Positions 1 through 48,864 of a stretch of 48,864 nt of DNA are shown in pieces. Positions within the stretch are counted from its first letter, which is position 1; the number at the start of each line of letters is the position of its first letter. The DNA lies in the NCBI RefSeq assembly GCF_019449275.2, contig NZ_JAHZQZ020000001.1, positions 1 through 48,864 on the forward strand, in the 5' to 3' direction. The stretch is from Microbacterium sp. HD4P20. GTDB lineage: Bacteria; Actinomycetota; Actinomycetes; Actinomycetales; Microbacteriaceae. Under the pieces are notes generated by a model that worked only from the letters and a program-made list of their open reading frames with translations, searched no databases and was not told where the DNA came from. The position numbers were made by a program, and so were the translations under genes.

Positions 1-1494
1 GTAGGCGTGGAGTCGGTGCAGGAATGCCGACATCACGTCACGTGTGACCACGCCCCCTGGCCGATACTCCACCACACCGTCGACGGTCCAGCCAGCGCTG
101 ATCCCCGTAGAGGCCATCCATGCGATTTCCTCGTAGAAGACGTTGTCCACCGCGACGTCCGTGAACGGCGAGACTGTCGGCGCGACGAAAGACGGCTCAC
201 CGGCCATCCGATAGAGGAACGCGGCCATGACGTCACGGGTGACCGACGCGCCCGGACGATACTCCAGCGAGTCACCCACCTCCCAGCCACCACTGATCCC
301 CGTGGAGGCCAGCCATGCGATCTCTTTGTAGAACGTGTAGGTCGCGGGCACATCAGCGAACGGCGACACAGCCGGCGGCGTGTACTGCGGCTGTCCTGCG
401 AGCCGATACAAGAACGCCGCCATCACATCACGCGTCACCGCCGCGCCCGGACGAAATTCCTTCGCCCCATCAGGAAGCGCCCAACCAGTCGAGATCCCCG
501 ACGACGACAACCAGACGATGTCCCTCGCGAACACGTTGAACACCGGCGACGACGACACCGACGACACATCCACAAATGGGGTATCTGTCGCCACATGCTG
601 CGTCGAACCGAACCAGTCGACAAAGAAGTGGAAGAAGTTGCGATTGCCATACGACGCGCATCGGTCGCTTGAACTACCGTAGCCCGCGGCGATGGCGGCC
701 TTGTTCGGCTGGTAGGGGGTGTAGTAGTAGAGATTCGCCGTCGCCTGATTCTGAATGTAGACGGGCGCCGACCCACATTGGTCAACCCACCGGCCGTCGA
801 CCAGAAACGGCGGGTGCCAAAGAACGTTCCATGTCCTCCCCGGCGCGTACCAGGTGAAGTACTGACTCGTGCCGGGCGGATTGGCATACCGCTTCATCTG
901 CCACGCCGCACCAAGGACCTGGTTAAAGAAGCCGTGATACCGCGCATTGCAGTCAGCAGTATCTGGACATCCCTGGCCCATGGCGCGCTCGAATCGCCAG
1001 TCGCTGGGCCATGTATGGGTGATCAAGCTCTGCTCTTTCTCCAGCATCACGAGCAGAACTTGAGGGTTGATCCCACATGCTTGCGCGACTTTGAAGATGA
1101 TCGTCGACGCGCGCTCGCGTGACCCTCCGGCGTACGCGTCGCACATCGCGTCTGAGTTGGTAACGCGTGACGTGTCGTATGAGTCCCTCAGACAGGTGTA
1201 GCCAGATCGGCAGGATGGCACCTTCGCTTCCAGGAATGCCTGGATCTGACCCTCATTCATCGAGTTCTTGTGGAAGAACACTGCGTCGCTGATGATGTTG
1301 CCAGGCTGGAACTTCGTGAGGTCTGCCGCCGGTACGACTCGAGCGCCAGTGGCGGCCGAGCTTGCGGCGATCCGACTGGATGCGATCGCTGCAGCCGGCG
1401 CGATCGCGCCGACGACAAGTGCCAATGCTGCAACGACGGCAGCAACGATCGATGTTCTTCGCGCACCTGTGCCGATTCGCCGAGCCCCCGCCAT
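1..1494 (-). CDS. Secreted protein with three S-layer-homology-like 65-residue repeats (3' end outside window)
   Basis: The frame is open from an ATG at 1494 to the window edge, giving 498 residues without a stop. Residues 1-38 form a signal peptide: an Arg-rich start, a hydrophobic stretch rich in Ala and Val, then an Ala-rich cleavage region. Residues about 55-290 form an unassigned Cys- and Trp-containing domain with an LLVMLEKEQSL segment that loosely recalls the catalytic Glu helix of lysozyme-like enzymes. From about residue 306 come repeats whose VTRDVM motif recurs at Met358, Met423 and Met488, exactly 65 residues apart, each with an FADV-type start and a G-W-R-P-G core. Such SLH-like repeats are common at the end of secreted actinobacterial proteins. 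I infer a cell-surface role; the enzymatic function is unknown. No Shine-Dalgarno precedes the ATG. Confidence 0.8.
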   Translation of the reverse strand, partial: MAGARRIGTGARRTSIVAAVVAALALVVGAIAPAAAIASSRIAASSAATGARVVPAADLTKFQPGNIISDAVFFHKNSMNEGQIQAFLEAKVPSCRSGYTCLRDSYDTSRVTNSDAMCDAYAGGSRERASTIIFKVAQACGINPQVLLVMLEKEQSLITHTWPSDWRFERAMGQGCPDTADCNARYHGFFNQVLGAAWQMKRYANPPGTSQYFTWYAPGRTWNVLWHPPFLVDGRWVDQCGSAPVYIQNQATANLYYYTPYQPNKAAIAAGYGSSSDRCASYGNRNFFHFFVDWFGSTQHVATDTPFVDVSSVSSSPVFNVFARDIVWLSSSGISTGWALPDGAKEFRPGAAVTRDVMAAFLYRLAGQPQYTPPAVSPFADVPATYTFYKEIAWLASTGISGGWEVGDSLEYRPGASVTRDVMAAFLYRMAGEPSFVAPTVSPFTDVAVDNVFYEEIAWMASTGISAGWTVDGVVEYRPGGVVTRDVMSAFLHRLHAY

Positions 1495-1564
1495 GTGAAC
1501 AGTGTGACGGAAGTGGCGAATGATGACAAGCCAGTCCCGCATGCGCAATCGCGACACGCCACTT
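1495..1564 (-). promoter_or_regulatory. Putative promoter and inverted repeat upstream of the secreted protein gene
   Basis: On the minus strand TTGTCA, 17 nt, CACACT, 6 nt and then the ATG at 1494 can be read, a spacing expected for a leaderless transcript, although the -10 is weak. An 8-bp inverted repeat (AAGTGGCG at 1511-1518, CGCCACTT at 1557-1564) brackets this region and may be an operator. Both readings are inference from sequence alone. Confidence 0.3.
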
Positions 1565-1586
1565 TTGAGCGAATCTCGGAGAACTC

Positions 1587-2714
1587 CTAGAGCTCCGCGT
1601 GCAGCATCCAGACCTTGTCCGCGGCTCCACTCCACGAGAACGATCGCCCACGGTCGCCCGCCAGCACCCCGAGCCGCTCAGCGGCAGAGGTAGACCCCAA
1701 TCCCCTGGCGAGCGCTTCGCCCATCGCTGCCGCCACCTCCGCGGCATCCGCGCCCGACACCAGCACTCCCCCGTCGACCACGACCTCGTCGTGTATCGCC
1801 GAGGAAGCGGCCACAACGGGCACACCCAAGGTGAGAGCGTCCACAACGCGCCACGGGAACGCCGCGCGCCGCGACGGCGCCACGAACGCCACCGCGCCAC
1901 CGAAAACCGCTCCGCGGTCCGCAGCATCCAACGATCCGCGCACGTGCATGCGCCGCTCCGGCAGCCCCGCCGCCGACGCGAGCTCGACGACGGCGGGCTC
2001 GTGCCCCTCTTCGACGTCGATCACGACGACGGGAAGATCCACACCGGATGCCGCAACCGCAGCAAGTCCGGCATCCAATCCCTCCGAACTCCGCGGCCCT
2101 CCCGAAAGCAGAATGAAGCCCTCGGGCAGATCCAGCGCCCGACGGCGCCCGATCTCGTCCGACGGAACCGAGAACCCGAGCGGCGACGCCCCGGCGATCA
2201 CCCGTGTCCGGTCGCGGAGCTGCGGCGCGATCTCGACCAGCCGCGACGCGAGCGAATGCGTGGGGACCACGACGGCGTCTGCGTACTTGACGGCCCGCCG
2301 CAGCATCGCCTTCTGCCAGGCGACGACGGCCCTCGGCAGCTCGGCTGGCGCCTCCCAAGGCCGCAGATCCCATACGGTCACGACCGTCTGATCGTTGTTG
2401 TGCACGCGGTCGTGCTTGACGAGTGGGGCGAACAGCGACGGCGAGTGGATCAGGCCGGCGCCGAGTCCGGTCGCCAGCCCGAACTGGAGGGCGCCCGACA
2501 GCTCACGCCGCGCGAGCGCCGCGCGCCGTACACCGGCGAGCCCAGGCACCAGCTGAGCGACGTCTTCGCCTCCGGAGGGCGCGATGGCCTCGACCTCGCA
2601 CCCCGACGGGGCGCCGGCCACCAGCGCGCGGGCAAGCTCGCGCGATGCCTCGGCCAGTGGCCGATCCGTGGGCGCCACGACCTGATCGAGCACGACACGC
2701 AGGGTCGCGACCAC
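1587..2714 (-). CDS. GT4-family glycosyltransferase
   Basis: The 375-residue protein has the two-lobe layout of GT-B enzymes. Residues 1-150 form a variable acceptor domain; a DAVVVPTHSLASRLVEIAP segment matches the linker region of family 4 glycosyltransferases; the C-terminal lobe ends with ALTLGVPVVAAS followed by DEVVVDGG, which corresponds to the sugar-nucleotide-binding loop. It is probably a cytoplasmic enzyme that adds a sugar to a cell-envelope glycan. The GTG start at 2714 lies 1 nt after the stop of the upstream LCP gene, so the two are probably translationally coupled, which supports an envelope role. Donor and acceptor cannot be told from sequence. Confidence 0.8.
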   Translation of the reverse strand: MVATLRVVLDQVVAPTDRPLAEASRELARALVAGAPSGCEVEAIAPSGGEDVAQLVPGLAGVRRAALARRELSGALQFGLATGLGAGLIHSPSLFAPLVKHDRVHNNDQTVVTVWDLRPWEAPAELPRAVVAWQKAMLRRAVKYADAVVVPTHSLASRLVEIAPQLRDRTRVIAGASPLGFSVPSDEIGRRRALDLPEGFILLSGGPRSSEGLDAGLAAVAASGVDLPVVVIDVEEGHEPAVVELASAAGLPERRMHVRGSLDAADRGAVFGGAVAFVAPSRRAAFPWRVVDALTLGVPVVAASSAIHDEVVVDGGVLVSGADAAEVAAAMGEALARGLGSTSAAERLGVLAGDRGRSFSWSGAADKVWMLHAEL

Positions 2715-2715
2715 G

Positions 2716-4188
2716 TCAGCCCTCCGGCTCGGGGGTCGGCGTGGGCGGGTGCAGGGCGTCGTGCACCAATTCCTGGATGTACGCGTAGTCGGGGTTGAAC
2801 TCGTCGATCCCGCCCTTGGGCGTCAGTTCGAGCGTCGTAACCGGCTCTTCCCGCGCCTTCAGCGCAAGGTCGGCGAGGAACGGTACGAGCGACTGCGGCA
2901 GGTCGGTCTGCACGATGTCGGACCCGGCAGCCGCGATCTCTTGGAACCTCGTCAGCACCGTCTGCGGCGTGAACTGGGCGAGCATCGCCTGCTGCAGGAT
3001 GCGCTGGCGCTCCATGCGGTCGAAGTCGTCCGTCGTGTAGCGCGACCGGGCGTACCACTGGGCGGTGTCACCGTCCATGTGCTGCGGACCCGCCTCGATC
3101 CACCCGATGGCCCACTCGTCCACTGGCTGACCGGCGTACGCCGGACCGCCGCCCTTGGGCAGGCGCTCGGCGACGTCGATCTCGACCCCTCCCAGCGCGT
3201 CGATCAGCGACGCGAAGCCGTGCATGTCGATGAAGACGTAGTACGGGATCTCGATGCCGAGGATCCCTTCGGCCGCGTCCTTGGTCGCTTCGATGGCCGG
3301 CGCGGAGCCGCTGGCGGTCGCATCCGGATACAGCGCGTTGCCGTCCTGACACACCTCTACCTCGGTGCGCAGCTGATTGATGCCGCTCCCCCACCCGCAG
3401 CTGGGGTCGGCATGCCCCTCATGGCCGTTCGGGTAGCGGTCCTGCATGGGACCAGGCGCGAACGGGAAGTGCGGCATGTCACGCGGGATGCCGGTGATCG
3501 TGGTCGCGCCCGTCTCGGCGTTGACCGACACGACCGAGATGCTGTCGAACCTCATCGAATCCCGGCCTTCGCCGCTGTCGGCACCGAGCAGCAGGATGTT
3601 GTAGTACCCGTCCGACGGTTCCACGACAGGACCGGTCGCCTGGAAGATCGCGCCGAGCGTGTCGCGTGTCGTGCCGGCCACGTTGGCTGCGTAGGCGGCG
3701 CTCCCGCTCGCGACCACCAGCAGCGCGACGGCGAGCCCCGCGATGCCGAAGCGCGCCGCCGGCGCGGTCTTGACGAGACGCACCAGGCGCAGCGTGTCGA
3801 CGGTGAGGACGATCCACAGCACGGCGTACGCGATCAAGAGCCCCTGCGCGATGAGTAACGGCAAAGGCCGCAGCAGCGCGAGGAAGTCGGGGATCCATGC
3901 CCCGGTCACGATACTCAGTCCCGCGGTCGGCGCGAGCAGTGCAAACAGCCCGGCGATGATGACCAGCGTCCACAGCAGCAGCGTCGATCCGAGTCCGATC
4001 CGACCCAACCGCCGGTTGCCGGCGAGGGCCTGCGCCGACCCGGGCATCAAGAAGTTCAGCAGCACGAGCCACCACCCGCGCTTGGTCATGACGGCTCGGG
4101 ACGAGGCATCCGGATGCCGCATCGGGCGTTCCTCGACGACGGCAGCCCTTCGCCCGGCGGAGGTTCGCGGCGGACTCATGACGCTCAC
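2716..4188 (-). CDS. LytR-CpsA-Psr (LCP) family cell-wall glycopolymer ligase
   Basis: This 490-residue membrane protein has four hydrophobic segments in its first 190 residues and an extracytoplasmic LCP domain from about 190 to 440. The family core is clear: [19 protein letters not shown] and an [14 protein letters not shown] helix carrying the conserved Arg residues. LCP enzymes move lipid-linked polymers such as teichoic acid or arabinogalactan onto peptidoglycan. The C-terminus is a short Pro/Thr-rich tail. Most LCP proteins have one N-terminal helix, so the multi-helix anchor is longer than usual. GTG at 4188 overlaps the purE stop as GTGA; an ATG three codons later (4179) is an alternative start. 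It is coupled to the downstream glycosyltransferase. Confidence 0.9.
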
Positions 4189-4700
4189 AGCGACTCCTTG
4201 AGCCGCCGGTTCTTCTCTTCGACCTGCCCCTCGAGCGTGCGCGCGTACTCCTCGACGCGGTCGGCGACCGCCGGATCTGAGGCGCCGAGGATCCGTGCGG
4301 CGAGCAGTCCGGCGTTCTTCGCGCCATTGATCGAGACCGTGGCGACGGGGATGCCGGCGGGCATCTGCACGATGCTCAGCAACGAGTCCAGCCCGTCGAG
4401 GGTGGCCAGCTGCACCGGCACCCCGATCACGGGAAGAGCGGTGACGGATGCCAGCATGCCGGGCAGGTGCGCTGCGCCACCGGCACCCGCGATGATCGCC
4501 TGCAGCCCCCGGCCTCGCGCCTCGCGGCCGTAGCGCATGAGCTTGTCGGGGGTGCGATGGGCCGAGACGACCTCAACCTCGTGCGGAATGCCGAAGTCGG
4601 TCAGCGCCTGCGAGGCGTCGCTCATGACCCGCCAGTCCGAGTCGGAGCCCATCACAACGCCGACCAGCGGCGCGTCAGCAGAATGCAGGTGCCCAGTCAC
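4185..4700 (-). CDS. purE: N5-carboxyaminoimidazole ribonucleotide mutase
   Basis: The 171-residue PurE converts N5-CAIR to CAIR in de novo purine synthesis, taking the product of the neighbouring purK. Class I signatures are visible: GSDSDW near the N-terminus, SAHRTPDK, and [11 protein letters not shown] with the IGVPV strand. Length is normal for the family. A -10 element TAGCCT ends 6 nt before the GTG at 4700, which suggests a leaderless transcript and so supports this start rather than a later codon. PurK lies 48 bp upstream on the same strand. The 3' end overlaps the LCP gene by 4 nt, tying purine synthesis to the envelope genes in one transcript. Confidence 0.95.
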
Positions 4701-4706
4701 CCGTCA

Positions 4707-4712
4707 AGGCTA
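4707..4712 (-). promoter_or_regulatory. Leaderless-type -10 element for purE
   Basis: TAGCCT on the minus strand ends 6 nt before the GTG start at 4700. This fits TANNNT-N6/7-start, the arrangement of leaderless actinobacterial promoters. It gives purE its own start of transcription in addition to read-through from purK. Confidence 0.5.
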
Positions 4713-4748
4713 GGGCGCATGCCTGGAAGAACCCCGCAACGGCGCGGC

Positions 4749-5885
4749 TCAGTCGACGAAGAAGGATGCCGCGGCGCGGGCCTCGTACGCGACGTCGTCC
4801 AGGTCGTCTCCCACGACGTTCACGTGCCCCACCTTGCGACCGGGTCGCGGCGCCTTGCCATACGTGTGGATCTTGGCGGCCGGATGATCGGTCATCGCGG
4901 CATCGAACCGCTCGTCAAGTGAGCCCTCGGCCGGCCCACCGAGGATGTTCACCATGACGGCCCACTCCGACAGGGGCGACGGGTCGCCGAGCGGCAAGTC
5001 CAGGACGGCGCGCAGGTGCTGCTCGAACTGACTGGTCACCGCGCCGTCCTGACTCCAGTGCCCGCTGTTGTGTGGCCGCATCGCCAGTTCGTTGACGAGC
5101 AGGCGCTCGTCGGTGGTCTCGAACAGCTCGACCGCCAGCATCCCGGTCACGTCCAGCCCCTCGGCGATCGTGATCCCGATCCGCGCGGCGACCTCTTGCA
5201 AACGGCCACCGGAATGCGGCGCGGGGGCGATGACCTCGGCGCACACCCCTTCCCGCTGCACGGTCTCGACGACCGGATACGCTCTCACTGCTCCGGAGGG
5301 ACGCCGCGCGACCTGCTGCGCGAGCTCCCGGCTGAAGTCCACGAGCTCCTCGACCAGAAGGGCCCCGCCGTGCGCGTCCTCGGCCAGCGTCGCGAACCAG
5401 TCGTCGGCCTCGGTTCCGGCCGAGACGACGCGCACGCCCTTGCCGTCGTAGCCGCCGCGCGGCGTCTTGACGACGGCGCGGCCGCCGTGCTCGTCGAGGA
5501 ATGCCTGCAACTGCTCGGCATCGGTGACGGCGGCCCAGTCCGGCTGCGGCATCCCGAGTTCCTGCAGGCGGGCTCGCATCACGAGCTTGTCCTGCGCGAA
5601 CCGCAGCGCGTGAGGTCCTGGGTGCACCGCGACGCCTGCGTCGACCAGGGCGGTGAGCACGGCCTGCGGCACGTGCTCGTGATCGAACGTGACCACGTCG
5701 ACATCGCGTGCGAAGGCGAGCACGGTCTCGGCGTCGCGGTAGTCGCCCACAGCGGTGGCAGCGAGGGATGCCGACATCCCGTCCTCCTCCGCGAGTACGC
5801 GCAACTCGATCCCGAGTTCGACAGCCGGCGCGATCATCATGCGGGCCAGCTGCCCTCCGCCGACGACTCCTACTCGCAGCGCCAT
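4749..5885 (-). CDS. purK: 5-(carboxyamino)imidazole ribonucleotide synthetase
   Basis: PurK uses ATP and bicarbonate to carboxylate AIR to N5-CAIR, the step before PurE. The protein is 378 residues from the chosen ATG. It opens with the nucleotide-fold motif VGVVGGGQLARMM and continues as an ATP-grasp enzyme with KTPRGGYDGKGV, an EELVDFSREL segment and NELAMRPHNSGHW near the active site. The frame is open further upstream, but ATG 5885 is preceded by GAGGGGAG at ribosome-binding distance and lies directly before the conserved GGGQLARM motif. It is divergent from the PH-domain gene across a 123-bp region. Confidence 0.95.
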   Translation of the reverse strand: MALRVGVVGGGQLARMMIAPAVELGIELRVLAEEDGMSASLAATAVGDYRDAETVLAFARDVDVVTFDHEHVPQAVLTALVDAGVAVHPGPHALRFAQDKLVMRARLQELGMPQPDWAAVTDAEQLQAFLDEHGGRAVVKTPRGGYDGKGVRVVSAGTEADDWFATLAEDAHGGALLVEELVDFSRELAQQVARRPSGAVRAYPVVETVQREGVCAEVIAPAPHSGGRLQEVAARIGITIAEGLDVTGMLAVELFETTDERLLVNELAMRPHNSGHWSQDGAVTSQFEQHLRAVLDLPLGDPSPLSEWAVMVNILGGPAEGSLDERFDAAMTDHPAAKIHTYGKAPRPGRKVGHVNVVGDDLDDVAYEARAAASFFVD

Positions 5886-6008
5886 GCCGCTCCCCTCTCG
5901 ATGGTCAACTTCTCCATCATCCCCCACCGCCGCGCATCACGCCGAGGCGAGCAGTCCTGGTCGACCCGGGCGTCGAAACCGCGCCTTGGGGGTGGGAGGG
6001 GTCAGAAT

Positions 6009-6581
6009 ATGAGAGTGACTCAGCCGTCGAGCATCGCGGGTCGTCCCCTGGCGCCCGCACCGGGCGCGCCGACGCCCGAGTTGCGCGTCGCGCGCTTCCG
6101 CTCGCACGCTCGCCGGCTGACGTGGTCGGCTCTGGTGCTGATCGCCGTCGCGGGCGTGTGCGGCTACTTCTACGACAACCTCCCGGCACCGCTCGAGAAC
6201 TGGATGCTGCTCACCGCCGCCGCGGGCATCGTGCTGCTGCTCGTGCTGCTGCCATTCCTGGCGTGGTGGTCGCACGTGTACACGATCACGACGCGGCGGG
6301 TGCTCGAGCGCTCGGGCATCTTCGGATCGCGGCGCCGCGAGCTGCATCACGTGCGGGGCTACACGGTGCGGGAGCATCGCGGCATCCTGCAGCGGATGTG
6401 GGGTACCGGCACACTCACGCTCACCAACGGCGTCGACCAGCCGATGCGGCTGAAGAACATCCCGCATATCGGTCTTGTGCACGAGGCGCTCGTCGACCAG
6501 GTCGAAGTGAATCAGATCCTCGCGCACCGCGATGCGCGGCCGCTGCCCCCGGGCGCGAGTGAGCACGACCCGAACGCTTAG
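6009..6581 (+). CDS. PH-domain (bPH2-like) membrane protein
   Basis: This 190-residue protein has two adjacent transmembrane segments (about residues 37-55 and 62-83) followed by a cytoplasmic domain of the bacterial pleckstrin-homology type, visible as YTITTRRVLERSGIFGSRRRELHH and a GTLTLTNG strand pair. Its biochemical role is not established. A similar membrane protein lies next to purK, birA and the carboxylase genes in other actinobacteria, so the linkage looks conserved. ATG 6009 follows a GGGAGGGG ribosome-binding site. The same frame stays open for about 1 kb upstream, but that part is antisense to purK. Confidence 0.8.
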   Translation: MRVTQPSSIAGRPLAPAPGAPTPELRVARFRSHARRLTWSALVLIAVAGVCGYFYDNLPAPLENWMLLTAAAGIVLLLVLLPFLAWWSHVYTITTRRVLERSGIFGSRRRELHHVRGYTVREHRGILQRMWGTGTLTLTNGVDQPMRLKNIPHIGLVHEALVDQVEVNQILAHRDARPLPPGASEHDPNA

Positions 6582-6611
6582 CGGGTGCGCGGGAGGCTGG
6601 GCGCGTGTTGT

Positions 6612-6663
6612 CTCGCTTCGCTCGCTCAACGACCGGAGAGAAGCGCTCTCGCTCATCGACCGA
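6612..6663. repeat. GC-rich repeat in the PH/birA convergent junction
   Basis: CTCGCTTCGCTCGCTCAACG followed by ACCGG is succeeded by a degenerate second copy (TCTCGCTCATCGACCG), with a GAGAG-AAGCG-CTCTC hairpin between them. It fills the 94-bp junction between two converging genes. Similar GCTTCGCTCGCTCAAC words are, to my recollection, common in Microbacteriaceae intergenic DNA. A role as bidirectional terminator is inferred. Confidence 0.45.
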
Positions 6664-6675
6664 AAAGTAGCGCGG

Positions 6676-7473
6676 TCAGCGCACGTGAACGACGTCGCCG
6701 GCCGATACGGCGCTCTCGAACTCGTCCTGCTGCAGAACGATCAGCCGGCCCTCCTCGTCGATGCGGCTCGCGCGCCCGCGCAGCGTCTCGCCATCAGGGA
6801 GGGACACCGCGACGTCACTGCCGATCGTGCTGCAGAGCGACTGGATCCCGGCGAGAACTCCGGCTGCCGCAGCGTTGCCGCGCGCGCCGATGAGGGCGCC
6901 GAGCTGCTCGTCGAGAGCCTCGAGGTAGTCGGCGAGCAGGCGGTCCTCGTCGCACTCGATGCCCACCGCCTCGAACGACGTGGCCGTCTCGACGGGAAGA
7001 TCGCTGAACGGCATCCGCGTGTTCACGCCCGTGCCGATGACGACGGCATCCGGATGCCCCGGCACGACCTCCGCCAGGATCCCGCACACCTTGCCGCGAT
7101 CCAGGAGGACGTCGTTGGGCCATTTCAGAGCGGCGGTGTGCGAGGCGTCGGGAAGCTGCGCACGGACGGCCCGCGTCATGGCCGCACCCGCGATGAGCGG
7201 GATCCAGCCACGCGAGGCGTACGGAATACCCGATACACGCACGACGGTCGACACGGCCAGCGCCGTACCCGGCGGCGTGACCCACGTGCGGTCGAGGCGA
7301 CCCCGACCGGCGCGCTGGTCGGTCGTGAGCAGGAGCGACAGGTGCGGCCACTCGTCGGGTTCTTGGACAACGTGGTGCACGACGTCGGCGTTCGTGGATT
7401 CGGTCGTCTCGACGACCTGCACGCGAGGGCTGATCGCGGCGGTCAAGGGGTATCCGGCTTCGTGGATCGGCAT
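6676..7473 (-). CDS. birA: Biotin--[acetyl-CoA-carboxylase] ligase
   Basis: BirA attaches biotin to the carrier-domain lysine of the acyl-CoA carboxylase alpha subunit, encoded 8 kb away at 15185. The 265-residue protein shows [10 protein letters not shown], the biotinyl-AMP loop [14 protein letters not shown] (GRGR type), KWPNDVLL and GILAEVV, then GTGVN. There is no N-terminal winged-helix domain, so it is a monofunctional ligase rather than a repressor. A GTG at 7482 is possible, but the -10 element TAACGT ends 7 nt before ATG 7473, which favours that start. It diverges from the carboxylase beta-subunit gene. Confidence 0.93.
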
Positions 7474-7480
7474 GTACGCC

Positions 7481-7486
7481 ACGTTA
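7481..7486 (-). promoter_or_regulatory. Leaderless-type -10 element for birA
   Basis: TAACGT on the minus strand is followed by 7 nt and ATG 7473, fitting TANNNT-N7-start. It lies about 85 bp from the matching element of the divergent carboxylase gene. Confidence 0.45.
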
Positions 7487-7570
7487 TCGACGTCGTCCGC
7501 GCCGGGATAGGCACAGCGGATGCCGCGACCCCTTGTGCAAACCCTCCAAGGGATGCCGTGGGCCCGCCGA

Positions 7571-7576
7571 TAGGGT
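7571..7576 (+). promoter_or_regulatory. Leaderless-type -10 element for the carboxylase beta gene
   Basis: TAGGGT is followed by 7 nt and GTG 7584. This fits a leaderless promoter and argues against the in-frame GTG at 7575, which overlaps the element. Confidence 0.5.
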
Positions 7577-7583
7577 GGAACCC

Positions 7584-9173
7584 GTGACCGACCAGCCCGA
7601 TCTCTTCACGACCGCCGGCAAGATCGCCGACCTCCGCGCCCGCTATCAGGAGGCCGTCCTCGACGCCGAGACGGTCGCGAAGCAGAAGCAGCACGCGAAG
7701 GGCAAGGGCACCGCCCGCGAGCGCATCGATCAGCTGGTCGACCCGGGCAGCTTCGTCGAGCTCGACGAGTACGTGCGGCATCGCACCACCGCGTTCGGCA
7801 TGGATCGCTCCCGCCCGTACGGCGACTCGGTCGTCACCGGTGTCGGCACGATCCACGGTCGCACCGTCGCGGTGTATTCGCAGGACTTCTCGACCTTCGG
7901 TGGATCGCTCGGCGAAGTCGCCGGCGAGAAGATCATCAAGGTGATGGAGTTCGCGCTGCGCTCCGGCATCCCGATCGTGGGAATCCTGGATTCCGGCGGC
8001 GCACGCATCCAGGAGGGCGTCGTGGCCCTCGGCAAGTACGGTGAGATCTTCCGTCTCAACACGCAGGCGTCCGGTGTGATCCCGCAGATCTCCATCATCA
8101 TGGGTCCGGCCGCGGGCGGCGCCGTGTACTCCCCCGCGCTCACCGACTTCGTCGTGATGGTCGACAAGACCAGCCAGATGTTCGTCACCGGTCCCGACGT
8201 GATCAAGACCGTCACCGGCGAGGACGTCGGCATGGAAGAGCTCGGCGGCGCCTACACGCACAACACCCGCTCGGGCGTCGCGCACTACCTCGCCGAGGAC
8301 GAAGACGACGCGATCGACTACGTCCGCACGATGCTCGGTTTCCTTCCCGATAACAACATGGCCGAACTGCCGGTATACGAGGCGGAGTTCGAGTTCGAGA
8401 CGACGGATGCGGACCGCGCACTGAACGCGATCATTCCGGACTCCCCCAACCAGCCCTACGACATCCACGAAGTGATCCGCGGGATCGTCGACGCCGAGGA
8501 CTTCCTCGAGGTGCAGCCGCTGTTCGCACCGAACATCGTGATCGGTTTCGGCCGCATCGAGGGTCGCAGCGTCGGCATCATCGCCAACCAGCCGTCGCAG
8601 ATGGCGGGGACGCTGAACATCGAGGCGGGCGAGAAGGCGAGCCGCTTCGTACGGTTCTGCGACGCCTTCTCGATTCCGATCGTCACGCTGGTGGACGTGC
8701 CGGGCTACCTTCCCGGCACCGATCAGGAGTGGACGGGCGTGATCCGCCGGGGTGCGAAACTGCTCTACGCGTACGCGGAGGCGACTGTGCCGTTGGTGAC
8801 GGTCATCCTGCGCAAGGCGTACGGCGGGGCGTACATCGTGATGGGATCCAAGCAGCTCGGAGCCGACATCAACCTCGCGTGGCCGACCGCCGAGATCGCC
8901 GTGATGGGCGGGCAGGGCGCGGTGAACATCCTGTATCGCGGTGAGATCAAGCGCGCCGAAGAGGCCGGCGAGGATGTCGCGGCGGTGCGCACGCGCCTGG
9001 CGAACGAGTACACCTACAACGTGGCATCCCCGTTCCTCGCCGCCGAGCGCGGCGAGCTGGACGGCATCATCGAGCCGGCGCAGACGCGCGTGTCGATCGC
9101 CAAGGCGCTGCGCGCGCTGCGTGGCAAGCGCGCGAGCCTGCCGCCCAAGAAGCACGGGAACATCCCGCTGTGA
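7584..9173 (+). CDS. Acyl-CoA (propionyl/acetyl-CoA) carboxylase beta subunit, carboxyltransferase
   Basis: The 529-residue carboxyltransferase moves CO2 from carboxybiotin to an acyl-CoA, giving malonyl-CoA or methylmalonyl-CoA for lipid synthesis. Both crotonase-like halves are present, with the oxyanion-hole motifs [10 protein letters not shown] in the N-half and [13 protein letters not shown] in the C-half. Length is typical of AccD5/PccB proteins. It sits opposite birA and is followed after 43 bp by the epsilon subunit; the biotinylated alpha subunit is at 15185. Whether acetyl-CoA or propionyl-CoA is preferred cannot be decided without the substrate-pocket residue (the Asp/Ile position known from AccB/PccB). 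The start is supported by the TAGGGT element. Confidence 0.93.
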
Positions 9174-9216
9174 GCGCGCTCCGCGTGTGCGAGGCGGCCG
9201 TGGGCGAGGTGGCACG

Positions 9217-9447
9217 ATGACGATCGCCGACGACGACATCGAGCCGGTGACCATCGACGTGCACAGCGGCTCGCCGACGGAGGACGAGCTGGCGGCGCTG
9301 ATCGCCGTGGTCACCGAGGCGTACACGGGCGAGGCGGCCGAGGCCGTCGCCGATGACCGTCGCTCGCGCAGTGCGTGGGAGCTCTCGCAGCGCTCGCTGC
9401 GCCAGCCGCTGCGTCGCGACCTCGGCTGGGGACGCTTCGGCGGATAG
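9217..9447 (+). CDS. Acyl-CoA carboxylase epsilon subunit
   Basis: This small 76-residue protein lies directly downstream of the beta subunit. It has the pattern of actinobacterial AccE/PccE proteins: an acidic N-terminal part with the PTEDELAALIAVV helix, a variable middle and a C-terminal WELSQRSLRQPL segment. Epsilon subunits bridge or stabilise the alpha-beta complex and raise its activity. A GAGGTGG ribosome-binding site precedes ATG 9217. The gene is shorter than most automatic size cut-offs and overlaps longer spurious frames, so it is easily missed. Confidence 0.88.
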   Translation: MTIADDDIEPVTIDVHSGSPTEDELAALIAVVTEAYTGEAAEAVADDRRSRSAWELSQRSLRQPLRRDLGWGRFGG

Positions 9448-9500
9448 GCAAGGCGGGCCCGCCGGATTTGTCCCCCGAAATACCTACAGACGGGGGTCTT

Positions 9501-9532
9501 GCGTTCCGGTGATACTTGTATCGCTGGAACGC
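9501..9532. repeat. 32-bp imperfect palindrome in a structured intergenic region
   Basis: The arms are GCGTTCC (9501-9507) and GGAACGC (9526-9532), with inner GATAC/GTATC arms around a TT centre; the remaining three positions pair if G-T wobbles are allowed. A third GCGTTC copy at 9537 allows an alternative fold. The whole 290-bp spacer between the epsilon gene and the next gene is rich in hairpins, including CCGGATCCGG and an ACGGTT/AACCGT pair. It may be an operator or part of a small RNA. Confidence 0.4.
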
Positions 9533-9614
9533 TTCTGCGTTCGGCCGATCCGATCTCCGCTCTGCGGACTACCCGGATCCGGCCACGCGGACGGTTTTCG
9601 GGTAACCGTTCGCT

Positions 9615-9649
9615 AGGCGAGGGGCGGGCGGCTTCGCCGCCCCTCGCCT
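9615..9649. terminator. Strong hairpin, probable bidirectional terminator
   Basis: A perfect 13-bp stem (9615-9627 with 9637-9649, arm AGGCGAGGGGCGG) closes a 9-nt loop. It sits between the converging epsilon-subunit gene and the minus-strand membrane protein gene. There is no U-tract, which is usual for actinobacterial intrinsic terminators. Confidence 0.6.
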
Positions 9650-9737
9650 CCTTCGACCCCGTCCCCTGTCCGGCTCTCCCTCCCCCTGCTGGATAGGGGA
9701 TGCGCCTGTGTGGGATCGGATCCTCGCCCGCGCCCGT

Positions 9738-10823
9738 TCAGCCCTTGTCAGCCGGGCGGCCTGCGTCGGCGGGCCGGGCCGCATCGGGGTGTGGGATCTC
9801 TTGCCACAGGTCGACGGCGTCCTCGTCACTGGGCGCCCCGACAGAGGTCGAGCGTCCGACGACCGTCACGGCGATCCGCGCGTCGGGCGACGTGCGGATG
9901 TACAGGCGGTCAGAGCTGGCCGAGCGCAGCGTGTCGGCGAGCTGTAGTCGGATGATCGAAAGCGTCTCTTCGTCGACGTCGTCGAGTCCGCCCTCGTCGA
10001 GCACCGTCACGTTGGCGCCGCGCCGGCGTGCGCGCTCGAGTTCGGCACGCACGTCGTCGTCGAGCAGGCGCGGCCCCCGCATCTCGTCGCGCAGACGACC
10101 TTCGGCGATCCTCGCCTCGAGGCGGTCCGCGTCGGTGAGCTCGCCACCCTGGGCGACGGTGCGAGTCAGGACGGGCCCGGCCACGACCAGGGCCTTCTGC
10201 ACTTGGACGCGGCGTTCGCGCTGACGGACGACCTGCGACGTCTGCCAAGCGGATGCCGCCCGCTGCAGCATCGTCAGTCGTGCCGTGTCACGCGCGGCGC
10301 GATCGATGGAACGCACGAGCAGCTGCGCGCACGTGACCCATACGACCGAGCCGACGAGTCCGAGAGACAGCGCGGGCAGCGGCCCCATCCACGCCATCGA
10401 GGCCGCCGTCAGCATCGCGATGCCCACCCATGCCGTCCACGGCCGGCGACGGACCATGACGATGGTCATCAGGGCGCCGATCCCGCCGAGGTACCACGTG
10501 GCGAACGACTCCGTCCGTGAGTCCGGACCGACGGCGATCGCAATCGCGCTGGGCACGATCGCCGCTGCCACGAGCGCGAGGATCTGTGCGACCGCGGGAA
10601 GCGGACGAGGACCCCGGATGCCGCTTCCCTCGGTCTGCACGCCGTCATCGACGGCGACCGGCTCCCAGAAGATGCAGAGCCACGTCGTCACGAGGTACAA
10701 GGCGAGCGCGGCCACGACGACCAGGGGTTGCGGGACCGGACCCGTCCACCACAGTCCGCGGGCCGCGAGGTAGGCCGTGAAGGCGATGGCGAGGACCACC
10801 AGCACGTTCTTGACGCTGATCAT
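9738..10823 (-). CDS. Membrane protein coupled to a histidine kinase, function unknown
   Basis: The 361-residue protein has about five or six hydrophobic segments in residues 5-190, then a charged cytoplasmic C-terminal half that begins with helices rich in Arg, Gln and Glu and ends in a Pro/Asp/Ala tail. I recognise no catalytic motif. ATG 10823 overlaps the kinase stop as ATGA, so the protein is made from the same message as the kinase and its regulator and is probably a partner or sensor-associated component. An in-frame start 15 nt further upstream is less likely. It ends at the hairpin-rich spacer shared with the carboxylase genes. Confidence 0.65.
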   Translation of the reverse strand: MISVKNVLVVLAIAFTAYLAARGLWWTGPVPQPLVVVAALALYLVTTWLCIFWEPVAVDDGVQTEGSGIRGPRPLPAVAQILALVAAAIVPSAIAIAVGPDSRTESFATWYLGGIGALMTIVMVRRRPWTAWVGIAMLTAASMAWMGPLPALSLGLVGSVVWVTCAQLLVRSIDRAARDTARLTMLQRAASAWQTSQVVRQRERRVQVQKALVVAGPVLTRTVAQGGELTDADRLEARIAEGRLRDEMRGPRLLDDDVRAELERARRRGANVTVLDEGGLDDVDEETLSIIRLQLADTLRSASSDRLYIRTSPDARIAVTVVGRSTSVGAPSDEDAVDLWQEIPHPDAARPADAGRPADKG

Positions 10824-12070
10824 GCCGCGGTCTCCCACCAGGTCAGTCGCACGACGGTACCTTGCGGGCCGGTCTCGAGGTCGGCCTGGCCACCCACGGC
10901 TGCCACCCGCGCGACGATGGACGCGCGGATCCCGAGCCGGTCATCGGGGACGGCGTCGAGGTCGAACCCCTCGCCGGCGTCGTGCACCTCGATCCGGACT
11001 CGATCGGCGGAGCTTCGCAGCGCCACGCCCAGCCCGGCCCCGCCGGCATGCTGGAGGGCATTGGCGATGGCCTGCGTCGCCGCCAGCACGAGGGCGCGCG
11101 CCACTCTTCCGGGAATCTGGGAGCTGTCGGGCGAGATCTCGCGCTGCACATCGACGTCGACGCCCAATTCCCTGGCCGCGGCTTCGATGTCGGTCGCGAG
11201 AGTGTCGGCGTCGCTGGGCTCGTCCGGCCCCTCGTGCGCATCGTGCTCGGTGTTGGCCAGACGGGTGAGCGCTTCGCGTGCCATCGTCGCCGCGAGGGAG
11301 CGTTCACGCGGCGTCGTGGCGCGCTCGGCGGCGATCAACGCAGCCAGCACGCTGTCGTGCATGAGCGCGGCGACCGCAACCCGCTCCTGCTCCGCGGCAT
11401 CCGCTGCTGCCGCGCGCGCATACGACGAGACGGCCCGCGCTCGCGTGCCGTCGACGTTGGCCGCGATCGAGCGGAAGAGCCAGCCGAGGGTGAGGATCAC
11501 GCCGCCGAGGATCAGGGCGAACGAGACGTCGAGGCCGACGGCGATCCAGTACTCACTGGCGAATCCGCCCTGCATGAGCCGGACGAGCCCGAAAAGCACC
11601 GGCGCGAGAATGGTCCAGCAGATCTGCAGAGGGAGCGGAAAGGCCAGAACGGCCGCGAGCGCAGCGATGTTGACGAGGTACCAGATCCACGGCTCGTCGA
11701 CCGATCTCGGCTCGATGCCGGCGGTGGCGATGGGCCATGCGGCCAGAGCGAGGACGTAGATCAGCGCGAAGGCGCCGGCCGCGACCCGCACGCCACGGCC
11801 GATGACGCATGCCAGCACCATGACCGCGAGCGAGCCGAAGACGGCAGCCATGAGCGCCTCGTGCCAGCCGGGAAGCTCGTCCGAGGGCCCGAGGGCCGTC
11901 AGGAACGCCTGGATTCCGAGCACGAGCGAGCCGAAGGCGCCGGCGACGAGGGAGATGATCCGCTCCACGCGGGACCGTGTGAAGGATCCGATCCCTGTCG
12001 ACGCCTCACGCGAGTGCGGGATCTGGCCCCATGCGGTGTCGAGCACACCGGTCTGGCCGTCAGCGGCCAC
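10820..12070 (-). CDS. Sensor histidine kinase of the NarL/LuxR-regulator type
   Basis: The 416-residue protein has about six transmembrane segments in residues 35-220, no large extracellular sensor domain, then a dimerisation helix with phospho-acceptor His in AALMHDSVLAALIAAE. The HATPase_c domain follows with QAIANALQHAGG (N box), EVHDAGEGFD (G1) and DRLGIRASI. The short MHDSVL-type H box suits kinases paired with LuxR-type regulators, and that regulator lies directly upstream with an 11-nt overlap. The signal is unknown; membrane-embedded sensing is likely. GTG 12070 is taken as the start. Confidence 0.85.
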   Translation of the reverse strand: MAADGQTGVLDTAWGQIPHSREASTGIGSFTRSRVERIISLVAGAFGSLVLGIQAFLTALGPSDELPGWHEALMAAVFGSLAVMVLACVIGRGVRVAAGAFALIYVLALAAWPIATAGIEPRSVDEPWIWYLVNIAALAAVLAFPLPLQICWTILAPVLFGLVRLMQGGFASEYWIAVGLDVSFALILGGVILTLGWLFRSIAANVDGTRARAVSSYARAAAADAAEQERVAVAALMHDSVLAALIAAERATTPRERSLAATMAREALTRLANTEHDAHEGPDEPSDADTLATDIEAAARELGVDVDVQREISPDSSQIPGRVARALVLAATQAIANALQHAGGAGLGVALRSSADRVRIEVHDAGEGFDLDAVPDDRLGIRASIVARVAAVGGQADLETGPQGTVVRLTWWETAA

Positions 12071-12737
12071 GCGCGAAATCCCCCGAGTCCCCGGCGGTTT
12101 CGGCGAGCAGTCCGTCTTCCATGGCCCGTCGCAGCAGGTCGACCTTGGTCGGTGCGGGGCGACCGACCTCGACGTACTTGACGCGCACGCGGGTGATGTT
12201 CTCCTTGGCCGTGGAGTAGGCGACGCCGAGTCGGTCGGCCACCACCTTCAGCGGCAGGCCTGCAGCGTACAGGCGCAACACCTCGCGCTCGCGGGCCGAG
12301 AGCTGTGCGTCGGCGAATTCGCGGTCGCCCTCGACCGCACTGGCCCACTCCACGTTGTTGAGCGGCTCGCCTCTGGCCACGGTCATGATCGCCGCGATCA
12401 CGTCGTCGATGGGCGACGATTTGCTCACGACGCCCGCGGCGCCCGCGGCGAGCGCTTCGCGCACTGCGGCGGGACGATCGGCGACGCTGTGGATGATCAC
12501 ACTCGACCCGTCGAGTACGAGGCGTCGAACGTTCTCGGTGACCGTGGTGCCGTCGCCGAGTGTGAGGTCGAGCACGACGACGTCGGCCGGAGCTGACGAC
12601 GACGACGCGCGCCACTTCAGGTACTCCGTGACGGTGCTGCCCGAGAAGACGACTTCCTTCGTCGCCGCACGCGCGCACGCCGCCTCGAGACCGAGCCGCA
12701 CGGACTCATGGTCGTCGATCAGAGCCACGCGCGTCAT
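12060..12737 (-). CDS. LuxR-family response regulator
   Basis: The 225-residue protein has a receiver domain with the acidic pair Asp8-Asp9, phospho-acceptor Asp57 in VVVLDLTLGDG and Lys106 in VVSKSSP. A LuxR-type helix-turn-helix follows from about residue 145 (LSAREREVLRLYAAG, then VADRLGVAYSTAKENI). It is translated just before, and overlaps, the histidine kinase, so the two form a two-component system with the downstream membrane protein. Its targets are not evident; autoregulation is possible. A 15-residue Asp/Gly/Arg tail follows the DNA-binding domain. The gene starts 9 nt after the methyltransferase stop, so it may be co-transcribed with it. Confidence 0.88.
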   Translation of the reverse strand: MTRVALIDDHESVRLGLEAACARAATKEVVFSGSTVTEYLKWRASSSSAPADVVVLDLTLGDGTTVTENVRRLVLDGSSVIIHSVADRPAAVREALAAGAAGVVSKSSPIDDVIAAIMTVARGEPLNNVEWASAVEGDREFADAQLSAREREVLRLYAAGLPLKVVADRLGVAYSTAKENITRVRVKYVEVGRPAPTKVDLLRRAMEDGLLAETAGDSGDFARGR

Positions 12738-12746
12738 GCCGCCAGC

Positions 12747-14105
12747 CTAGCCACGTGCGTCCTGCCGCGTGAGGACGGCGACGGCCTCCACGTGGTGCGA
12801 GTTCGGGAAGAGATCCAGCGCGTCGACCGACGCCGCCTCGTAGCCGGCGTCGCGGAACGTCGAGAGGTCGCGCGCGAGCGCGACCGGGTCGCACGCGACG
12901 TACACGACGGTCGCCGGCGCAAGGGCGCCGATACGCTCGACGACCTCGCGTCCCGCCCCGGAGCGGGGCGGGTCGAGCAGGACGACTCCCCGTGACAGAC
13001 GCTCGCGTTCGCTGACGGATGCTTCGGCATCCAGCCGCGCGAGCCACCGGTCCACGCGCCCGGTCTCGGCGCGTGCGCCGACCCACTCGGCGAGGTTCTC
13101 GCCGGCGTGCTCGGTGGCACGCGGATCGGACTCGACGGTCGTCACCCGCGTCGAAGGGCCGCCGAGGTCGCCCAGCGTCGCGGCGAACAGCCCGACGCCG
13201 CCATACAGGTCGAGATGCCACGCGTCGGGGTCGATCGCCGATTCGTCGAGCCGATCACCGCGCAGCCGCGAGGCCACGAGCGCGGTCAGCGTATGAGCGG
13301 CGAGGCGATGAACCTGCCAGAAACCGCCGGCGTCCACGCGGAACTCCCGGCCGCCGACGCGTTCGACGACCACCTCGGCCTTGGGCGCGGTGCGGGCAGG
13401 GCCGGACTTCGCCGGTGCGCCGCGACGACGGTGGCGCGCGGCATCCGCTCGTCGCTCCGGCCGGGCGATGATGCGCACGCGGCCGTCGGCGGGCTGGACG
13501 AGATCGATACGTCCCGGCTGGTGACCACGCAGCGCGAGGGCAGCCTGCTCGACCTCGACGGTGGCGAGGGGGTGACCGTCGACCTCGATCACGCGGTGGC
13601 TGCGGGCCGCATAGGGACCGACGCGACCCTCGTCGTCGACGTGCAGACTGACGCGGGTGCGCCAGCGCGTCCCGTCCGGAGTCTCTTGGTCGACGACCTC
13701 GAGCGTGTCCGAGAGGACAGGGCCGGCGGCAGCCATGGCCGCGGTGGGCGCGGCGATACCGCCGAACCGCTCGAGCGCCTCGAGCAGCACCCGCAGTTTG
13801 AGCTCCCGCTGGTGCGCGAGCGCGATGTGGCCGAAATCGGCGCCACCCGGACGCTTCTCTGGCGCGACATCCACATCGGCCTGGCGCCACACGTGCGGTT
13901 GCCGATGCGGCGAGGCATCGAGCACCTCGAGAGTCTCTGCGCGCCAGAACGACTTCTTACCGGTGTCGGTCAGACGCGCGCGCACGCGCTCGCCCGGGAT
14001 CGCGTCGGCGACGAACACGACGCGACCTTCGTGTCGGGCGACGAACACCCCGCCGTGTGCGACGCCGGTGATGTCAAGATCGATGGTCTCGCCTGGTTCA
14101 CTCAC
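12747..14105 (-). CDS. TrmA/RumA-family RNA (uracil-5-)-methyltransferase lacking Fe-S cysteines
   Basis: The 452-residue protein begins with a TRAM domain (residues 1-60, DITGVAHGGVFVARHEGRVV) and ends with a class I SAM-binding domain: DLYGGVGLFAATLGD, LLDPPRSGAGREV and VVYVACDPVALARDL, whose Cys is the expected nucleophile. HHVEAVAVL forms the C-terminus. RumA-type enzymes bind a 4Fe-4S cluster through a CxxxxxCGGC stretch; here that stretch reads PEKRPGGADFGHIAL and has no Cys. The substrate could be tRNA or 23S rRNA uridine. GTG 14105 is chosen because it begins the TRAM domain; the frame stays open to 14366, but only through repeat DNA. GAGAGT ends 6 nt before the GTG. Confidence 0.85.
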   Translation of the reverse strand: MSEPGETIDLDITGVAHGGVFVARHEGRVVFVADAIPGERVRARLTDTGKKSFWRAETLEVLDASPHRQPHVWRQADVDVAPEKRPGGADFGHIALAHQRELKLRVLLEALERFGGIAAPTAAMAAAGPVLSDTLEVVDQETPDGTRWRTRVSLHVDDEGRVGPYAARSHRVIEVDGHPLATVEVEQAALALRGHQPGRIDLVQPADGRVRIIARPERRADAARHRRRGAPAKSGPARTAPKAEVVVERVGGREFRVDAGGFWQVHRLAAHTLTALVASRLRGDRLDESAIDPDAWHLDLYGGVGLFAATLGDLGGPSTRVTTVESDPRATEHAGENLAEWVGARAETGRVDRWLARLDAEASVSERERLSRGVVLLDPPRSGAGREVVERIGALAPATVVYVACDPVALARDLSTFRDAGYEAASVDALDLFPNSHHVEAVAVLTRQDARG

Positions 14106-14165
14106 CCTCCGACTCTCGCACACCCCTCTCTCTCCCCCGACCCGTTCCCTCTCGTCCCCCTTCCG

Positions 14166-14401
14166 CGCCGAGCATGTCGGTTTCACGCCGAGCATGTCGG
14201 TTTCACGCCGAGCATGTCGGTTTCGCACCGAGCATGTCCCCCACATGGTCGCGGGAGAACCCACATGGTCGCGGAAGAACCCACATGGTCGCGGAAGAAC
14301 CCACATGGTCGCGAGGAAAAGGACATGGTCGCGAGCAAACCCACATGGTGGCGAGGAAACCGACATGGTCGCGGAGAAAGGGACATGGTCGCGAGGAGGA
14401 G
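14166..14401. repeat. Two-block array of 20-bp CATG repeats (4 + 8 units)
   Basis: Block A (14166-14240) has three full units and a truncated fourth with consensus CGCCGAGCATGTCGGTTTCA. Block B (14242-14401) has eight units of the type CACATGGTCGCGGAAGAACC. CATG falls at 14173, 14193, 14213 and 14233, then at 14244 and every 20 bp to 14384. The reverse complement of A matches the best B unit at 16 of 20 positions, so the blocks are the same repeat facing each other. Units in block B diverge mainly outside CATGGTCGCG. The array fills the space between the divergent methyltransferase and maf genes and stops 15 bp before the maf -10 element. Confidence 0.9.
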
Positions 14402-14416
14402 GGACGAGGTGGGAGG

Positions 14417-14422
14417 GATACT
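14417..14422 (+). promoter_or_regulatory. Leaderless-type -10 element for maf
   Basis: GATACT is followed by 6 nt and ATG 14429. The site lies just after the 20-bp repeat array, so the array occupies the -35 and upstream activator region of this promoter. Confidence 0.45.
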
Positions 14423-14428
14423 GGGGGC

Positions 14429-15109
14429 ATGCGCGTGTGCCTCGCCTCGACCTCGCCCGCCCGGCTGATGCTGTTGCGGCAGTTCGGCATCCGACCCTTC
14501 ACCGTGGCCCCCGACGTCGACGAGGAGGGCGTGATCGCCGCGGTCGAGGCCGCGGAGGGACGACGGCTTGCCCCCGACGAGCACGTGCTGCTGCTCGCAC
14601 GGCGAAAAGCCTCCGAGGTCGCAGCGCGGCTGGCCGACGACATCCCCGATTTCAACGGCATCGTGATCGGCGGCGACTCGATGTTCGAGCTCGACGGCGA
14701 GGTGCTCGGCAAGCCGTACACACCCGACAACGCGATCGCCCGGTGGCGAGCCATGCGCGGGCGCACCGGCGTGCTGCACTCGGGACACGCCGTCGTGCGC
14801 CTCGAGCCGGGCGTGCCCCCGCGCGAGGTGCATGCGACGGCCGCGGCATCCGTCTCGTTCGTCGATGACGTGACGGATGCCGAGATCGAGGCGTACGTCG
14901 CGTCCGGGGAGCCCCTGCACGTGGCCGGCGCGTTCACCGTCGACAGCCTGGGAGGCGCGTTCATCGACCGGGTCGACGGCGATCCGTCCACGGTCGTGGG
15001 GATGTCGGTGTCGACCCTCCGACGCCTCGTGCGCGACCTTGGCGTGGAATGGACGGCGCTGTGGAACACGACCGATCCGTCACTCGACGACACGCGGAAC
15101 TTGTCGTAG
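14429..15109 (+). CDS. maf: Maf family nucleoside triphosphate pyrophosphatase
   Basis: Maf proteins hydrolyse non-canonical or excess nucleotides (dTTP/UTP or m7GTP, depending on subfamily) to monophosphates. The 226-residue protein shows the N-terminal LASTSPARLMLL motif, which is the SxSPRR-like nucleotide loop, then ARRKASEVA, IGGDSMFELDG with the catalytic Asp, and GKPYTPDNAI. The C-terminal FTVDSLGGAFIDRVDGDPSTVVG segment matches the family. Maf next to carboxylase genes is a conserved actinobacterial arrangement. Which subfamily it belongs to I cannot decide. The frame continues upstream through the repeat array, but the start is set by family length and the GATACT element. Confidence 0.9.
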   Translation: MRVCLASTSPARLMLLRQFGIRPFTVAPDVDEEGVIAAVEAAEGRRLAPDEHVLLLARRKASEVAARLADDIPDFNGIVIGGDSMFELDGEVLGKPYTPDNAIARWRAMRGRTGVLHSGHAVVRLEPGVPPREVHATAAASVSFVDDVTDAEIEAYVASGEPLHVAGAFTVDSLGGAFIDRVDGDPSTVVGMSVSTLRRLVRDLGVEWTALWNTTDPSLDDTRNLS

Positions 15110-15171
15110 GAATCCCACGTTTCTGCTCGGTTCTTGTACGAACCGGTCAAAAGTCCGATCAAACCCGTCGG

Positions 15172-15177
15172 TAGGCT
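15172..15177 (+). promoter_or_regulatory. Leaderless-type -10 element for the carboxylase alpha gene
   Basis: TAGGCT is followed by 7 nt and ATG 15185. No Shine-Dalgarno precedes the ATG, which agrees with leaderless translation. Confidence 0.5.
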
Positions 15178-15184
15178 GGCGTTC

Positions 15185-16951
15185 ATGCCCCACATCGCCA
15201 AGGTTCTCGTTGCCAACCGCGGCGAGATCGCCGTCCGCGTCATCCGCGCCGCCCGCGACGCCGGCAAATCATCGGTCGCGGTGTACGCCGACCAGGACCG
15301 CGATGCCTTGCACGCGCGTCTCGCCGACGAGGCGTACGCGCTCGACGGCTCCACCAGCGCCGACACGTACCTGTCGATCGACAAGATCCTCTCGGTCGCT
15401 CGCCGCTCGGGCGCCGACGCCGTGCACCCCGGCTACGGCTTCCTCGCCGAGAACGCCGACTTCGCACGTGCCGTGATCGGCGCAGGCCTGGTCTGGATCG
15501 GTCCGTCGCCGGCCGCGATCGAGGCACTCGGCGACAAGGTCACCGCCCGCAGCGTCGCCGAGAAGGTGGGCGCTCCGCTCGCCCCGGGTACACCCGGTCC
15601 CGTCTCGGGCGCCGACGAAGTCGTCGCGTTCGCGCGGGAGGTCGGCCTGCCGATCGCGATCAAGGCCGCCTACGGCGGCGGCGGTCGCGGACTCAAGGTC
15701 GCGCGCACTCTCGAAGAGGTGCCCGAGCTGTTCGAATCCGCGACGCGCGAGGCGATCACCGCCTTCGGGCGTGGCGAGTGCTTCGTCGAGAAGTACCTCG
15801 ACAAGCCGCGGCATGTCGAGACGCAGTGCCTCGCGGATGCCGCCGGCAACGTCGTCGTCATCTCGACGCGCGACTGCTCGCTGCAGCGCCGCCACCAGAA
15901 GCTCGTCGAAGAAGCGCCGGCTCCATTCCTCAGTGAGGAGCAAAACCGCATCCTGTACGAGTCGTCCAAGGCGATCCTGCGCGAAGTGGGCTACGTGGGC
16001 GCAGGAACCTGCGAGTTCCTCATCGGCGCCGACGGCACGATCTCGTTCCTCGAGGTGAACACGCGCCTGCAGGTGGAGCACCCCGTCTCGGAAGAGATCA
16101 CCGGCGTCGACCTGGTGCGCGAGCAGTTCCGTATCGCCGAGGGCGAAGAGCTCGGCTACGACGACCCGATCCCCGACGGGCACTCGATCGAGTTCCGCAT
16201 CAACGGTGAGGACCCCGGTCGCGGTTTCCTCCCCCAGCCCGGTCCGATCCACGTGTTCAAGACGTTCGGCGGTCCCGGCATCCGTCTCGATTCCGGTGTC
16301 ACCGCCGGCGACAGCGTGAGCGGAGCGTTCGACTCGCTGCTGGCCAAGATCATCGTCACCGGCCGCGACCGCGCCGAGGCGCTGGAGCGCGCCCGTCGCG
16401 CTCTGGACGAATTCGAGGTTGCGGGCCTACCCACCGTGCTGCCCTTCCACCGCAAGGTCGTGCGCGACCCCGCCTTCACGGCCGAGCACGGCCGGTTCGG
16501 CGTCTATACGCGATGGATCGAGACCGAGTTCGTCAACGACATCCCCGCGTGGGATGGCGAGCTCGAGGCCCCGAAGCCGGCCGAGCACCGTCATACGGTC
16601 GTCGTCGAGGTCGCCGGCAAGCGCCTCGAGGTGAGTCTGCCCGACCGCGTCGTCTCGGCGCCCGGCTCGAGCGGTCGCCCCGCCGCGGTGCCCCCGTCAC
16701 GCCGTTCGCATGCGCCGACGGTCATGGCCGGGGCATCCGGAGACGCCGTCAAGGCGCCCATGCAGGCGACGATCGTCAAGATCGCCGTCGAGGACGGCCA
16801 GCAGGTCGTCAAGGGCGACCTCGTGGTCGTGCTCGAGGCGATGAAGATGGAGCAGCCGATCCAGGCGCACAAGGACGGCGTCATCGGCGGCATCAACGCC
16901 GCACCCGGGGCCACCGTGTCAGCGGGCCACCAGCTGCTCACCATCAGCTGA
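15185..16951 (+). CDS. Acyl-CoA carboxylase alpha subunit (biotin carboxylase plus biotin carrier domain)
   Basis: The 588-residue protein carboxylates its own biotin with ATP and bicarbonate and hands the group to the beta subunit encoded at 7584. It starts [20 protein letters not shown], as biotin carboxylases do, with ATP-grasp motif [31 protein letters not shown] at the active site and a C-terminal biotinyl domain whose [11 protein letters not shown] places biotin on Lys554. The BC and BCCP parts are joined by a Ser/Pro-rich linker near residues 490-515. It is the AccA3 type, usually shared by several beta subunits in actinobacteria. BirA at 6676 would modify it. Confidence 0.95.
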
Positions 16952-17039
16952 GGTCGTTTCTCAGGGCGGCCTGGTTCGGCCGCGGCCGCCCAGCTCCCGT
17001 CAGCCATCCCGCCTCCCCCCGCCTCTCTCCGCCGAGACC

Positions 17040-17200
17040 GTACGTTCTCGCCGAGCGACCATGTCGTCGACGCAAGCAGGGTGCGTTCTCGGCGAGAACA
17101 TGCGTACTCGACGGGACTTGGAGACGCGAAGCCAGGACTGGCGACGCGAAGCCAGGACTGGCGACGCGAAGCCAGGACTGGCGACGCGGAGCCGGTGGCG
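17040..17200. repeat. Inverted repeat followed by 20-bp tandem repeats
   Basis: GTACGTTCTCGCCGAG (17040-17055) is matched in inverse by CTCGGCGAGAACATGCGTAC (17087-17106), which contains a GTTCTC-GGC-GAGAAC palindrome. Three units of GCGACGCGAAGCCAGGACTG type follow at 17121, 17141 and 17161, and a diverged fourth at 17181. The period is exactly 20 bp, as in the array at 14166, and the word CGCCGAGCGACCATGTCG combines elements of both blocks of that array. The element fills the convergent junction between the carboxylase alpha gene and the reductase gene; no other gene is visible in this 275-bp spacer. Confidence 0.8.
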
Positions 17201-17226
17201 GAGGAGCTGCCGGCGCCGCGACGGGC

Positions 17227-18675
17227 TCAGCCGCCGTAGACCGTGTGGTCGACGACGTGCATCGCGCGCGCGGCATCCGTGATGCTGCTCGACAGCGACG
17301 GGTACACCGCGAACACGCGCGAGACCTGGTCGACGGTCAGGCGACGCTCGACGGCGATCGCGATCGGGTAGATCAGCTCGGAGGCACGGGGGCCGACGAT
17401 GACCCCGCCGATCACGGTGCCACTGCCCTGACGGGCGATGAGCTTGACGAAGCCGTCCTTGATGCCCATCATCTTCGCGCGCGGGTTGGCCGCCAGCGGC
17501 AGCTTGTGCACGACGCCGTTGATGAGGCCGTCCGAGATGTCCTTCTCCTGCCAGCCGATCGTCGCGATCTCGGGGGCGGTGAAGATGTTGGAGGCGATGC
17601 GGCGGTGCTCCAGCGGGATCACCACGTCGCCGAGCGCATGGAAGACGGCGGTGCGCCCCTGCATCGAGGCGACCGAGGCGAGCGGGATGAAGGTGGTGCA
17701 ATCGCCGGCGGCGTAGATGTTCGGAACCGAGGTGCGCGCGACGCGGTTGACCTGGATGTGCCCCGAGTCGGTCATCTGCACGCCCGCCTGCTCGAGGCCG
17801 ATGCCGGCGGTGTTGGGCACCGAGCCGACGGCCATGAGGCAGTGACTGCCCTCGACGGTGCGACCGTCGCTGAGGGTGACCACGACGCCGTCGCCGACGT
17901 TCTCGACCTTCGCGGCCCGTGACTTCGACAGCAGCGTCATGCCGCCGCGCTTGAACACCTTCTCGAGCACGGCCGCGGCGTCGGAGTCCTCGCCGGGCAG
18001 CACCTGGTCGCGACTGGAGACGAGCGTGACCTTGGCGCCGAGGTTCATGTACGCGCCCGCGAACTCGGCCCCGGTGACGCCCGAGCCGACCACGATGAGG
18101 TGCTCGGGGATCGCCGTCATGTCGTACAGCTGCGTCCACGTGAGGATGCGGATGCCGTCGGGCGTGGCGCTCGGAAGCTCCCGCGGCGACGATCCGGTCG
18201 AGACCACGAGGGTGTCGGCCTCGACGCGGTCGAAGTCGGTGCCGCCGGGACCGGTCGAGACGACCACCGCATTGTCACCCTCGAGTCGTCCGTGGCCCGA
18301 GATGATGCGAACGCCCGCCTCGACGAGCGAGGCCCGCATGTCGTCGGACTGCTGCCGAGCGAGCGAGAGCAGCCGCTTGTTGACGGCGTTGAGGTTGATC
18401 GCGATCTCGGGCTTGAGCGGCTTGCCATCCTTGCCCTTGGCGAACAACTGCACGCCCAGATCGCTGGCCCCCGAGATCGCCACCGCCGCGTCGGCTGTCG
18501 CGATCAGCGTCTTGGACGGCACCACGTCGGTGATCACGGCCGCGCCGCCGATGCCGGCGCGTTCGACCACCGTCACCTCCGCTCCGAGCTGTGCCGCGGC
18601 CAGCGCCGCTTCGTATCCTCCGGGTCCGCCGCCGATGATGGCAACGCTCTGCGTGGTCTCGAAGCTCAAGGACAT
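17227..18675 (-). CDS. LpdA-like NAD(P)H-quinone dehydrogenase of the flavoprotein disulfide reductase fold
   Basis: The 482-residue FAD protein resembles dihydrolipoamide dehydrogenase: IIGGGPGGYEAALAAAQLGAEV (FAD), VVGSGVTGAEFAGAYMNLGA (NAD), IYAAGDCT (FAD) and a C-terminal dimerisation domain. The redox-active CxxxxC is replaced by GIGGAAVITDVVPSK, so no disulfide can form. The same replacement is known from mycobacterial LpdA (Rv3303c), which reduces quinones with NAD(P)H. It is a soluble flavoprotein. ATG 18675 has GGAG at suitable distance; an ATG 9 nt upstream is the alternative. It lies back to back with the purine nucleoside phosphorylase gene. Confidence 0.88.
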   Translation of the reverse strand: MSLSFETTQSVAIIGGGPGGYEAALAAAQLGAEVTVVERAGIGGAAVITDVVPSKTLIATADAAVAISGASDLGVQLFAKGKDGKPLKPEIAINLNAVNKRLLSLARQQSDDMRASLVEAGVRIISGHGRLEGDNAVVVSTGPGGTDFDRVEADTLVVSTGSSPRELPSATPDGIRILTWTQLYDMTAIPEHLIVVGSGVTGAEFAGAYMNLGAKVTLVSSRDQVLPGEDSDAAAVLEKVFKRGGMTLLSKSRAAKVENVGDGVVVTLSDGRTVEGSHCLMAVGSVPNTAGIGLEQAGVQMTDSGHIQVNRVARTSVPNIYAAGDCTTFIPLASVASMQGRTAVFHALGDVVIPLEHRRIASNIFTAPEIATIGWQEKDISDGLINGVVHKLPLAANPRAKMMGIKDGFVKLIARQGSGTVIGGVIVGPRASELIYPIAIAVERRLTVDQVSRVFAVYPSLSSSITDAARAMHVVDHTVYGG

Positions 18676-18798
18676 GTGCTCCATTCTCCACCGCCGGATG
18701 CCGCGGCCACGACAGTGCGGCAGCACCGGCGTCTCCGGACCCCGCCGGCCTTCGCTGGAGCTCGCGGCGCCTCGCTGGCCCTCGCGCCGCCGGGTTCC

Positions 18799-18804
18799 TA
18801 GAGT
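18799..18804 (+). promoter_or_regulatory. Leaderless-type -10 element for the phosphorylase gene
   Basis: TAGAGT is followed by GGGGGC and ATG 18811, a 6-nt gap. It is the cleanest example of the TANNNT-N6-ATG arrangement in this window. Confidence 0.55.
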
Positions 18805-18810
18805 GGGGGC

Positions 18811-19644
18811 ATGTCAGACACCACCGGCAACCGCCTCGACGATCCCGCCGCCGACCCGTTCGAGGTCGCCGCCGCGGCCGCACAGGACATCGCGCGCATC
18901 ACCGGCGTCGAGCGCCACGACATCGCGCTCACCCTCGGCTCGGGGTGGGGGAAGGCCGCCGAGCTCGTCGGCGAGACGACGGCGTCGTTCCCCGCGACCG
19001 AGGTCACCGGTTTCAGCGCTCCGGCCCTTGCCGGCCACGTCGGCACGCTGCGCAGCGTCGTGACCCCCAAGGGGCGGCGCGTGCTGGTGATCGGCGCACG
19101 TACCCACTTCTACGAGGGGCACGGGGTTCGTCGCGTCGTGCACAGCGTGCGCACGGCCGCGGCCACCGGTGCGCGCACGATGGTGCTGACCAACGGGGCC
19201 GGCGGCATCAAGCACACCTGGACTCCGGGTCAGCCGGTGCTCATCAGCGACCACATCAACCTCACCGGCGCGTCGCCGCTCGAGGGGGCGACCTTCATCG
19301 ACCTGACCGACCTCTACTCCCTGCGGCTGCGCGACCTCGCGCGCACGATCGATCCGAGCCTGGACGAGGGGGTGTACTGCCAGTTCCGCGGTCCCCAGTA
19401 CGAGACGCCGGCCGAGGTGCGGATGGCGAAGTCCTTCGGCGGTCACATCGTGGGCATGTCGACGGCGCTCGAGGCCATCGCGGCGCGGCAGGCCGGCATG
19501 GAGGTGCTCGGCTTCTCACTCATCACGAACATGGCCGCCGGCATCCAGACCACTCCGCTCAGTCACCACGAGGTCATCGAGGCCGGCCGCGAGGCCGAGC
19601 CGGTGATCTCGTCGCTGCTCGCTCGCGTGATCGGGGCGATGTGA
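18811..19644 (+). CDS. Purine nucleoside phosphorylase (trimeric, class II type)
   Basis: The 277-residue enzyme splits inosine and guanosine with phosphate into base and ribose 1-phosphate. Family motifs are present: LTLGSGWG (phosphate loop), GARTHFYEGH, LTNGAGGI, QFRGPQYETPAE and GMSTALEAIAARQAGMEVLG with the purine-binding ITNMAAG. It is the PunA/DeoD form found in actinobacteria. The product feeds the phosphohexomutase-family gene that overlaps its stop by 4 nt, a pairing seen in related genomes as deoD-pmmB. The ABC importer and deaminases at 41.8-48.8 kb act in the same salvage pathway. Confidence 0.93.
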   Translation: MSDTTGNRLDDPAADPFEVAAAAAQDIARITGVERHDIALTLGSGWGKAAELVGETTASFPATEVTGFSAPALAGHVGTLRSVVTPKGRRVLVIGARTHFYEGHGVRRVVHSVRTAAATGARTMVLTNGAGGIKHTWTPGQPVLISDHINLTGASPLEGATFIDLTDLYSLRLRDLARTIDPSLDEGVYCQFRGPQYETPAEVRMAKSFGGHIVGMSTALEAIAARQAGMEVLGFSLITNMAAGIQTTPLSHHEVIEAGREAEPVISSLLARVIGAM

Positions 19645-21515
19645 ACGGGGCGGAGGTGCCGGCGGCCGACCCTGAACGTCAGGACCCCGCTCCCGCCTCG
19701 GTGCCCGCGGGCGCCGACTCGATCCTCGAGGCGGCGCGGGCATGGCTCGCGCAGGATCCCGACGGCGAGACCCGCACCGAACTGCGCGAGCTGCTCGCGG
19801 CGGCCGAGGCCGGCGAGGACTCTGCGGTGGCCGAGCTGACCGACCGGTTCTCGGCGCGACTCGCCTTCGGCACCGCCGGACTGCGCGGGGCGCTCGGGGC
19901 CGGCAGCAACCGCATGAACCGCGTGCTGGTCGCGCAGGCTGCGGCCGGGCTCGCGTCGTATGTGCGCGAGCGGGCGGGCTTGCCGGCGATCGACGAAGGC
20001 GGGACGGATGCCGCGGGCCGGGGCGAGACCGCGCACGCGCTCGTGCAGCCCCCGAGCGTCGAGGCCCTGGAGGCGGAGGGGCCCCAGTCCCCCGGCATCC
20101 TGGACGACGCTCCGGTGGTGGTGATCGGATTCGACGGTCGTCGCAATTCCGATGTGTTCGCGCGCGACTCGGCCGAGATCTTCGCCGGTGCGGGGCTTCG
20201 TGCGATCCTCCTGCCGCGTCTGCTGCCCACCCCCGTGCTGGCCTTCGCCGTCCGCCACTTCGGCGCTGCGGCGGGCGTCATGGTCACCGCCAGCCACAAC
20301 CCGCCGGACGACAACGGCTACAAGGTCTACCTGGGCGGTGCCGACGACGGCTCGCAGATCGTCGCTCCCGCCGACGCCGAGATCGCCCGGCACATCCAGG
20401 CGGTGGCGGATGCCGGAGACATCAGCACGCTCCCGCGCTCGCTCGGGTTCGAGGTCGCGACGGAGGAGGTCGTGGACGCCTACGTCGCTGCGACGGTCGA
20501 GGTCGCCCCTGCTCCGGCGGGCGCCGCTGGGCTGCGCTGGGTGTACACCGCGATGCACGGCGTCGGATGGGAGACTCTCTCGCGCATCGTCGCGGCGGCC
20601 GGCTACCCGTCGCCCGTTCCGGTGACTCCGCAGCTCGATCCGGATGGCACCTTCCCGACTGTGGCGTTCCCCAACCCGGAGGAACCGGGCGCTATGGATC
20701 TCGCCTTCGCGGCCGCGCGGGAGGCCGACGCCGACCTCGTGATCGCGAATGACCCCGACGCGGACCGTCTCGCGGTCGCGGTCCCGGACGAGACGGCGAA
20801 CGGTGGCTGGCGACGCCTGAGCGGCAACGAGATCGGCCTGCTCCTGGGCTGGCGCGCCGCGCAACGAGTCGCAGCCCAGGGAGCGACCGAGGGCGCATCG
20901 CTCGCGTGCTCGCTGGTGTCGTCGCCCGGGCTCAAGGCCGTCGCCGAGCATTACGGCCTCGGCTTTCACGCGACGCTCACCGGCTTCAAGTGGATCTCGC
21001 GCGCGCCCGGCATGGTCTACGGCTTCGAAGAGGCGCTCGGCTATCTCGTCAATCCCGAGACGGTGCGCGACAAGGACGGCATCTCGGCCGCCGTGGCAAT
21101 CCTGGGGATGGTGTGCGAAGCACGCGAACGCGGCGCCACACTGGCCGACCTCCTGCACGAGTTCGACGACACGTTCGGCTCGTTCGCGAGCGATCAGGTG
21201 TCGGTGCGGGTCGATGACGTGTCGCAGATCGCCCGAATCATGCGGGAGCTGCGGTCGCGGCATCCGGAGTCCGTCGGCGGAGCCGCCGTGGACCGAGTGG
21301 ACGACCTGCTCGACGGCGTCGACGACCTTCCGCCGGGCGACGTCCTGCGCCTGTGGCTGACCGACGGCTCCCGCGTGATCGTGCGGCCGAGCGGCACTGA
21401 GCCCAAGCTCAAGCTGTACCTCGATGTGCGGGGCGATTCACGCGAGGACGCCGCCGGGCGCATCGCCGAGCTGGCAGACGGGGCGCACGCGCTGCTGGCC
21501 GAATACGGCGGCTGA
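19641..21515 (+). CDS. Phosphoglucomutase/phosphomannomutase family (phosphopentomutase-like) enzyme
   Basis: The 624-residue alpha-D-phosphohexomutase has its phosphoserine loop as TASHNPPDDNGYKVY (Ser218), a metal-binding NDPDADRLAV loop, the sugar-binding GFEEALGYLV and the C-terminal phosphate-binding RPSGTEPKLKLY. A roughly 30-residue insertion around 130-150 (rich in Glu, Pro and Gly) and a long acidic N-terminus make it longer than usual. GTG 19641 overlaps the phosphorylase stop as GTGA. Because it is coupled to the phosphorylase, isomerising ribose 1-phosphate to ribose 5-phosphate is as plausible as phosphomannomutase activity. A terminator hairpin follows. Confidence 0.85.
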   Translation: MNGAEVPAADPERQDPAPASVPAGADSILEAARAWLAQDPDGETRTELRELLAAAEAGEDSAVAELTDRFSARLAFGTAGLRGALGAGSNRMNRVLVAQAAAGLASYVRERAGLPAIDEGGTDAAGRGETAHALVQPPSVEALEAEGPQSPGILDDAPVVVIGFDGRRNSDVFARDSAEIFAGAGLRAILLPRLLPTPVLAFAVRHFGAAAGVMVTASHNPPDDNGYKVYLGGADDGSQIVAPADAEIARHIQAVADAGDISTLPRSLGFEVATEEVVDAYVAATVEVAPAPAGAAGLRWVYTAMHGVGWETLSRIVAAAGYPSPVPVTPQLDPDGTFPTVAFPNPEEPGAMDLAFAAAREADADLVIANDPDADRLAVAVPDETANGGWRRLSGNEIGLLLGWRAAQRVAAQGATEGASLACSLVSSPGLKAVAEHYGLGFHATLTGFKWISRAPGMVYGFEEALGYLVNPETVRDKDGISAAVAILGMVCEARERGATLADLLHEFDDTFGSFASDQVSVRVDDVSQIARIMRELRSRHPESVGGAAVDRVDDLLDGVDDLPPGDVLRLWLTDGSRVIVRPSGTEPKLKLYLDVRGDSREDAAGRIAELADGAHALLAEYGG

Positions 21516-21523
21516 GCACCGGA

Positions 21524-21552
21524 GGCTCGGACACCCTGCGCGTGTCCGAGCC
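21524..21552 (+). terminator. Terminator hairpin after the phosphohexomutase gene
   Basis: A perfect 11-bp stem, GGCTCGGACAC (21524-21534) with GTGTCCGAGCC (21542-21552), has a 7-nt loop. It lies 9 nt past the stop codon and just before the promoter of the MFS gene, so it separates the two units. Confidence 0.7.
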
Positions 21553-21558
21553 CCGTGC

Positions 21559-21585
21559 TAGAGTCTCGTTCGCGATATATCGCGA
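21559..21585 (+). promoter_or_regulatory. MFS gene promoter with a perfect 16-bp palindromic operator
   Basis: A -10 element TAGAGT (21559-21564) is followed by the palindrome TCGCGATATATCGCGA at 21570-21585, which would cover the transcription start. A repressor bound here would block the exporter gene. AT-rich centres flanked by CGCG are seen at sites of several TetR and PadR regulators, but the regulator is not identifiable from this window. Confidence 0.6.
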
Positions 21586-21630
21586 TGCGACGTCGCGGGG
21601 GAGATTCCGCATCGAAACGAGGAGTGGACG

Positions 21631-23133
21631 ATGACCGGCGCGCGGGAACATGACGAGACGGATGCCTCGGCCCCGGCACCTCCTCCGGAGGCCTCGCCAC
21701 GCGGCGCAACCGCGCTCCGGGGCGCCGCGCTCGGGGGTGGGTCCGACGCGACACCCGGCGATGATCCGGCCCCCGCCGTCGCGTCGGGCGGCACTGACGA
21801 GACACCGGATCCTCCGCACTGGCTGCGCAACGTGGTGCTGTTCCTCAGCGGGCAGACCGTGACCCTCTTCGGCTCGATGCTCGTGCAGTACGCGGTGTTC
21901 TGGTACCTGACGATCACATACCAGTCGGGTCTGGTGATGACCCTGGCCGCGATCTTCGGATTCCTGCCGCAGGCGATCGTGTCGATCTTCGGCGGTGTGT
22001 GGGCCGACCGCCACAACCGCAAGTACCTCATCATGGGCGCCGACGCCGCGATCGCCGTCACGACCCTCGCACTCGCGGTGATCATGATCAACGGCTACGA
22101 CGCGGTGTGGCTGATCTTCGCGACGATGGCCATCCGCTCGATGGGTGCGGGCATCCAGATGCCGGCCGTCTCGGCACTGATCCCGCAGATCGTGCCGACG
22201 CGCAACCTGATCCGTGTCAACGGCATCAACGGCTCGATCCAATCCGCAATGATGCTGCTGGCTCCCGCCGCCGCCGGTGGCCTGTACGCATGGGCGTCGG
22301 CCGCGTCCGACGGGACCGCGGCATCCCTCATCCCGATCTTCTTCATCGATGTCGTGACGGCGGTGATCGGCATCGGCATCCTGGCGTTCATCCCGGTGAG
22401 CACGATCCGGCGGGCGGCGGACACGCAGACGGGGTACTTCGCCGACCTCGTCGACGGCGTGCGATACATCGTCCACCACGCGTTCGTCCGCTGGCTGCTG
22501 GTGCTGTTCGCCATCATCTTCCTGCTGACGGTGGCGCCGTCCAACCTCACGCCGCTCATGCTGGTGCGCTCGTTCCCGGCGGGCGAGTCACAGGATGTCG
22601 TGAACCTCGCCGTGCTCGAGATCGCCTTCAGCGTCGGCATGATGCTCGGCGGCATCCTCGTCGCGTCGTTCTTCGCCAAGCGCAGCCGCGTCGGCCTGAT
22701 CGTGGTGTCGTCGCTGGTCTTCGGTGCGCTGTCGATCGGGCTCGGATTGTCGTCGAACATCTGGGTCTTCTTCGGCTTCATGTTCCTGGTGGGCCTCGCC
22801 GTGCCGTTCTTCTCGACGCCGTCCATGACGCTTCTGCAAGAGACCGTGGAGCCCGAGCGTCAAGGCCGCGTGTTCGGGTTCGTGGGCATCGTGATGGCCG
22901 TCGCGATGCCGGTCGGCATGGTGGTGTTCGGTCCGCTCGCCGACGTCATGCCGATCGAGGTGCTGCTGATCGCCGCCGGCGTGATGACGTTCATCGTCGT
23001 AGGGCTTGCGGTGTGGCTGCCCGCCGGCCAGCGGGCGATCGCCGCGGCACGGCGTGCCGCCACCGTCGCGACCGAGGATCCGGCCGCGGCCGCAGCGGTC
23101 GTCGAGGCCGAGATGCAGACGAAGGATTCGTGA
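21631..23133 (+). CDS. Major facilitator superfamily transporter, drug-exporter type
   Basis: The 500-residue protein has a 65-residue hydrophilic Pro/Ala/Asp-rich N-terminal tail, then about 12 transmembrane helices. The loop after the second helix reads GGVWADRHNRKYLIMGAD, the family GxxaDRxxRr motif, and a matching SFFAKRSRVGLIV loop starts the second half. It resembles MefA-like macrolide and multidrug exporters. The C-terminus is rich in Ala and Glu. A GAGGAG ribosome-binding site precedes ATG 21631. The palindrome over its promoter suggests induction by a ligand. The substrate is unknown. The downstream reductase gene follows after 10 bp and is probably co-transcribed. Confidence 0.85.
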   Translation: MTGAREHDETDASAPAPPPEASPRGATALRGAALGGGSDATPGDDPAPAVASGGTDETPDPPHWLRNVVLFLSGQTVTLFGSMLVQYAVFWYLTITYQSGLVMTLAAIFGFLPQAIVSIFGGVWADRHNRKYLIMGADAAIAVTTLALAVIMINGYDAVWLIFATMAIRSMGAGIQMPAVSALIPQIVPTRNLIRVNGINGSIQSAMMLLAPAAAGGLYAWASAASDGTAASLIPIFFIDVVTAVIGIGILAFIPVSTIRRAADTQTGYFADLVDGVRYIVHHAFVRWLLVLFAIIFLLTVAPSNLTPLMLVRSFPAGESQDVVNLAVLEIAFSVGMMLGGILVASFFAKRSRVGLIVVSSLVFGALSIGLGLSSNIWVFFGFMFLVGLAVPFFSTPSMTLLQETVEPERQGRVFGFVGIVMAVAMPVGMVVFGPLADVMPIEVLLIAAGVMTFIVVGLAVWLPAGQRAIAAARRAATVATEDPAAAAAVVEAEMQTKDS

Positions 23134-23143
23134 GAGGACCGAG

Positions 23144-23713
23144 ATGAGATCACTTCGCTACTCGATCAACGTCACGCTCGACGGCTGCTGCCATCACGAG
23201 GCGGGGCTGCCGCCCGACGAGGAGTCGATGCGCTACTGGACCGCAGAGATGGAGCGAGCCGACGCCCTGCTCTTCGGCCGGGTGACCTACGAGATGATGG
23301 AGTCCGCATGGCGGCGCCCTGCCACGGGCGCGTGGCCCGATTGGATGGATGAGTCCGAGACCCCGTTCGCAGAGGCCATCGACCGGGCCAAGAAGCACGT
23401 GGTGTCGAGCACCCTGAACGCGGTCGACTGGAATGCCGAGTTGGTGCCGGGCGACGTGGGTTCGGCGGTGCAGCGACTCAAGGAGGAGCCGGGCGAGGGC
23501 CTGTGGGTGGGTGGCGTGACGCTTCCCCTGGCGCTGGCCGATCTGGGACTCATCGACGAGTACGAGTTCGTTGTGCAGCCGGTCGTCGCCGGGCACGGCC
23601 CGACGTTGCTCGCGGGGCTGCGCGAACGCATCCAGCTCGAGCTCGTGCACCGCCAGGAGTTCCGGTCGGGGGCGGTCGCTTTGCGGTATCGGCCCACGCG
23701 AACCACCGCTTGA
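23144..23713 (+). CDS. Dihydrofolate reductase / RibD C-terminal domain family protein
   Basis: The 189-residue protein has the fold of the RibD C-terminal reductase family: an N-terminal SINVTLDGCCHHE strand-loop, LLFGRVTYEMME, KHVVSSTLN, and GLWVGGVTLPLALADLGLIDEY, which matches the nucleotide-binding GG loop. Such stand-alone proteins are common next to transporters and regulators in actinobacteria and are usually of unknown substrate; true folate reduction is unlikely. ATG 23144 is preceded by GAGAGGACC. Because only 10 bp separate it from the exporter, it may be induced with it. Confidence 0.75.
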   Translation: MRSLRYSINVTLDGCCHHEAGLPPDEESMRYWTAEMERADALLFGRVTYEMMESAWRRPATGAWPDWMDESETPFAEAIDRAKKHVVSSTLNAVDWNAELVPGDVGSAVQRLKEEPGEGLWVGGVTLPLALADLGLIDEYEFVVQPVVAGHGPTLLAGLRERIQLELVHRQEFRSGAVALRYRPTRTTA

Positions 23714-23768
23714 TGCGAATCGTCCTGGTGCGTTCGCGAGGCGGGCCATGAGCGGCTCGCGTGAGCCC

Positions 23769-23774
23769 TAGGCT
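23769..23774 (+). promoter_or_regulatory. Leaderless-type -10 element for the GNAT gene
   Basis: TAGGCT is followed by 6 nt (CGAGGG) and ATG 23781. Confidence 0.45.
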
Positions 23775-23780
23775 CGAGGG

Positions 23781-24365
23781 ATGCTGCTGACGACGCCCGT
23801 CACCCTCGAGAACGCGTTCGTGCGCGTCGAGCCCCTCACCGCCGAGCACGCCGCCGATCTCGCCGACGCGGCCGTCGGGCTGGAACACGCCTGGTACACG
23901 TCGATCCCGCGCTCGGAAGGGGCGGCCCAAGACATCGCGCAGCGGCTCGCCTGGCGCGACGAGGGCACGATGAACCCGTGGGCAGTGAGGCGGCTCGACA
24001 CGGGCCAGGTTGTCGGCACGACGACCTTTTGCAACATCGACCAGCCCAACCGGCACGTCGAGATCGGGCACACCTGGATCGGCGTCGCGGCGCAGCGCAC
24101 CGCGGTCAACACCGCGTCGAAGCTGCTGCTGCTCGCGCACGCCTTCGAGGCGTGCGACGCCATCGCGGTGGAGTTTCGCACGCACTGGCACAACCGTCAG
24201 TCCCGGGCCGCGATCGCCCGGCTCGGCGCCAAGCAGGACGGCGTGCTGCGCAATCACCGCCTCGGCCCCGACGGCACGCTCCGCGACACCGTGGTGTTCT
24301 CGATCCTTCCCCACGAGTGGCCCGCCGTGAAGCTCGGCCTGCAGGAGCGCCTCGCCCGCGGATGA
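23781..24365 (+). CDS. GNAT-family N-acetyltransferase (RimJ/RimL-like)
   Basis: The 194-residue protein matches acetyltransferases of the RimJ/RimL type: FVRVEPLTAEHAADL at the start, GTTTFCNID, then RHVEIGHTWIGVAAQRT, the acetyl-CoA segment with NTASKLLLLAHAFE, and the C-terminal NRQSRAAIARLGAKQDGVLR. These enzymes transfer acetyl groups to N-termini or small amines; the target here is unknown. The gene is single, with its own promoter, and converges on the mannitol regulator. Confidence 0.83.
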   Translation: MLLTTPVTLENAFVRVEPLTAEHAADLADAAVGLEHAWYTSIPRSEGAAQDIAQRLAWRDEGTMNPWAVRRLDTGQVVGTTTFCNIDQPNRHVEIGHTWIGVAAQRTAVNTASKLLLLAHAFEACDAIAVEFRTHWHNRQSRAAIARLGAKQDGVLRNHRLGPDGTLRDTVVFSILPHEWPAVKLGLQERLARG

Positions 24366-24408
24366 CCCCCTGCCCGCGGCATCCGTCGCCGTCTTCGCGG
24401 CCAGAGTC

Positions 24409-24547
24409 GAGGTGGCGCAACACGCGGCATCACCGCAGTCGTTCCCGCGTGTTGCGACCCCCGAAGAACCCCACCACCCCCGCACCCGGGGCTCAGGTGG
24501 CGCAACACACGGCATCCCCACAACCACACCGCGTGTTGCGACCCCCG
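24409..24547. repeat. Pair of REP-like hairpin repeats
   Basis: Two copies of a 59-bp element lie about 85 bp apart in the same orientation. Copy 1 has a perfect 12-bp stem, CGCAACACGCGG (24416-24427) with CCGCGTGTTGCG (24445-24456). Copy 2 has 11 of 12 pairs (24501-24512 with 24529-24540). Both begin GGTGGCGCAACAC and end GTGTTGCGACCCCCGAAG, while the loops (CATCACCGC... and CATCCCCAC...) differ. They fill the 225-bp convergent junction between the acetyltransferase and mannitol-regulator genes; no gene is seen here. Confidence 0.85.
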
Positions 24548-24590
24548 AAGGCACGGCAGACGCCGCGCACCCGCAATGATGACGTGCGGG

Positions 24591-26528
24591 TCAGCCGTCG
24601 ATGACGGCCACGAGCTCGTCGAGGAAGGCCGGGAAAGCGGTCGCGCGACGCACGATGCGCTGCACGCTCTCGCGCTCGGAGAAGACCTCGACGAACTGCT
24701 CGAAGACCGTCTGGAAGGCTTCGCGGTCGGTCTCGGAGAACGCCACCAGCGCCACGACCTGCACGCGGCCGTCGCCCCACGGGATCGACGGTTCCGCGAT
24801 CCCGATGGCGATGGCGGTACGGGATGCCGTCATCCCGAGCGCGTGCGGAACCGCGAGCGCGTCGGTGAACGCGGTCGACGACAGCTGCTCGCGCTGGATC
24901 GTCCGCTCGACGTAGTCGTCGTCGATCACACCCTGCGCGACGAGCCGCTCGCCGAGCAGACGGATGACGCCTTCCTCGCCGAGGGCGGGATCCAGACCGC
25001 GTACGAAACCGCTCGGCTCGAAGTACCGCTCCAGTTCGCCGCGCAGTCGCGCGAGGCGGCGAGAGCGACGGATGCGGCTCGCCGCCGCCTGCACGCGCTC
25101 GATGTCGGTGTCGGTCAGGAACGGCTGGATGCGCACGATCCGCTCGCCCGGCACGGCCGGGTCGATCGTGGTGAGGACGAGGTCGGTGTCGATCGAGTCC
25201 CAATCAGGGTCGACGCGCGTCTCGACGCCGACCACCTCGATCGCCTGCCCCAGTGAACGGTCGACCGACGAGCGCAGCAGCTCGTGCAGCTCGTAGTAGC
25301 CGGGGCACACGATGGTCGCGGTGAGCAGCTGGTCTGCCCGACGGCTGCGCTCGAGGCGCCCGCCGACGTGCATCGCGATATACGCGATCTCGTCGTCGAG
25401 GAGGGGGATGTCGAGCCGTTGGTGCAGGCCGTTGGCGATGAACACCGCCACCTCGAAGATCATCGGGTATGTGGACTTGAGCGAACGCGTCAGCGGGTTG
25501 CGCGACCACGCCTGCTCCCGCGCGCGCAACCGCAGGTTCTGCACGTGCAGCGCGAGCCGCAGCAGGAAGTCCTCGTGCACGATGTCGACGAGGAACTCCG
25601 CGGCCGCCTGCGCGACAACCTCGCGCACGGCTTGCTCCACCTCCGGTTCGAGTTGGCCCCGGGTGTGCTCGCGAGCGCTGTCGGCCTGTGCGGCACCGGG
25701 GGCGACGACCCGCGTGAGCACGAGCACCGCGAGGTGGCGCAGGTCGCCGACGCCGAGGCGTACGCCCAGATGACGCTCGGCGAGCTCGGCGATGACGGCG
25801 GCCACCTCGGCCTGCTCGGGGCGCTCGTCGACGGGCGCCGCGACGGCGTCGAGGGGCCGGTCGCGCGAAACGCGGTCTGCGGCGATCGCGATGTGCATCA
25901 CGACGTCGCCGATGCCGAACTCGTTGACGAACCAGCCCATCGTTCCCAGCCGTTCGACGAGCTCGGTCTTGAAGGGGCCGAACGCCTGGGCGCCCACCGA
26001 GCCCTCGCCGAGCGTGCGCCGCAGCGCGGAAAGGTCGAAGGATCCGGCATCCATCTCGTCATGCGCGAGGCGGCTCAGCAACCGCCGCTGGGCACCCTCG
26101 GTGCCCAGCAGGCGCGCGCGCGACGCAGACCGTTCGAGAGTGAGCTCGGTGCCGCCGAGCAGCCCGCGCACCCGCGCGAGGTCGGCGTCGAGAGTCGCGG
26201 GCGACACGTACAGCTCATCGGCGGTCTCGAACACGTCGATGCCGTCCGACGAGTCCAGCAGCGCCCGCACGAGAGTGTGGAGGCGATCGCGCGGGGTGCC
26301 GGGGTCGCCGGCGGTGCGCAATGCCGCCGCGGCCTCGGCGCCGGCGCGGTACCCGTGCGGCCCCGACTCGACGGCGGTCCCGGGAGCCACCCGCGCATTG
26401 AGCGCCATGACGTACGAGCGCACGCTGCGAGGCGTCACGCCCAGCGCATCGGCCAGTGTCGCGGCGGTAGCCCATTCGCCGTCGCGCACGAGGATGCCGA
26501 GAAGCCGGTCCTGCCTCGCCCTCGTCAC
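24591..26528 (-). CDS. mtlR: PRD-containing PTS-controlled transcriptional regulator (MtlR-type)
   Basis: The protein has about 645 residues from GTG 26528. It carries an N-terminal helix-turn-helix (DGEWATAATLADALGVTPRSV), a second HTH-like part, two PTS regulation domains (around VVMHIAIAADRV and EIAYIAMHVGGRLERS), an EIIB-Gat-like domain with TATIVCPGYYE, and a C-terminal EIIA domain whose AVPHALG holds His562. Phosphorylation of these sites by HPr and EIIB would adjust activity to mannitol supply. It is divergent from the PTS operon, as expected for its activator. The frame is open upstream to 26678, but GTG 26528 directly precedes the HTH; a TTG at 26540 is an alternative. Confidence 0.85.
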   Translation of the reverse strand: MTRARQDRLLGILVRDGEWATAATLADALGVTPRSVRSYVMALNARVAPGTAVESGPHGYRAGAEAAAALRTAGDPGTPRDRLHTLVRALLDSSDGIDVFETADELYVSPATLDADLARVRGLLGGTELTLERSASRARLLGTEGAQRRLLSRLAHDEMDAGSFDLSALRRTLGEGSVGAQAFGPFKTELVERLGTMGWFVNEFGIGDVVMHIAIAADRVSRDRPLDAVAAPVDERPEQAEVAAVIAELAERHLGVRLGVGDLRHLAVLVLTRVVAPGAAQADSAREHTRGQLEPEVEQAVREVVAQAAAEFLVDIVHEDFLLRLALHVQNLRLRAREQAWSRNPLTRSLKSTYPMIFEVAVFIANGLHQRLDIPLLDDEIAYIAMHVGGRLERSRRADQLLTATIVCPGYYELHELLRSSVDRSLGQAIEVVGVETRVDPDWDSIDTDLVLTTIDPAVPGERIVRIQPFLTDTDIERVQAAASRIRRSRRLARLRGELERYFEPSGFVRGLDPALGEEGVIRLLGERLVAQGVIDDDYVERTIQREQLSSTAFTDALAVPHALGMTASRTAIAIGIAEPSIPWGDGRVQVVALVAFSETDREAFQTVFEQFVEVFSERESVQRIVRRATAFPAFLDELVAVIDG

Positions 26529-26560
26529 CGTGCCAGTCAACCATGCGGTCCGTGCGCGGT

Positions 26561-26630
26561 TTCCGCCCCTGCGGAAGAAGGCGTGGTTGTCGGCTCCCAG
26601 GGCTTTCACAAGAATGGGCAGACGAGGAGG
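26561..26630 (+). promoter_or_regulatory. Divergent control region of the mannitol PTS operon
   Basis: The palindrome TTCCGC-CCCT-GCGGAA (26561-26576) lies upstream of a -35/-10 pair, TTGTCG (26587-26592) and AAGAAT (26610-26615), with a 17-nt spacer. A GAGGAGG ribosome-binding site follows. The palindrome is a candidate MtlR site and could also affect mtlR itself. Confidence 0.45.
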
Positions 26631-26637
26631 CGGGTCG

Positions 26638-27009
26638 ATGAGGATCCTGGTGGTCTGCGGAGCGGGTGCCTCGAGCACCTTCGTCGCTCAGCGTGTGCGG
26701 CATGCCGCACAGGACCAGGGCCTCGCCTACATCGCCGTCGCCGGCACCGAGCAGTCGCTCCCGATCGATCTCGATGCCGCCGACGTCGTCCTCGTGGGGC
26801 CGCACCTCGGCCATGCGCTGGAGCGCATCGAACGGGATGCCGCGCCACGCGGCACGACGGTGGTGCTGCTCCCGCCCGACATCTTCACGGATCTGGACGG
26901 CACGCGGACCTTGGCGCTGGTGCGCGCCGCGGTCGAGCACGACGCGGAGCCGCCTCCCGCCGCAGCGCCGGTGCCGGCGACCCCCGAACCCGACAGCCAC
27001 GACGTCTGA
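26638..27009 (+). CDS. Orphan PTS EIIB-like protein (lactose/cellobiose or ascorbate type)
   Basis: The 123-residue protein begins MRILVVCGAGASSTFVAQRV, in which Cys7 is the phosphorylation site of small EIIB proteins. ADVVLVGPHLGHALERI and the VVLLPPDIFTDLDG strand agree with the EIIB-Lac fold. About 25 Pro/Ala-rich residues follow the fold. It is the first gene of the mannitol operon, but mannitol transport is served by the EIICB encoded at 29020, and no EIIC of the lactose type lies nearby. It may accept phosphate from HPr or EIIA and pass it to a regulator. The gene has a GAGGAGG ribosome-binding site. Confidence 0.75.
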   Translation: MRILVVCGAGASSTFVAQRVRHAAQDQGLAYIAVAGTEQSLPIDLDAADVVLVGPHLGHALERIERDAAPRGTTVVLLPPDIFTDLDGTRTLALVRAAVEHDAEPPPAAAPVPATPEPDSHDV

Positions 27010-27026
27010 CAGAGAGGCCACCCGAC

Positions 27027-27302
27027 ATGCCCCCAATTTCCCGCACGGTCCGCATCGGCTCGTCGCACGGGCTGCACGCGCGGCCGGCGAAGCTGTTCGC
27101 GCAGGCTGCCAAGGATGCCGGCATCCCGATCACGATCGCCAAGGACTCGGGCAGCCCCGTCAACGCGGCCAGCATTCTCGGGGTGATCGCGCTGGGCGTC
27201 GAGCAAGGCGACTATGTGACCCTCACCGCCGACGGCGATGGGGCCGACGCGACGCTCGACACGCTGGCCGATCTGCTCTCGACCGACCACGACGCGGCAT
27301 GA
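27027..27302 (+). CDS. ptsH: PTS phosphocarrier protein HPr
   Basis: The 91-residue HPr takes phosphate from EI and gives it to EIIA proteins. The active-site His17 lies in SSHGLHARPA. VNAASILGV has Ser49 at the place of the regulatory Ser46 of low-GC Gram-positives. It is followed by the EI gene with a 4-nt ATGA overlap. ATG 27027 has a GAGAGG ribosome-binding site. Confidence 0.95.
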   Translation: MPPISRTVRIGSSHGLHARPAKLFAQAAKDAGIPITIAKDSGSPVNAASILGVIALGVEQGDYVTLTADGDGADATLDTLADLLSTDHDAA

Positions 27303-29023
27303 CCATGGCCGAGCAGGTGACTCAAGAGCTTCGAGGTGTCGGGATCGGATTGGGCGTGGCCCAAGGGCCGGTGGCCCGCATGGCCGAACCGCTGCCGCCT
27401 CCGAGCGACGCGCCGAGCACGCTGAGCGTCGATGACGAGAAGGCACGCGTGACGGATGCCGTCGCCGCTGTCGCGCGCGAGCTCGAGCAGCGCGGCGCCC
27501 AGGCCGGCGGCGCCGCACAAGATGTGCTCGAGGCGCAGGCGATGATGGCCGAGGACCCCAGCCTCGCCGACGAGGTCGACACGCGCCTGGCGCAGGGCAA
27601 GACCGGCGAGTTCGCGGTGTTCGACGCCTTCGCATCGTTCCGCGACCAGCTCAGCGCGATGGGCGGCTACCTCGGCGAGCGAGCCGCCGACCTCGACGAC
27701 GTCGCGCAGCGGGTCATCGCCCGACTGCGCGGAGTCGCGGCTCCGGGAGTGCCTGACCCGGGGCATCCGTTCGTCCTCGTGGCAAAGGATCTCGCCCCCG
27801 CCGACACCGCCCTGCTCGACCTCGACAAGGTGCTGGCGCTGGTCACGACCGAAGGCGGGCCGACCTCGCACACCGCGATCCTGGCCCGCGAGAAGTCCAT
27901 CGTGGCGGTGGTGGGCACGGTCGAGGCGAAGGGGCTGCGCGACGGGCAGATGGTGATCGTGGATGCCGCGGCCGGCGTCGTCACGACCGATCCGACGCCA
28001 GACGAACTCGAGCGCGCACAGAACCGGGCCGCAGCCCGCGCCGCCGCGGCGACCGCTCCCCTGACCGACGGAGCGCTGGCGGACGGCACGCCCGTGCCGC
28101 TTCTGGCGAACCTCGGCAACGCCGACGCCGCCGCCGAGGCGGTCACCCTCGGAGCAGAGGGCGTCGGGCTCTTCCGCACCGAGTTCCTGTTCCTGAGCGC
28201 CAACCAGGCGCCCACGGTCGAGCAGCAGCGCGAGGCGTACACCAAGCTGCTCGCCGCCTTCCCCGGAAAGAAGGTCGTGGTGCGGGTGCTGGATGCCGGC
28301 GCCGACAAGCCGCTGCCGTTCCTCAACGACGCCCACGAGGAGAATCCCGCGCTCGGACTGCGGGGCCTGCGAGCCCTGCGCGCGAGCGAGGACATCCTGC
28401 GCGAACAGCTCACCGCCCTCGCCGAAGCCGATGCTGCCACGAGCGCCGACCTCTGGGTCATGGCGCCGATGGTGTCGACCGTCGAAGAGACGCAGTACTT
28501 CGTGGACCTCGCGCGCGACTACGGCGTGAAGACGGCCGGGGTCATGGTCGAGGTGCCGTCGTCGGCGCTGCTGGCCGACCGCATCCTCGCCCACGCGGAC
28601 TTCGCGTCGATCGGCACGAACGACCTGACCCAGTACACGCTCGCCGCCGACCGCCTGCTCGGTTCGGTGGCGACGTTCCAGGATCCGTGGCATCCCGCGG
28701 TCCTGCGACTCATCGGCGAAGTCGGCGATGCGGGCCGGGCCACCGGCAAGCCCGTCGGCATCTGCGGCGAGGCGGCGGCCGATCCGCTGCTGGCCGTCGT
28801 GCTCGTCGGCCTGGGTGCCACGAGCCTCTCGATGGCCCCGACCGCGCTCGCCGACGTCCGCGCGAGCCTGCTGCAGCACACGCTCGAGGACGCTCGCGAC
28901 ATCGCCGAAGCGGCCCTGGCCGCAGACTCGGCGACATCCGCCCGCACCGCGGCGCAAGAAGCTTCCACCCGAAGGGCCGCACTCGCGGCAGCGAACACCA
29001 CCGACGAAGGAGCACAGCAATGA
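27299..29023 (+). CDS. ptsI: PTS enzyme I (phosphoenolpyruvate-protein phosphotransferase)
   Basis: The 574-residue EI passes the PEP phosphate to HPr. His191 lies in TEGGPTSHTAIL. The PEP-binding TIM barrel has GVGLFRTEFLFL, VRVLDAGADKPLPF, MAPMVSTVEE and IGTNDLTQYTLAADR, with Cys in GICGEAA near the end. ATG 27299 overlaps the HPr stop; a second ATG 6 nt downstream is possible. The C-terminal 30 residues form an Ala/Thr/Arg-rich tail. Having ptsH and ptsI inside a mannitol operon suggests mannitol is a main PTS sugar here; other copies elsewhere cannot be excluded. Confidence 0.95.
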   Translation: MTMAEQVTQELRGVGIGLGVAQGPVARMAEPLPPPSDAPSTLSVDDEKARVTDAVAAVARELEQRGAQAGGAAQDVLEAQAMMAEDPSLADEVDTRLAQGKTGEFAVFDAFASFRDQLSAMGGYLGERAADLDDVAQRVIARLRGVAAPGVPDPGHPFVLVAKDLAPADTALLDLDKVLALVTTEGGPTSHTAILAREKSIVAVVGTVEAKGLRDGQMVIVDAAAGVVTTDPTPDELERAQNRAAARAAAATAPLTDGALADGTPVPLLANLGNADAAAEAVTLGAEGVGLFRTEFLFLSANQAPTVEQQREAYTKLLAAFPGKKVVVRVLDAGADKPLPFLNDAHEENPALGLRGLRALRASEDILREQLTALAEADAATSADLWVMAPMVSTVEETQYFVDLARDYGVKTAGVMVEVPSSALLADRILAHADFASIGTNDLTQYTLAADRLLGSVATFQDPWHPAVLRLIGEVGDAGRATGKPVGICGEAAADPLLAVVLVGLGATSLSMAPTALADVRASLLQHTLEDARDIAEAALAADSATSARTAAQEASTRRAALAAANTTDEGAQQ

Positions 29024-30693
29024 CAACGGCGTCCAAGCCCGCTTCGGGCATGAATCGGGCACGTGTAGGCGTTCAGCGCTTCGGCACGTTCCTCTCCGGC
29101 ATGATCATGCCGAACATCGCGGCGTTCATCGCCTGGGGCTTCATCACCATGCTGTTCATCGCGGTGGGGTGGCTCGGGTGGTGGACACCAGTCTCGCCTC
29201 TGCTCGGCGGCTTCGGCAACGCCGACATCATCAGCTGGCCGGGCGCGATGACCCAGATCGCCCTCGACGAGAACGGCGACCCATTCAACAGGTTCGTCGG
29301 TCTCGTCGGCCCCATGATCACCTACCTGCTGCCCCTCCTCATCGCCAACACCGGCGGGCGCATGGTTTACGGCGAACGCGGTGGTGTGGTCGCGACGATC
29401 GCGACGATGGGCGTCATCGTGGGCACGAACATCCCGATGTTCCTCGGAGCGATGATCATGGGCCCGTTCGCCGCGCTCGTGACCAAATGGATGGACAAGA
29501 TCTGGGACGGCAAGATCCGGCCAGGCTTCGAGATGCTCGTGAACAACTTCTCGGCCGGCATTCTCGGAATGCTGTTGGCCATCCTCGGATTCTTCGTCTT
29601 CGGCCCGGCGATCCTGTGGGTCAGCGATGTGCTGGGCCTGGCCGTCGGATTCCTGGTGACGGCAGGGCTGCTGCCGCTCGTCTCGATCATCGTCGAGCCG
29701 GCGAAGGTTCTCTTCCTCAACAACGCCATCAACCACGGCGTCTTCACGCCATTGGGCATCGAACAGGCGACGGAGACCGGCAAGTCCATCCTGTTCCTGA
29801 TCGAGGCGAACCCCGGCCCGGGGCTCGGCCTTCTCCTCGGCTTCACGTTCTTCGGAATCGGGGCGGCGAAGGCATCCGCGCCCGGCGCCATCATCATCCA
29901 GTTCTTCGGTGGCATCCACGAGATCTACTTCCCGTACGCGCTGAGCAAGCCCATGACGATCCTGGCGCTCATCGCAGGCGGGGCGACCGGCGTGACGACG
30001 AACATGCTGCTCAATGGCGGGCTCGCCTTCCCCGCGGCGCCCGGGAGCATCATCGCCGTGACCGCAGCGGCCTCCAGCCCCGCGGCAGGCGGGTTCGCCA
30101 ACCTGATGGTCGTCTACCTCTCGGTGCTGCTCGCGGCGGTGGTGACCTTCCTCATCACCGCTGTGATCCTGCGTGCTTCACGCAAGCGCGATCTGCTGGC
30201 CGAGGCCGACACCTTCGGCGCGGCGATCAGCCAGACCGAGGCCAACAAGGGCAAGTCATCCGCAGCGATGGATGCTCTTCGCGCTTCGGACGGCAAGGAT
30301 CGCACCGCCCTCCGCGACGCCGAGGAGGCAGTCGACAAGCTGGAGACGGAGGCGGAGACCGCGGGACTCGCCGACGGCGGGGTCCTCACCACCAAGACCG
30401 TGCGCAACATCGTGTTCGCGTGCGACGCGGGCATGGGCTCATCCGCGATGGGCGCGAGCGTGCTGCGCAACAAGATCAAGAAGGCGGGCATCGAGGACGT
30501 CACTGTCGTCAACAAGGCGATCGCGAATCTGGATGCCTCGGCCGACTTGGTCATCACGCAGAACCAGCTCACCGACCGTGCGCGGCAGCAGACGCCAGGC
30601 GCGGTGCACATCTCGGTCGACAACTTCATGAACTCGCCGAAGTACGACGAGGTCGTGGACCTGGTGCGCGCGCAGCACGAGGATGGTGCGTAG
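29020..30693 (+). CDS. mtlA: Mannitol-specific PTS EIICB component
   Basis: The 557-residue protein imports mannitol and phosphorylates it to mannitol 1-phosphate. The EIIC membrane domain (about 1-370) begins VQRFGTFLSGMIMPNIAAF, with IANTGGRMVYGERGG and the substrate loop GGIHEIYFPY. A linker of about 80 charged residues leads to the EIIB domain, where Cys468 lies in IVFACDAGMGSSAMGA. No EIIA is fused; it is encoded separately at 30805. ATG 29020 overlaps the EI stop by 4 nt. A 12-bp hairpin lies just after the stop. Confidence 0.95.
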   Translation: MTTASKPASGMNRARVGVQRFGTFLSGMIMPNIAAFIAWGFITMLFIAVGWLGWWTPVSPLLGGFGNADIISWPGAMTQIALDENGDPFNRFVGLVGPMITYLLPLLIANTGGRMVYGERGGVVATIATMGVIVGTNIPMFLGAMIMGPFAALVTKWMDKIWDGKIRPGFEMLVNNFSAGILGMLLAILGFFVFGPAILWVSDVLGLAVGFLVTAGLLPLVSIIVEPAKVLFLNNAINHGVFTPLGIEQATETGKSILFLIEANPGPGLGLLLGFTFFGIGAAKASAPGAIIIQFFGGIHEIYFPYALSKPMTILALIAGGATGVTTNMLLNGGLAFPAAPGSIIAVTAAASSPAAGGFANLMVVYLSVLLAAVVTFLITAVILRASRKRDLLAEADTFGAAISQTEANKGKSSAAMDALRASDGKDRTALRDAEEAVDKLETEAETAGLADGGVLTTKTVRNIVFACDAGMGSSAMGASVLRNKIKKAGIEDVTVVNKAIANLDASADLVITQNQLTDRARQQTPGAVHISVDNFMNSPKYDEVVDLVRAQHEDGA

Positions 30694-30746
30694 CTGAGAC
30701 AGCGGTGGAGCCGGGAGGCGGGAGGCCCCCGGCTCCACCGCCTCAG
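30694..30746 (+). terminator. Intercistronic hairpin between mtlA and mtlF
   Basis: GGTGGAGCCGGG (30704-30715) pairs with CCCGGCTCCACC (30728-30739), and an outer CTGAG/CTCAG pair extends it. Placed between two genes of one pathway, it may be a partial terminator or an mRNA processing/stability element that sets different levels for membrane EIICB and soluble EIIA. Confidence 0.6.
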
Positions 30747-30804
30747 CGCGACACTGCATGCGGCACCTGGCAGAGGCATCCGGAATCGACGAAAGGCGAC
30801 AGAC

Positions 30805-31242
30805 ATGACACGGGACGTTCTGAGCATCGGGCAGGTGCGCATCCACTCCGGAAGCGCGACGCGCGAGGAAGCGATGAAGGAGGCCGCCGACATCCTGGAG
30901 GCCGCGGGCGCGGTCACCGGGGCTTACTTCGACGCGATGCAGCAGCGCGAGCAGACCGTCTCGACGTACATGGGCAATGAGCTGGCGATTCCGCACGGGA
31001 CCAATGAGACCAAGAACGCCATCCTCGAGTCCGCCCTGTCGGTCGTGCGCTACGACGGTGGCGTCGACTGGGGCGGCGAGCCGGTCACTTTCGTGATCGG
31101 GATCGCCGGCAAGGGCGACGAGCACCTCGAGATCCTGTCGCAGATCGCGATCCTCTTCTCCGAGGAGGACGAGGTCGAGAAGCTCAAGGCCGCGCAGTCT
31201 CCCGAAGAGCTCTACTCGCTCGTCTCCGCCGCGGGCGTGTGA
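30805..31242 (+). CDS. mtlF: Mannitol-specific PTS EIIA component
   Basis: The 145-residue soluble EIIA carries phosphate from HPr to the EIIB domain of MtlA. His64 lies in MGNELAIPHGTNE, the family signature, and YDGGVDWGGEPVTFVIGIAGKG and HLEILSQIA follow. Length is normal. ATG 30805 has GAAAGG upstream. Its stop overlaps the mtlD start. Confidence 0.95.
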   Translation: MTRDVLSIGQVRIHSGSATREEAMKEAADILEAAGAVTGAYFDAMQQREQTVSTYMGNELAIPHGTNETKNAILESALSVVRYDGGVDWGGEPVTFVIGIAGKGDEHLEILSQIAILFSEEDEVEKLKAAQSPEELYSLVSAAGV

Positions 31243-32396
31243 TGAAGGCGGTCCACTTCGGCGCGGGTAACATCGGCCGCGGCTTCGTCGGGCTGCTCCT
31301 GCACGAGGGCGGCTACCACCTGGTGTTCTCGGACGTCTCGGCACCGCTCGTCGACGCGATCAACGCCGCGTCGCAGTACACGGTGCACGAGGCGGGCGAA
31401 GGCGGACGCGACATCGTCGTGACGGGGTTCCGCGCCATCAACAGCGCCGAGCGGCCCGACGAGGTGATCGAAGAGATCGCGGGAGCCAACGTCGTCACGA
31501 CCGCCGTGGGTCCGACCGTGCTCAAGTTCGTCGCACCACTCATCATGTCGGGACTGGCGCTGCGGGATCCGTCGTCTCCCCCGCTGCAGATCATGGCGTG
31601 CGAGAACGCCATCGGTGCCACCGATCTGCTGCGGGACGAGATCATTCGCCTGGCGGGTCAAGCCTGGGACGCCCTGGCTTCCCGCGCCGTCTTCGCGAAC
31701 ACCGCCGTCGACAGGATCGTGCCGGCGCAGGTCGCCGGCGACGGCGTCGACGTGACCGTCGAGCCGTTCTTCGAGTGGGCGATCGAGCGGAACCCGTTCG
31801 GCGACGACACCCCGAACATCCCGGGCGCCCACTTCGTCGACGACCTGGCGCCCTACATCGAGCGCAAGCTCTTCACCGTGAACACCGGGCATGCCGCGAC
31901 GGCATACTACGGCGCCCGGGCCGGCGTCGAGACGATCTCGGAGGCCCTCGCCGACGACGACATCGCGGCGCGCGTGAGCGCGGCCCTGCAAGAGACCTCG
32001 GCGCTGCTCGAGGCCAAGCACGAGTTCGACGCCGCGGAACTGGCTCGTTACCGAGCCACGATCCTGTCGCGCTTCGCCAACCGGGCACTGCCCGACACGG
32101 TGTGGCGCGTCGGACGTCAGCCCCTGCGCAAGCTCTCACGCCACGAGCGCTTCGTGGGACCGGCGGCCCAGGCGGCCGAGCGGGGACTCAGTGTCGCCGC
32201 ACTCGTCGACGCGATGGCCGCGGCGCTCGCGTTCGACGACTCCGAGGACGCGCAGTCGGTCGACTTGCAGCGGATGCTGCGCGAACAGGATGCCGCGGCC
32301 ATCACCGAAGCCGTCACCGGCCTGGAGCCGGGGCATCCGCTCTTCCCACGAGTACAGGATGCCGTCGCCGCGCGGCAGGCCGAACTTCGACCCTGA
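31242..32396 (+). CDS. mtlD: Mannitol-1-phosphate 5-dehydrogenase
   Basis: The 384-residue enzyme oxidises mannitol 1-phosphate to fructose 6-phosphate with NAD. It begins MKAVHFGAGNIGRGFVG, the Rossmann motif, with CENAIGATDLL, NTAVDRIVP and KLFTVNTGHA around the active site. ATG 31242 fits the family N-terminus and shares one base with the mtlF stop (TGATG); a GTG one codon earlier is possible but would add a residue before the conserved start. It ends the operon; 72 bp separate it from the converging hydrolase gene. Confidence 0.95.
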   Translation: MKAVHFGAGNIGRGFVGLLLHEGGYHLVFSDVSAPLVDAINAASQYTVHEAGEGGRDIVVTGFRAINSAERPDEVIEEIAGANVVTTAVGPTVLKFVAPLIMSGLALRDPSSPPLQIMACENAIGATDLLRDEIIRLAGQAWDALASRAVFANTAVDRIVPAQVAGDGVDVTVEPFFEWAIERNPFGDDTPNIPGAHFVDDLAPYIERKLFTVNTGHAATAYYGARAGVETISEALADDDIAARVSAALQETSALLEAKHEFDAAELARYRATILSRFANRALPDTVWRVGRQPLRKLSRHERFVGPAAQAAERGLSVAALVDAMAAALAFDDSEDAQSVDLQRMLREQDAAAITEAVTGLEPGHPLFPRVQDAVAARQAELRP

Positions 32397-32468
32397 AGGC
32401 GCGGGTACGCTCGTTCGGTGACGCAGTGACGTTGCGCGCCGTCCGGACACCAACACCGGCGAGGTCGC

Positions 32469-33239
32469 TCACGCGCGAGACAGCTCGGGCGAGGCTTCGG
32501 CGCGGGTGAGCCAATGCCGAAGCACACGGTGGAACAGCTCGGGGTCCTCGGCACTCCACACGTGGTGCATGCGCGGGGCGATCGCCGCGGTTCCCTGCGG
32601 CGCGCGGCCGACGATGTCGTGCAGAGCCGCGCGCACCACGCGCGGCTCTCGTTCCCCGGCGATCGCAAGCAGCGGAGCGCCGAGCCCGCGCAGGCCGTCG
32701 AGCACGTGAGCGGGCACGCCGTCATAGACCTCGCGCATCATGCGCCGTGCCGATTCCCGATCGATGCCGAGGCCGGTGGTGACGAACTCGTCCACCGAGT
32801 CGGCGGGCAGCCGGAACGCGCGGGCGAGCCCTACCCAGTACGAGCGCGACCCCCACATCGGGAGTTGTGCGAGTCCGATGGCACGCGTCAGTCCGTGAAT
32901 GCCCCGCACCGCCGCGCCCGTCACGAACACACTGCGCACGACATCCGGATGCCGGGCGGCCAGGACCACGCCCAGCACGCCCCCGAGCGACAGCCCGACC
33001 ACGTGGGCCCGCCCGCCTTCGCCCTGAGCGCGCACGAGGTCGGCGAGGGCGTCGGCCACCTCGACGAGCGTCGGCCACGGTTCGTCGGCCGAGACTCCGA
33101 AGCCGGGAAGGTCGGGGATGAGCGAGTGGAACCCGGGCAGCGCCTCCGCTTGGCCACGCCACATCCAGCCCGCCACGTTTCCGCCGTGAATGAAGAGGAT
33201 GCTCTGGGCCCCGCTCGGGCCTGACTCCACGAACCGCAT
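32469..33239 (-). CDS. Alpha/beta-hydrolase fold protein
   Basis: The 256-residue protein has the strand-loop ILFIHGGNVAGWMW (oxyanion hole), IPDLPGFG, the nucleophile elbow VVGLSLGGVLG with Ser in G-L-S-L-G, and the terminal His in RMHHVW. A catalytic Asp/Glu lies near GEREP. It is probably a cytoplasmic esterase or lactonase with an unknown substrate. ATG 33239 shares one base with the PadR stop. It is divergent from a Baeyer-Villiger/FMO-like monooxygenase, so hydrolysis of an ester or lactone made by that enzyme is a reasonable hypothesis. Confidence 0.8.
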   Translation of the reverse strand: MRFVESGPSGAQSILFIHGGNVAGWMWRGQAEALPGFHSLIPDLPGFGVSADEPWPTLVEVADALADLVRAQGEGGRAHVVGLSLGGVLGVVLAARHPDVVRSVFVTGAAVRGIHGLTRAIGLAQLPMWGSRSYWVGLARAFRLPADSVDEFVTTGLGIDRESARRMMREVYDGVPAHVLDGLRGLGAPLLAIAGEREPRVVRAALHDIVGRAPQGTAAIAPRMHHVWSAEDPELFHRVLRHWLTRAEASPELSRA

Positions 33240-33748
33240 CACAGCACCGCCCGTGTGGCGTCGATCCACTCGAGCTCGGCCTGGAGTGCCCGCAGCCCGT
33301 AGTCCAGCGTCGCCGTGCGCAGCCGCTGTTCCCGAGTGGCGGTCGCCCGCGGCAGCGCGCGAAGCGATGCGAGCTGCTGCTCCACGGCGGCTCGCCGCTC
33401 GGAGAGCAGCCGAGTGGCGAGCCCGGGCTCGCTACGGCCCGAGAAGAAGAGGCGCGCCAGGAACGGTTCTCGAGCCCGCTCGACCTCGAGTTGCGAGGCG
33501 AGCCAGTCTGCCAGCATCCGCCTGCCCCCATCGGTGATCCGGTGCTCGCGCCGGTCGGGTCTCCCCTCCCCCGGAATCACGTGAACCTCCACGGCGTCCT
33601 CGTCGACCAGTCTCGCGAGAGTGCGGTAGATCTGAGCCTGGTCCGCGGACCAGAAGTGAGCCGCCGAGCCGTCGAACGCCTTCTTGAGGTCGTAGCCGGT
33701 CATCGGCTCGATGTCGAGCAGCCCGAGGATGATCGCGGGAAGTGTCAT
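33239..33748 (-). CDS. PadR-family transcriptional regulator
   Basis: The 169-residue protein has the PadR winged helix at its N-terminus: LPAIILGLLDIEPMTGYDLKKAF, then YRTLARLVDEDAVEVHV and a wing with HRITDGGRRMLADWL. A helical C-terminal dimerisation half follows. PadR proteins usually repress and are released by phenolics, drugs or other small molecules. ATG 33748 starts exactly at the HTH; an ATG 36 nt further upstream lies in the AT-rich promoter. The gene is divergent from the monooxygenase operon and translationally coupled to the hydrolase gene, so it probably controls both. Confidence 0.85.
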   Translation of the reverse strand: MTLPAIILGLLDIEPMTGYDLKKAFDGSAAHFWSADQAQIYRTLARLVDEDAVEVHVIPGEGRPDRREHRITDGGRRMLADWLASQLEVERAREPFLARLFFSGRSEPGLATRLLSERRAAVEQQLASLRALPRATATREQRLRTATLDYGLRALQAELEWIDATRAVL

Positions 33749-33891
33749 GGTGATATTAGACAACACATATATAGGACACCGCAAGTATCACGCAGAGCCG
33801 CAAACCGGGTCGCGACTTCATCAGCCCGGCCGGAGAACATAAGGTTCTCTCTACGGGCGCACGAGGACGTGCGAGGACTCACTGAGGAATC
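33749..33891 (+). promoter_or_regulatory. Divergent promoter region between padR and the monooxygenase operon
   Basis: The AT-rich stretch 33750-33778 (TGATATTAGACAACACATAT) lies at the padR side. On the plus strand a -35 TTCATC (33817-33822), 17 nt and a -10 TAAGGT (33840-33845) can be read. An inverted repeat GAGAAC-N5-GTTCTC (33833-33838 with 33844-33849) overlaps that -10 and is the best operator candidate. A GAGGA ribosome-binding site precedes ATG 33892. Confidence 0.5.
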
Positions 33892-35268
33892 ATGACCGAG
33901 CACCGTTACGCGATCATCGGCGCGGGCCCGTCCGGGCTGTCGGCCGCGCGGGCCATGCAGAAGCAGGGCATCGCCTTCGACGGCTACGAGGCCTCGCGCG
34001 GCGTCGGAGGTCTGTGGGACATCGAGAACCCGCGCTCGACGGTCTACGAGTCCGCACATCTCATCTCGTCGCGCACGACGACCGAGTTCCGGGAGTTCCC
34101 GATGCGCTCGACCGCGGACTATCCCGGCCACCGCGAGCTGATCGCGTACTTCCGCGAGTTCGCCGCTCACTTCGAACTCACCGAACAGTTCCGGTTCGAC
34201 ACGAAGGTCACCTCGCTCACGCGCACCGACGACGACGGGTGGATGCTGCGCGCCGATGCCGAGGACGGCGCGGTCCAGCAGCGCTACGACGGCGTGATCC
34301 TCGCCAACGGCACCCTGGCCGAGCCGAACGTGCCCTCGTTCCGAGGCGAGTTCACCGGCGAGATCCTCCACACCAGCGCCTACAAGACCGCGACGCAGCT
34401 GACCGGCAAGCGGGTGCTCATCGTGGGCGCCGGCAACTCCGGCTGCGACATCGCCGTCGACGCCGTCCATCACGCGGCATCGGTCGACATGAGCGTACGG
34501 CGGGGCTACTACTTCGTGCCGCGGTACCTGTTCGGAAAGCCCTCCGACACCCTCAATCAAGGCCGCCCCCTCCCCGCGCGGATCAAGCAGTTCGTCGACA
34601 CGCGCGTGCTGCGGGCATTCACCGGCGACCCGGTGCGGTTCGGATTCCCCCGGCCCGACTACCGCCTGTACGAGTCGCATCCGATCGTCAACACGCTGAT
34701 CCTCAACCATCTGGGCCAGGGCGACCTTCGCATCCGGGCCGACATCGACCGGTTCGACGGGCGCACCGCGCACTTCCGTGACGGTTCGAGCGGCGAGTAC
34801 GACCTCGTCCTGCTGGCGACCGGCTACACCCTCGACTACCCGTTCGTGGCCAGAGAAGACCTGAACTGGACGGGCTGGTCGCCGAAGCTGTATCTCAACG
34901 TGTTCCCGCCTTCGTTTCCCGGGCTCTACGTGATGGGCATGATCGAGGCATCCGGAATCGGCTGGCAAGGCCGCTACGAGCAGGGCGAGCTGATCGCCGC
35001 ATACCTCTCGGCGCTCGAACACCACCCCGAGCGCGCCGCCGCGTTGCGCCGGCGCGTCACCGGCGAACCGTGGCCCGACCTCACCGGCGGCTACCGGTAC
35101 CTGGGCCTGGAACGTATGTCGTACTACGTCAACAAGGACGCCTACCGCCGGGCCGTGCGCGCAGCGACCGAGGCGTTGACGACAGATGCCGCCGCCACGA
35201 CGCCGCGCCGCGGCATCCGTCTTCCTTCACATTCCCGCGTGCGTCGCGCGAAGGGAGCGCCGGCATGA
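33892..35268 (+). CDS. Flavin-containing monooxygenase (FMO/Baeyer-Villiger type)
   Basis: The 458-residue enzyme binds FAD through IIGAGPSGLSAARAM (residues 8-22) and NADPH through VLIVGAGNSGCDIAVDA near residue 180. Between them FTGEILHTSAYK fits the FMO fingerprint FxGxxxHxxxY. It uses NADPH and O2 to oxygenate a soft nucleophile (N or S) or to insert oxygen into a ketone. No signal peptide or membrane anchor is seen. Its stop overlaps the transporter start as ATGA, so enzyme and transporter are coupled. The substrate is unknown. Confidence 0.88.
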   Translation: MTEHRYAIIGAGPSGLSAARAMQKQGIAFDGYEASRGVGGLWDIENPRSTVYESAHLISSRTTTEFREFPMRSTADYPGHRELIAYFREFAAHFELTEQFRFDTKVTSLTRTDDDGWMLRADAEDGAVQQRYDGVILANGTLAEPNVPSFRGEFTGEILHTSAYKTATQLTGKRVLIVGAGNSGCDIAVDAVHHAASVDMSVRRGYYFVPRYLFGKPSDTLNQGRPLPARIKQFVDTRVLRAFTGDPVRFGFPRPDYRLYESHPIVNTLILNHLGQGDLRIRADIDRFDGRTAHFRDGSSGEYDLVLLATGYTLDYPFVAREDLNWTGWSPKLYLNVFPPSFPGLYVMGMIEASGIGWQGRYEQGELIAAYLSALEHHPERAAALRRRVTGEPWPDLTGGYRYLGLERMSYYVNKDAYRRAVRAATEALTTDAAATTPRRGIRLPSHSRVRRAKGAPA

Positions 35269-36263
35269 ACCCCGACGACGTGGTGCTGAACTTCAACCCC
35301 GGCACGCTCGTCGTGCTCAACCTCGTGCTCGGGCTGATCATGTTCGGGATCGCGCTGGACACGACCGTCGACGACTTCAAAGTCGTCGCCCGCAAGCCCA
35401 AGCCGTTCGTCATCGCGATCCTGGCGCAGCTGGTGGTGCTGCCCGCCGTCACGTTCGGGCTGACGCTCATCCTGCCCGTGACGCCCTCGATGGCACTCGG
35501 CATGATCCTGGTGGCGTGCTGCCCGCCCGGCAACATCTCGCAGGTGCTGACGCATCGCGCCGGCGGAAACGTCGCGCTCTCGGTCTCGATGACGGCGGTG
35601 GCCAACCTCCTCTACATCGTGATGCTGCCGCTCTCGGTGGCGTTCTGGGGATCGCTGCACCCGACGGCGCGCACCCTTCTCGAGGCCGTCGCGCTCAACC
35701 CGTGGGCGATGCTGCTCGACATCCTGCTCATCATCGGGCTGCCGTTCGTGGCGGGACTAGTGATCCGCAACCGGTTCGCGAGGTTCGCGACGCGGGTACA
35801 GCCGTTCGTCAAGTGGTTCTCGCTGCTGGCGCTGCTGGCTTTCATCGTCGCGGCGCTCGCGGGCAACTGGTCGTACTTCGTCGCGTTCCTCGGGATCATC
35901 GTGCTCGTCGTCACGATCCACGACGCCGTCGCACTCGCCATCGGCTACGGCACGGCAGTGGTCGGCGGCCTCGGCACGCGCGAACGCAAGGCAATGACCT
36001 TCGAGGTCGGCATCCGCAACGCCGGCCTCGGCCTCGGGCTCGTGTTCGCGTTCTTCGGCGGGCTCGGCGGCATGGCGATCGTCGCCGGCTGGTGGGGCAT
36101 CTGGGACATCATCGCCGGGCTCATCGTCGCCGGGCTCTGGGCCGGCCACACCCGGCGGCGCACCGGCTCTGCCACGGGTGACGCGTCGCGTCGTGCGGCT
36201 GCGGCGAGCGGAACGGATGCCGCGGCCGGCGACGCCTCGGCACCCCCGGGTCCGGCGTCGTGA
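35265..36263 (+). CDS. Bile acid:sodium symporter (BASS) family transporter
   Basis: The 332-residue membrane protein has about nine or ten helices. It contains LGLIMFGIALDTTVDDFK, ACCPPGNISQVLTHRAGGNVALS and EVGIRNAGLGLGLVFAF, the conserved features of the BASS fold, including the crossing-helix region that binds Na+ and substrate. The C-terminus is an Ala-rich cytoplasmic tail. Bacterial members carry bile acids, keto acids, pantoate or other organic acids. Placed between a monooxygenase and an SDR, it probably imports the compound they process or exports a product. It overlaps both neighbours by 4 nt. Confidence 0.85.
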   Translation: MNPDDVVLNFNPGTLVVLNLVLGLIMFGIALDTTVDDFKVVARKPKPFVIAILAQLVVLPAVTFGLTLILPVTPSMALGMILVACCPPGNISQVLTHRAGGNVALSVSMTAVANLLYIVMLPLSVAFWGSLHPTARTLLEAVALNPWAMLLDILLIIGLPFVAGLVIRNRFARFATRVQPFVKWFSLLALLAFIVAALAGNWSYFVAFLGIIVLVVTIHDAVALAIGYGTAVVGGLGTRERKAMTFEVGIRNAGLGLGLVFAFFGGLGGMAIVAGWWGIWDIIAGLIVAGLWAGHTRRRTGSATGDASRRAAAASGTDAAAGDASAPPGPAS

Positions 36264-37231
36264 ACGTTCGCAGCACCGGCGTGCGTGTGCTGGTGACCGG
36301 TGGTGCGGGGTTCCTCGGATCGCACGTCGTGACCGCCCTGACCGGGCACCCCGACGTGAAGCTGGTGGTGGCCGGCGATGTGCGGCCGCCCGAGCATCCC
36401 GTCGAGGACGTGGTCTACGAGGAGTGCGACGTGACGAGGGCGGCCGGCCTCACCTCACTGCTGGAGCGCCACGGCATCGACGTCGTCGTGCACCTCGCCG
36501 CGATCGTGAACCCGGGCCGCGATCACGACCTGGAGTACCGCGTCGATGTCGACGGCACCCGCCACGTGCTCGACGCCTGCGTCGAGGCCGGCGTGCGCCG
36601 CATCGTCGTCTCTTCCTCCGGCGCGGCGTACGGATACCACCCCGACAATCCCGAGTGGCTGCGCGAGTCGGACCCGGTGCGCGGCAACGAGGAGTTCCCG
36701 TACGCCAAGCACAAGCGCCTCGTCGAACAGATGCTGGCGGGCTTCCGCGAGACACACCCTGCGCTCGAGCAGGTGGTGTTCCGCATCGGCACGATCCTGG
36801 GACCGACCGTGCAGAACCAGATCACCGCGCTGTGGGACGGCCGCGCGCTCCTGGCGGTGCGCGGCTCGGGGTCGCCCTTCGTGTTCGTCTGGGTCGACGA
36901 TGTCGCCGCGGCGATGGTCCGCGCCGCCACCGACGGGCCGGCGGGCATCTACAACGTCGCCGGCGACGGGCGGCTCACCGTCCGCGAGATCGCCCGGCGT
37001 CTGGGCAAGCCGGTCGTCACCGTGCCCGCCGCGCTTCTCGGATTCGGGCTTCGGGTGGGACGGATGCTGCGCCTCACCGTCCACGGACCGGAGCAGGTCG
37101 GGTTCCTGCGGTATCGCCCGGTGCTCGCCAACGACGCGTTGAAGACGCGGTTCGGTTTCACTCCCACGATGACGGCGGCAGAGGCGTTCGAGGCGTACCT
37201 GCGCACGCACCCGGGCGTAGGCCGGCGCTGA
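36260..37231 (+). CDS. NAD(P)-dependent epimerase/dehydratase (extended SDR)
   Basis: The 323-residue protein has an N-terminal Rossmann motif, VLVTGGAGFLGSHVV, then VVHLAAIVNPG, VVSSSGAAYGY with the catalytic Ser/Tyr region and FPYAKHKRLVE (YxxxK). The C-terminal part (GIYNVAGDGRLTVREIA) is of the type seen in sugar epimerases and 3-beta-hydroxysteroid dehydrogenase-like SDRs. It may oxidise an alcohol to a ketone for the monooxygenase or reduce a product. GTG 36260 overlaps the transporter stop. It ends the three-gene operon. Confidence 0.83.
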   Translation: MNVRSTGVRVLVTGGAGFLGSHVVTALTGHPDVKLVVAGDVRPPEHPVEDVVYEECDVTRAAGLTSLLERHGIDVVVHLAAIVNPGRDHDLEYRVDVDGTRHVLDACVEAGVRRIVVSSSGAAYGYHPDNPEWLRESDPVRGNEEFPYAKHKRLVEQMLAGFRETHPALEQVVFRIGTILGPTVQNQITALWDGRALLAVRGSGSPFVFVWVDDVAAAMVRAATDGPAGIYNVAGDGRLTVREIARRLGKPVVTVPAALLGFGLRVGRMLRLTVHGPEQVGFLRYRPVLANDALKTRFGFTPTMTAAEAFEAYLRTHPGVGRR

Positions 37232-37346
37232 CGCGGGGAGCTCGATCGGCAGGCGGGTACGGTCGACCGACGAGACCGTGGCCTCGGCGTGCCACCGACG
37301 ACGACCGGCATCGGGGAGACTGGAGCGACAGCAGACGGAGGGCAAT

Positions 37347-38549
37347 GTGAGCACGACCGAACCCGTCGAGCGCGGATCGCGGACCGAGGCGTGGACCTGG
37401 GTGGCCGTGTCGGCGGTCGCGCTCGCCCTCATCTCGGTGCAGACGCCGCTCTCGACGACGATCTACGGCGTGCCGCTCGCTGCGGCATTCAGCCTCACGG
37501 TGCTGCACGTCGGCGCACTGCCGCTCGCCCTTCGCTGGCCCGTGGCCGCCGGCGTGGTGTCGGTGATCGCGGTATGCGGTCTGCTGTGGTTGTCTGCTCC
37601 GACGCCGGAGGCGCCGTGGCCGTGGGCAGTGGCCCCCGAGATCACCCAGTTCTTCCTGGTGTTCCTGCTCGCCTTCCGCGCTCCCTGGCAGATCGGCAGC
37701 ACGATCTTCGGGCTGTCGGCGGCGGGATCGATCGTCATCGCCCTCCTTCACGGCGGCGGCAATGCGGATGCGGCCACCGCGAACATCGTCGTGTTCATCT
37801 CCATCGGCGCCGGCGTGCTCGGCGTCGGCATCGCGGTGCGCCAGTGGCGCCGCATTCGGACGCAGCTGGTGCGCGAGCAGCGGATCAACGCCGAGGAGCT
37901 GTCACGCCGTGTCATCGCCGAAGAGAAGGCGCGGCTGGCACGCGATCTGCACGACGTCATCGCTCACAGCATGTCGGTCATCAACGTGCAGGCCGCGAGC
38001 GCTCCCGCGCGCCTGGGCGGCGTCGAGCCGCGCACCGCGGACGAGTTCGCCGATATCGCCACCCAGGCCCGCACCGCGCTGCGCGAGATGCGGGGCCTCC
38101 TGGACGCGCTGCGCGTCGACGGCGACGCACCGCTCGTCGAGCCGCAGCACGGTCTCGCCGACATCGGCGTCCTGGTACGCCAGACGGCGCAGGCCGGGGC
38201 CGACGTACGGCTCCAATGGAGCGGTTCCGAGAAGCCGGCGCTGTCCGCGATCGCGCACCTCGCCGGCTACCGCGTCGTGCAGGAAGCCTTGAGCAACGCG
38301 CTGCGGCACGCGCCCGGCGCCACCATCGAGGTCGCCGTCGACGCGTCAGACAACACTGTCGCCGTCCGGGTGCGAAACAGCAGGCCCACAGGGCCTGCGA
38401 CCGTCGTCGCCGGAGGCGGGCACGGACTCGTCGCCATGCGCGAACGCGTGCGCGGCGCCGGCGGGACCGTGCTCGCGGCGCCCACGGACGACGGCGGATT
38501 CGAGGTCGCCGCGCAGTTCCCGGCGACGATGGAGGAGGCATCCGAATGA
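37347..38549 (+). CDS. Sensor histidine kinase (NarL/DesK-like)
   Basis: The 400-residue protein has about five transmembrane segments in residues 13-160 with short loops, then a HisKA_3 dimerisation domain with EEKARLARDLHDVIAHSMSV and an HATPase_c domain with EALSNALRHAPGA and GGGHGLVAMRERV. This architecture goes with LuxR-type regulators, and one follows with an ATGA overlap. GTG 37347 has an ACGGAGGG ribosome-binding site. A TACGGT -10 element lies at 37258. The signal is unknown. Confidence 0.88.
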   Translation: MSTTEPVERGSRTEAWTWVAVSAVALALISVQTPLSTTIYGVPLAAAFSLTVLHVGALPLALRWPVAAGVVSVIAVCGLLWLSAPTPEAPWPWAVAPEITQFFLVFLLAFRAPWQIGSTIFGLSAAGSIVIALLHGGGNADAATANIVVFISIGAGVLGVGIAVRQWRRIRTQLVREQRINAEELSRRVIAEEKARLARDLHDVIAHSMSVINVQAASAPARLGGVEPRTADEFADIATQARTALREMRGLLDALRVDGDAPLVEPQHGLADIGVLVRQTAQAGADVRLQWSGSEKPALSAIAHLAGYRVVQEALSNALRHAPGATIEVAVDASDNTVAVRVRNSRPTGPATVVAGGGHGLVAMRERVRGAGGTVLAAPTDDGGFEVAAQFPATMEEASE

Positions 38550-39205
38550 TCCGTGTCGTGATCGCAGACGACCAGGCCATGGTGCGGGCAGGCTTCTCGG
38601 CCCTGCTCGGTGAGCAGCCCGACATCGAAGTGGTGGGGTCGGCCGCCGACGGCGAGGCCTGCGTGCGGCTCGTCGAGCAGCTGCATCCGGACGTCGTGCT
38701 CATGGACGTGCGGATGCCCGTGCTCGACGGCATCGCGGCGACCCGCACGATCTCGGCCGCGCCGCAGGCCCCCCGCATCCTGATCCTGACGACCTTCGAC
38801 ATCGACGACTACGTCTTCGACGCCCTCTCGGCGGGTGCGGCCGGGTTCCTTCTCAAGGACGCGTCGCCGGATGAGCTCACGCAAGCCGTGCGCATCATCG
38901 CCGCCGGGGATGCCCTCCTGGCGCCGAGCGCGACCCGCACGCTCATCGAGCGGTTCACCGCGACCCGTGGCCCGCGTCGCACCGATCGCGCCGTCCTCGG
39001 GGAGCTCACCGAGCGGGAGCGCGAGGTGCTCGTCGGGGTCGCGCAGGGCGAGTCCAACACCGAGATCGCCGCGCGCCTGTTCGTCGCCGAGCAGACGGTG
39101 AAGACGCACGTGTCGCGGATCCTCGCCAAGCTCGGTGCCCGCGATCGGGCCCAGCTGGTGATCGCGGCCTACGAGGCCGGGCTCGTCATCCCGGGCACGG
39201 CGTAG
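38546..39205 (+). CDS. LuxR-family response regulator
   Basis: The 219-residue regulator has a receiver domain (Asp8-Asp9, phospho-acceptor Asp54 in VVLMDVRMP, Lys104 in FLLKDASP) and a C-terminal LuxR HTH (LTEREREVLVGVAQG, then EIAARLFVAEQTVKTHV). It pairs with the kinase it overlaps. Its last 37 nt overlap in antisense the end of the acyltransferase gene. A palindrome at 40583 upstream of that gene is a possible target. Confidence 0.9.
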   Translation: MIRVVIADDQAMVRAGFSALLGEQPDIEVVGSAADGEACVRLVEQLHPDVVLMDVRMPVLDGIAATRTISAAPQAPRILILTTFDIDDYVFDALSAGAAGFLLKDASPDELTQAVRIIAAGDALLAPSATRTLIERFTATRGPRRTDRAVLGELTEREREVLVGVAQGESNTEIAARLFVAEQTVKTHVSRILAKLGARDRAQLVIAAYEAGLVIPGTA

Positions 39206-40488
39206 CGGCGGCCGCCTCGCGCGATCGCCCGCCGACCCGACACCAGCCGGAGCGACACCGCGAGGCCGGCGACGGCGAGCACTGCGGTGAGCGGCGTGAA
39301 CCCGCCGATCAGCACGGCGACGACACCCGCCATGCCCAGCGCCACGGCGAGCACGACACGGCCACGCGCCGGCTCCTGCCCTGTCGTCTTGACGCGGCCG
39401 CGCTCGAAACGCTGCGCCACGAGCACCAGCAGCACCGTCGCGATCAGGACGCTCAGGATCCAGGCCGGCCGCGTCGCCCACCACAGCGGGCTGAGGGGGT
39501 CGGGGAAGGGCACGCCCGATGCGAAGAGGAGAGCTGCGACCAGGACCAGGGCGGGCATGTGCCACAGGTACACCGTCATCGAGCGGGTGCCGATCGCGTC
39601 GACTGCGGCGGCGACGTGCGGCCGGGTCGCGAGACTGCGAAGGCGGGGCGCAGCCAGTGCCAGGGCGAACAGCTGGGCGGCGCCGAGCACGACGAGGCAG
39701 ATGGTCGGGGGGTTGAGGTTCTCGTACATGTCGGGCGAGTACGCGCCCGAGGCGAACAATCCGGCCAGCACGATCAGCGAGCCCGAAAGCCCGACGACGA
39801 GCCGGCGCCGAGATGTCGCGGCCAGGCGGCCGTCCGCCCACCAGAAGCCGAGCTGCTGCATGGCCAGCCACACGAACGCGAGGTTCAGGAAGCCCAGGCC
39901 GGCGATCCCGGTGCCCATGCGGACCGCGTCCACGGTGACGACTCCGAGCACCAGCATCCCGAGCGTCATTCGCGGAGCGCGTTCGTGGCATCGGGCCAGC
40001 AGTGGCACGAGCGCGGTCGCACCCAGGTACACGCCGAGGAACCACATCGGCTGGGCCATGCGGAATCCGAGTTCGCCCACCAGAGCCGGCGACACACCCG
40101 CCATGAGCGCGACGGTCAGGCCGACGCCGATCACCGAGAACGCGGCGATCGCGGGCACCGCCAGGCGCCGCAGCCGGCCGGTCACGAACGATCCTGCGGA
40201 CTCGCCGCGGTCGCGCATCCGGCGCCACTGGGTGATGCCCGCGAACCCGCCGACGATGAAGAAGATCGGCATGATCTGCACGATCCACGACACCGGCGCG
40301 AACCACGCCTGGCCGATCACGACGTTCGTGACGGCGATCTGGCCGTCGACCACCGCGATGCCCGCCATGAACGCATGCAGCGCCACGACCACGACGAGGC
40401 AGACGGCGCGCACGAGGTCGATCGCGGCATCTCTCGGCGTCGGAGAAGTGCGGGTGGTGCCGATGCGAGGACGATCCAGAAGCGTCAC
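39169..40488 (-). CDS. Acyltransferase family 3 membrane protein
   Basis: The 439-residue polytopic protein has about ten helices and the features of acyltransferase_3/OafA-like enzymes: DLVRAVCLVVVVALHAF with His in the first helix, FIVGGFAGITQWRRM, QPMWFLGVYLGATALVPL and YLWHMPALVLVAALLF. These enzymes acylate sugars or other groups of the envelope. GTG 40488 is chosen because it starts about 20 residues before the first helix; the frame continues to 40584 through DNA with the TACGGT -10 candidate. The gene converges on and overlaps the response-regulator gene by 37 nt. Confidence 0.78.
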   Translation of the reverse strand: MTLLDRPRIGTTRTSPTPRDAAIDLVRAVCLVVVVALHAFMAGIAVVDGQIAVTNVVIGQAWFAPVSWIVQIMPIFFIVGGFAGITQWRRMRDRGESAGSFVTGRLRRLAVPAIAAFSVIGVGLTVALMAGVSPALVGELGFRMAQPMWFLGVYLGATALVPLLARCHERAPRMTLGMLVLGVVTVDAVRMGTGIAGLGFLNLAFVWLAMQQLGFWWADGRLAATSRRRLVVGLSGSLIVLAGLFASGAYSPDMYENLNPPTICLVVLGAAQLFALALAAPRLRSLATRPHVAAAVDAIGTRSMTVYLWHMPALVLVAALLFASGVPFPDPLSPLWWATRPAWILSVLIATVLLVLVAQRFERGRVKTTGQEPARGRVVLAVALGMAGVVAVLIGGFTPLTAVLAVAGLAVSLRLVSGRRAIARGGRRYAVPGMTSPAS

Positions 40489-40582
40489 GACGGTTCCCAG
40501 TTCTGTTCGGATTCGTTTGGGTGTCCTGCAACCGTAGGAATCCGGGCCCGTCGCGCGCGTCACCCCCCGGAGCCGTCCTTGC

Positions 40583-40604
40583 ACCCCCTACCCCGGTAGG
40601 GGGT
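40583..40604. promoter_or_regulatory. 22-bp palindrome with G/C tracts
   Basis: ACCCCCTACC (40583-40592), a CC spacer and GGTAGGGGGT (40595-40604) form perfect 10-bp arms. It lies 95 bp upstream of the acyltransferase start and about 220 bp upstream of the divergent DUF559 gene. The G-tract/TA layout resembles CsoR-type metal-sensor sites, but no copper gene is present here. The rest of the 339-bp spacer holds a TACGGT -10 candidate for the acyltransferase (minus strand, about 40525-40540) and one repeat copy at 40704. Confidence 0.5.
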
Positions 40605-40703
40605 CGGTCGGGGTCGCTACCGGGCTCGCGGCCCCTGCGTGCAGCACTCCGGACAAATCCGACCTGGTCGGGCACGGACCGGGCAGGAGTGTGCTCGAGC
40701 GGG

Positions 40704-40720
40704 GTTCTTCAGGAGTTCGG
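40704..40720 (+). repeat. Repeat copy upstream of the DUF559 gene
   Basis: GTTCTTCAGGAGTTCGG shares the core TTCAGGAGTT with the two copies downstream of the gene and is inverted relative to the first of these. Confidence 0.6.
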
Positions 40721-40827
40721 CCCGCCGGCACTCCGCCCGCTCCTCCCCAAACGACCTCTCGCGGCGGTTTCCTCAGACGCGTTGCTTCGGCGTCGTGTGC
40801 CGCGACGCCGGCGGCACAGTCGAAACC

Positions 40828-41664
40828 GTGACCGAGCGAATCACCCGAATTCACGACGCCGGCCCCGCGACGCTGCTCAGCACGAGGGTCCTTGCCGATG
40901 CCGGGCTGTCCCGACGACAGCTCGCCGAGCAGATCGCGGCCGGCCGACTCGTCCGCGTGCGCAAGGGCTGGCACGTTCAGGCTGGGGCGCATCCGGCGGT
41001 CGTCTCGGTCGCGCGCCTCGGGGGCCGGCTGGACTGCGTCTCGCTCCTCCGTCTTCTCCGGGTGTTCGTGCTGGAGAAGGAACACGTGCACATGCAGGTG
41101 GACCCGCTCGCAAGCCGACTGCCCCGCGCGCCTGACGGGGTCGTTCGGCATTGGCGACCGACCTCGGTCCCGCGCGAGGCGCTCGTGACCGATCTGATCG
41201 AGGCGCTCGTGCAGGCCACCCGATGTCAGCAGCCGCGGGCCGCGATCGCGACGCTCGACAGCGCGTGGCACCTCGGCCTCGTCGACGAGGAGGGAATCGC
41301 CGAGGTGTTCTCCCGCCCCCCGCGCCACTACCGCCGGCTGCGTCCGCTCCTCGACAGGCGAAGCGAGTCCGGACCCGAGACACTCGTGCGCCTCATGCTG
41401 CGGGCACTCGGCTGCCGGATCGACGTGCAGCCGTCGATCCGGGGAGTCGGGCGAGTCGACTTCGTCGTGAACGGCTGGCTGATCATCGAGTGCGACAGCG
41501 AGGAGTTCCACTCGAGCTGGGCGGCACAGAAGCGCGACCGTCGACGCGATCTCGAAGCTGCGCGCCTCGGCTTCACGACCCTGCGACTCCTGGCCGAGGA
41601 CATCATGTGGAATCGCGAGCTCGTCCAGTCGGCGCTGAAGGAGGTCATCGCCCGCGGGCGCTGA
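40828..41664 (+). CDS. DUF559-domain protein with AbiEi-like N-terminal winged helix
   Basis: The 278-residue protein has an N-terminal DNA-binding-like domain (ARVLADAGLSRRQLAEQ pattern with a VRVRKGWH wing) of the type annotated as AbiEi antitoxin N-terminal, a middle region of unknown role, and a C-terminal DUF559 domain: GRVDFVVNGWLIIECDSEEF, then KRDRRRDLEAARLGF and LRLLAEDIMW. DUF559 belongs to the Vsr-like/PD-(D/E)xK nuclease fold; the Asp, Glu-x-Asp and DRRRD residues would be the metal site. No toxin partner is adjacent. GTG 40828 has no Shine-Dalgarno; the frame is open upstream but lacks family similarity. It is flanked by related repeats on both sides. Confidence 0.75.
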   Translation: MTERITRIHDAGPATLLSTRVLADAGLSRRQLAEQIAAGRLVRVRKGWHVQAGAHPAVVSVARLGGRLDCVSLLRLLRVFVLEKEHVHMQVDPLASRLPRAPDGVVRHWRPTSVPREALVTDLIEALVQATRCQQPRAAIATLDSAWHLGLVDEEGIAEVFSRPPRHYRRLRPLLDRRSESGPETLVRLMLRALGCRIDVQPSIRGVGRVDFVVNGWLIIECDSEEFHSSWAAQKRDRRRDLEAARLGFTTLRLLAEDIMWNRELVQSALKEVIARGR

Positions 41665-41673
41665 CCCCACGGC

Positions 41674-41757
41674 GAGCACAACTCCTGAAGGAACGGTGCA
41701 GGGGCTCCGATCAGGCACCACGACAGCGGTGTCGCACCGATTCTCAGGAGTTGCGCC
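41674..41757. repeat. Inverted repeat pair downstream of the DUF559 gene
   Basis: GCACAACTCCTGAAGGAACG (41676-41695) is mirrored by a sequence ending TCTCAGGAGTTGCGC (about 41742-41756), and inner GGTGC/GCACC words extend the match. Both carry the core of the copy at 40704. The pair could form a long hairpin and end transcription of both the DUF559 gene and the converging adenosine deaminase gene. Confidence 0.75.
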
Positions 41758-41793
41758 CACGGAGGCGACCGCGCGGGAACGCGAGGAGTCGGA

Positions 41794-42909
41794 TTACTCC
41801 GCGAAGCCGCTGGAGATGAGGTCGATCAGCTCTTCGCGCTCTTCGACGGCGAGGAACGCGCCGGCCGCGGCGTTGAGCTGGAACACCTCGAGGTCGTCGA
41901 GGCCGTACTCGAAGGTCTCCGACAGCAGCGCCAGCTCGCGGGTCAGCGACGTGCGGCTCATGGTGCGGTTGTCGACATTCACCGTCACCGAGAACCCGAG
42001 CTGGTACAGCAGGTCGAACGGGTGGTCCTCCATCGTGGAACCCCAGCGCTCGATCGCGCCGGTCTGCAGGTTCGACGAGGGTGAGAGCTCGAGCGTGATC
42101 TCGCGGTCGCGCACCCACCGCGCGAGGTCGCCGAACTGAACCAGCACCTCTTCGCCCGCACGCGAGACGACCTCGAGATCCTCGGCGATGCGCACACCGT
42201 GACCGAGCCGCAGCGCGCGCCCGTCGATGAGCGCGGAGCGGATCGAGTCGAGCCCGGCCGCCTCGCCGGCGTGCACCGTCGTGGGGAAGAACTCCGACGC
42301 GAGGTACTCGAACGCCTCCCGGTGATTCGACGGCGGGAAGCCGTCCTCGGGCCCGGCGATATCGAAGCCGACCGCACCACGCGTGCGCCAGTCCACGGCC
42401 AGGCGAGCGATTTCGAGCGACCGGTCGGTGTGCCGCATCGCGGTGATGAGCTGCCCGACCCGGATGTCGTGGCCGCGCCGCTCCGCGGCGTCCTCTCCCT
42501 CTTCGATGCCCTCCTGCACCGCCGCGACAGCCTCCTCGGGCGACAGACCCCGCGCCAGATGCTGCTCGGGCGCCCAGCGCACCTCGCCGTAGATCACGCC
42601 GTCGGCGGCAAGATCCTCGACGAACTCGCGGGCGACGCGCGAGAGCCCTTCGCGGGTCTGCATCACGCCGGTCGTCAGGTCGAACGTTTTCAGGTACTCC
42701 ACCAGCGAGCCCGAGTCGCTCTTCTCCGAGAACCAGTCGGCGAGGTCGTCGGCGTCGGTCTCGGGCACGTCGAGCCCGACCTCGTCCGCCAGCTCGATGA
42801 TCGTCTGCGGCCGCACGCCGCCGTCGAGATGATCGTGCAGCGACACCTTGGGAAGACCGCGGATCGACACGCCGTCCAGGATGGCGTCACCGTGCTGGTC
42901 GATGGGCAT
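41794..42909 (-). CDS. add: Adenosine deaminase
   Basis: The 371-residue metal-dependent hydrolase turns adenosine and deoxyadenosine into inosine. His25 and His27 in SLHDHLDG bind zinc; FDIAGPEDG, TTVHAGEAAG with its His and Glu, RLGHGVRI and ELSPSSNL follow. The C-terminal zinc Asp lies in VNVDNRTMS, the form common in actinobacterial enzymes. ATG 42909 has a GAGGAGA ribosome-binding site and lies 75 bp after the thymidine phosphorylase stop, so it is probably the last gene of the nucleoside operon. Inosine would go to the phosphorylase at 18811. Confidence 0.95.
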   Translation of the reverse strand: MPIDQHGDAILDGVSIRGLPKVSLHDHLDGGVRPQTIIELADEVGLDVPETDADDLADWFSEKSDSGSLVEYLKTFDLTTGVMQTREGLSRVAREFVEDLAADGVIYGEVRWAPEQHLARGLSPEEAVAAVQEGIEEGEDAAERRGHDIRVGQLITAMRHTDRSLEIARLAVDWRTRGAVGFDIAGPEDGFPPSNHREAFEYLASEFFPTTVHAGEAAGLDSIRSALIDGRALRLGHGVRIAEDLEVVSRAGEEVLVQFGDLARWVRDREITLELSPSSNLQTGAIERWGSTMEDHPFDLLYQLGFSVTVNVDNRTMSRTSLTRELALLSETFEYGLDDLEVFQLNAAAGAFLAVEEREELIDLISSGFAE

Positions 42910-42984
42910 GTTCTCTCCTCGGTGGGGCGGTGTCGGGGCGAAGGAAGGCGAATGGGGGAAGCGATGCGAACGGGATGCCTCAGC

Positions 42985-44277
42985 CTAGGCGGTGATGCGT
43001 TCCCGCACGAGCGGTGCCGGCGCCGGGGCATCCGGACCGATCCGCCAGGCCCCTTCGACCGCCTCGAGTGCTCGATCGAATCGGGAGGCGTCCTCGCCGA
43101 GCAGGGTGAACAGCGGCTGTCCGGGCGAGACCGCCTCGCCCGGCTTGACGTGCAGGTCGATGCCGGCGGCGTGCAGCACCGGGTCCTGGGCGCGGGCGCG
43201 GCCCGCCCCCAGCCGCCAGGCCGCGATGCCGAAGGGGAGCGCCTCGAGGCGGGTGAGGTGGCCGGCCTCGGTCGCCGTCACGGTGTGGCTCTCGCGTGCG
43301 GCCGGCAGCGCGGCATCCGGATCCCCGTCCTGCGCACGGATCATCGCGCGCCAGACGTCCATCGCACGGCCGTCCTTCAGTGCCGCCTCGACGTCGGCGT
43401 CGGGCTGACCGGCGAGCGTGAGCATCTCGCGGGCGAGTGCCACCGTCAGCTCCACGACGTCGGCAGGGCCACCGCCCGCGAGCACCTCGACCGACTCGCG
43501 CACCTCATTGGCGTTGCCGATCGCGAGGCCGAGGGGCGTGTTCATGTCGGTGAGCAGCGCCGTCGTCGCCACGCCCGAGTCGGTGCCCAGCTCGACCATG
43601 GTGCGCGCGAGCTCACGCGCCTTGTCGATGTCGCGCATGAACGCGCCCGAGCCGAACTTGACGTCGAGCACGAGCGAGCCGGTGCCTTCGGCGATCTTCT
43701 TCGACATGATGCTCGATGCGATGAGCGGTATCGCCTCGACGGTGCCGGTCACATCGCGCAGGGCGTAGAGCTTCTTGTCGGCGGGGGCGAGCCCCGAGCC
43801 CGCGGCGCAGATGACGGCGCCCACCTCGCGCAGCTGCGCGAACATCTCGTCGTTCGACAGCGCCGCACGCCAGCCCGGGATCGACTCGAGCTTGTCGAGC
43901 GTGCCGCCGGTGTGCCCGAGGCCACGACCCGAGAGCTGCGGAACCGCGACACCGAACACGGCCACCAGCGGTGCGAGCGGGAGGGTGATCTTGTCGCCGA
44001 CGCCACCGGTGGAGTGCTTGTCGACGGTGGGCTTGCCGAGCGACGCGAAGCTCATGCGCTCGCCCGACGCGATCATCGCATCGGTGAGGACGCGGATCTC
44101 GTCGCGCGCCATGCCGTTGAGCAGCACGGCCATCGCAAAGGCGGCCATCTGCGAGTCGGCGACGTAGCCGCGCGTGTACGCGTCGACCATCCATCGCAGC
44201 GCATCCTCGGGAACGGCTCCCCCGTCGCGCTTGGTGCGGATGACGTCGACCGCGTCGAATGCCTCGACCGAGCTCAC
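42985..44277 (-). CDS. deoA: Thymidine (pyrimidine-nucleoside) phosphorylase
   Basis: The 430-residue enzyme cleaves thymidine, or uridine as well, into base and (deoxy)ribose 1-phosphate. It has AVDVIRTKRDGG at the start, the phosphate-binding KHSTGGVGDKITLPLAPLV segment, SGRGLGHTGGTLDKLE and KKIAEGTGSLVLDVKFG, as in class II phosphorylases. GTG 44277 overlaps the cytidine deaminase stop as GTGA. The frame is open further upstream only inside the deaminase gene. Ribose/deoxyribose phosphates can enter central metabolism through the phosphohexomutase-family enzyme at 19641. Confidence 0.95.
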   Translation of the reverse strand: MSSVEAFDAVDVIRTKRDGGAVPEDALRWMVDAYTRGYVADSQMAAFAMAVLLNGMARDEIRVLTDAMIASGERMSFASLGKPTVDKHSTGGVGDKITLPLAPLVAVFGVAVPQLSGRGLGHTGGTLDKLESIPGWRAALSNDEMFAQLREVGAVICAAGSGLAPADKKLYALRDVTGTVEAIPLIASSIMSKKIAEGTGSLVLDVKFGSGAFMRDIDKARELARTMVELGTDSGVATTALLTDMNTPLGLAIGNANEVRESVEVLAGGGPADVVELTVALAREMLTLAGQPDADVEAALKDGRAMDVWRAMIRAQDGDPDAALPAARESHTVTATEAGHLTRLEALPFGIAAWRLGAGRARAQDPVLHAAGIDLHVKPGEAVSPGQPLFTLLGEDASRFDRALEAVEGAWRIGPDAPAPAPLVRERITA

Positions 44278-44681
44278 CGCGCGGCCTCCTCGAGGTCGCG
44301 CGGACCGAACGCGTCGGGCAGCACCTCGTCGATGGTGCGGATGCCCGACACCGTCTCGAGGAGCATCCCGGGGATGGCGAACTCGTACAGCAGCTGACGG
44401 CACCGGCCGCACGGCATGATCGTGTCGCCGCGGCCGTTGACGCAGACGAACGCGACGAGCCCGCCCCCACCCGTCATCTGCAGCTGGCTCACCAACCCGC
44501 ACTCGGCGCAGAGTCCCACGCCGTACGAGGCGTTCTCGACGTTGCATCCGGTCACGATGCGCCCGTCGGTCACCAGCGCGGCCGCGCCGACCTTGTAGCG
44601 CGAGTAAGGTGCGTAGGCACGCTGCATCGCCTCCGTCGCGGCCGCTCGCAGCTCATCCCAGTCGATATCGGTCACATTCAT
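44274..44681 (-). CDS. cdd: Cytidine deaminase
   Basis: The 135-residue enzyme converts cytidine and deoxycytidine to uridine forms, feeding the next gene's phosphorylase. The zinc site is Cys58 and catalytic Glu60 in GLCAEC plus Cys91 and Cys94 in PCGRCRQ; TGCNVENASYG binds the nucleoside. Length suits the small tetrameric class. ATG 44681 overlaps the permease stop as ATGA. Confidence 0.95.
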   Translation of the reverse strand: MNVTDIDWDELRAAATEAMQRAYAPYSRYKVGAAALVTDGRIVTGCNVENASYGVGLCAECGLVSQLQMTGGGGLVAFVCVNGRGDTIMPCGRCRQLLYEFAIPGMLLETVSGIRTIDEVLPDAFGPRDLEEAAR

Positions 44682-45976
44682 CCCTTGATGTACGGCTTGC
44701 CCGCCGCGGCCGGTCCTCGCACCTGACCGGCGAAGCCGACCACCGCGAGGATGGTCACCACATACGGCAGCATGGCCATGAACTCGGACGGGATGGGCGA
44801 GCCCAGGTTCGTCAGAAGCGTCTGCAGGTTGGTCGTGAATCCGAACAGCAGTGCCGCGAGCGCGGCGCGCACCGGGTCCCAGCCGCCGAAGATCACAGCG
44901 GCGAGCGCGATGAAGCCCAGGCCTCCGGTCATCTCCTTGTCGAACGAGCCGACGGAGCCGAGCGTGAAGTAGGCGCCGCCGATCCCGGCGATCGCCCCGG
45001 CCAGCAGCACGTTCCAGAACCGCGTCGGATTGACCTTGATGCCGACGGTGTCGGCCGCTTGCGGGTGCTCGCCGACCGCGCGCAGGCGCAGGCCCCAGCG
45101 CGTCTTGTACAGTCCCCACGCCACCAGCGGCACGGTGATGTACATGATGTAGACGATGAGAGTCTGATTGAAGACCACCGGACCGATGACGGGGATGTCG
45201 GACAGGACCGGAATCGCCCACCGCGGGAAGCGGGGCGGGGAGTTGAGCGCCTCGGCGTTGGGATTGAGCACCGCGCCATGGAGGAAGCTCGTCAGGCCGG
45301 TGATGAGGACGTTGAGCACGACGCCGACGATGACCTGGTCGACGAGGTACTTGATCGCGAAGACGGCGAGGACGGATGCCACGAGCGCGCCCGCGAGCAT
45401 CGCGGCCAGGAGGCCCGCCACGTACGAGCCGGTGATGCTCGCGACGACGGCCGAGCTGAAGGCTGCGAGCAGGAACTGCGCCTCGATCGCCACGTTCACC
45501 ACGCCCGCGCGTTCCCCGAGCACGCCGCCGATGGCTCCGAACACCAGCGGGACCGAGAGCGACACGGCACCGAAGAGCAGACCCGTGACGGGGACGAGGC
45601 CGCCCGCGGCCGACCACGTGAGGAAGGCGAAGACGGCGATCAGGGCGAACACGACCGGCAGCCACAGGCCCGCCCGGCGGTACGTGACGGCGGCCCAGAA
45701 GGCGTATGCGGTCAGCAGCGCCAGGAGCAGGGCGCAGACGACGACGGTGGCCCACGTGGGCACGCCGATGTCACCGAGGTTCCATGACGACGTGCGGTCG
45801 CTCAAGCGGTACGTGCTCACGCCGTGGCGCCCGAACGGGAATGCCATGAGCCAGATCAGCACGGTGGCGACGGCCAGTGAGATCGGCAGCTTGAAGTGCC
45901 GCTGACGCACTTTCTCGCGCGAGAACGAGCCGCCCGCGACCGGCGATGCGGGTGCGTTCAGGATGTCGGTGCTCAC
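44678..45976 (-). CDS. Nucleoside ABC transporter permease (second subunit)
   Basis: The 432-residue permease has about ten hydrophobic segments. GERAGVVNVAIEAQFLLAAF and WGLRLRAVGEHPQAADTVGI are characteristic of the BPD_transp_2 family in sugar and nucleoside importers (YufQ/NupQ-like). GTG 45976 overlaps the first permease gene by 4 nt. A periplasm-facing N-terminal loop with a short Trp-containing stretch follows the first helix. Linkage to cdd, deoA and add points to nucleosides as substrate. Confidence 0.9.
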   Translation of the reverse strand: MSTDILNAPASPVAGGSFSREKVRQRHFKLPISLAVATVLIWLMAFPFGRHGVSTYRLSDRTSSWNLGDIGVPTWATVVVCALLLALLTAYAFWAAVTYRRAGLWLPVVFALIAVFAFLTWSAAGGLVPVTGLLFGAVSLSVPLVFGAIGGVLGERAGVVNVAIEAQFLLAAFSSAVVASITGSYVAGLLAAMLAGALVASVLAVFAIKYLVDQVIVGVVLNVLITGLTSFLHGAVLNPNAEALNSPPRFPRWAIPVLSDIPVIGPVVFNQTLIVYIMYITVPLVAWGLYKTRWGLRLRAVGEHPQAADTVGIKVNPTRFWNVLLAGAIAGIGGAYFTLGSVGSFDKEMTGGLGFIALAAVIFGGWDPVRAALAALLFGFTTNLQTLLTNLGSPIPSEFMAMLPYVVTILAVVGFAGQVRGPAAAGKPYIKG

Positions 45977-47304
45977 GAGGCCACCTCCGCCTTCGCCGCA
46001 CGGCGGGCCCTCTTCTTCGCCGACAGCTCACTCTCGTCCTTGGGGAGGAAGAAGATCGTGCGGATGAGAGGCGGGGCTGCGATGAACAGCACGATGAGCG
46101 CCTGCACGACTACGACGATGTCGACGGGGATGTCTTGCGACACCTGCATCGTGAAGCTTCCCGCCTTGAGGGCGCCGAACAGGATGCCGGCGGCGAAGAC
46201 CCCCCACGCCTTGCTGCGCCCGAGAAGCGCTACGGTGATCGCGTCGAACCCGATGCCGGCGTCGATGTGATTGCCGAATCCGCTCGTGATGGTGCCCGAG
46301 ATCTGGTTCACGCCGGCCAGGCCGGCCAGGCCCCCCGCGAACGCCATCGCGTAGATGATGATGCGCTCGACGTTGACACCGGCCGCGCGGGCCGCGAACG
46401 GGTTCTCGCCGACCGCCCGCATGCGGAAGCCGAGGCTCGAGCGCTCGACGAGCCACCACACGAAGATCGTCGCGGCGATGGCGACGATGAAGCCCCAGTT
46501 GACGGTGAGGGGAGCGCCGAACATCGACGGGAACTGCGCGCTGGGGGGTGTCGGCGGCGAGATCGGCTGCGTGCCGCCGGGACGCTGCAGCAGGCCCGGC
46601 GTCGCGAGCAGCCAGGACACGAAGTAGAAGGCCACGAAGTTGAGCATGATCGTCAGGATCACCTCGTGGGCTCCGGTGCGGGCCTTGAGGAATCCCACCA
46701 GCCCGCCCCACACCATTCCACCGGCGATGCCGGCGGCGATGGTGAGCGGGAGGTGGATGAACATCGGAGCGTCGACGTTGATCGCGACGAACGCGGCTGC
46801 TGCGATGCCCATCAGCATCTGACCACGGGCGCCGATGTTGAACAGGCCGACCCGGAACGCCAGCCCCACACCGAGACCGGCCGCGATGAGGGGGGTCGCG
46901 AAGTTGAGCGTGTCGGTGATCGGCTTGATCGCGCGCACGAAGCTGTCGGCCGTGTAGTTGTAGATCGCACCGCGGAAGAGGGCCGAGTACGCGCCCGCGA
47001 CGGCATCCCAGATCGCGAGCAGGGTGTCTTGCGGGCGCGCGAAGAAGTAGCCCGCGGCACGCTGGACCTCGGGGTCGGTCAGGGCGATCAGCAGCCCGCC
47101 GATGAGCATCGCCAGCACGATCGCGAGGATCGTCGTGACGATGTTGCTGCGCAGCATCTCGCGGATGATCTGGTTCTGCCGGGGCGGGGGCGGCACGTCG
47201 GCGGCGGGCGTGAGCTCTTGCGGCTCCCCCTGTGCGGTTCGCGCCATCACCGGGTCGCTGCCCCCGGGGCCCAGGTTCGTGCTCTCCGGGCTCTGGTCTG
47301 TCAC
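45973..47304 (-). CDS. Nucleoside ABC transporter permease (first subunit)
   Basis: The 443-residue permease has a 45-residue hydrophilic N-terminus and about nine membrane segments. FRVGLFNIGARGQMLMGIAA and LGFRMRAVGENPFAARAAGV identify the same family (YufP/NupP-like) as the second permease. The C-terminus is a Lys/Arg/Ala-rich cytoplasmic tail. GTG 47304 overlaps the ATPase stop as GTGA. Confidence 0.9.
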   Translation of the reverse strand: MTDQSPESTNLGPGGSDPVMARTAQGEPQELTPAADVPPPPRQNQIIREMLRSNIVTTILAIVLAMLIGGLLIALTDPEVQRAAGYFFARPQDTLLAIWDAVAGAYSALFRGAIYNYTADSFVRAIKPITDTLNFATPLIAAGLGVGLAFRVGLFNIGARGQMLMGIAAAAFVAINVDAPMFIHLPLTIAAGIAGGMVWGGLVGFLKARTGAHEVILTIMLNFVAFYFVSWLLATPGLLQRPGGTQPISPPTPPSAQFPSMFGAPLTVNWGFIVAIAATIFVWWLVERSSLGFRMRAVGENPFAARAAGVNVERIIIYAMAFAGGLAGLAGVNQISGTITSGFGNHIDAGIGFDAITVALLGRSKAWGVFAAGILFGALKAGSFTMQVSQDIPVDIVVVVQALIVLFIAAPPLIRTIFFLPKDESELSAKKRARRAAKAEVAS

Positions 47305-48833
47305 GCCGGCACCTCCTGCGTGCTGATCGAGCCGGTCGGCTTCTCGCCGGCCATCATGAGTCCGAGCACCTCGCGGGGCGCGTCGCCGGGGACGATCCCG
47401 ACGATCCCGCCCCGGTACATCACGGCGATGCGGTCGGCGATCGCCGAGACCTCGTCGAGCTCGGTGGAGACCACGATGACCGGCACGCCGGAGTCGCGCG
47501 TCTCGATGATCCGCTTGTGTACGAACTCGATCGAGCCGACGTCGATGCCGCGCGTCGGCTGCGACGCGACGAAGAGCTTGAGCTCGCGGCTCAGTTCGCG
47601 CGCGAGCACCACCTTCTGCTGATTGCCGCCGGACAGCCGGCCGGCCGCGAGGTCAGGGCCCTGCGTGCGAATGTCGAATTCGGCGATCTTCTCTTCGGCG
47701 AACTCGCGCAGCACTCCGCGGCGCAGCGTCGCGGCGGTGAAGAACGGCGCACCGCTGGATCGATTGAGGATGAGGTTGTCGGCGACGCTGAACTCACCCA
47801 CGAGGCCTTCGACCTTGCGGTCCTCCGGGACGAATCCGACGCCCTCGTCGATGATCTGCTTGACCGTCATGCCGACCAGTTCGGTGCCGTCCAGCGAGAT
47901 GGATCCGCTCACCCGGCGCTGGAGGCCGATGATCGCCTCGGTGAGCTCGGTCTGCCCATTGCCCTGCACACCGGCGATCGCGAGGACCTCGCCCGGCCGG
48001 ACTTCGAAGCTGACGCCGTCGACGACGATCTGGTCTCGCTCGTCGACGACGCGCAGGCGGTCCACGACGAGTCCACCCTCACGCGTGCGGGGCGCCTCCT
48101 TGTGGACCGTGAGCTCGACGGGCCGGCCCACCATGAGCGACGCCAGCTCGGCGTTGCTCGCCGTGGGCTCGGCCTCGCCCACGACCTTGCCGAGGCGGAT
48201 CACGGTGATGCGGTCGGCGACCTCGCGCACCTCACGGAGCTTGTGCGTGATGAAGACGATCGACGTCCCCTCGTCGCGCAGCTGCCGCATGATGCCCATC
48301 AGCTCGTCGGTCTCTTGGGGGGTCAGCACCGCCGTGGGCTCGTCGAACACGAGGACCTTGGCGTCGCGAGAAAGCGCCTTGATGATCTCGACGCGCTGCT
48401 GGGCACCGACCGGCAGATCCCCGACCAGCGCATCGGGATCGATCTGGAACCCGAACCGCGCGGCGACCTCCCGCACGTGGGCGCGCGCACTGTCGAGGTC
48501 AAGGACTCCGCCGAAGCCCGTCTGCTCGTGGCCGAGCATCACGTTCTCGGCGACCGTGAACACCGGGATGAGCATGAAGTGCTGGTGCACCATGCCGATG
48601 CCCGCCGCCATCGCGTCGCCGGGACCGGCGAACGTCTGCACCTCACCGTCGAGAAGGATCTGGCCCTCGTCGGCGGTGTAGAGGCCGTAGAGCACGTTCA
48701 TGAGGGTGGACTTGCCCGCCCCGTTCTCGCCGAGGAGACAGTGGATCTCACCCGGTCGGACGACGAGGTCGATGTGATCGTTGGCAACCAGTGCGCCGAA
48801 ACGCTTGGTGATCCCCCGAAGCTCGAGCGTCAT
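47301..48833 (-). CDS. Nucleoside ABC transporter ATP-binding protein (two nucleotide-binding domains)
   Basis: The 510-residue ATPase drives the two permeases. Domain 1 has the Walker A motif GENGAGKST, signature-like LPVGAQQRVEI and Walker B VLVFDEPTAVL. In domain 2 the Walker A is degenerate (GVQGNGQTEL), the signature LSGGNQQKVVLA is complete and the Walker B reads LFVASQPTRGID. One strong and one weak site is normal for RbsA/NupO-type transporters. ATG 48833 follows TAGATT by 7 nt. The substrate-binding lipoprotein (BmpA-like) expected with this system is not in the window and would lie beyond the right edge. Confidence 0.93.
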   Translation of the reverse strand: MTLELRGITKRFGALVANDHIDLVVRPGEIHCLLGENGAGKSTLMNVLYGLYTADEGQILLDGEVQTFAGPGDAMAAGIGMVHQHFMLIPVFTVAENVMLGHEQTGFGGVLDLDSARAHVREVAARFGFQIDPDALVGDLPVGAQQRVEIIKALSRDAKVLVFDEPTAVLTPQETDELMGIMRQLRDEGTSIVFITHKLREVREVADRITVIRLGKVVGEAEPTASNAELASLMVGRPVELTVHKEAPRTREGGLVVDRLRVVDERDQIVVDGVSFEVRPGEVLAIAGVQGNGQTELTEAIIGLQRRVSGSISLDGTELVGMTVKQIIDEGVGFVPEDRKVEGLVGEFSVADNLILNRSSGAPFFTAATLRRGVLREFAEEKIAEFDIRTQGPDLAAGRLSGGNQQKVVLARELSRELKLFVASQPTRGIDVGSIEFVHKRIIETRDSGVPVIVVSTELDEVSAIADRIAVMYRGGIVGIVPGDAPREVLGLMMAGEKPTGSISTQEVPA

Positions 48834-48840
48834 AGCCGCC

Positions 48841-48846
48841 AATCTA
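48841..48846 (-). promoter_or_regulatory. Leaderless-type -10 element for the nucleoside operon
   Basis: TAGATT on the minus strand is followed by GGCGGCT and ATG 48833. The -35 region lies at or beyond the window edge. Confidence 0.45.
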
Positions 48847-48864
48847 TCGAGTCGACAGGCGGCC

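Follow-up and report, generated by a model that had tools for sequence, protein, structure and literature searches.

The closest described counterparts of the gene analysed here are the REP-associated tyrosine transposases (RAYTs), which passages of PMC3116915 and PMC8049555 portray as single-copy, vertically inherited genes with flanking REP doublets. REPINs number 69-235 in E. coli (passage of PMC8049555), and TnpA_REP recognises and cleaves single-stranded REP sequences with a GTAG motif (passage of PMC8266576). With regard to the protein domains, inverted repeats of 23 bp are the binding sites of the antitoxin AbiEi, which has two of them, and of Rv2827c, which has four (passage of PMC7319586), and MTES_1575 combines several domains, among them HEPN and a Vsr-type REase (passage of PMC3710099). 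Our searches of open-access articles (PMC, preprints excluded) gave no description of an enzyme-repeat pair such as the one reported below among the titles and abstract beginnings listed, and the passage taken from a survey of REP sequences (PMC12306157) names no Microbacterium.

Here, we analyse a stretch of 48,864 nucleotides from Microbacterium sp. HD4P20 (contig NZ_JAHZQZ020000001.1, positions 1 to 48,864), referred to as the window, in which a nuclease gene lies between palindromic doublets. In the reading that we favour, with a probability of a little over one half (about 0.52), it represents a large family of genes that occur singly and, in the majority of those sampled, are bracketed by lineage-private palindromes; the product likely binds and would nick its own repeat, with repair copying that repeat.

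Results and Discussion

The window gene and its predicted product

The nuclease gene (40828..41664, plus strand) is a single gene with a predicted GTG start and encodes 278 amino acids. Residues 12-176 (40861..41355, plus strand) form a predicted AbiEi-like region that matches the Streptococcus agalactiae antitoxin AbiEi (6y8q) in structure over its whole length, while residues 181-278 (41368..41661, plus strand) form a predicted Vsr/EDxHD-type nuclease domain, in which VGRVD, WL, ECDS, H, W and D..RD are invariant among 26 aligned sequences. The AlphaFold2 model matches both Vsr and AbiEi. An earlier note on this DNA had proposed a DNA-binding part joined to a Vsr-like nuclease, and the confident model (mean pLDDT 91.4) bears out such a predicted fusion of an AbiEi-like DNA-binding region to a Vsr-like nuclease. 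A Pfam scan of the protein returned MTES_1575, DUF559, AbiEi_4 and one chance-level match; PF18741 scored 5e-9 (36.6 bits, cut-off 38.2), PF04480 2.4e-4, above its cut-off, and PF13338 18.8 bits, below its cut-off of 25. The nearest named relatives are from Microbacterium. The gene is followed by an adenosine deaminase gene (41794..42909, minus strand; PF00962, 1.4e-83), a conserved neighbour marking the syntenic site, and preceded by an acyltransferase_3 family gene (39169..40491, minus strand; PF01757, 1.1e-35), which is also found beside one other homologue, L058.

A nuclease domain of this kind could also serve defence or homing, by cutting foreign or element-less DNA while the resident site is protected by its doublets, acting as self tags, as decoys or as marks for homing. 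We regard this as unlikely, as 0 matches were found in 50,697 phage records and 2 distant ones in 72,556 plasmids, PADLOC (as well as NCBIfam) yielded weak fragment matches and nothing more for the window protein, and no defence gene occurs among the five neighbouring products scanned. Unlike the gene of the EDxHD homing endonuclease I-Bth0305I, the window gene does not visibly interrupt its presumed recognition site, and intact sites lie on both sides of it and elsewhere.

Palindromic doublets on both flanks

Within the window there are exactly two copies of AACTCCTGAAG, at 40707-40717 (minus) and 41680-41690 (plus). They flank the gene in opposite orientation, as the earlier note had described for the upstream and first downstream copies; with up to one mismatch allowed, shuffles of the window contain 0.21 copies on average, and 3 of 100 shuffles reach two. 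The third copy claimed there is present as a site at 41744-41752 (minus), which keeps AACTCCTGA and then diverges (AACTCCTGAGAATC), and is not a full 11-mer. It forms the partner arm of a downstream doublet (41680..41752) that reads AACTCCTGAA ... TCAGGAGTT with a span of 73, and whose stem is lengthened by GCAC/GCGC to 41676-41756. This doublet folds as a hairpin (z = -4.13), and none of 200 shuffles is equally stable.

On the upstream side, the intact right arm CTTCAGGAGTT faces a decayed left arm CACTCCGGAC (40645..40717, span 73). The left arm at 40645 matches at 7 of 10 bases and its span from the intact arm is exactly 73, compared to 19 of 3000 random positions matching at 7 or more of 10 bases at any of four spans; the fold of the upstream stretch alone is no better than chance (z = -0.75). 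Because of this partner at the exact span, we read the upstream copy as a doublet with one decayed arm. With facing partners on both sides, the three copies of the earlier note are thus two doublets. The unit in the window thus resembles a resident member of its family in partial decay: the gene is intact, as is one doublet, the other doublet has lost half of its sequence match, and satellites are few or absent.

Bracketing across the gene family

Four more homologues of the window protein are encoded in the same genome (L002-L005), each bracketed by a different palindromic element. To these five own-genome loci we added 5 others and 60 more from 39 genomes of the genus, giving a sample of 70 genes; the 60 stem from the first 61 entries of a ranked list that were new to the sample and had an open frame of 250-460 aa, with one near a contig edge omitted. 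Each gene was scored by the best local match between its upstream and downstream flanks, with a threshold of 42 corresponding to the 99th percentile of 1500 cross-locus pairs. Matching elements are present on both flanks of 45 of the 70 family genes. Among 133 neighbours in these loci, called as genes from their third-position GC, 2 show the same (Fisher 1.7e-24), and of 258 shifted windows 9 lie above the threshold, as counted in the top-ranked rows. DUF559 homologues without flanking repeats, which by the earlier note would speak against its proposal, are encountered in part, 25 of the 70 genes missing the threshold. The window gene is one of them, its flank score being 28 because the upstream copy has decayed. 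Palindromes above the 95th percentile of 130 control windows occur upstream of 39, downstream of 43, on both sides of 28 and on either side of 54 of the 70 genes. Protein identity and flank similarity correlate with a Spearman coefficient of 0.27; conserved neighbours confound this value, which is therefore not used.

Beyond the genus, homologues at 1e-10 are present in 20 of 79 genomes of the order, and flank similarity exceeds 42, a threshold calibrated inside the genus, at 9 of 21 loci (28 new ones minus one own-genome paralogue, three unplaceable loci and three belonging to the genus). As part of a broader reading to which we give even odds, the AbiEi-Vsr system would be widespread in Microbacterium and also occur in other families of its order.

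Two other explanations have to be weighed against these counts. According to the first, already disfavoured, the elements are generic extragenic palindromes or terminators which collect between genes and have no relation to the enzyme. This would suit the hairpin of the downstream doublet and the mostly extragenic position of the copies of one paralogue's element (L003-type, see below), yet we consider it highly improbable, as bracketing sets the family apart from its neighbouring genes, the motif tracks the protein subfamily and the presence of the repeat tracks the orthologue. Rfam, run over five loci, has no family that covers the elements, and its sole match is a tRNA elsewhere in L167.

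According to the second, which is the main rival, the protein regulates its own gene in the manner of AbiEi. The palindromes on both sides would be its operators, those downstream also boundaries or terminators, and the dispersed copies would mark other regulated places, with no movement involved. The centre of the upstream palindrome often lies 120-165 nt before the gene start, the N-terminal region resembles AbiEi, and for both AbiEi and Rv2827c, binding to inverted repeats upstream of the protein's own gene is described (passage of PMC7319586). A lone upstream palindrome is what the operator of an autorepressor would give, which counts against our favoured reading. Repression, however, needs no fused and conserved nuclease domain, and a search of 40400-42000 for terminator and promoter consensus found neither, with no T-run terminator around the window gene. 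Considering also the positions of copies elsewhere (see below), we judge the autoregulator possible, though doubtful, and prefer a nuclease that acts on its own repeat.

Covariation of arms and vertical inheritance

An adenosine deaminase gene is present at 10 of the 70 loci. It lies 3' of the nuclease gene, as in the window, at L058, L079, L062, L066, L056 and L083, follows after about 1.5 kb of other sequence at L012, and is found on the opposite side of the nuclease gene at L091 and L102. The nuclease gene is inherited vertically, in synteny with adenosine deaminase. The hexamer AACTCC is kept at all seven loci compared, followed by TGA in the window and at L058, GGA at L012, ACC at L062, TCT/TTC at L066, ACA at L079 and TCA at L056. 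At these three positions the two arms of a doublet agree with frequencies of 0.96, 0.96 and 0.91, the agreement between loci being 0.45, 0.55 and 0.39, and none of 2000 permutations reaches the observed arm agreement (four positions). The three bases are also identical in 13 of 13 comparisons of upstream with downstream copies within a locus, all drawn from the small number of loci whose pairs are intact upstream as well as downstream. Since the repeat sequence changes with the gene by lineage, each protein likely recognises its own repeat.

Of the 18 loci whose proteins are closest to that of the window, 12 have facing AACTCC/GGAGTT pairs in their flanks, versus 1 of the 71 others (Fisher 9.4e-10); such pairs occur in none of the remainders, which come from the same 89 loci and amount to 361 kb. 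The single exception, L012, encodes a 70% homologue of the window protein and was ranked outside the nearest 18 because its frame looks disrupted. At this locus (2937-3810, Microbacterium elymi), the frame appears disrupted or misassembled and four doublets are kept, two per side.

Half-site architecture and spacing

The architecture of the elements was examined at 89 loci, namely the 70 and 19 of the L003 family. Of these, 56 contributed 76 palindromes with 103 arm sequences. In lineages other than that of the window, a motif is repeated inside the arm at 19 nt in 37 of 103 arms and at 18 nt in 17 of 103; shuffled arms gave 3.5% (19 nt) and 4.1% (18 nt), and other lags from 9 to 35 gave 0 to 6.8%. 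The element in those lineages thus consists of four half-sites. Each arm has a single half-site in the window lineage, NNNNAACTCCNNN at 13 loci, and the 23 doublets of these 13 loci have spans of solely 63-64, 73-74 or 95 nt, although 36-121 nt was allowed. The spans were recounted among 75 listed places of the 269 found by the genus-wide pattern search described below, with spans of 63-74 allowed. The 34 listed places at which all three variable bases agree between the arms show spans of 63-65 or 72-74 and none of 66-71, while two of the 27 with two of three bases agreeing have spans of 70 and 71, and three of the 14 with one or no base agreeing span 66-71.

Steps of one and two helical turns suggest that the half-sites are read on one face of duplex DNA. 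An autoregulator would be expected to show such steps as well, as would other proteins acting on duplex DNA.

Dispersed copies and their co-occurrence with the gene

To find copies away from the gene, we searched 39 genomes of the genus for AACTCC-N51-62-GGAGTT, with the reversed pattern as a control. The pattern has 269 matches in 34 of the 39 genomes, a total in which gene-associated copies and a number of chance occurrences within coding sequence are counted, and the control 8; the number of matches per genome ranges from 0 to 36. Among the matches listed, the continuation after AACTCC is private to each genome, for instance GGAGATC in G001 and TTCGATC in G013. The latter genome carries two doublets at its gene beside adenosine deaminase and six of the same half-site type elsewhere, none of which lies under a coding-like frame and each of which has AACTCCTTCGAT in at least one arm. 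Further matches have a median of 9 in the 12 genomes with a fetched, doublet-carrying window-type gene versus 1 in the other 27 (p = 0.0017; the gene census is incomplete). Those 27 include G009, G016, G001 and G014 with 36, 16, 13 and 11 matches, respectively. By tblastn, a window-type gene is absent from the stretches around the doublets of G001 and G008 and around one family gene of G009 (L228-L231).

The window's own genome has few or no dispersed copies of the window element. Four pattern matches occur in it, one being that of the window by position and the other three lying outside the matches listed. A BLAST search with the whole element finds no dispersed copy there (best other E 0.16), because the half-sites alone are conserved. 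Three other AACTCCTGAA sites in this genome lack a convincing partner arm, so that they appear to be single sites arisen by chance.

The element of the paralogue L003, in the same genome, occurs at 14 or more places, two of them at its gene, plus one more weak copy. It is found in 4 of the 39 genomes (G000 with 14 places, G019 with 13, G028 with 8 and G012 with 3, merged by eye). Orthologues of L003 with at least 65% identity are encoded in three genomes (100, 78 and 69%), all among these four (p = 4.4e-4); the 65% line was set after viewing the list, in which the next best matches have 61% and come without such an element. All three orthologues carry the L003 element on both flanks and adjoin serC, identified from sequence. 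At 21 of 24 loci no coding-like frame, as called by a home-made program, lies over the element, and its coding status is ambiguous at L173, L187 and L188. The L077 element of G011 likewise occurs at two places at its gene and four elsewhere; in seven other genomes searched, nothing matches it with an E below 0.01.

The earlier note had asked whether the repeat occurs without the gene, and both situations are encountered: three of the four repeat-bearing genomes have a close orthologue, and G028 has the L003-type repeat without a close gene. The latter genome holds eight orphan repeats (L181-L186), its best match to the L003 protein having 41% identity.

Repeat copies are also found downstream of the gene and, elsewhere, near 3' ends or between convergent genes, and the repeats form tandem arrays. 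Both properties argue against operators of an autoregulator.

Proposed mechanism and comparison with known systems

In the mechanism we propose, the AbiEi-Vsr protein would bind its cognate repeat on double-stranded DNA, the Vsr-like nuclease would nick the DNA at this repeat, and repair or recombination would then spread the repeat through the genome and hold its copies to one sequence. Copies that are repeatedly nicked and repaired from one another would show concerted change at a locus and lineage-private sequences, which fits the pattern seen here.

The AbiE type IV toxin-antitoxin systems resemble the window gene in the AbiEi antitoxin fold predicted for residues 12-176, from which inverted-repeat recognition is to be expected. 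They differ in that no AbiEii (DUF1814) toxin is encoded among the neighbours scanned, the two adjacent genes being those of adenosine deaminase and the acyltransferase, in the fused nuclease domain, and in repeats on both sides and, in relatives, elsewhere. To Vsr, DUF559 and the MTES_1575 REase, the window protein is linked by the predicted fold and conserved acidic residues of 181-278 and by the Pfam names. Vsr acts at T:G mismatches; unlike Vsr, the window nuclease is fused to a predicted DNA-binding region and tied to a repeat.

With REPIN-RAYT systems, the family shares a single, vertically inherited gene, inverted palindromic doublets on the flanks, here of the window gene (one arm decayed) and of 45 of 70 family members, and, in relatives, dispersed extragenic copies, as well as a sequence private to each gene and repeats also in genomes that lack the gene (passages of PMC3116915 and PMC8049555). 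In contrast to RAYTs, a Pfam scan and the structure model of the window protein reveal no HUH/Y1 tyrosine transposase domain, and the window-lineage half-sites at 13 loci have no GTAG (or CGTC) tag. Helical-turn spacing suggests duplex recognition here, whereas TnpA_REP acts on single-stranded REP (passage of PMC8266576), and copies are fewer, with the 0-36 pattern matches per genome set against the E. coli REPIN numbers given above (passage of PMC8049555). Given the unrelated enzyme and the absent tag, the window system is not a RAYT; by analogy, the AbiEi-Vsr gene and its repeat may nevertheless work like a REPIN-RAYT pair. It is an evenly balanced call whether the two form a second, independently evolved REPIN-like class, in which the AbiEi-Vsr nuclease reads a pair of half-sites from one side of the DNA duplex, cuts or nicks its own palindrome, and spreads and homogenises a private repeat, with gene and repeat coevolving.

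If this holds true, genes labelled 'AbiEi antitoxin' or 'DUF559', of which there are several per genome in the genus, gain a testable function. Partnerships of an enzyme with a repeat would then have originated on two or more occasions, each with its own chemistry, and the question why bacteria keep REP-like repeats could be asked of two systems side by side. The numerous pairs of protein and repeat found in nature are a ready data set for AbiEi-type DNA specificity and, if gene and repeat coevolve by lineage, would represent a natural series of matched protein-DNA specificities.

Mobility and neighbouring sequences

A clean empty site for a dispersed copy was not found when L168 was compared with G019 and G028; instead, the loss is ragged, the difference to G019 being a loss of about 360 nt around the element, and is therefore not taken as proof of mobility. 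At this one compared site, neither a new insertion nor a clean excision is seen. Copy number differs at two of three comparable orthologous sites (1 vs 3 and 1 vs 2), as a local tandem change. Vertical inheritance beside adenosine deaminase argues for domestication rather than present mobility. The likeness to RAYTs drawn in the earlier note therefore holds at the level of the family, with own palindromes on both sides, dispersed copies in relatives, a private sequence and vertical inheritance; it does not extend to the window's genome with its few or no dispersed copies, nor to a clean empty site.

Several neighbouring sequences deserve mention in their own right. L003-type elements that adjoin each other are separated by spacers of 83-88 nt with a period of 152-156 (L167, 2508-3041; L174, 2499-2870; L175, 2504-2726; L188, 2498-2720), and the spacers look unrelated between loci by eye. 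In G019, an alpha/beta-hydrolase gene (PF07859) lies between two L003-type elements (L178, 2500-3911), in the position that the nuclease gene has elsewhere. In the nuclease gene of L005, which has elements of its own on its flanks, the greater part of the AbiEi-like region is missing. Across this gene, the 3' end of a gene that by sequence is Ffh-like is duplicated (1290-1339 and 2097-2146; 50 nt, 90%), with the second copy on the far side, possibly as an insertion scar. At L168 (about 2620-2660), L190 and L191, a short conserved frame (GTGTTGACCTGTCG...), presumably a Cys-rich leader peptide, precedes a cysteine synthase-like gene. Finally, a run of CCCGA pentamers stands beside the upstream palindrome of the paralogue L002 (1071-1253).
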